Origin: a virus
Length of the DNA: 23,729 nt
IMG/VR virus record: IMGVR_UViG_3300025013_000119
Span: 1 to 23,729 of that record
Direction: 5' to 3' (one strand)
In this document: piece by piece, positions 1 to 23,729 of the stretch
Numbering within the stretch: the first letter of the stretch is position 1
Layout: every line of letters begins with the position of its first letter
Notes under the pieces: model-generated
The model's input: only the letters and a program-made list of their open reading frames with translations
Told to the model about the DNA's origin: nothing
Database searches by the model: none
Made by a program: the position numbers and the translations under genes

Positions 1-345
1 TGCGCCGGTCCACGCCTGTGCCGATACCTTGGTGTACTCGATGAGCCCGGAGCAGACGAAGACATTCTCCACGTTGGCCAGTGCCGAGTTCATCGCCAGG
101 AGGACCATGCCGTTCAGGTAGTAGATGGTGTCCACCACCGTGGCCCCGGAATGGGTGTACTTGAGCGTCCGGACGTGACAGAGTTCGTCGCGCACCTTGA
201 CGGCGCCGATGCCGACAAGCGGGAGCGCTGCGGTGACCGGTTCGATTATCCCGGCCATGGCGAGACCGGCGCAGAGAACGACCACCGCGATTATGATGAC
301 CTGGAGAACTGTAATTTTGCCAAGAAGCCTTTTCAGATGTTCCAT
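1..345 (-). CDS. DUF2190-like capsid cement (decoration) protein, partial at the window edge
   Basis: Reading leftward from an ATG at 345, 115 codons are open to the window edge with no stop, so the C-terminus is missing. Residues about 56-115 (KYTHSGATVVDTIYYLNGMV, then VFVCSGLIEYTKVSAQAWTG) follow the pattern of DUF2190 capsid cement proteins, small beta-rich proteins that bind the outside of phage capsids. Residues 12-32 are strongly hydrophobic and end LAMAG, like a signal peptide or membrane segment, which is unusual for a capsid protein. A GGGGGA ribosome site lies upstream of the ATG. It follows the protease-scaffold gene by 60 bp in the late operon, where a decoration or capsid gene is expected. 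The family call rests on pattern memory only. Confidence 0.6.
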   Translation of the reverse strand, partial: MEHLKRLLGKITVLQVIIIAVVVLCAGLAMAGIIEPVTAALPLVGIGAVKVRDELCHVRTLKYTHSGATVVDTIYYLNGMVLLAMNSALANVENVFVCSGLIEYTKVSAQAWTGA

Positions 346-405
346 ATCGTTTTCCCCCTGGGAACATGGCCGAGGCGCGGGCCTCAAACCAATGATGTTT
401 GACGG

Positions 406-876
406 TTAGCGGCCGGTGGTGCCGAACAGCTCGTTATGCTCGGGCCTGGAAAAGTCCTTCTTCCCGGTGACGGACTTGGACTTCTCCTCCCCTTCCTTGC
501 CGTGCTTTTCCCGGTCCGACTGGTCCTTGCCGGTGAAGACGGCATGGGTCGGGAACTTCTCCCTGGCGCGGGTCTCGTACTTGTCGCGCTGGGCCTTGAG
601 GCGGGCAATCGGGACGGTCTTGAGGAAATCCTCCTCCTCCTTCTTCGCCTTCTCGTCGTCCGTAATCTCGCCGATCAGCGCCGCGAACTTGACCATGTCG
701 GCGATCAAATCATCACGATAGGCTTTGCCATCGTCGGCGAGCGGTTTCAGCTCGTTAATCGTGGCGTCCTTGCCGGCCAGCATCGTCTTGATTTCGTTCA
801 GGAGCGTCTCCTCGCTGATGTCCACCGCCAGCGACTTACCGGAAAGGCTCCCGATTCCTGCAATCAAAATTTTCAT
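406..876 (-). CDS. Nested scaffold protein, internal in-frame start within the protease gene
   Basis: Inside the protease gene, codon 219 is an ATG (876) preceded by GGGAGGA seven bases upstream, a far stronger ribosome site than an internal codon would have by chance. Translation from here gives a 156-aa protein beginning MKILIAGIGSLSGKSL and consisting of the helical, charged scaffold part only. This is the arrangement known from lambda C/Nu3 and related phages, where a separate scaffold is made from the 3' half of the protease gene so that scaffold is in excess over protease. The inference rests on the ribosome site, the reading frame and the domain boundary; no expression evidence is available. 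Confidence 0.6.
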   Translation of the reverse strand: MKILIAGIGSLSGKSLAVDISEETLLNEIKTMLAGKDATINELKPLADDGKAYRDDLIADMVKFAALIGEITDDEKAKKEEEDFLKTVPIARLKAQRDKYETRAREKFPTHAVFTGKDQSDREKHGKEGEEKSKSVTGKKDFSRPEHNELFGTTGR

Positions 877-1530
877 GTCTGTTCCTCCCTCCATTTCTCT
901 GTTTTTATCGAAAGCCTTTTGGGCCGTGGCGCCCGGTTGCGCGCCGAGCCAAACGAGTGAGCCTTCAAGCGCCTCCCCGGGGGAGACGTACTGGTAGTAC
1001 TTAGTGGGGCCTGTGGGGGTTTCCCTGACCGCCCGGCAGTCTGCAGCAGCAAACCCGATTGAGCAGTGGTCACAGACGCCGCCGTCGATCTGCTGGGTCA
1101 GTTCCTCGTTGCTGGGGGTCTTCACCATGTAGGCCCACGACCACAGCACTTTGCAGCGGTCAACGCCGTCCGGCATGCGGGGATCGATCCCCGTGAGAGC
1201 CTTGAACTGCTCGCAGCTCATCTCCTCGGTCGATGCGTCAAACCATTTGCCTCTAGGCAGGTCCCGCCTGTTGTGCCCGGCGAGCAGCGACTTGCCCGGC
1301 ATGGTGGCGGCGAACTGGTCCAGCATCTCGTTGGGGAAACACTCGTTGTCCCGGTCGATGCAGTTGTGCGCCATCAGGAACTTGCGCACGAAGACCTGCT
1401 CGGCGGTCAAGGGGGCAAGGGCATAGTTGTTGATCATCGCCAGCATCCCGGCGGTGACCTCGGCCCCCATCCCGCTCCCCTTGAAGCCGATGACCTTTGC
1501 ACCGATCTTCTTAGCCGGCATCTTCGGCAC
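406..1530 (-). CDS. Prohead protease with C-terminal scaffold domain
   Basis: A 374-aa protein with two parts. Residues 40-205 look like an HK97-type (U35/S78) prohead protease: a GHNRR segment supplies the likely catalytic His86, CSIGF supplies Ser157, and EGSLVWLGAQPGA (189-201) matches the usual motif near the end of the protease fold. Residues about 235-374 are charged, helical and Lys/Glu-rich, as in internal scaffolds that are cut away during capsid maturation. The start is GTG at 1530 with AAGGA five bases upstream; an ATG at 1521 is the alternative. It overlaps the upstream 129-aa gene by 10-20 bases. Established for the family: the protease trims scaffold and capsid after prohead assembly. 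The cleavage sites are not predictable here. Confidence 0.8.
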   Translation of the reverse strand: MPKMPAKKIGAKVIGFKGSGMGAEVTAGMLAMINNYALAPLTAEQVFVRKFLMAHNCIDRDNECFPNEMLDQFAATMPGKSLLAGHNRRDLPRGKWFDASTEEMSCEQFKALTGIDPRMPDGVDRCKVLWSWAYMVKTPSNEELTQQIDGGVCDHCSIGFAAADCRAVRETPTGPTKYYQYVSPGEALEGSLVWLGAQPGATAQKAFDKNREMEGGTDMKILIAGIGSLSGKSLAVDISEETLLNEIKTMLAGKDATINELKPLADDGKAYRDDLIADMVKFAALIGEITDDEKAKKEEEDFLKTVPIARLKAQRDKYETRAREKFPTHAVFTGKDQSDREKHGKEGEEKSKSVTGKKDFSRPEHNELFGTTGR

Positions 1531-1900
1531 CTATTTCCTTGCCGTCCCTGAACCAGACCTTGACGGCTTTGCTGTCGCGCATGGTCACGACGTGAGTGGC
1601 GCCGGCGGTGTCAAAGCCCTGTTTCGGCTCGGTCCTGGGCAGCGCGGGGTCGGTCTTTTCCGCATGGTCCGCGGCGGGCGTTTCTGCCGGAGGCTTTGCG
1701 CCCTTGGTCGCGGAAGCCTTGCCGCCCTTGGCCACAACTTTTGCCTGCTTCACCTGGGGTTTCTCCTCAGGCTTCTTTACCCCGAGGTCGGCGGCTTCCG
1801 GCCTTTTCTGCAGGGAAGCGAGCTCGGCCTGTTCCTCGGCACTGAGCCCCGGTTTGTCTTTCAGCTCTTCCAGCCGCAGGGCTTCTTCGGCATTCAACAT
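1511..1900 (-). CDS. Hypothetical late phage protein (129 aa)
   Basis: Not recognised. The first 30 residues are acidic and helical (MLNAEEALRLEELKDKPGL, then SAEEQAELASLQKR). Residues about 40-90 are a low-complexity Lys/Ala/Pro linker. The last 30 (THVVTMRDSKAVKVWFRDGK) look like a small beta-hairpin domain. The ATG at 1900 has an AAAGGAG site eight bases upstream. The gene sits between the portal fusion and the protease, overlapping the latter, so it is probably a minor head or assembly protein. Such N-helix, linker, C-hairpin layouts occur in adaptor or decoration proteins, but no specific role is assigned. Confidence 0.65.
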   Translation of the reverse strand: MLNAEEALRLEELKDKPGLSAEEQAELASLQKRPEAADLGVKKPEEKPQVKQAKVVAKGGKASATKGAKPPAETPAADHAEKTDPALPRTEPKQGFDTAGATHVVTMRDSKAVKVWFRDGKEIGAEDAG

Positions 1901-1924
1901 AGAGATCTCCTTTGGTCCCGCCGG

Positions 1925-2023
1925 TCAGGCGGTCTTTTTCCCCTCGACACCTGAGCCCTGGAAGTCTTTGCATCCCGGCTTTACCGATGTGGCGGTGATT
2001 TTCTTGACCTGTCCCTGTTTCAT
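1925..2023 (-). CDS. 32-residue late microprotein
   Basis: A short gene with an ATG at 2023 and a GAGAGG ribosome site six bases upstream. It encodes 32 residues, basic and glycine-containing (MKQGQVKKITATSVKPGC, then KDFQGSGVEGKKTA). It is the first gene after the candidate late promoter at 2050-2097 and lies 24 bases before the next start codon, in the same direction. Small basic proteins of this kind are common between portal and protease genes in phages. The function is unknown. It was accepted because of its position, ribosome site and spacing. Confidence 0.5.
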   Translation of the reverse strand: MKQGQVKKITATSVKPGCKDFQGSGVEGKKTA

Positions 2024-2049
2024 AATCGTCCTCTCATTCAATGTTCCGA

Positions 2050-2097
2050 GCATTACCATGGATCAAGGACATGTTCTGGCAGATCAGGACACTATTT
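2050..2097 (-). promoter_or_regulatory. Candidate activator-dependent late promoter A (capsid block)
   Basis: A 35-bp element (2063-2097) repeats at 6952-6986 with 32 of 35 identical bases. It contains an imperfect dyad, TGTTC-N10-GGACA on the plus strand (2072-2091). Seventeen bases from the dyad, in the minus direction, is an extended -10, TGG-TAATGC (hexamer 2055-2050). There is no consensus -35. The predicted start is near 2043, 20 bases before the 32-aa gene, and the dyad would be centred about -38.5. It directly abuts the portal-fusion stop codon. Mor/C-family activators bind dyads next to -35 in promoters of this type, and such a gene lies at 7502-7768. The binding itself is inference. 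Confidence 0.55.
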
Positions 2098-4265
2098 CAC
2101 TGTCTGAGCGCCTGGCAGATAGGGCAGGCATCCGGCGCCGGTGTGAATGCCATGACCAGCTTGCCGTCGATCTCTTTCACAGTGTTCGCACAGCGGCAGT
2201 GCGGGTGGGTGTCCCGGCCGGCGATGATGGTTTTACTGACATCGACGCCGCGTTCGCCCCATTCGTCTTTCTTGGCGGTCTCGGCGCTGATAGCCATCTC
2301 CGTCCGTGCCAGGCGCTCCCAGTTGCTGTTCTGGTCCCCGAAAAGCTTTTTCAGCCGGGCGGACACTGAGAGTGGGTTGCTCCCGGCCAGCATGTGCGCC
2401 TCCATCTCCGGGATGATCTTGTTCACGATGGCCTTGGTGGCGTTGTCCTTGAGGAGATCGAAACCGTTTTTCACCAGCTCCTCGTAAACGCCCCTGTTGT
2501 TCAGGATGTCCAGGATAGGACGCTCCGCTCCGACCATCTCGGCCGCCTGGATCAGCCCCAGCGAGTAGCTCTCGCCGTAGTAGGACCGGAGAGGGGAGTT
2601 CGGGTCGTCGGGGACGTACTGCCCGATGTAGCCCTTCAGATCCTCCATGATCGCGGCGCGCTGTTCCGAGGAAAGGGTAAAGGTCTCGGGCAGGAGGTCC
2701 TCGGGCGCCTTGGCCGCGCGCTGCCCCATGGCGAGGGCGATGCTGGCGTTGTCCAGTTTGCAGACCGTCATCACCCGCTGGTGCATCTCCGACCAGGTCG
2801 CCTTTACCTCATCCTCATAGCGGGTCTCCACCGCATCCAGTTGCGGCCAAGGCACGGGGCGTTCCAGTTCCTTGACCCCGGTGACCGATTTGCAGCCGCA
2901 GGCGCAGCCGTGGGCGTGCTTCGCTGCCTTTTTAGGCGGGGTGGGCGCTGCCGGGACGTTGATGGCCGCCGTGGCGTTCATCTGGTCCGCCTGTGCGTTC
3001 AGGAAACGGGCCTGAGCTTGGGCCACCAGGTCGCGCAGGTTCGGCGTCTCGAAGATGATCCCCCAGTCGCCGGGCCGGTCCAGGCTGGTCGTGACGCTTT
3101 TCCAGCTGCGGCCGCGCAGGCGCAGGAAGGCGGAGAAGAGCCGGATGAACTCCGGCAACATGGCGAGCTGGCGGATCTTGGCGTCCTGCAGGGCGGCCTC
3201 TATCTGCAGAGTCGCGGGGCGCTCCCCGGTAGACCATTGGAAGCCGAACAGCATAGGGGGGAGACCGGTCTTGCTCACGATCTGCTCCAGCACATGGCGC
3301 GCGGGGATATCCATGGCGAGGATCTGGTTGTCCGCGCCGATGACGGTGATCGTCATGTCGGCGTCGGCTGAGACCGCAGTGACAAAATCCGAGCTGTGCC
3401 CCTTGCGCTTGGCGCGGAAGGCGTTGCTCACATCGGTCTGGATCTTCTGCCGGCGCGCCTCCAGGTCGACGCCGCCCAGGTCCCGCTTGTTGGTCTTGTA
3501 CTTGACGAACAGCGACGGGTCGCCAAAACGCTCCCACGAGTTCTTGGTGGTGTTCTGGATGGTCATCAGGATCTGCGCGCAAAACTCCATGGAGCGCATC
3601 AGCGAGACGCCATAGGGGTCCGTATTCTCGTTGTTGATGGAGAAATAGAGCTTGTTCGACGGGTCCAGCTTCACTTCCCAGCCGCTGTCGACGTAGACGG
3701 CCTGGTTGTAGGTGGCGCTCAGCAGGCGCTCGGGGAGGGTCCCGGGGGATTGGTAGCGTGTGATGTTGGAGGGGAGGGCGGTGTTCACGTAGCGGTACCA
3801 CGGCTCCGTGCGGCCGTCGGCGGTGCGGCGGAAGAAGATCTGCTTGGAATCCGGCACGCGCAGCTCCGCGATGTCCTTCATGTCCTTGGTGGCGACGAAC
3901 TCGGGGAGGGAAAAGCCCTGCTCGAACTTTTCGTTGCTGCAGTTCTCCAGGAAAGCGTGGATCCCTTTCTGGTGATCGTTCACCGGGACGTGCAGGGAGA
4001 AGTCTTCCAGCTCTTTCACCAGGGCGGGGTTGTCGCCGATGATCTTTATGGTGCCGTCCAGCGAGATCAGGCGCCGGATCGCCGAATCTATCACCGGGAT
4101 ACCCTCGCGCATCGCCTCGTAGAAGTCGCCGGAGACCTTGCGCAGGTGGTAATCCTGGAACCAAGCGGTAAGCGGCCCCTGGGGGGAAGTCGGCGTGTAC
4201 TGCGGGCGGGTGGCGATATCCGCCGCCCCTTTTGCGCGCCCTATCTCAAAACCGAAAAGCTTCAT
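2097..4265 (-). CDS. Portal protein fused to a Mu F-like head morphogenesis domain
   Basis: A 722-aa protein. Residues 1-430 resemble the Mu gp29/DUF935 portal family, which forms the dodecameric DNA channel at one capsid vertex. Useful landmarks are FYEAMREGIPVIDSAIRRL (48-66), the PYGVSLMRSMEF region (217-228) and TGLPPMLFG (333-341). Residues about 475-720 match the Mu gp30/SPP1 gp7 (Phage_Mu_F) minor head protein family, with ARTEMAISAE (653-662) and the HPHCRC motif (687-692). Between them lies a Pro/Ala/Lys linker and a Cys cluster, GCACGC (453-458). A second pair, CPIC, is at 714-717. In Mu these are two genes, so the single chain is notable. The gene starts 20 bases after the terminase stop. 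Confidence 0.85.
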   Translation of the reverse strand: MKLFGFEIGRAKGAADIATRPQYTPTSPQGPLTAWFQDYHLRKVSGDFYEAMREGIPVIDSAIRRLISLDGTIKIIGDNPALVKELEDFSLHVPVNDHQKGIHAFLENCSNEKFEQGFSLPEFVATKDMKDIAELRVPDSKQIFFRRTADGRTEPWYRYVNTALPSNITRYQSPGTLPERLLSATYNQAVYVDSGWEVKLDPSNKLYFSINNENTDPYGVSLMRSMEFCAQILMTIQNTTKNSWERFGDPSLFVKYKTNKRDLGGVDLEARRQKIQTDVSNAFRAKRKGHSSDFVTAVSADADMTITVIGADNQILAMDIPARHVLEQIVSKTGLPPMLFGFQWSTGERPATLQIEAALQDAKIRQLAMLPEFIRLFSAFLRLRGRSWKSVTTSLDRPGDWGIIFETPNLRDLVAQAQARFLNAQADQMNATAAINVPAAPTPPKKAAKHAHGCACGCKSVTGVKELERPVPWPQLDAVETRYEDEVKATWSEMHQRVMTVCKLDNASIALAMGQRAAKAPEDLLPETFTLSSEQRAAIMEDLKGYIGQYVPDDPNSPLRSYYGESYSLGLIQAAEMVGAERPILDILNNRGVYEELVKNGFDLLKDNATKAIVNKIIPEMEAHMLAGSNPLSVSARLKKLFGDQNSNWERLARTEMAISAETAKKDEWGERGVDVSKTIIAGRDTHPHCRCANTVKEIDGKLVMAFTPAPDACPICQALRQ

Positions 4266-4284
4266 GTGTATCTCTCCTTTTGAT

Positions 4285-6060
4285 CTACCCGCAGGCGAAC
4301 AGGTCTTCTTCCTCGTGCCCCGGGAGCAGACAGCGCAGAGTCAGCACCCGATCGGCATCGATCACGTGGTCGTCCAGGTCCTTGAAGATCCGGTGACGCT
4401 GCCCCTGCCGGGAGGTGTGGTTCGGGTACATCAGCATGATGTCCGGATCGTAGGGGTACTCCAGCTCCTGGCGCTGCATCTTTGCGGTCAGGAAGTCGGT
4501 GGAAAGTTCCTTGGCCGTGAGCTTGACCGGCTTTTGGGTGTGCTTGTCGATGATCACCTCGCCGTCCTCGTTCACGGCGTCATAGGTGCTGCCGAACTGG
4601 AAGCCGGTCAAACGGTCCTCATAGCGCTTGGCCGCGTACTGCTCCTGCCCCTGGAGGATATGCACGACGGCGGACCCGGCGTTGCCGAAGTCGAGCCCGA
4701 GCCCCATGGTGTTTTTGCCGCTGTCGAAGACATCGTCCAGGGCGTCGATAGCATCGGCCTGCTGGTCGTAGCTCACCCCCTTCAACTGCACCCGGGCGAT
4801 GAGGCGATGCACCTTGCCGATCACCACCTTGACAAAGAGCTCGGTAGGGTCCTGGCTAAAGCCGAGGTCGCCGCCGAGGAAGGTAAGCCCGGGGATGCCG
4901 GAGAAGAAAGCCTTGATCTCCCGGGAGATGTCGAAGTCGCCCTTCGGCACGCGCCGGTCCTCAAGCGTGACCGGTTCCGGCTTGCCGAGCTGGCCGTCCA
5001 CCATGGGGGCGCGCAGCTCGTAGCCGTAGAGGGAGATTTCGTTCGCCGAGTCGTCTACAAAGATTTTCAGGCAGCGGTACTCCCGGATGTCCTTCAGGAG
5101 CTGTTCGAATTTCTTCCAGGGGAAGACGCTGTTCTCCGGATCGCCCCATTCACCAAGGACCGCCTGCCGGTACCCGGAGCTGTCCTCGCCGTGGTACTGC
5201 TCGATGTAGAAGCGACGGCGGTCCGGTGTCCAGTAGGGCGCCGGCTGCAGGGTCTTGGCCCACTTGTAGAGGGTGAAGTCGGTGGGGGAGCCTTTTACCA
5301 CCTCGGTTTCGGTCGATGCCTTGATTTTCCCCTCGGCGCGGGCGCAGAGCTTGAAGTGCATGCAGGAGCGGTCGCCGTCGGGCATGCCGTAGAGCTTGAA
5401 GACCGCGCCCGGCTCGCCACGGCCCCAGAACTCGGTGAAGATCTTGTCGTTCTTCGCCTTTGGCGTTTCGTCGAAGATGCAGAAGGTCTTGGCGTGCACG
5501 CCACGCAGCTGCGTGCCGTCGTGACCGCAGGTTCTGATGTCCAGCTCGAAGCGGTTGGAGAACTTCAGGAAGTGGTGCGGCTGTTTGCGGTGCTCGATCA
5601 GACACTTCTTGAGCGAAGGGCTGTTTGACAGTTGGTCGGTGATGCCGTCCACGATCTCCAGCGTGTGCACCGACTGCGGCGCCGTCATGAGGCCGCTGCC
5701 GTTCGGATTGGTGAAGATCTCGAACAGCATGTAGGCGAGGATCTCGCGGGTTTTCCCCGTTTCGAAGCCGCACTGGTGCAGGGTGTTCCCCTGGTCGCGC
5801 AGGGAGGCCTCCTGATACTCCCAGAAGGTGTAAGGGCTCTTGCCGTCCTCCGGCGAACGCAGGAAAGCCGCAGACCAGAGCACCCGATCCGAACAGATGA
5901 TCGCCATCTGGAACTCTTCCAGGGAAGAGAAGGGGGGAGGAAATTCCCCCCTTGCTATCTGGTGCCAGGTCCAATCAAGAAACTGGAGCGTAGAGTCGAA
6001 GATCTCGTGGGGGACGATGATCTGTTTGCCGAGGTCGGCAATATGATCGAGAGGCTGCAC
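4285..6060 (-). CDS. Terminase large subunit
   Basis: The 591-aa DNA-packaging motor. The ATPase domain has Walker A GFETGKT (98-104) and Walker B FCIFDE (193-198). The RNase H-like nuclease has GGDLGFS (Asp398), GLDFGNAG (Asp457) and a downstream Asp-rich stretch (561-570), the three acidic positions expected. It pumps DNA into the prohead through the portal and cuts the concatemer. The start is GTG at 6060, sharing one base with the TAG stop of the small-subunit gene, with GGAAGGGA just upstream. This arrangement implies coupled translation. Length and motif order are normal for Mu gp28-type and related large terminases. The packaging mode (headful or cos) cannot be read from this sequence. 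Confidence 0.93.
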   Translation of the reverse strand: MQPLDHIADLGKQIIVPHEIFDSTLQFLDWTWHQIARGEFPPPFSSLEEFQMAIICSDRVLWSAAFLRSPEDGKSPYTFWEYQEASLRDQGNTLHQCGFETGKTREILAYMLFEIFTNPNGSGLMTAPQSVHTLEIVDGITDQLSNSPSLKKCLIEHRKQPHHFLKFSNRFELDIRTCGHDGTQLRGVHAKTFCIFDETPKAKNDKIFTEFWGRGEPGAVFKLYGMPDGDRSCMHFKLCARAEGKIKASTETEVVKGSPTDFTLYKWAKTLQPAPYWTPDRRRFYIEQYHGEDSSGYRQAVLGEWGDPENSVFPWKKFEQLLKDIREYRCLKIFVDDSANEISLYGYELRAPMVDGQLGKPEPVTLEDRRVPKGDFDISREIKAFFSGIPGLTFLGGDLGFSQDPTELFVKVVIGKVHRLIARVQLKGVSYDQQADAIDALDDVFDSGKNTMGLGLDFGNAGSAVVHILQGQEQYAAKRYEDRLTGFQFGSTYDAVNEDGEVIIDKHTQKPVKLTAKELSTDFLTAKMQRQELEYPYDPDIMLMYPNHTSRQGQRHRIFKDLDDHVIDADRVLTLRCLLPGHEEEDLFACG

Positions 6061-6893
6061 TACTTCCCTTCCTTCTTTTCTTTGGCCAGGGCGAGCGCCG
6101 CGCCGGCGCCGCGGAAGATGTCCGCGATGGTCTCGACCGCCTTGTCGTCGCTCTTCTTGCGCTCGACGGCCGCCGGGGTGATCATAAATTCAGGCATGGT
6201 GAGGCCGAACGCCTTGATCAGGTTGGAGAGGGGGAGGAGGGCGGGGTTCGGTTTCAGCTCGTAGCCGATCACCTTGCCGTCCTTGTCCATCTTTTCGCTC
6301 TTCATGTAGGGGCCGAACTCCAGGATAGCCCCCTGCAGGTCGCCGATGACCTGCAGCGTCTCCGCCATGTGCAGCGTCGTGATGTCCTTCAGGTCGTCCA
6401 GGGAGCCGTCCTTGAGCGCCTTCTCGATTGCCTTGCAGGCTTTGACCAGGTGCTCCTTGTCGCTGCAGTCCCCCCCTGGCTCCACCGCCCCCTCATCGAT
6501 GAGCGAACAGGGGAACTTGGGACAAGTCGACTTGCACGGCTTGCCCAGTCCAAGGATGCGCGACTCGGCGTACATGCCGTGGCGCCAGTTGTTGCGGGAG
6601 CTGGAGGCCTTGCCCTCCGCGGTCTTCGGGCCGGTTGAGAGTTGGGCATTGTTGCGGCGCGCGGCGAGGGCGGCCTCGGAAAGGGTATAGGAGCGTTTCT
6701 TGACCTTGAGCCGTTCGAGCACGGGGTCGATCTCGGGTTCCTCATCCGCCGGTTCCTGATCGCCGATGAGAGTCCGCTCCAACTTGAGAAGCTTGTTCAG
6801 GTCGTCGACCTTGCCGGTCTCCCCACCCTCGACCTTTTTGAAGAGCACGGCGATCTGATCGCGGGTAATACGGAGTTTTTCGGTGATATTCAT
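6060..6893 (-). CDS. Terminase small subunit (P27-like C-terminus)
   Basis: A 277-aa protein directly upstream of and overlapping the large terminase, the usual place of the DNA-recognition subunit. Residues 208-243 (VIGYELKPNPALLPLSNLIK, then AFGLTMPEFMITPAAV) match the end of P27-type small terminases. Residues 79-111 hold a TGPKTAEGKASSSRNNWRHG motif seen in many phage proteins. Four cysteines (120, 124, 129, 143) could bind a metal, which is unusual for small terminases. The start ATG at 6893 has its ribosome site GAGGG inside the 3' arm of the hairpin at 6896-6939, so translation is probably controlled by RNA structure. The function is inferred from context plus the C-terminal motif. Confidence 0.75.
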   Translation of the reverse strand: MNITEKLRITRDQIAVLFKKVEGGETGKVDDLNKLLKLERTLIGDQEPADEEPEIDPVLERLKVKKRSYTLSEAALAARRNNAQLSTGPKTAEGKASSSRNNWRHGMYAESRILGLGKPCKSTCPKFPCSLIDEGAVEPGGDCSDKEHLVKACKAIEKALKDGSLDDLKDITTLHMAETLQVIGDLQGAILEFGPYMKSEKMDKDGKVIGYELKPNPALLPLSNLIKAFGLTMPEFMITPAAVERKKSDDKAVETIADIFRGAGAALALAKEKKEGK

Positions 6894-6895
6894 GT

Positions 6896-6939
6896 AAAAA
6901 GGCCCTCACGGCGGATAGATTTCCACGCCATGAGGGCCT
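6896..6939 (-). terminator. Terminator-like hairpin covering the ribosome site of the small terminase gene
   Basis: On the minus strand, 6939-6926 pairs with 6913-6900 over 14 bp (one G-U pair) around a 12-base loop. The stem ends in a run of five Ts (6900-6896), three bases before the ATG at 6893. It would stop transcription arriving from the Mor-like gene region. The same 3' arm carries the only ribosome site (GAGGG, 6907-6903). The candidate promoter B would start RNA near 6932, inside the 5' arm, deleting the lower half of the stem and freeing the site. Confidence 0.7.
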
Positions 6940-6986
6940 ACTTATCAGATTTCAAGGTCTTGTTCGGGCAGATCAGGACACTATTT
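6939..6986 (-). promoter_or_regulatory. Candidate activator-dependent late promoter B (terminase block)
   Basis: Second copy of the 35-bp element of 2063-2097 (here 6952-6986). The dyad TGTTC-N10-GGACA is at 6961-6980. At the same 17-base distance is an extended -10, TGA-TAAGTA (hexamer 6944-6939). The element sits between the stop of the Cys-rich gene and the small terminase gene. The predicted start is near 6932. Two copies with identical internal spacing, each between a stop codon and a late block, argue for a shared promoter rather than chance similarity. Confidence 0.6.
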
Positions 6987-6988
6987 TG

Positions 6989-7486
6989 TTATGCCTTCAT
7001 GGCTTCCAGTATTTTCCTGTCCTGGGAAATAGCGCAGGATTCATGAACGCAGTCCCCCGCGAAAGGGTAATCATCTGGCCGGTCAAACTCAATCTTTGCC
7101 CACCTATCGACCGGGCCGTTTTTGTCTTGGAGCATGGGATGGCAGCACAGAGGACACCAATCATATTCTGTCAACCGATCTTCGTAGGTGTCCCCCTGTT
7201 TTCGCACCGATTCAAAAGTACAGTCCTTCGGAACTTGCTTGACAGCTCCGGCGTAATTTCCGGCTGTAACTGTGATGGTTTTTTTCTCCCAGATTTCCAG
7301 CAAAAAGGGCATAAGCATCGGCTGGGTGTTTTCGCACTCGGCAAGCCGCATTATGTTGGGATGGAATGGGCCATGTTTCACTTGTTTCCCGTACTGACCA
7401 CACATGTGGATGCTTTTGATAGACATTGTGTCTTGCTCCGCCTCTGAAGGTGAAAGGTACTGGCACTCCGGGTTGCAAAATTTCAT
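6989..7486 (-). CDS. Cysteine-rich hypothetical protein (165 aa)
   Basis: Not recognised. The protein has nine or so cysteines in clusters: FCNPECQYLSP (3-13), MCGQYGK (28-34), AEC (49-51), CTF (89-91), and WCPLCCHPM (110-118), plus several histidines, suggesting one or two metal-binding sites. The middle (60-85) is hydrophobic beta-type sequence. GGAGG lies eight bases before the ATG at 7486. The gene follows the Mor-like activator by 15 bases and ends against promoter B, so it is the last gene before the late block. It may be a middle-phase protein. No enzyme motif is visible. Confidence 0.7.
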   Translation of the reverse strand: MKFCNPECQYLSPSEAEQDTMSIKSIHMCGQYGKQVKHGPFHPNIMRLAECENTQPMLMPFLLEIWEKKTITVTAGNYAGAVKQVPKDCTFESVRKQGDTYEDRLTEYDWCPLCCHPMLQDKNGPVDRWAKIEFDRPDDYPFAGDCVHESCAISQDRKILEAMKA

Positions 7487-7501
7487 CTGTCTTACCTCCG
7501 T

Positions 7502-7768
7502 TTATGTTTGAACTATCCGTCTGACCTGTTTTACCTTCAGCCGATACTTGATCGCCAATTCTTGATGATTACGCCCGGTGAACTCAATCTTGAGCCGGCG
7601 ATTACGCTCGGCCCGGTAGAGATGCTGGAAGTCAGGGAATGTGATCCGGTAACCACCGACCACCTCGACCATAACCTGGATGATCTGCGGCGCCATGTTG
7701 CCGAACTCACCATGCAGACGACTGAAAAGTTCTGTTACTACCTCTGTGTGCTCGGCCCTGGTCATCAT
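7502..7768 (-). CDS. Mor/C-family transcription activator
   Basis: An 88-aa protein matching the Mor activator family of Mu-like phages: an N-terminal dimerisation helix region, the GGYRITFP beta-strand turn (38-45), then IEFTGRNHQELAIKYRLKVK followed by QVRRIVQ, a helix-turn-helix (61-87). Mor and C bind as dimers to dyads beside -35 and recruit RNA polymerase to middle and late promoters that lack a proper -35. Two such sites are seen at 2050-2097 and 6939-6986. The first ATG (7768) shares ATGA with the integrase stop. The ATG at 7765 is better spaced from GGAGGG and may be the true start. It is short compared with Mu Mor (about 129 aa) because the N-terminus is reduced. Confidence 0.85.
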   Translation of the reverse strand: MMTRAEHTEVVTELFSRLHGEFGNMAPQIIQVMVEVVGGYRITFPDFQHLYRAERNRRLKIEFTGRNHQELAIKYRLKVKQVRRIVQT

Positions 7769-8754
7769 CCCTCCTCGATTTCATTGAAGCGCTTGTCCGG
7801 GATAGCGGTCTTGCGCAAGGTCCTCTCTGATATTGCAATGTAGCCCAGCGTGGTCTTCGGATCCTCGTGTCCCAGGAGAGCCATCACCTCGAAGACTCCA
7901 ACGGACTGGATGCCGTGTCCGCACCGCGGGCACTTGTCATGCCCGCTGTCATAAAGGTCGGTGGCGAACGTCGACCGCATCTTGTGCAGGAAAACCTCCG
8001 CATCGTCGATGCCGATCGTCCGGGAGTACTTCTTCAGGATGTTCTGATAGCTCTTGTCACTGAGCCGGTCGCTCCGCCCAGGGCGCCCCCCCTTCTTGAG
8101 CCGGATGAACACCGCAGCTGTGTCCGTCTCTATACCCTTCCTTACCAGCAACCATTCGCGTAGCGCCCTGGAGGGATTGGTGCGCATGGTTACCGTGCGA
8201 TCCTTCCCCCCCTTGCCGCCGATGATCTGTAGCCGGATATAACCACCGGTATCGATGCAGTGATTCATGTCCAGGTTGACCAGCTCCGAGACGCGGGGCC
8301 CGGCTGCATAGAGCGTCTTCAAAATAGCCAGGTCGCGCAACCCTTGGGTGGTGTCCCGATCCGGCGCCCTGAAGAGGAGGCGCAGCTCCTCCGTGCTGAA
8401 CTTCTGAGGAAGGGTTTCCTGGACCTTAGGTGAGGGGATACCCTTGGTAGGATCATCCTTCCGGTACCCGGCATACTTCATCCACTGGAAGAAACTCTTG
8501 ACTGCGGAGAGCTTGCTCGCCCTGGACCGGTTGGAGAGGTTCCCCATGTCATAGAAAAGCGCCTTCTGCCACTCCGTGACGTCCTCCCGGGAGGTCAGGA
8601 TAGGGTTACCCCCTTTGTCTGCCTCCAGTGCCCACCGGAAGAAGCCACGGGCCACCAGGCAGTACTGCTCCACTCCCCGTTGGCGCTGGCCCTTCTGGAT
8701 GAGCATGTGCTCCATCCATTCCGTGATAACCTGCTCAAAACTCACCTCCTTCAT
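7765..8754 (-). CDS. Tyrosine recombinase (full length, likely phage integrase)
   Basis: A 329-aa site-specific recombinase. An N-terminal SAM-like core-binding domain (about 5-100) is followed by the catalytic domain with Arg154 (AAGPRVSEL), Lys in GGKGGKDR (181/184), H257-x2-R260, His296 (LLGHEDPKTT) and nucleophile Tyr305. Between Arg260 and His296 there are 36 residues, against 23 in the two other recombinases of this window; the extra piece contains CPRCGH (275-280), a possible metal knuckle. The last codons overlap the Mor-like gene (ATGA). It reads leftward between the putative origin and the activator. It is the best candidate for prophage integration or excision, though no att core could be identified. 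Confidence 0.9.
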   Translation of the reverse strand: MKEVSFEQVITEWMEHMLIQKGQRQRGVEQYCLVARGFFRWALEADKGGNPILTSREDVTEWQKALFYDMGNLSNRSRASKLSAVKSFFQWMKYAGYRKDDPTKGIPSPKVQETLPQKFSTEELRLLFRAPDRDTTQGLRDLAILKTLYAAGPRVSELVNLDMNHCIDTGGYIRLQIIGGKGGKDRTVTMRTNPSRALREWLLVRKGIETDTAAVFIRLKKGGRPGRSDRLSDKSYQNILKKYSRTIGIDDAEVFLHKMRSTFATDLYDSGHDKCPRCGHGIQSVGVFEVMALLGHEDPKTTLGYIAISERTLRKTAIPDKRFNEIEEG

Positions 8755-9332
8755 ACCCTTTCCCCCCCGCGCCCCCCGCTTTCCGACAGGTGGCGTGCAA
8801 AATGTTGATTGATCCCACCGACTAGGCCTATCCGAAAGGGTTTTAGACGACGTGAGCGATAATAGCGGCAGCTAGTGGGGCCGATTCCCCAAACTAATGA
8901 ATATTTTTGACGGGGGGTGGGTGCCCGAGACCACCTCGATGCTCACCTTTTGATGATCCCCAAACTGAACCGCACCTTTCACCTTCACCCATGACCGCAA
9001 CTCATTGATATCCGATTGCCCTGGTGACCACCAACCGCACACTTTGTAAAAAGACGCGGTTGGGTTTTGGGTTCGCAATGGCTTTGTTCCAGACGGCTTT
9101 TTATCCTGGCCACGATGGCCGTGTGCAGAGGATTGAACCGCCCTGGCGACTATGCTATGCTGCCACCCGTTCTAGGTCTAGGCTGGTGCCCTTGAGACTT
9201 GCCCTTAGAACAATGGATGAAATCCTTTTTTTCAGAAGCAACAGAGGCCTACGGCCGGCTGAATGCTCCTTGGAAGTAAAAAACCAAGCCCTTGCACTTG
9301 ACGCTCAGCGGTGAGGGCAAGGCACTTAACAG
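8755..9332. other. Intergenic stretch between the integrase and the iteron region
   Basis: About 580 bases with no convincing gene. A 68-codon minus-strand reading frame (8872-9078) starts at TTG with a poor ribosome site and is listed separately at low confidence. A 4-bp stem followed by seven Ts reading rightward (about 9213-9237) is too weak to call a terminator. Position next to the integrase start makes it a reasonable place for attP and recombinase arm sites, but no clear core or repeated arm motif was found by eye. Confidence 0.4.
8872..9078 (-). CDS. Doubtful 68-aa reading frame
   Basis: A TTG-started frame ending at TAG. The translation has protein-like composition in the middle (SWVKVKGAVQFGDHQKVSIE, then VVSGTHPPSKIFISLGN). 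There is no good ribosome site, only GGAA upstream of the TTG, and it does not touch the neighbouring genes, unlike most genes here. It could be a small regulator (for example an excisionase-sized protein next to the integrase) or noise. No family was recognised. Confidence 0.22.
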   Translation of the reverse strand: MRTQNPTASFYKVCGWWSPGQSDINELRSWVKVKGAVQFGDHQKVSIEVVSGTHPPSKIFISLGNRPH

Positions 9333-9675
9333 ACTGCACCACTGCACCAACACCCCTCAAACCCGCACCCAGCCTAGCTTCAGGCCGTGGTGCAGTCCTC
9401 CAAACACCCCGACAACTGCACCACAACTGCACCACAACTGCACCAAGACTGCACCACAACTGCACCAAGACTAAGTTAATAATATAATTGAGTAATACCT
9501 AAATTTGGTGCAGTGGTGCAGTTGTTTTAGACATGCGCCATCATGTGCGCGGTCGGACCCTATAAAGAAGCCAGAAAGCCCGTTTGCCCCCTGTTTTCCC
9601 TGTCCGCTCTTACAACTGCACCAGACTGCACCACCATGACTGCACCGTGCTGCACCCCTTGGTTGGACTGCACCA
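9333..9675. repeat. Iteron cluster, probable phage replication origin
   Basis: The 9-mer ACTGCACCA occurs ten times on the plus strand (starting 9333, 9341, 9415, 9426, 9437, 9448, 9459, 9615, 9625, 9667) and three times inverted (9388, 9506, 9514), with degenerate copies at 9639 and 9649. Five are in tandem with an exact 11-bp period (9415-9467). They are followed by a very AT-rich stretch (about 9469-9505), then two inverted copies sharing one base, mirroring the pair at 9333-9349. This layout (phased iterons beside an AT-rich unwinding region, next to the 3' end of the primase-helicase gene) is that of an iteron origin such as phage P4 ori. The assignment as origin is inference. Confidence 0.75.
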
Positions 9676-9692
9676 CCCTGAATACCTGATGG

Positions 9693-12600
9693 CTACCTCA
9701 CCAGCGTATGCCTAAACTTGAAGAACCTGGTACCGCTGATGATCTTGAAGTACGGCTCCTTCCCCTCGGTCTCCATCAGCTCCCAACCGCTCTTGGCCAG
9801 CAGGCCCTTGTCATTGCGCAGCCTGGCCGTGAAGATCGATGCCGACTCATAAGGGTTCCGCTTCCCGGTGTTCTTGGCCAACCGATCGAAGGCATCCACC
9901 ACCTCCGCGGACGTTGCGATGAACTCAATGACCGACCTGCTGTAGCGATCACCGCTGCATTGGCACGCATCAGCCTTCTTAGAGCAGACACTGCAGTAGA
10001 TTTCCGGTACCGTCTTGACCATCCTGATGCCATACTCCGGATGCTCCATGGCAAACACCTTCTCCTCGTAACCCGGCTCGTCCGCAGGGATAAAGTTTGC
10101 CCTCCCCTTGAAGTACTGCATGTACTCCCTCACCAGGCCATCGAACAACTGCAGGATATGGTTGCTCCCCAACTCCGTTTCCTTGGCCGATGAGTTCTGA
10201 TCCTCGATCCATGCCGTGTAGATGTCCTTGTCCCCGCTCTCCACCCCGTACATCAGGTCACCCTCGGGATAGTAGGGAATGTACTTCAGGAGCTTCTCCA
10301 GGATGAGCATCAAGAGCGCCAGGTAAGCATTGGTGCGGTCCTTGGCATGGCCCTTGAACTGCTTGTTCAGGATCGTCATGAATTCCTTGCGCTGCTCCAG
10401 GTTGGGAAGGATCTCTTTCTGCAGGAACTTGACGATCGCCGACATGATCAGGTCGCGCTTCTTTTTAAGCTGTTCCATCACCTCCGACTCGTGGTAGTTG
10501 TCGGACCCATAGACGCGCCGGTCGAACTGGATCTCGAAGGTCCTGGAGATGAGTTCGGACAGAGTGAAGGGCTCTATCGCAGTGATGCAGATCAGCGCCC
10601 TGGGTGATTCGTCCACCGTGTCGGTATCGGTCCCCCCCTTGCGCTTCTCTTTCTGGCCCCTCGTCGCCGCCAGGAGGAGGAACTTCGTCATTCCCCTGGT
10701 CAAGTCCTTATGCTCCAGGTTGTCGATGACCAGGAGAGGGTTCTGGCTTGCCGCCGAGAAGGCCGCGGCGCCGGAGGGGTCGGAGAGCTGGTCATTGCCA
10801 TAGATCAGGGTCGTGATCCCCTTCGCTGCCGTCGACTTCCCGGAGCTCGCATAGCCGGCGAACTTCATCAGGAACTGGTAGGGCGCCATGTCAGGGCAGA
10901 ATCCGGAGATCATCCAGCACAAAATCATGAATTTCTGCTCCCGCTTCACAGCCAGGCCGTCCAGGAGGAGGTCCTTCAGGTAGGTCATGCCCTCCTGTAT
11001 GTCCGTGTCCGGCAGGAAGTTGAAGGGCTGAATCTTGTTCGAGCTGCTGAGCAGGATATGGTCATCGTTCATGCCGTTCTGGATCTCGTCTATCCTTTCC
11101 CTGGATATTTTCAGAATCGTATTGTTTGGGCTGTTCAGATTCATAAAGATGGTGTCGCGCACCACGTCCGTGTGGATCCACTGACACATCTCGATCATGC
11201 GGCCGTTGAGATACGCCGTATGCTTCAGGGCGTCCCACACCATGCTCCCCGGAGACTTGCTGATGATCATCCTGGTCAGCTTCAACATCAGCGCGTTGAA
11301 CGCCGTGTTGTTGTCGACCGTGTAGGTGCGGTTTTGGTAGATGAGATAGACAGTATTCTCCCGGTCATAGTAGAAACGCCCGTGGTGGGTGAAGAACTTG
11401 AAGCAGATCTCCGCCACCTGGATCGGGCAGGCGTCCTTCGGGTTGTCCAGGAAGGTGAAGTAATCCGTGATCTGCTTGTAGAGGTCCTGGGAGAAGTCGA
11501 GCTCTTGCTCGATCGCCTTCTGAGAGAAGCCGAGCGTCATCAGCTTCTCGGCGTAAACTTGCTGCTGGATGATGGCGTGCCGGCCGATCAGGCGGAACAC
11601 GTTCAGCGCCTCCTCCCCACCGGGCCCCTGCAGATGATCAAGCCGGAATTCCAGTGAAGAGAGCGCCGAGGCCTGGAGGATCTCCCAGGTGATGTAGTCG
11701 AGCGCATCTTGCTGCAGGCGCCGGACCTCCCGCTTGCGGTCCCCCTCGAACGCCTTCAGGAAGGAATCCGGATCATCACCCTCCTTGCCGTACACGATGA
11801 TGCGCACGTTGATTTCCGGCAGGGCGCGGCAGATTTTGCGCACATACTTGTGGCCGGCCTTGTCGTTGTCCACCCAGAGGTAGAGGTGCTTTCCCCTGCA
11901 GCGCGAAGCGAGCGCCTTCAGCTGCTCCTCGGAGATCTGCCCGATCATCGCCATGAAGTAGGCGAGGCCGGTGTTCAGCGCCTGGAGGCGGTCATGCTCC
12001 CCCTCGACCAGGATTACCTCGTCGTAGCGCTCCATGACGTCCTGGCCGTAGAAGACCCAGCGCTTGTCCCGCTGCTCGTTCGGCAGCTGGAAGGCCAGCT
12101 TCTTTTCCTTCGGAACGTCGCGCGCGTCCTTCATTGTGAAATGAACCACCCGGCCGCGGCTGAAATGGGGGAAGATCGCCAGCCCCTTGCCGAAGAAGTC
12201 GAGGACCCTGGTTCCCCCCTCGATCTCCTTTCCCTTGGCGAGCCCGCTCTCCACGATCTCTTTGTCCGTGAACTTCTTGTCTCGCAGGTGGTCCAGGAGA
12301 CGGCCGTCGCTCCAGCCGAGCTTCTCCTGAGCCATGGTGGCCGGGAGATGCCCGCGGAGTTCCAGGAAGTAACCAGTGCCGAGCTCCAGTGCCCGGGCGT
12401 GGTAGTACTCCGCCGCAATCTCCCGGATCTTCTCCGTAGTGGTCAGCGTTGGCTTGCGCTTCGCCTTATCCTCCAGCTTGACCCCGGCGATCTCCGCCGC
12501 GCGCTTCAGTGCGCCGGCCTTATCCAGATTGTAAAAGCGCTCGAGGAAGGAGAAGACGTCGCCGTGCGCCTCCGGAGCGCACTGGAAACAGTGGAAGTCC

Positions 12601-12746
12601 TGCTTGTCCGGCCTGATTGAAAAACAATCCCTCCCCTTGCAAAAAGGGCATTCCGGCAAATGTTTCCCCGGCATATCCTGAGAAGTTTCCGACAAGATGA
12701 CCGTCTTTATATTCAGCGCCGATTTGACCCGGATAAAATCACTCAT
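9693..12746 (-). CDS. Primase-helicase, replication initiation protein
   Basis: A 1017-aa replication protein. A CHC2-type zinc finger (C33, C36, C53, C56) and downstream primase region are followed by a TOPRIM domain: EGEHD (248-252), DND (293-295), DPDSF (325-329). A superfamily-3/AAA-like helicase follows: Walker A GYASSGKST (631-639), Walker B LLVID (671-675), likely arginine finger in SRTFEIQF (734-741). The C-terminus has a Cys group (918, 921, 928, 930) and a winged-helix-like end (about 935-1017). This order parallels P4 alpha protein, whose C-terminus binds origin iterons; here 13 perfect iterons lie just past the gene. The ATG at 12746 has only a distant GGGGG (12 bases), so coupling to the small frame upstream is possible. 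Confidence 0.88.
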   Translation of the reverse strand: MSDFIRVKSALNIKTVILSETSQDMPGKHLPECPFCKGRDCFSIRPDKQDFHCFQCAPEAHGDVFSFLERFYNLDKAGALKRAAEIAGVKLEDKAKRKPTLTTTEKIREIAAEYYHARALELGTGYFLELRGHLPATMAQEKLGWSDGRLLDHLRDKKFTDKEIVESGLAKGKEIEGGTRVLDFFGKGLAIFPHFSRGRVVHFTMKDARDVPKEKKLAFQLPNEQRDKRWVFYGQDVMERYDEVILVEGEHDRLQALNTGLAYFMAMIGQISEEQLKALASRCRGKHLYLWVDNDKAGHKYVRKICRALPEINVRIIVYGKEGDDPDSFLKAFEGDRKREVRRLQQDALDYITWEILQASALSSLEFRLDHLQGPGGEEALNVFRLIGRHAIIQQQVYAEKLMTLGFSQKAIEQELDFSQDLYKQITDYFTFLDNPKDACPIQVAEICFKFFTHHGRFYYDRENTVYLIYQNRTYTVDNNTAFNALMLKLTRMIISKSPGSMVWDALKHTAYLNGRMIEMCQWIHTDVVRDTIFMNLNSPNNTILKISRERIDEIQNGMNDDHILLSSSNKIQPFNFLPDTDIQEGMTYLKDLLLDGLAVKREQKFMILCWMISGFCPDMAPYQFLMKFAGYASSGKSTAAKGITTLIYGNDQLSDPSGAAAFSAASQNPLLVIDNLEHKDLTRGMTKFLLLAATRGQKEKRKGGTDTDTVDESPRALICITAIEPFTLSELISRTFEIQFDRRVYGSDNYHESEVMEQLKKKRDLIMSAIVKFLQKEILPNLEQRKEFMTILNKQFKGHAKDRTNAYLALLMLILEKLLKYIPYYPEGDLMYGVESGDKDIYTAWIEDQNSSAKETELGSNHILQLFDGLVREYMQYFKGRANFIPADEPGYEEKVFAMEHPEYGIRMVKTVPEIYCSVCSKKADACQCSGDRYSRSVIEFIATSAEVVDAFDRLAKNTGKRNPYESASIFTARLRNDKGLLAKSGWELMETEGKEPYFKIISGTRFFKFRHTLVR

Positions 12747-12753
12747 TTGTGAA

Positions 12754-14099
<1,346 letters not shown>

Positions 14100-14146
14100 G
14101 CTTTTCCTCCTTTCGTGATATCCCGCCGATTCACAGATAAGTACTA

Positions 14147-14153
14147 GTTAAAC
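14147..14153 (+). other. attI-like or cassette-end core box next to the integron-type integrase
   Basis: GTTAAAC on the plus strand fits GTTRRRY exactly; on the minus strand it reads GTTTAAC and contains the TAA stop of the 62-aa gene. It lies 48 bases upstream of the integrase start codon, where an attI crossover point is expected. No paired hairpin surrounds it, as is true of attI sites. It could equally be the R'' box of a lost attC. Confidence 0.4.
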
Positions 14154-14336
14154 CGATTTATTGGCGAGCCATCCCGCTTTGAAGTCGAGCCACCTTTTCT
14201 GTATGCCGAAGTCAGAAAACCCATGTTGTGGACCCGACCAGTGCTGTTTCAGGGATGACCTAGACCACCGCTCGCAGTCAGCGTTTTCCTCTTTTATCCT
14301 CGCGACAAATGCTGATCTGCACATGGCCTCGCTCAT
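14148..14336 (-). CDS. Small phage protein (62 aa)
   Basis: The start is the ATG at 14336, which overlaps the stop of the upstream DUF551-like gene by four bases (ATGA); a longer frame from 14402 is not needed. The protein (MSEAMCRSAFVARIKEENAD, then WSRSSLKQHWSGPQHGF and WLDFKAGWLANKSV) resembles short phage proteins with regularly spaced tryptophans and a final W-x2-F-K-x-G-W element, whose function is unknown. Its stop codon lies within the GTTTAAC box at 14147-14153, then the integron-type integrase begins 48 bases later. Confidence 0.6.
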   Translation of the reverse strand: MSEAMCRSAFVARIKEENADCERWSRSSLKQHWSGPQHGFSDFGIQKRWLDFKAGWLANKSV

Positions 14337-14698
14337 GGCCGCACCGCCTCTGCCGTTAGCGGTTCGGGGAGCGGTTGCCAATGAAAAGGCACCGTGACAC
14401 ACGGATCACCACCCTCAGAATCGTGCCAGCCGCCACAAGGCGAGTAGTACACGACCATCATTTCTCCGTTCGGCCAGCAGCCTAGGACATCATCGCTACG
14501 GTAATCTCCGCCAATCTGCGGCAACGTCGCGGCGTCCATCCACTCGTCGGATTTCATCGCCAATTCCACAGCCGCTTCCAGCTCGACGATCCTGCTCGAC
14601 ATTGCAACATTGGCATGCAAGGGAATGGCAGGGTCAAGCGTCATGCCGCGCAGCATATTTGCCGTCGACTCCATAATTTCCAACAGTACATTGATCAT
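14333..14698 (-). CDS. DUF551-like phage protein
   Basis: A 121-aa protein. The C-terminal half has the DUF551 pattern: DEWMDAATLPQIGGDY, then VLGCWPNGEMMVVYYSPCGG, WHDSEGG and finally FHWQPLPEPL. This domain is common in phage and prophage accessory genes; its role is unknown. The N-terminus (1-50) is helical. GGGAGGAAAC precedes the ATG at 14698, and the GTTAAAC box of the attC-like site ends 13 bases upstream, typical of the distance from a cassette boundary to its gene. It is coupled to the 62-aa gene downstream. Confidence 0.75.
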   Translation of the reverse strand: MINVLLEIMESTANMLRGMTLDPAIPLHANVAMSSRIVELEAAVELAMKSDEWMDAATLPQIGGDYRSDDVLGCWPNGEMMVVYYSPCGGWHDSEGGDPCVTVPFHWQPLPEPLTAEAVRP

Positions 14699-14711
14699 GT
14701 TTCCTCCCAGC

Positions 14712-14798
14712 GTTTAACCAGCAGGTCGAGGCGACCGAGCTGGCAATAGTTGGGCAGGTGGGCGAGAGTTGATGCGCCTCACCTGCAAATCGTTAGGC
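14712..14798. other. attC-like recombination site
   Basis: On the plus strand, GTTTAAC (14712-14718) and GTTAGGC (14792-14798) bracket two 12-base arms, GCAGGT-GAGGCG (14721-14733) and CGCCTCACCTGC (14775-14786). The arms pair perfectly apart from one unpaired C at 14727. A 41-base variable loop lies between. Paired R boxes, paired L arms, a single extrahelical base and 87-bp length are the defining features of integron attC sites. The minus-strand NADAR gene stops inside the GCCTAAC box and the DUF551 gene starts 13 bases past the other end, as in gene cassettes. Confidence 0.72.
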
Positions 14799-15647
14799 GG
14801 TCGCCCGCAGCTCGGCCCGAATCTCCATCCAGAGCCTGCCAAGCATGTTTACCCCATCCCGATCTTCGCCCCACCCCCAGAAATCATCACGCCAGGAGTC
14901 CTCTACCAGTTCACGGTCACCAGTCGCCAACAGCTTCCGCTTCACGTATTCGTGCCGGCTTGCCTTTGCGCGGAGGATGTCCCGCATGATGCCCACCTTT
15001 ACATCATCCCAGTCTGGGCGGCGTTCAGCCTTATGCGCTTCAGCAACTTTAAAAGCTTCGTGGGCTGAAATAGCATCTCTGATTTTCATCTGCAGGCTGA
15101 AGTTGCCGGGGAACTTCTCGGAATGGTAGGCCGCCTCCGAGGTATCGTAAGTCAGGCCCTTCCATGCCAGCCGAAAAGCCGAGAAATTCGACAGGACATA
15201 GAAGTCCTGTTCGTAGAAAAGAACCCTGTCCGGAGTATCCGACTTGTGGCACTCTGCCCAGCGCAGCCCCTCGCGGTACTGTTCCATCGTGAGTTCCGCG
15301 CCGCAATCATCGCAGTGCGCCACACCCTTTGCCTGGTCGTGACGGTCGCAGTAAAGAACGTTGCCGAAACAGTAAGGGCAACCTCCCGCCTGCATTCCAG
15401 CTGCGACGCGCATAGACCTGACAACGAGAGCAGCCAGTGCCTCATCGGCCTCGCGGCCTTCGCCGGTCGTGATATCCATGATGCTGCGGCACCCTTCGGG
15501 ATCGTCCAGACAGAACCCGATAACGGTGCACCCGTACCGCTGACTTTCGCCGGGTTCAAGATCCTCCACCGGCTTCAAGTAGTTGCAGTCGCTGTCCAGG
15601 GCTTGAACCTGGAGTTCATCAATCGGTTCCCACGCCTTCATATCCAT
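14793..15647 (-). CDS. NADAR-domain (YbiA-like) protein with zinc-ribbon N-terminal region
   Basis: A 284-aa protein. Residues 141-282 match the NADAR/DUF1768 fold: VLFYEQDFYVLSNFSAFRL, TSEAAYHSEKFPG (169-181, Glu171 in the active-site region), WDDVKVGIMRDILRAK, TGDRELVEDSWRDDFWGWG, and the ending GVNMLGRLWMEIR. NADAR proteins hydrolyse N-glycosidic bonds of riboflavin intermediates or remove ADP-ribose from nucleic acid. Residues 1-140 are additional: an acidic first part and a Cys-rich part (CPYC 90-93, C100, CDDC 112-115) likely binding zinc. GGAGGAG precedes the ATG at 15647, 15 bases after a GTTAGGC box. The stop TAA lies within GCCTAAC of the attC-like site. A role in countering ADP-ribosylating host defences is an inference. 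Confidence 0.85.
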   Translation of the reverse strand: MDMKAWEPIDELQVQALDSDCNYLKPVEDLEPGESQRYGCTVIGFCLDDPEGCRSIMDITTGEGREADEALAALVVRSMRVAAGMQAGGCPYCFGNVLYCDRHDQAKGVAHCDDCGAELTMEQYREGLRWAECHKSDTPDRVLFYEQDFYVLSNFSAFRLAWKGLTYDTSEAAYHSEKFPGNFSLQMKIRDAISAHEAFKVAEAHKAERRPDWDDVKVGIMRDILRAKASRHEYVKRKLLATGDRELVEDSWRDDFWGWGEDRDGVNMLGRLWMEIRAELRATA

Positions 15648-15661
15648 CTACTCCTCCTTGC

Positions 15662-15706
15662 GCCTAACCCGGCGCTGCTGCTCCGCAGAGCTTGGTTCCG
15701 TTATAC
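15662..15706. other. Short attC-like boundary
   Basis: GCCTAAC (15662-15668) and GTTATAC (15700-15706) on the plus strand bracket 31 bases that include a GCTC/GAGC hairpin. On the minus strand the 266-aa gene stops inside GTATAAC and the NADAR gene starts 15 bases after GTTAGGC, the same layout as at 14712-14798. At 45 bp it is shorter than known attC sites, the L arms do not pair well, and GTTATAC departs from GTTRRRY at one base. It may be a decayed or deleted site. Confidence 0.4.
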
Positions 15707-16501
15707 AACTAGATATTGTTTGTTGATAATGCCTTTTGTGGGGTCACCGACCACGCAGGAATTGACCCAAATATTGCCGTTTTGAAGCCGCCGAATGTGA
15801 CCCCGGCGAAGATGTTGCTTCGGAGAAGCATGTGTTTGTGGGCTGCTGTCAGATTTGGCATGGCATGCAGTGCGCGAATTAATCACAAGCATTTTGGTTT
15901 CATAAAAAGGGAGCTTGCCAGATTTCACCCGTTTAACGTTGGCTGGAGAAGCTTCTTGGAAATTGATAGTGGACACGTTTCGGCAAGAAAGAGCCTCTAA
16001 TAACTCAAATAAGTTGCACATTGACCCTGCAACCTGAGTATCGAGGGTGATGGTATAATTATTATCTTGTAAAGAAACACAATCCATGTATCTCGTATGA
16101 AAGCACGATAAGACATCAGACACTGAAAATGATTTTAGTTTATCAACTATTGCAACTGCGGGGACTATAAACCAGTTTTCGCCTTCTCCATGGATAGTAT
16201 GCACAAATATCTTTTCATCATCTGAATCAATAAATATCACCTTCTTTATTTTGTATCCAGTCTTTGAAAGAGCCAAAAATTCAATAGTGAACGAAGAAAA
16301 AGGGAGTTCCAGCGGCAAATCATTTAGACCTTTGAAATGGTCATCCATAATTTTCCCTGAATCTGGCATAACAAAATGAACAGCTTCCCCGAGCAACTTG
16401 CATATAAGTTCAACAGGTTTGGCCATACGGGGTGACACGTTCGGCAAAGTGTTTATCAGCCCCTTTTGTGCCTGTGCCACATAATTTTTTGCTGTTATCA
16501 T
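15701..16501 (-). CDS. AT-rich hypothetical accessory protein (266 aa)
   Basis: Not recognised with certainty. The first 200 residues look like a globular domain of mixed strands and helices (for example KIKKVIFIDSDDEKIFVHTI and YTITLDTQVAGSMCNLFELL). The C-terminal part has the motif HLRRGHIRRLQNGNIWVNSC followed by VVGDPTKGIINKQYLV (about 231-265), which recurs at the end of many uncharacterised phage and plasmid proteins. The coding sequence is visibly richer in A and T than its neighbours, a sign of separate origin. CGGAG lies seven bases before the ATG at 16501. Its TAA stop is part of a GTATAAC box, consistent with a cassette-borne gene. Confidence 0.7.
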   Translation of the reverse strand: MITAKNYVAQAQKGLINTLPNVSPRMAKPVELICKLLGEAVHFVMPDSGKIMDDHFKGLNDLPLELPFSSFTIEFLALSKTGYKIKKVIFIDSDDEKIFVHTIHGEGENWFIVPAVAIVDKLKSFSVSDVLSCFHTRYMDCVSLQDNNYTITLDTQVAGSMCNLFELLEALSCRNVSTINFQEASPANVKRVKSGKLPFYETKMLVINSRTACHAKSDSSPQTHASPKQHLRRGHIRRLQNGNIWVNSCVVGDPTKGIINKQYLVV

Positions 16502-16520
16502 GATGGATCTCCGAAATATG

Positions 16521-16536
16521 TAACGGTTAACCGTTA
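16521..16536. repeat. 16-bp perfect palindrome between two accessory genes
   Basis: TAACGGTTAACCGTTA is its own reverse complement. It lies in the 43-base gap between the 83-aa gene stop and the 266-aa gene start and overlaps GTTTAAC and GTTAACC boxes of the type seen at the cassette boundaries. It may be an operator or a collapsed recombination site. Too small to fold into an attC. Confidence 0.6.
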
Positions 16537-16544
16537 AACCGGGC

Positions 16545-16796
16545 TCAGCCGGCTTTCCTCACATCCAGTTCGTTACCCCACCGTGCGCCAGTCTCTATGC
16601 CGAGCCGATCTGCCATTTCAAGCACGCCTCTCATGGCGTGGTCTGCCGGTGTTAGCGGGCCGTCCTGCTCATAACTGTCCAGAGGTAACCCATTGGCAAT
16701 GCGGATCTGTTTGATTGTGTACGTGACTGACAGGGCGATGAAATTCAGCGCGTCCTGGTCAATGAGAAATCCTTTCGTCGGGGCATGGTATCTCAT
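16545..16796 (-). CDS. Hypothetical phage protein (83 aa)
   Basis: Not recognised. The protein is mostly helical (DQDALNFIALSVTYTIKQIR, then PLTPADHAMRGVLEMADRLG) with no catalytic motif or membrane segment. Its ATG at 16796 overlaps the stop of the DUF1599-like gene by four bases (ATGA), so the two are translated together. It stops with TGA just before the palindrome at 16521-16536. Confidence 0.65.
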   Translation of the reverse strand: MRYHAPTKGFLIDQDALNFIALSVTYTIKQIRIANGLPLDSYEQDGPLTPADHAMRGVLEMADRLGIETGARWGNELDVRKAG

Positions 16797-17077
16797 CGGC
16801 GCAGCTCCGAGCGGAACGCACCAAGGATGCCGTAACCTGCGATGTCACGATAAGGCGACTCGCCCAGGGCGTCCCTATCTGTCGCAATACGGAACAGCTT
16901 GTCTACGATCCGGACGATGCAAAGCGCGTCGTCAATCTGGTCCGGTCCGATACCCTTAGGGTACAGGATTCGGAGCACGTCGCCGGACCTGCCGAAACTG
17001 TCGCCGTATGCAGCCTGTTTTTCTTCCACCAACAGGCCAATCTGCTCACCTATCACCGAATAAGGCATCTGTTCCAC
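16793..17077 (-). CDS. DUF1599-like / nucleotide-modification-associated small protein (94 aa)
   Basis: The start is taken as GTG at 17077 with GGAGG seven bases upstream; the longer frame from 17173 runs through a hairpin region and lacks a ribosome site. The protein has the pattern EKQAAYGDSFGRSGDVLRIL, then IDDALCIVRIVDKLFRIATD and ALGESPYRDIAGYGIL, found in a phage family (DUF1599-like) related in layout to all-alpha MazG-type nucleotide hydrolases. The conserved Tyr-Gly-Asp-Ser, Arg-Asp-Lys and Glu-Ser-Pro-x-x-Asp positions are all present. The substrate is unknown. It is coupled to the 83-aa gene downstream. Confidence 0.65.
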   Translation of the reverse strand: MEQMPYSVIGEQIGLLVEEKQAAYGDSFGRSGDVLRILYPKGIGPDQIDDALCIVRIVDKLFRIATDRDALGESPYRDIAGYGILGAFRSELRR

Positions 17078-17092
17078 TATCCCACCTCCATG

Positions 17093-17182
17093 GCTTAACC
17101 AGTGGTCCCACCCGCCAAGATGTCTAAAAAATGCAAAAATGCCTAAAAAAGTCAGCGGCGGGCGACCCGCCATCCGTTACCC
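17093..17182. other. Possible third attC-like boundary
   Basis: GCTTAAC (17093-17099) and GTTACCC (17176-17182) bracket an 90-bp span in which CCCGCC (17111-17116) can pair with GGCGGG (17157-17162) around an AT-rich loop containing repeated AAAAA blocks. On the minus strand the 115-aa gene stops in GGGTAAC and the next gene starts 16 bases after GTTAAGC. Pairing is incomplete, and GGCGGG/CCCGCC also forms a local hairpin (17157-17171) followed by TTTTTT, so an ordinary terminator is an alternative. Confidence 0.35.
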
Positions 17183-17524
17183 CGCCGTCCCAGCTATCAA
17201 CCCAGCCAGCCGCCGATCCGCCGCTTGAAGCGGCAGCGGGGGAGGGGAGGGGAGAGCTTGCAACGCGGATTTGATCTCGGCGCGGATGATGTTCAACTCC
17301 GTGGCCAGCGGCCGGACCGTGGGCGACAGCGCCCGCAGTAGTATCGTGTCGGTCGGGCAGGATGGTATCCCCAGCCCCTCCGACTCACCGTAGCAATGCA
17401 TTGTCGCCAAGTTCACAAAACCGGCACTGGTGCAACGTCCCTTTATCTGTGCCGAAAAATCAGCATGGGCGATGTTCCGGCCGAACAGGTAAATATCCAG
17501 ATGGTCCTTCACGATGTATTTCAT
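17177..17524 (-). CDS. Hypothetical protein (115 aa)
   Basis: Not recognised. The start is set at the ATG at 17524 (MKYIVKDHLDIYLFGRNIAH), which has a GGAGGGG site upstream; a further ATG seven codons earlier is worse placed. Residues 1-65 are strand-rich with two cysteines (C30, C43 region); residues 70-115 are a helix followed by a Pro-rich segment (ALPSPPPLPLQAADRR). It stops in GGGTAAC, at the edge of the possible attC-like span. No membrane segment or catalytic motif is seen. Confidence 0.6.
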   Translation of the reverse strand: MKYIVKDHLDIYLFGRNIAHADFSAQIKGRCTSAGFVNLATMHCYGESEGLGIPSCPTDTILLRALSPTVRPLATELNIIRAEIKSALQALPSPPPLPLQAADRRLAGLIAGTAG

Positions 17525-17555
17525 CCCCCTTACCCCTCCTTCCAAGTCCCTCAGG

Positions 17556-17762
17556 TTATCCCTTCACCACGAACAGCATCGGCTGGACCACCGGCTCCTG
17601 GATCTGCTTTACAGCTTCGGCATCGACATGAAGCGTGCAGTTCTCAGCCAGATTATCGATGAGCGAGATATCAATCCTTCTCACCCTGAAAACCATCTCC
17701 CGGCAAAACGATTTGAGTATTTCGCAGTTGCTGAAGCAATAGCAGTCCTCGCAGGTTTTCAT
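17556..17762 (-). CDS. Small Cys-rich protein (68 aa)
   Basis: Not recognised. The N-terminus MKTCEDCYCFSNCEILKSFC has six cysteines in twenty residues (C4, C7, C9, C13, C20), suggesting a metal-binding knuckle, followed by a strand/helix part without cysteines except C42. The ATG at 17762 lies 19 bases after the upstream stop, with a GGGGGAA site. It belongs to the run of small metal-binding proteins in this region (17782-18063 and 19277-19405 are others). Confidence 0.6.
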   Translation of the reverse strand: MKTCEDCYCFSNCEILKSFCREMVFRVRRIDISLIDNLAENCTLHVDAEAVKQIQEPVVQPMLFVVKG

Positions 17763-17781
17763 TCACCGGTTCCCCCGACCG

Positions 17782-18063
17782 TTACCCGGTCATCCTCGCT
17801 TCCTTGTCCAGCTGGACCATCTGTACCAGGAGCTGATTCCGCTTCTCGGCGAGCATCTGCAGTCTTGCTTCCCGCGCCCTCACCAGGTTGGTCGCCCCGC
17901 TGGCATAGGAGCGATCCTTCTCAAGCGGCGGCACCTCAGGCATGAACACCGGCCTTTCATCCCAGATGTGCATGCCGCAGTTGAGACACCGGTTGCTCCC
18001 GACGTCCCCCTCTAAAAAAGGATCCTCGTGAATCATCCGGCCGCTGCACTTAGGACATTCCAT
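17782..18063 (-). CDS. Zinc-ribbon protein (93 aa)
   Basis: The start is set at the ATG at 18063 (MECPKCSGRMIHEDPF), with GGAGG ten bases upstream; the longer frame from 18138 begins inside the upstream gene and reads unlike a protein. Two CxxC pairs (CPKC at 3-6 and CLNC about 27-30) form a classical zinc ribbon. The C-terminal 45 residues are a charged helix (ATNLVRAREARLQMLAEKRN, then QLLVQMVQLDKEAR), probably coiled coil. Such small phage proteins often regulate transcription or bind nucleic acid, but no partner is identifiable. It overlaps the MazG-like gene by 14 bases. Confidence 0.7.
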   Translation of the reverse strand: MECPKCSGRMIHEDPFLEGDVGSNRCLNCGMHIWDERPVFMPEVPPLEKDRSYASGATNLVRAREARLQMLAEKRNQLLVQMVQLDKEARMTG

Positions 18064-18406
18064 CGGCCGCCCCCTCCAAAACGTAGTACCCGCGCAGCTC
18101 GTTCTTCCCCTCGACCTCGTTGAAAACCCCCTGGACATAGGACTTCCCGCGCGTCCGCTCCAAGATCCTCCAAAACGTCTCCAGCGAGTGGGTCAGGTCC
18201 GCCATCTCGTGGGCGATGTCATCGTAAGGGACGCTCGTATCAAGGCATGCCTCCTGGACCTCTATCACCTCGCTCATCACGTGGTCCAGCTGCTTGCCGC
18301 CGGTGTTCTGCAGCGAGAAAATCGTCTGGGGGAAATTGTAAAGCGGCCTCTTGCTCCACCCCCGCTTGATGCGCCCCCCCGGCCGGGCAGGTCTCTTGTT
18401 TGTCAT
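18050..18406 (-). CDS. MazG-like nucleotide pyrophosphohydrolase
   Basis: A 118-aa protein with the all-alpha NTP pyrophosphatase signature: E46-x2-E49 (MSEVIEVQEA), then E67-x2-D70 (AHEMADLTHSLETFWRIL), the four acidic residues that hold magnesium. MazG-type enzymes hydrolyse nucleoside triphosphates, and phage versions may adjust the host nucleotide or alarmone pool. The N-terminus (1-25) is basic and disordered, and residues 90-118 form a short extra tail. The ATG at 18406 overlaps the previous stop by four bases. The specific substrate cannot be predicted. Confidence 0.72.
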   Translation of the reverse strand: MTNKRPARPGGRIKRGWSKRPLYNFPQTIFSLQNTGGKQLDHVMSEVIEVQEACLDTSVPYDDIAHEMADLTHSLETFWRILERTRGKSYVQGVFNEVEGKNELRGYYVLEGAADGMS

Positions 18407-18696
18407 GCCGCCTCCCTTTGCCGCAGGTAAGCGGCATACTGTTTAATGATCTGCAGCACCGCAGTGCCCCATTCAGTGCTGATCTTCTTGAATTCCGCTA
18501 CCTGCCTGTTCAGCCAAAGCTCGTTGGCTTCCTTTTCCAAGGCGTCGTACTGCCGGGCCAGCTCAGGCGCATGCTCCCGCGCCCAGATGAAAGGCGCCGT
18601 CCAGTCCAGAAGCGCCTCCGGCCACTTGTCGCCGGCCACAACATTGATCCTGTTGAGCAGCGCCAGGTAATGGGCCTCGCAGCCGACGGCTATCAC
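18403..18696 (-). CDS. Hypothetical helical protein (97 aa)
   Basis: The start is set at GTG 18696, overlapping the stop of the OB-fold gene as GTGA; the longer frame upstream lies inside that gene and reads as low-complexity Gly/Arg. The protein is helical and Trp-rich (AGDKWPEALLDWTAPFIWAR, then LARQYDALEKEANELWLNRQ). No motif was recognised. It is the middle gene of a tightly coupled series, with four-base overlaps on both sides, between the OB-fold and MazG-like genes. Confidence 0.6.
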   Translation of the reverse strand: MIAVGCEAHYLALLNRINVVAGDKWPEALLDWTAPFIWAREHAPELARQYDALEKEANELWLNRQVAEFKKISTEWGTAVLQIIKQYAAYLRQREAA

Positions 18697-19280
18697 AGCA
18701 CCCTCAGTTGGTGCACGTGGGCGCGGATCGGGCCGGAGGAGCCGCCGAACTCGTCTTCCGTCTCCGCCTGGCGGACATATCCCTTCGCCTCGATGAATTG
18801 CCCCGGCCTCACCTCGTCCAGGAGCAGCTCCCCCCCGCACCAGAGCTCGAAGACCTCCTCGGGGTTTTCGGGCCGCTTCACCTTCAGCAGCAACCTCTGC
18901 CCGCCGTCCTTCGTCCCGGAGGCGATGTCCACCAGGCCACGAAGGATGAACACCGCACGAGGGTCAACCGTCTCCCGGACCTCGAAAGAGAAGACGGTGA
19001 AGTTCGACAGCCATTCGTTGCGCTCGTTCTTGTACTGCCCGTAAAACCCCCTCATGTAGAAGGCGGCGCCCGGGCTGGTCCGGTGAGCGGCAAGAAAGTC
19101 CACGCAGGCCTCGGCCCCCCAGATCCGGCAGTAGGCGTGCACGCTGCCCGACCTGGAGCCGGAGACGTTGACCTTCAAGGAGAGGAAGTCCTTCCTCCCC
19201 TCCGAGACCTTCTTCTCGACCTCCAGCACCCTGCCGAAGACGTTGCCGCTGTTGAAATGCTTCTGTGCCGTCCCGGTCAT
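18693..19280 (-). CDS. Tandem OB-fold protein, probable single-stranded DNA-binding protein
   Basis: The start is the ATG at 19280 (MTGTAQKHFNSGNVFGRVLE), which overlaps the preceding stop as ATGA; an ATG six codons earlier has no ribosome site. The 195-aa protein has two similar beta-barrel-like parts: about 10-95 (FGRVLEVEKKVSEGRKDFLS to LSNFTVFSFEV) and about 100-195 (FILRGLVDIASGTKDGGQRL to IRAHVHQLRVL). Both show the strand pattern and aromatic residues of OB folds, as in phage SSB-like proteins. A part in replication or recombination is likely. Family assignment is by fold pattern only. Confidence 0.6.
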   Translation of the reverse strand: MTGTAQKHFNSGNVFGRVLEVEKKVSEGRKDFLSLKVNVSGSRSGSVHAYCRIWGAEACVDFLAAHRTSPGAAFYMRGFYGQYKNERNEWLSNFTVFSFEVRETVDPRAVFILRGLVDIASGTKDGGQRLLLKVKRPENPEEVFELWCGGELLLDEVRPGQFIEAKGYVRQAETEDEFGGSSGPIRAHVHQLRVL

Positions 19281-19405
19281 GGCTTTTTGGCCTCCCATTT
19301 TGGAAAGTAACTGTCATGGGAGGATGAGCTCGTGCACTCCCGGCAAGGCTCGTCCTCGGGCTTCGTGGAACCGTGGGCGCACGTGGCGCAGTTATTACCC
19401 GGCAT
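19277..19405 (-). CDS. Zinc-ribbon microprotein (42 aa)
   Basis: A short gene missed by length cut-offs. The ATG at 19405 has GAGGAG nine bases upstream, inside the end of the previous gene (11-base overlap), and the TGA overlaps the OB-fold gene start as ATGA. The protein (MPGNNCATCAHGSTKPEDEP, then CRECTSSSSHDSYFPKWEAK) has two CxxC pairs spaced eleven residues apart and a conserved-looking W near the end. Microproteins of this type are frequent in phage accessory regions; no role is known. Confidence 0.7.
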   Translation of the reverse strand: MPGNNCATCAHGSTKPEDEPCRECTSSSSHDSYFPKWEAKKP

Positions 19406-19709
19406 CAGCTGTCTCCTCCTCGGGCAAATTCAACTTCCGCTGGAAATCTTCTATCGATGACAGCAGCTTCTGCGCAGCCGAGACCCCCTTCTCAATGGCT
19501 TCGGCTACCGCAGCTTCCCTGGTGTCGCCATGCCCTTGGACCAGGCCAATTGATGACGGCTTGTCCAGATCGATGGACGCGTGATAGGTCACCACCCGGC
19601 AGTACTCAGTAGGCGGATTGATATACATCCTCCCGACCTTTTCGCCGCAGACGATGATATCTTCCTCGGTCCTTTCTTTAGGTGCGGGGTCTCCAAATTT
19701 AAGTCCCAT
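19395..19709 (-). CDS. Hypothetical phage protein (104 aa)
   Basis: Not recognised. The first 30 residues (MGLKFGDPAPKERTEEDIIV, CGEKVGRMYINPP) are followed by a strand-rich segment (EYCRVVTYHASIDLDKPSSI, GLVQGHGDTR) and a long C-terminal helix (EAAVAEAIEKGVSAAQKLLS). GGAGAAACGTC precedes the ATG at 19709. It follows the minimal recombinase and overlaps the zinc-ribbon microprotein. The strand-strand-helix order resembles small DNA- or RNA-binding folds, but there is no specific evidence. Confidence 0.6.
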   Translation of the reverse strand: MGLKFGDPAPKERTEEDIIVCGEKVGRMYINPPTEYCRVVTYHASIDLDKPSSIGLVQGHGDTREAAVAEAIEKGVSAAQKLLSSIEDFQRKLNLPEEETADAG

Positions 19710-19732
19710 GACGTTTCTCCTTTCCGGGGTGT

Positions 19733-20323
19733 TTACCCCAGTGCCTCGACCGCGTCGACCATCTCGTCCCAGGTTGCTTCAGTGTAAATCCCGGTCGACG
19801 CCAGCGAGGCGTGTCCGGCTATCTTCTGGATCGTGGTGAGAGCCACTCCGCGCTCCTGCATCCGCTTGAAGCACGAATGACGCAGGCTGTGCGCCGAATA
19901 GAGCGCCACCACCTCGCCGCCCTTGGTAGTCGTCAATCCTGCCCGGACCAGCCACCCTTCGACCAGGTCCTGCAGGCTCCTTTTGCTAAGCCTCCCGCCG
20001 TTGCGGGAAACGAAGAGGGGCGCGTCGTCCCGGATGCTCTCCTTCCAGGACAACTTGTCCCGGAACAATCCCTTGAGCGTCCGCTGCAGGTCCGCGCTCA
20101 CCGGGATGAAGCGCGCCTTGCCCCGTTTGGCGATCTCCGGCCGGACGTGCAGCTTCTCCTTGCCCCGCAGGTCCCCCACGTTCAGCCCCACCAGCTCCGC
20201 GGCGCGCAGGCCGGTACCGAGCAGCAGCTCGATGATCACCCGGTCCCGCTCCGCCTTCTTGCCCTTGATCTCCTTCACCGTCCGGAGCAGGGCCTTCTCC
20301 TCTTTGTCCGTCAGATACTTCAT
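19733..20323 (-). CDS. Minimal tyrosine recombinase (catalytic domain only)
   Basis: The start is the ATG at 20323 with GGAGG five bases upstream; the frame open above it crosses a terminator and is unlike protein. The 196 residues hold the entire active site: Arg40 (GTGLRAAEL), Lys66/69 (AKRGKARFIPV), H145-x2-R148 (SAHSLRHS), His171 (GHASLAST) and Tyr180. The N-terminal core-binding domain of ordinary integrases is absent. The length matches FimB/FimE-type recombinases, which invert short DNA segments, but a partner supplying DNA binding is also possible. No invertible segment was found nearby. It starts after the terminator at 20356-20411 and therefore may have its own promoter. Confidence 0.85.
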   Translation of the reverse strand: MKYLTDKEEKALLRTVKEIKGKKAERDRVIIELLLGTGLRAAELVGLNVGDLRGKEKLHVRPEIAKRGKARFIPVSADLQRTLKGLFRDKLSWKESIRDDAPLFVSRNGGRLSKRSLQDLVEGWLVRAGLTTTKGGEVVALYSAHSLRHSCFKRMQERGVALTTIQKIAGHASLASTGIYTEATWDEMVDAVEALG

Positions 20324-20355
20324 GATCGCCTCCATCATGTTTGAGCCCCGTTTAG

Positions 20356-20411
20356 AAAAATCCCCCTGGCCGCCGGCGGAGCGTTCCGGCAGGATGCCTC
20401 CCTGCCAGGGG
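20356..20411 (-). terminator. Rho-independent terminator of the early leftward operon
   Basis: On the minus strand CCCCTGGC (20411... to 20404 region) pairs perfectly with GCCAGGGG (20370-20363) over eight bases, with an inner CCGG-containing structure and a run of five Ts (20360-20356) shortly after. It lies 12 bases past the stop of the 75-aa membrane protein and before the minimal recombinase. Confidence 0.7.
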
Positions 20412-20423
20412 AAACTGGTGTGA

Positions 20424-20651
20424 CTATCGATACCACCTGGACACAATCTCCTGCCTGGTCTTGGCGGCCGGGTCATGTTGCGCGCCGTAGGCATCCTTGG
20501 GCATCTCCAAGCGCCCCTCGCGCAGACCCAGCTGGAGGCCGAGCACGAAGAAAACCAGGCCGAAAACGGAGAGGAGAAACACCTTGGTGAAAAGCTGTAG
20601 GTCCGCCTCTTCCTGCCCGTCATCATAGCGATTCGCCTTAAATGAATTCAC
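20424..20651 (-). CDS. Small single-pass membrane protein (75 aa)
   Basis: Starts at GTG 20651, overlapping the previous stop as GTGA, with AAGGGGG and GAAGG upstream. One transmembrane helix (LFTKVFLLSVFGLVFFVLGL, about 20-42) is followed by a charged tail (GLREGRLEMPKDAYGAQHDP, then AAKTRQEIVSRWYR). The N-terminus is short and polar. The function is unknown; small membrane proteins in phage early operons are sometimes superinfection-exclusion or host-takeover factors, which is only a suggestion. It is the last gene before the terminator. Confidence 0.7.
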   Translation of the reverse strand: MNSFKANRYDDGQEEADLQLFTKVFLLSVFGLVFFVLGLQLGLREGRLEMPKDAYGAQHDPAAKTRQEIVSRWYR

Positions 20652-20881
20652 GCCTTCACCCCCTTTTTGGGTCTGTTCAGTGCATTCCAGCGGTCTACCG
20701 CATGTAAAACGTTCTCAGCGGTGACTATCAGCAACAGGTCGTGCTCCGTCATCATCCTGCAGCCGGCTGGCGCTTCATAGGTTGTGGCCGCTTGCTGCGT
20801 CAACCGGATATCCCGTAACAGTGCATTCTGCTCCTGCAGCATTTTGTTTTGTGCTTCCAGCAGTAGCAGAGTGTTTCTCAT
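20648..20881 (-). CDS. Hypothetical coiled-coil protein (77 aa)
   Basis: Not recognised. The first 30 residues (MRNTLLLLEAQNKMLQEQNA, LLRDIRLTQQ) form a heptad-repeat helix. The rest (TYEAPAGCRMMTEHDLLLIV, TAENVLHAVDRWNALNRP) is a second helical unit. The ATG at 20881 overlaps the CII-like stop as ATGA and the stop overlaps the membrane-protein start, so the three genes are coupled. No DNA-binding or catalytic motif was seen. Confidence 0.6.
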   Translation of the reverse strand: MRNTLLLLEAQNKMLQEQNALLRDIRLTQQAATTYEAPAGCRMMTEHDLLLIVTAENVLHAVDRWNALNRPKKGVKA

Positions 20882-21342
20882 ATAGAAGCCTTCTTGACCT
20901 GCTTCAGGAAAAGCCCCAGTTGTGTGAAAAGATGCACCGCGTGCTTTTCGATTGCCTTACGCTCGCCCGGCGTAATGATGCCGTCCTCCAGCGCGTCCGC
21001 GGCCTCATGGATAACATGACCGAATTCGACAACGACCTTGTGCAATTGTTTTGAAATATCGACGAGATTCAGCGGGGCGTTTGGGAGAAAGAGAGGGACG
21101 AACTTGAAACGATCTCCCAGGTAGAAGACGGGCGACAGTGCCATCTCGGGAGGGTTGCCGAGCCGGAGAGACGTTTCCATGATGGTCTCTATCCGATCCA
21201 CCGGATTGAAGGCGCCCGAGTCGGTGAAGTCAACTGACGGCTCCTGCCATTTGCTGACCGTCGATACCGACAGGCCCAAGCCCTTGGCGTGGGCCGCAGT
21301 CTTGCGGTTGATGGCGATTGACAACGCCTCGTAGCTTTCCAT
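20878..21342 (-). CDS. CII-like phage regulatory protein
   Basis: The start is the ATG at 21342 (MESYEALSIAINRKTAAHAK), preceded by GGGGAGGG; an alternative eight codons earlier has no site. The 154-aa protein begins with a helix-turn-helix, AAHAKGLGLSVSTVSKWQEPS (about residues 16-36), followed by GAFNPVDRIETIMETSLRLG, the pattern of the CII regulatory family of phages. The C-terminal half is helical (LHKVVVEFGHVIHEAADALE, then DGIITPGERKAIEKHAVHLF). Such proteins control the choice between lytic growth and lysogeny. It lies third in the early leftward operon and is coupled to the gene downstream. Confidence 0.75.
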   Translation of the reverse strand: MESYEALSIAINRKTAAHAKGLGLSVSTVSKWQEPSVDFTDSGAFNPVDRIETIMETSLRLGNPPEMALSPVFYLGDRFKFVPLFLPNAPLNLVDISKQLHKVVVEFGHVIHEAADALEDGIITPGERKAIEKHAVHLFTQLGLFLKQVKKASI

Positions 21343-21416
21343 CACACCCTCCCCAGTACAAAACACATTAAAAGTCGTAATTTAAAGATTGATCAGTATC
21401 AGGCAAACTGCACTAA

Positions 21417-21650
21417 TCAGGCTGCTATCCTGGACTTTTTGACTAAGCCTTCTTTCAACGCCTGTTCTGCGATCGCGACCGACGCAGGGCCGAGATCGCA
21501 AGGGGGGCGCAGCCCTGTAGCCAGCCCATACGCGGTTTTATAAGAGAAGCCATGCAACGCGCACCAGGCCCGTAAATTGGTACCCCGGCCTTTCAGAAGC
21601 GGGATCCACGATCCCCAGGAGTAAAGTTCATAAGGCTGTTTGGTTTCCAT
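21417..21650 (-). CDS. BcepMu gp16-like phage DNA-binding protein
   Basis: A 77-aa protein with the layout of the BcepMu gp16 phage-associated family: LKGRGTNLRAWCALHGFSYK, then TAYGLATGLRPPCDLGPASV and AIAEQALKEGL. The segment LRAWCALHGFSYKTAYGLATG (about 26-46) fits a helix-turn-helix. AGGAAA lies five bases before the ATG at 21650. These proteins are found in early regions of Mu-like and other phages, with presumed regulatory function. It lies between the small protein gene at 21820 and the CII-like gene. Confidence 0.65.
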   Translation of the reverse strand: METKQPYELYSWGSWIPLLKGRGTNLRAWCALHGFSYKTAYGLATGLRPPCDLGPASVAIAEQALKEGLVKKSRIAA

Positions 21651-21719
21651 TGGCTTTCCTTTATGGTTGTGCTAGTCTTAAGACCTTTTTTGAGTCCTTC
21701 ACAGAAGAGGAGACATCAC

Positions 21720-21905
21720 ATGGGTCAAGAAGCAAAACAGATGCGCGCCTACTGCCAGCAATTGATGCTGGAACTCCGCGATCCGAAGAACGCCCCCGCC
21801 GTCAAGCTTGAAACGATGGTCACGATGCTGGACCAGATTCAGAAGAGGCTGACTCTGTTAGAAGGTGCAACCCTGCAATCGCTTGAAGAAGAAGCGCAGA
21901 AATAG
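21720..21905 (+). CDS. Small helical protein on the opposite strand (61 aa)
   Basis: One of only three rightward genes. AGAGGAG lies eight bases before the ATG at 21720. The protein (MGQEAKQMRAYCQQLMLELR, then TMVTMLDQIQKRLTLLEGAT) is a plausible amphipathic helical protein; no family was recognised. Its last 86 bases run convergently over the 3' end of the leftward 90-aa gene, and the whole gene lies antisense to the early operon transcript. An upstream frame beginning at 21663 lacks a ribosome site and was not used. Confidence 0.5.
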   Translation: MGQEAKQMRAYCQQLMLELRDPKNAPAVKLETMVTMLDQIQKRLTLLEGATLQSLEEEAQK

Positions 21906-22092
21906 CCGCTTCCATTTCCTGGTACTGTTCCGGAGTCAGTTTCTCCAGTTCCGCTTCCAGCGGGCTGAGTACCGGGAAATGCCGAAGGCCTGTGAAGGGG
22001 CAGGTATCCGTGGTAACAGCGGACCAGGTGAAAGAGCACCTCGGTGTCGCATCGGGTGTTTCGGTATGGCAGATAGCAATGGGGTGCTCCAT
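21820..22092 (-). CDS. Hypothetical early protein (90 aa)
   Basis: Not recognised. AAAGGAG lies seven bases before the ATG at 22092. The N-terminal half has four Cys/His-type positions (MEHPIAICHTETPDATPRCS and TDTCPFTGLRH) that could bind a metal. The second half is a helix-rich segment (LSPLEAELEKLTPEQYQEME, AAISALLLQAIAG). The last 25 residues overlap the convergent gene 21720-21905 and are less protein-like, so the C-terminus is less certain. It follows the antirepressor gene by 29 bases. Confidence 0.55.
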   Translation of the reverse strand: MEHPIAICHTETPDATPRCSFTWSAVTTDTCPFTGLRHFPVLSPLEAELEKLTPEQYQEMEAAISALLLQAIAGLHLLTESASSESGPAS

Positions 22093-22121
22093 ATAGAGGC
22101 TCCTTTATGCCGCTGAATTGC

Positions 22122-22670
22122 CTAGACCGGAAAAAGACCCGTCTGGACGGTGTCCGGCAAATTGTATAGAGGCGCCGATTCCTGGAGTAAATCGAGACAT
22201 GCGCTCTTTGCCTGCCGGACGTTGCGCAACTGGGTCGATAATGTCCGCTCCTGCTTGGTCAGGTAGGCCCACATCGCCCAGGCCTGCTCAGGCTCGGTCG
22301 GAATGGCGGCCTTTTTTGCCAGTCCGTAGTGCCCCTGCTTCCGGATCGCCGGCAGTACCTCGCTAGTCACCCACTTGCGAAACGCCTTGGCCTGGGGTTT
22401 GTTGGAGCGGAAAACAAGGTTGTACAGGCCTGACTCGTTGATGATGTTGACCTCTTGTTTGCCCCCAGGGGTGTCGGTATAAGCGACCCCCTTTTCGTCT
22501 TCATCAAGAGCCGAAACAGCGTCACGACCATTTGCAATTTCCAAGATGTCACAGACATCCTTGGCCACAAACCATGCTTCACCGGACTGGTCCACCATGC
22601 TACGCACGGATTGGAACTGCTCTTGAAATCGGAACTGCTGCATCGATTGGAACTTCTTGTCTTGGTTCAT
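22122..22670 (-). CDS. BRO-family antirepressor
   Basis: A 182-aa protein. Residues about 20-115 form a BRO-N domain: EAWFVAKDVCDILEIANGRD, then SALDEDEKGVAYTDTPGGKQ, VNIINESGLYNLVFRSNKPQ and AKAFRKWVTSEVLPAIRKQG. The C-terminal part (130-182) is helical. BRO-N proteins in phages often act as antirepressors or DNA-binding regulators of the lysis-lysogeny switch. AAGGAGGT lies five bases before the ATG at 22670. It is the first leftward early gene, divergent from the CI-like repressor, an arrangement that fits an antirepressor made when the repressor loses control. Confidence 0.85.
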   Translation of the reverse strand: MNQDKKFQSMQQFRFQEQFQSVRSMVDQSGEAWFVAKDVCDILEIANGRDAVSALDEDEKGVAYTDTPGGKQEVNIINESGLYNLVFRSNKPQAKAFRKWVTSEVLPAIRKQGHYGLAKKAAIPTEPEQAWAMWAYLTKQERTLSTQLRNVRQAKSACLDLLQESAPLYNLPDTVQTGLFPV

Positions 22671-22708
22671 ATGACCTCCTTTTGGCTGTCGCTAACCCTG
22701 TGGCTTAA

Positions 22709-22757
22709 GATATATATCAGGAATCGCTCAAATGCAAGATAAAAATCGCTCAAGTGC
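22709..22757. promoter_or_regulatory. Lysogeny switch region: leftward promoter overlapped by operator-like direct repeats
   Basis: A 14-base motif, AATCGCTCAARTGC, occurs at 22722-22735 and 22744-22757, 22 bp (two helical turns) apart, covering the start codon of the repressor. On the minus strand TTGCAT (22737-22732), a 17-base spacer and TATATC (22714-22709) form a plausible sigma-70 promoter for the antirepressor operon. Repressor bound at the repeats would block it. This is a classical switch layout; binding is inferred. Confidence 0.5.
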
Positions 22758-23124
22758 CAAAACTAGATTGTTGGAGTTAGCCTCTTTTTCAAAAGTGAAG
22801 GGTATCCGCGGGCTTGCAAATTACTTAGGTGTTCCGGACAGTAGTCTTTACTCTTGGATAAGTAGGGACAGTATTGGGGACAAAAGTGCAATACTCAAAA
22901 AAATCCCAAATGTAAGGATTGAGTGGCTGGAGTCAGGCGAAGGGGAGATGTTTTGCAATGATACAGAGCGGCCGCTTGAGGATGATGGCGGGTATATTGC
23001 TGCTGTGGCGGCCATGATGAGGGGAATGGATGCTGACACTCAGAAGGATATTTTCCTCAGTGTTCAAAAAGAGAAACTCTTGAGGGAGCTTTTGGAGGAG
23101 CGGCAGGAGAAAAAGGCGGGATGA
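22732..23124 (+). CDS. CI-type phage repressor lacking the peptidase domain
   Basis: A 130-aa protein with a Phage_CI_repr helix-turn-helix region: KVKGIRGLANYLGVPDSSLY, then SWISRDSIGDKSAILKKIPN and VRIEWLESGEGEM (about 21-78). The remainder is a helical tail (AAVAAMMRGMDADTQKDIFL, SVQKEKLLRELLEERQE), probably for oligomerisation. The S24 self-cleavage domain of many CI proteins is missing, so induction cannot be by ordinary RecA-driven cleavage; the divergent BRO gene is a likely antirepressor. AGGA lies about nine bases before the ATG, and operator-like repeats overlap it. It reads rightward, opposite to the early operon. Confidence 0.82.
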   Translation: MQDKNRSSAKTRLLELASFSKVKGIRGLANYLGVPDSSLYSWISRDSIGDKSAILKKIPNVRIEWLESGEGEMFCNDTERPLEDDGGYIAAVAAMMRGMDADTQKDIFLSVQKEKLLRELLEERQEKKAG

Positions 23125-23195
23125 GCACTACCGGATAATTGGGGAAATGGTAAAGGTTCGGCGGGAGATATGAATTCTGGGAGGATACAACTGTT

Positions 23196-23729
23196 ATGAA
23201 GGCAATATGGTTACTGCTTCTGTTCACTTTGTGTTCAGGTTGTACTATGGGCGTGGTGACAGTAAAAAAATCGGAATTGGATAATTCGACGCATATTGCG
23301 ATGACGCCTGCAACGGCAATACCTTATATCGCTTTAGGTTTATCCTGGAATGACAAATTACCAAGGGATGAATTAACACTAGAGGTGATAAAAACCCATG
23401 GTGGCAGCGTGTCAGGTGGGGAATCTCTACACTTTAACATCGATGGCGAATTGATTAATTTTACATCTTTTGATTCAACCGCTGAAATAGGGTTTAAACC
23501 AGGTCTGTACAATTCCGTTGCTTCAATCCCTGGGCATGCTTGGAGTTCAAGACGCTATACCATCCCCCCTACCTTCCTGAAAAAGCTGCTCAATGCGCGC
23601 AAAGTGGTTATTCGGGTAGATTTGGACAGGGAATATGCTGAAGGGATTTTGGTTACAGATCCGACATTCTTTTTATCATATGCACCGGATTTTATGGCAG
23701 CATATGAGGATTACCATAGTACAAGATAA
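23196..23729 (+). CDS. Secreted lipoprotein, possible lysogenic-conversion gene
   Basis: A 177-aa protein with a lipoprotein signal: MKAIWLLLLFTLCSGCTMG, a short basic start, hydrophobic core and a lipobox (LCSGC, lipidated Cys16). The mature part is strand-rich (for example IAMTPATAIPYIALGLSWND and LHFNIDGELINFTSFDSTAE) with no family recognised. GGGAGG lies nine bases before the ATG at 23196, 71 bases after the repressor. The gene is richer in A and T than the late genes. It follows the repressor in the same direction, so it may be expressed in the lysogen and alter the cell surface. It ends exactly at the window edge. Confidence 0.75.
   Translation: MKAIWLLLLFTLCSGCTMGVVTVKKSELDNSTHIAMTPATAIPYIALGLSWNDKLPRDELTLEVIKTHGGSVSGGESLHFNIDGELINFTSFDSTAEIGFKPGLYNSVASIPGHAWSSRRYTIPPTFLKKLLNARKVVIRVDLDREYAEGILVTDPTFFLSYAPDFMAAYEDYHSTR

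Follow-up and report, generated by a model that had tools for sequence, protein, structure and literature searches.

The window (the whole stretch of DNA analysed, a virus contig of 23.7 kb) carries its late genes on the minus strand, so that promoters and transcripts point towards lower coordinates. Read in this direction, the order is integrase, a gene for a Mor-like protein (mor), a 165-aa ORF, element 1, the presumed small terminase gene (terS), the large terminase gene (terL), the portal gene, element 2, a 32-aa ORF and the head genes. The integrase, mor and 165-aa ORF genes, all on the minus strand, occupy 6989–8754, and the Mor/C-family activator gene among them (88 aa) lies at 7502–7768. 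The presumed terS (6060–6893, minus strand) precedes terL and falls in phrog_26872, of unknown function; terL (4285–6060, minus strand) matches phrog_2 (E=9e-7), and the portal gene, which has a C-terminal minor-head domain (2097–4265, minus strand), matches phrog_30703 (E=2e-48) and phrog_115. The first gene past element 2 is the 32-aa ORF (1925–2023, minus strand), and a similar ORF with the pattern K-G..K-I...DF-GSG-VEG is found there in many relatives; it also resembles the opening stretch of certain longer ORFs in relatives, in which this stretch is fused to a C-terminal part like the one in the 129-aa ORF of the window. The 129-aa and 374-aa ORFs (406–1900, minus strand) are taken as head-block genes from synteny in relatives, the latter belonging to phrog_16951, of unknown function. 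The window holds three integrase-like genes of the tyrosine recombinase type (7765–8754, 12933–14099 and 19733–20626), the first of which was the one tested against profiles, and a GA-repeat run at about 12870–12930, reading RERERERE in one frame, lies between a primase-like gene and the second of these.

The sequence-only reading had proposed a 35-bp repeat at 2063–2097 and 6952–6986, and the repeat is real. The copies are identical at 32 of 35 bases, and an all-against-all comparison of 35-mers on the same strand and at least 40 bases apart finds no other pair in the window with at least 29 of 35 matches; the pattern TGTYC-N10-GRACA occurs in the window at exactly these two places (chance mean 0.13). 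Both copies adjoin stop codons, as had been stated: copy 1 starts three bases past the stop of the 165-aa ORF, and copy 2 shares its first base with the end of the portal stop codon. The Mor-family gene is indeed upstream of copy 1, at a distance of 516 bp. The full repeat is longer than the 35-bp pair, comprising an ungapped motif of 44 columns that ends in TGnTA and lies on the same strand (minus) both times, before terS as element 1 (candidate late promoter Pter, 6943–6986) and before the head block as element 2 (candidate late promoter Phead, 2054–2097).

A TerL search returned 12 viral contigs with 57–100% identity, and a TerL alignment yielded 80 loci from viruses and 28 from bacterial genomes, many of the latter labelled Geobacter, Desulfuromonadales, Desulfobacterales, Desulfobulbaceae, Thermodesulfovibrionales or Nitrospirae; the known hosts of the group are mostly Desulfobacterota and Nitrospirota. 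The element occurs twice per phage in about 30 related phages (TerL down to 45–50% identity). In close relatives it was located by eye and with a weight matrix, ungapped, before terS and, contig permitting, past the portal gene, and the shared order is int-mor-(cargo)-element 1-terS-terL-portal-(cargo)-element 2-head genes. When the regions upstream and downstream of terL were compared without a matrix, a direct 40-bp match of at least 30/40 was found in 30/64 loci, as against 2/64 once the downstream region had been inverted (Wilcoxon p=1.5e-8). The matched pairs sit at the two homologous places, and their sequence is lineage-specific and ungapped when aligned on TGnTA. Comparison establishes, at the level of sequence, both the element and its two positions. 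Named phages offered little: no relative was found by DNA in INPHARED, a TerL search gave distant records only (best 32%, Microcystis phage MACPNOA1), and the element is absent from the start region of those records. In three more distant phages (L116, L088 and L086), paired sites built on a TTCGGACGA or ATCGGACGA core lie upstream of terL with a start codon close behind them, perhaps giving leaderless transcripts.

Each lineage has its own version of the site: GTGTCCT..AAGACC in the window, GTGACA..TGTCC in L013, L038, L040 and L102, ATGCAATGATCTGCCAG in L058 and L064, GCAGTGATCTGCCAGATCACCGC in L065 and L110, and GTTTCATCATCTGCC in L046. The two copies agree at 25/29 positions within a genome versus 14.8/29 between genomes, and the best match of a copy is its own second copy in 19 of 24 cases. 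The suggestion that the dyad represents a new specificity is borne out insofar as the site is lineage-specific, but it is one of many specificities in the group.

The dyad itself had to be redefined. It had been read as TGTTC-N10-GGACA, centred at column 16.5, a candidate that we rejected; its right arm (GAACA) is not kept in relatives and there is no excess symmetry at that centre. We aligned 54 sites on TGnTA, using neither the dyad nor the downstream bases and leaving aside four outlier lineages (L059, L076, L099 and L057) and one duplicate (L050). Mirrored positions are complementary in 61.6% of cases at column 19.0, compared with 11–30% at all other centres tested and 29% at 16.5. The conserved dyad is GTCCT-N13-AGGAC, 23 bp long and centred at column 19. 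The centre scan and the shuffling of right halves place the predicted activator site at 6957–6979 in element 1 (GTCCT-GATCTGCCCGAAC-AAGAC, minus strand) and at 2068–2090 in element 2 (GTCCT-GATCTGCCAGAAC-ATGTC, minus strand). Complementarity amounts to 446/715; exchanging right halves between loci at random lowers it to 351 ± 9.5, and the highest value in 2000 such shuffles is 385. The half-sites therefore co-vary, as expected of a symmetric dimer. In L057 (about 6285–6340), the element-1 dyad GTGACATGATCTGCCAGATCGTGTCAC itself makes an almost perfect hairpin with TTTTTT behind it, and the predicted activator site therefore resembles a terminator there.

The elements had also been described as having an extended -10 without a -35, and this agrees with what we find. 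TGATA in element 1 (6943–6947, minus strand) and TGGTA in element 2 (2054–2058, minus strand) stand in the same register across lineages, although the perfect conservation of TGnTA is partly built in by its use as the alignment anchor. The -10 is weak past TGnTA, and no -35-like hexamer is present 17 bases before it; columns 20–25 are unlike TTGACA, and the dyad, at about -48 to -26, occupies the place of a -35. Downstream, position 17 counted from TGnTA is an A (A17) in 28/33 copies of element 1 and 21/25 copies of element 2; this base played no part in the alignment, and in element 2 it is the sole strongly conserved one beyond TGnTA. We take A17 as the predicted transcription start, at 6931 for Pter and 2042 for Phead. 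The hexamer GCCCTC was considered as a piece of the promoter itself and ruled out, being missing from element 2. Repeats beside terminase genes can be of another kind, since phages bear repeated cos/pac or recombination sites, and copy 1 does adjoin the terminase genes. That the elements are such DNA sites, or RNA processing signals, rather than promoters is nevertheless very improbable: their spacing to TGnTA and the conserved A is constant, they are always on the same strand and always ahead of a gene block, even where cargo has been inserted, and C-A pairs interrupt the pairing of the RNA in many copies while the DNA half-sites are still recognisable.

The proposed regulator belongs to the Mor/C family by profile and by predicted fold. 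It matches PF08765 (E=1.5e-12; 47.9 bits, above the cut-off of 24.9), phrog_532 (late transcriptional activator) and a sequence profile of 1rr7 (E=2e-8). The top seven PDB matches of its AF2 model are all Mor or C (1rr7, 9l0x and 9l0y; probability 0.99–1.00, TM 0.43–0.57), with a pTM of only 0.50 for the model and E of about 0.003–0.05 for the matches. The C-terminal helix-turn-helix fold of Mor/C is present, and its recognition helix is predicted at residues 79–87. The Mor gene went undetected in several contigs, which are mostly fragments.

Divergence of the sites tracks that of this protein. With TerL distance controlled, site distance follows Mor distance (partial Mantel r=0.59, p=0.0002, n=28 loci), while its relation to TerL distance given Mor is weak (r=0.21, p=0.015, 28 loci); sites within a lineage are related, so these permutation p-values are optimistic. 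Among all pairings of variable Mor columns with half-site positions, residue 78 with column 9 (mirror 29) ranks first (z=10.2), and this residue (Lys78 in the window) begins the recognition helix; residue 36, outside the helix, also scores high, and relatedness therefore contributes to these scores. Lys or Arg at 78 pairs with T or C at column 9, and Ser, His or Cys mostly with A. In L074, TerL is near that of the window (73% over the part held), yet the protein has His78 and both half-sites have A. Inspection of the association table, as distinct from the scan, showed in addition that Arg84 accompanies C at column 10 in 22/22 loci and that His, Ser or Asn at 84 accompanies A/G there in 3/3 (L058, L065 and L110). 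Linkage between mor and element 1 does not by itself account for the co-variation, for element 2 co-varies as well; taken alone, this copy, which lies beyond terL from mor, still follows Mor (r=0.50, p=0.0006).

It could be argued that both elements are read by something else, either a regulator of the host or an alternative sigma factor, and that the adjacent Mor gene is incidental. Binding of the Mor-like protein to the dyads is a prediction, host factors are also able to bind dyads, and with mor close to element 1, linkage could yield some correlation. We regard this as quite improbable, because element 2 follows Mor and not TerL, because the best residue–base pair falls at the recognition helix, and because variation of the sites between phages would be needless for a shared host factor. 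The proposal that a Mor-like activator encoded by the phage itself controls two late promoters is, with the dyad re-centred and its other corrections, well supported by these comparisons.

A feature that the sequence-only reading did not contain is a hairpin laid over the first promoter, comprising both a terminator and a ribosome-binding site. A predicted intrinsic terminator at 6896–6938 (minus strand) has a 13-bp stem followed by a run of five T and overlaps Pter; a transcript of the integrase, mor and 165-aa ORF genes would enter it. Its 3' arm includes the predicted Shine-Dalgarno sequence of terS, GAGGG (6903–6907, minus strand; GGAGGG at the same place in relatives), nine bases before the terS ATG, which comes just past the T run. 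Folding gives a dG of -27.5 for the full hairpin versus -7.8 for RNA from the predicted start, which can form a partial stem only, at a distance from the T run. In 25/37 loci, element 1 is followed by a GC-rich hairpin and a run of T, and in 23 of them the 5' arm starts at -6 to -10; for these in-register cases, dG is about -3 to -12 from A17 versus -13 to -28 for the full hairpin. The arms vary together among relatives (GCCCTC/GAGGGC, GCCTTC/GGGAGGC). Past element 2, one of 27 copies has a hairpin, and this is unrelated, distant and weak. Comparison with Rfam gave no known RNA family. The promoter is present without the terminator in L038, L040, L102, L013 and L058; the overlap is therefore not essential, and the hairpin is best seen as an added safeguard, outside the activator switch.

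Terminators between operons are common, the hairpin is missing in some relatives and the start sites are predictions, so one could regard it as the ordinary end of the upstream operon, or as an attenuator that would fold in late RNA too and be relieved by an antiterminator, with no switching role. The model for the latter is lambda Q, which also acts at a late promoter near a terminator; here the terminator arm is upstream of the start, the second promoter has no terminator, and the protein is of the Mor type and not the Q type. We consider an ordinary terminator or attenuator unlikely, given that 23/25 of the hairpins have a 5' arm starting between -6 and -10, that A17 is kept at the same place in the hairpin-less element 2, and that RNA from A17 loses the 5' arm, with the change in dG described above.

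We favour a switching role for the hairpin and consider it likely that the whole explanation is correct, namely that both elements are activator-dependent late promoters, the first of them laid over an intrinsic terminator. A dimer of the Mor-like protein would bind the 23-bp dyad, stand in for the missing -35 contact and recruit host RNA polymerase to the weak extended -10, with transcription beginning at the A at about 6931 and 2042. Element 1 would drive terS-terL-portal, and element 2 the head block and probably also later structural genes. RNA arriving from the integrase-mor side would fold the full hairpin, end there and have its terS ribosome site hidden; RNA started at the promoter, without the 5' arm, would neither terminate nor hide that site. 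Read-through from the integrase-mor side would then meet two locks, one being termination and the other the masking of the ribosome site.

Mu is the obvious comparison. Pm with Mor and the Mu late promoters with C share with the present system the activator family (PF08765, the 1rr7/9l0x fold), the control of middle or late genes, a dyad in place of the -35 and a weak core promoter. The site sequence differs, and so does the geometry: the Mor dyad of Pm lies at -51 to -36, centred at -43.5, and an extended -10 is absent (PMC4287176), whereas here a 23-bp dyad is centred at about -37 and TGnTA is present. Mu runs a cascade of Mor and then C, in contrast to one 88-aa activator for two promoters here, and the overlap with a terminator sets the present system apart as well. 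The hairpin has a closer parallel in T4, where late promoters lie within ribosome-site hairpins (I-TevI, e and soc) that only the early, upstream-initiated RNA forms (PMC2988022). In the window and most hairpin-bearing relatives, likewise, the predicted start lies past the 5' arm and the ribosome site is in the 3' arm. The present hairpin differs in being an intrinsic terminator as well, its promoter would depend on a Mor-like protein, the gene is terS and the phages are temperate; in place of the T4 late promoter sequence and late factors, there are TGnTA with a dyad and a Mor-family activator. We found no description of late regulation or late promoters for this phage group in the open-licence literature searched, nor, in the open-licence papers searched, any on the 9l0x/9l0y structures.

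Further copies before tail and lysis genes had been anticipated, but only two copies were found in contigs of 40–45 kb. G001 and G002 (whole, 40 and 45 kb) have two each by matrix scan and G042 and G046 (31 and 42 kb) two each by pattern searches, and none in these four lies before tail or lysis genes by window-type matrix or pattern. The late regulon is thus most likely two transcripts, with no set of promoters ahead of the genes for tail and lysis, where promoters with a different sequence may nevertheless serve. In L011 the element occurs a third time, directly past mor (7777–7825), with a perfect 7-bp dyad, GTGTCCT/AGGACAC.

The group offers a natural library of about 25 Mor/C-family activator–operator pairs, with up to two copies of the site in each. 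It makes rules of recognition readable, one base going with residue 78 and its neighbour with residue 84, and these can be tested against the recent PDB structures of complexes of Mu C and Mor. On balance, we think it probable that the whole lineage uses a two-promoter late switch, in which activator and operators have co-evolved to many specificities and the first promoter, set inside a terminator, serves as a double lock in the prophage. Such a promoter within a terminator would be a compact means of silencing the packaging genes under read-through in the prophage.

Follow-up and report, generated by a model that had tools for sequence, protein, structure and literature searches.

The origins described in phage P4, in SaPI/PICI elements, in SCCmec and in Rep-type iteron plasmids offer the closest comparisons for the locus reported here. 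In P4, the annotated repeats of ori (strand spelling GGTGAACA) run as three direct copies at 10 and 11 bp, then 22 bp, one inverted copy, 43 bp across an AT-rich stretch and a direct pair 10 bp apart, while crr, located directly 3' of the alpha gene, consists of inverted copies, 43 bp and a direct pair 9 bp apart. According to published reports, a winged-helix or C-terminal domain binds the repeats in P4 and SaPI (PMC4234260, PMC7581432), and SaPI Rep and SCCmec Cch2 recognise repeats directly 3' of their own genes (PMC7581432). PMC6092414 states that PICI origins always have two iteron sets flanking an AT-rich region, and lists the absence of phage structural genes and a size of about 12-15 kb among the PICI criteria.

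We examined the IMG/VR virus record IMGVR_UViG_3300025013_000119 over its positions 1 to 23,729 (23,729 bp, referred to below as the window or the record), which carries a dense repeat array at 9333-9675. This array is very probably a phage replication origin that is recognised by the product of the primase-helicase gene directly 5' of it, and the best reading of the sequence is a self-loading primase-helicase origin that would be P4/SaPI-like in its logic and belong to a separate protein family. The site resembles SaPI/PICI origins, as described in PMC6092414 and PMC7581432, in lying directly 3' of the initiator gene and in having iteron sets that flank an AT-rich region; compared with those descriptions, the new layout is longer and places inverted and direct copies at fixed distances. 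The element itself is not a PICI because structural genes are present, namely a portal gene (phrog_30703, 2.2e-48) and a terminase-like gene (phrog_2, 9.3e-7), and its relatives measure 37-50 kb. For SCCmec, the description in PMC7581432 gives only three iterons, a separate primase protein and a chromosomal cassette rather than a phage. Rep-type iteron plasmids likewise combine iterons with an AT-rich region, but the initiator here is a primase-helicase, and its iterons, spaced at 11 bp, measure about 9 bp, unlike repeats of about 20 bp such as those that accompany rep on the Desulfocapsa plasmid.

The repeat array and its occurrence in the family

Relative to the array, the primase-helicase gene (9693-12746, minus strand) is on the 5' side, and a tyrosine recombinase gene (7765-8754, minus strand) follows downstream. 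Thirteen exact copies of ACTGCACCA are present at 9333-9675 and none elsewhere in the 23,729 bp; ten are direct (plus strand, starting at 9333, 9341, 9415, 9426, 9437, 9448, 9459, 9615, 9625 and 9667) and three inverted (minus strand, 9388, 9506 and 9514). With one mismatch allowed, ACTGCACCA matched 23 times in the record, compared to a mean of 4.93 and a largest value of 12 in 100 dinucleotide shuffles, and the spaced pattern TGCACC-N3-8-TGCACC-N3-8-TGCACC matched five times, compared to zero in 100 shuffles. Closest to the primase gene, an iteron group on the plus strand (9615-9675) contains the exact copies at 9615, 9625 and 9667 together with two degenerate ones, ACTGCACCG at 9639 and GCTGCACCC at about 9649, which had been overlooked by the earlier note; since these are present, the 7-mer CTGCACC occurs 15 times in the array, its sole cluster in the record. 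Similar extra copies near the primase gene are found in many relatives. The motif positions further define an inverted pair 8 bp apart on the minus strand (9506-9522; the left facing pair in the sense of the primase gene), an AT-rich gap of 38 bp with no assigned strand (9468-9505; 83% AT over the 36 bp measured) that is presumed to be the unwinding element, five tandem iterons on the plus strand (9415-9467), a single iteron in the opposite orientation (9388-9396, minus strand), and a distal pair 8 bp apart on the plus strand (9333-9349) that is the mirror image of 9506-9522. The mirrored pairs form 18-nt arms, 9333-9350 and 9505-9522, that are 100% complementary. Thus, the exact motif search recovered what had been proposed for the site, i.e., thirteen perfect copies (ten direct and three inverted), five of them in tandem at exactly 11 bp, and an AT-rich core of about 36 bp. 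The mirrored pairs had also been put forward as an unusual symmetry; the pairs are there, but they are a recurrent part of the layout in relatives and in that respect not unusual. An Rfam scan of the record at gathering thresholds returned nothing.

A full-length homologue of the primase-helicase (45% identity) is encoded on the Desulfocapsa sulfexigens plasmid NC_020305.1 (L006), and further primase loci were found in virus contigs and genome assemblies, some labelled Geobacter or Desulfuromonadales; the gene was carried, at E <= 1e-100, by 11 of 277 genomes from the class to which the Geobacter MAG belongs. The set used for counting comprised 44 loci, after removal of duplicate, truncated or too distant ones (L005, L020, L021, L022, L014, L029, L030, L031, L011 and L017) and of L024, which is identical to L047; L018 had given no match in the search before, and the near-duplicates L033/L034 and L032/L036 remain among the 44. 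The 1 kb downstream of each primase gene was scanned de novo for five words at 10-12 bp spacing, with the word itself unspecified and a cut at a score of at least 30 of 40. This cut was reached within 1 kb for 38 of the 44 homologues, compared to a maximum of 28.5 in 44 shuffles. In three others (L049, L053 and L054), the array keeps its layout and lies next to the integrase, but its distance from the primase gene is 1.4-2.1 kb rather than about 0.2 kb, so that 41 of 44 homologues in total have a five-copy array at about 11-bp spacing 3' of the gene. The three without a counted array are L027 and L028, whose flanks are short (none found in 1497 and 935 bp, respectively), and L016, in which the homology covers the primase part only (score 29.0). 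Control stretches of real DNA reached the cut in 0 of 44 cases within genes, 1 of 37 upstream and 2 of 35 further downstream; the upstream match is the GA microsatellite of the IMGVR_UViG_3300025013_000119 record, one downstream match is the true array of L049, and the other was not traced to a source.

Full-length or near-full-length relatives found later (L109, L112 and L134) scored 34-36.5, and L116 scored 28.5, yet its array and an inverted pair are visible by eye. The score of 31.5 for L133 came from a G-rich stretch, and this locus was left out of the array counts. A search with the phrog_47 profile in the class of G004 gave matches in 235 of 257 genomes; most of those listed covered only about profile positions 20-390 and were taken to be host DnaG, and the six longer ones are distant relatives (L062-L067) in which an array was not found in about 1.5 kb.

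Fixed geometry, variable word and comparison with P4

Read in the sense of the primase gene, the layout consists of an inverted copy (often a pair 8 bp apart), about 46 bp with the AT-rich core, five direct copies at about 11 bp, about 28 bp, one inverted copy, about 46 bp, and a direct copy (often a pair). With the first of the five copies as the reference, the inverted copies are at about −54 and −46, the direct block runs from 0 to about 44, the next inverted copy is at about +72, and the last direct copies are at about +118 and +126. Among 43 loci (L034 dropped; L049, L053, L054, L109, L112 and L134 added; L116 not added), the left inverted site was in place in 35, the middle inverted site in 37 and the right direct site in 39, whereas of the eight control windows, all of equal width, six contained no match and the other two had 1 and 2. 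Both matches in the latter come from L052 and L109, where the left pair is displaced and lies about 20 bp further out, i.e., about two helical turns. Counted as misses are L010, L045 and L046, including L010, whose facing copies are visible by eye, the automatic 8-mer having taken in linker bases. Pairs 7-9 bp apart were present in 23 left windows and 26 right windows of the 43 loci; doubling of the outer copies is common, short of universal. Between the left copies and the direct block, the AT content was 78-92% in all of 37 loci (L034 dropped), while the other intervals average about half.

The iteron words, in contrast, differ widely among loci (GGTGCAGT, GGTAGCAGT, GGTTGCAAGT, GGTGAAAGT, GGGGGAAAGT and others), with one word used nearly throughout each locus and changes occurring at nearly all sites together. 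For example, L012 has 13 copies of GGTGCAG and no GTAGCAG, and L013 has 10 copies of GTAGCAG and no GGTGCAG, despite proteins that are 71-88% identical by domain; in the same comparison, L044 is mixed, with 10 and 2 copies of the two words. Across these loci, the geometry is conserved and the word free to vary. This origin variant would be notable precisely because its spacing is conserved while its word is not.

Part of this layout is shared by P4 ori and crr. The order of direct block, single inverted copy, gap and direct pair recurs in P4, where the distances are 22 and 43 bp compared to about 28 and 46 bp here, and the P4 iterons, GGTGAACA(GT), are likewise spaced at 10-11 bp. The word of the record is TGGTGCAGT rather than GGTGAACA(GT); the nearest word of the family is GGTGAAAGT, found in L010, L042 and L046, which equals the P4 iteron GGTGAACAGT minus one base. 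The proposal of a P4-ori-like layout with a different 9-mer is therefore borne out, in that a partial layout and a similar word are shared with P4. As a correction on position, the P4 site directly 3' of alpha is crr and ori lies elsewhere, whereas the new phages have one combined site holding both kinds of part. The new arrays also differ from P4 in having five tandem copies instead of three, an extra inverted copy or pair on the left, and the AT-rich gap on the other (left) side of the direct block, and the new element, unlike P4, carries portal and terminase-like genes. At the protein level, both P4 alpha and the 1017-aa protein have a Zn/TOPRIM primase fused N-terminally to a helicase. The best PHROG is 2249 for P4 alpha and phrog_47 for the 1017-aa protein, and an hhalign comparison with P4 alpha covers the primase part only (prob 95.4, profile positions 2-337), leaving the helicase and C-terminal parts outside the P4 alpha family. 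Because of this difference in PHROG and the profile link over the primase part only, we do not file the system as a P4 alpha member, although the array appears to work like P4.

The primase-helicase and its link to the iteron word

The presumed initiator (1017 aa; 9693-12746, minus strand, as for all its domains) begins with a CHC2 zinc ribbon (residues 7-94, 12465-12728; Pfam PF01807, 4.6e-9), followed by a TOPRIM domain with the DnaG fold (residues 245-330, 11757-12014; Pfam PF13155, 5.9e-10), a D5/SF3-like helicase part (residues 535-866, 10149-11144; phrog_47) and a C-terminal domain (residues 934-1017, 9696-9947; model pLDDT 90.7), the putative iteron reader. In Foldseek searches, the predicted structure (mean pLDDT 84) matched DnaG primases (2au3, 4.0e-17) and, for the helicase part, SCCmec Cch (5dgk, 4.7e-10), poxvirus D5/E5 helicases and the SaPI5 primase-helicase (7ola, 5.1e-6). 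The model thus indicates a DnaG-like primase joined to a D5/SF3-like helicase that is similar to Cch of SCCmec and to the primase-helicase of SaPI5. The zinc cysteines, the TOPRIM acids and the P-loop GK (G636-K637) are invariant in 38 aligned sequences. For the C-terminal domain, Foldseek gave no match at 1e-3, and VIA-align gave Z scores of at most 4.8, with RepE54 (4.2) and ORC (3.0) amid unrelated folds, so no fold family is claimed. Among 50,697 phage records, none covers 80% of the 1017-aa protein and the C-terminal 593 residues have no match at E <= 0.01; the family therefore seems unrepresented in the phage records searched. In the literature, no title or opening of an abstract was found that describes this primase-helicase family or the array layout.

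The distances between iteron words were then compared with those between proteins in 30 loci, using only integrase ORFs of at least 280 aa. With the integrase distance removed, word distance followed primase distance (partial r 0.595; 0 of 2000 permutations as high, the permutations here and in the domain comparison ignoring shared ancestry), whereas with the primase distance removed, the partial r for the integrase was −0.223. The earlier suggestion that the iterons belong to the neighbouring primase-helicase is strengthened by these values, as the words evolve with the primase rather than with the integrase. Word distances correlated with all domains of the protein. The C-terminal domain gave a partial r of 0.325 against the primase domain (2 of 2000 permutations), but against the helicase it did not stand out (partial r 0.124; 247 of 2000 permutations), and the 40 residues with the highest mutual information are scattered across the whole protein. 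Since the word follows the primase and the C-terminal domain is not singled out, these data support the initiator as a whole as the partner of the array; by analogy with P4 and SaPI, the C-terminal domain may be the part that reads the iterons.

The iterons are tied to the adjacent initiator and evolve with it, which is the mark of self-loading primase-helicase origins. An origin beside the primase-helicase, as had been suggested, is also supported by the family-wide retention of the array 3' of the gene and by an AT-rich gap at a fixed place. In the mechanism that we propose, the C-terminal domain of the primase-helicase would read the iteron word, the five helically phased copies would seed an initiator oligomer, and the facing inverted copies would position a second assembly. 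The AT-rich core would be the loading site of one or two D5/SF3-type hexamers, which would melt it and go on to unwind the DNA, after which the attached DnaG-like primase would lay primers and the host polymerase would take over, resulting in theta-type replication after induction or infection. As a source of independent support for an origin, GC skew in six contigs left the array unmarked in most, and an extremum coincided with it in one, G551.

Alternative explanations, wider layout and neighbouring genes

The position of the array matches that of P4 crr, and an accessory cis site of this kind, acting in replication control or incompatibility with the true origin elsewhere as in P4, would account for that position. 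We consider it quite unlikely, as the site includes the P4-ori-like order of copies and a second large word cluster was found neither in the record nor in six contigs of 37-50 kb (these contigs are possibly incomplete, and a further origin could rely on a different word). In all seven contigs tested, again with the caveat that they may be incomplete, there was one cluster of at least nine word copies and otherwise stray pairs and singletons, rather than two sites.

A role of the repeats in integration and excision, as arm-type sites within attP that the neighbouring tyrosine integrase would use, is very unlikely. It is true that 35 of the 41 array loci have an integrase ORF downstream, in most cases 270-770 bp past the array, and that in L049, L053 and L054 it is the primase from which the array has moved away, with the integrase still nearby. 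The six array loci with no integrase match comprise L038, L039 and L009, in which less than 800 bp is left, and L013, L006 and L015, in which at least 5.7 kb is. L013 has an array and no integrase match in 5.8 kb downstream, and neither L006 nor L015 has a match to the integrase of the record, though the next gene in L006 is annotated as a tyrosine recombinase. Moreover, the integrase of the record is XerD-like, and its SAM-like core-binding domain occupies residues 10-93 of 329, leaving no room for an N-terminal arm-binding domain. Arm-type sites are thus disfavoured both by this domain content and by the word-versus-protein distances given above. Clustered short sites can also be operators or centromere-like sites, but a regulatory role apart from replication, whether as operator, partition site or otherwise, is extremely unlikely for an array that 41 of 44 loci have 3' of a replication gene, that keeps its AT-rich gap in place and whose word follows the primase.

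Taking the array as a replication origin, we tentatively propose, as a possibility somewhat short of even odds, that such origins are coded by spacing and not by the word, through two facing inverted-gap-direct modules that would make up a general origin grammar of phage primase-helicases, of which P4 would be a reduced form. In this proposal, the layout is held within a few bp while the word changes at nearly all sites together with the initiator, and each inverted-gap-direct module would seat one hexamer of a facing pair. Three virus loci share only the primase half (35%; L121, L122 and L123) and have arrays that score 31-34; L121 equals L122 over the array region, and the helicase half of L121 and L123 matches phrog_1139. 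In L123, inspection by eye gives an inverted pair (8 bp apart), then 57 bp, the five direct copies, 29 bp, an inverted copy, 58 bp and a direct pair (8 bp apart). The corresponding gaps are 54 and 56 bp in L016 and, in the less regular L121, 45 and 58 bp; in both L123 and L016, the two gaps are longer together by about a helical turn. As the words of L121, L123 and L016 were picked after looking, the recurrence of the layout next to initiators with helicase halves from other families is only a lead.

The family offers natural origin-initiator pairs in which the geometry is fixed and the recognition word varies. Joint change of the DNA-reading part and the origin, and the placement of hexamers by spacing, could be tested through swaps of words and spacers. 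For relatives of Geobacter and Desulfocapsa, the pairs are candidate replicons that would be orthogonal to one another, and P4 ori would take its place as one variant of a wider layout. On the Desulfocapsa sulfexigens plasmid (L006), a second replicon at 15010-16708 comprises an annotated replication initiation (rep) gene and iterons of about 21 bp near 16410-16708; the primase module may thus not be the only or main replicon of this plasmid, and its primase array may be a former or alternative one.

Downstream of the primase-helicase gene and in the same direction, the record encodes a XerD-like recombinase, a Mor-like activator, a terminase-like protein and a portal protein, for which matches were found in 37, 32, 18 and 7 of the fetched loci, respectively. 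CII-like (CP76) and CI-repressor-like genes are also present, from which we infer that the element looks like a temperate phage. The IMG record of L047 has the same downstream DNA as L024, which lies inside a 4.2-Mb genome at about 1.157 Mb, suggesting that this relative is an integrated prophage. The 23.7-kb contig encodes three different tyrosine recombinases, all on the minus strand (7765-8754, 12933-14099 and 19733-20626). The second of these, located just upstream of the primase gene, exceeds the curated threshold for the integron integrase family TIGR02249 (361.9 bits against a cut-off of 265) and has matches in 11 fetched loci. A long GA dinucleotide run is also located just upstream of the primase gene, at 12876-12932. 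A 35-bp direct repeat (2063-2097 and 6952-6986; 91% identical) lies in each case just 3' of a gene end, and its copies are perhaps late promoters or terminators. Finally, the minus-strand gene at 14793-15647 encodes a NADAR-domain protein (Pfam PF08719, 5.7e-26) in this phage.
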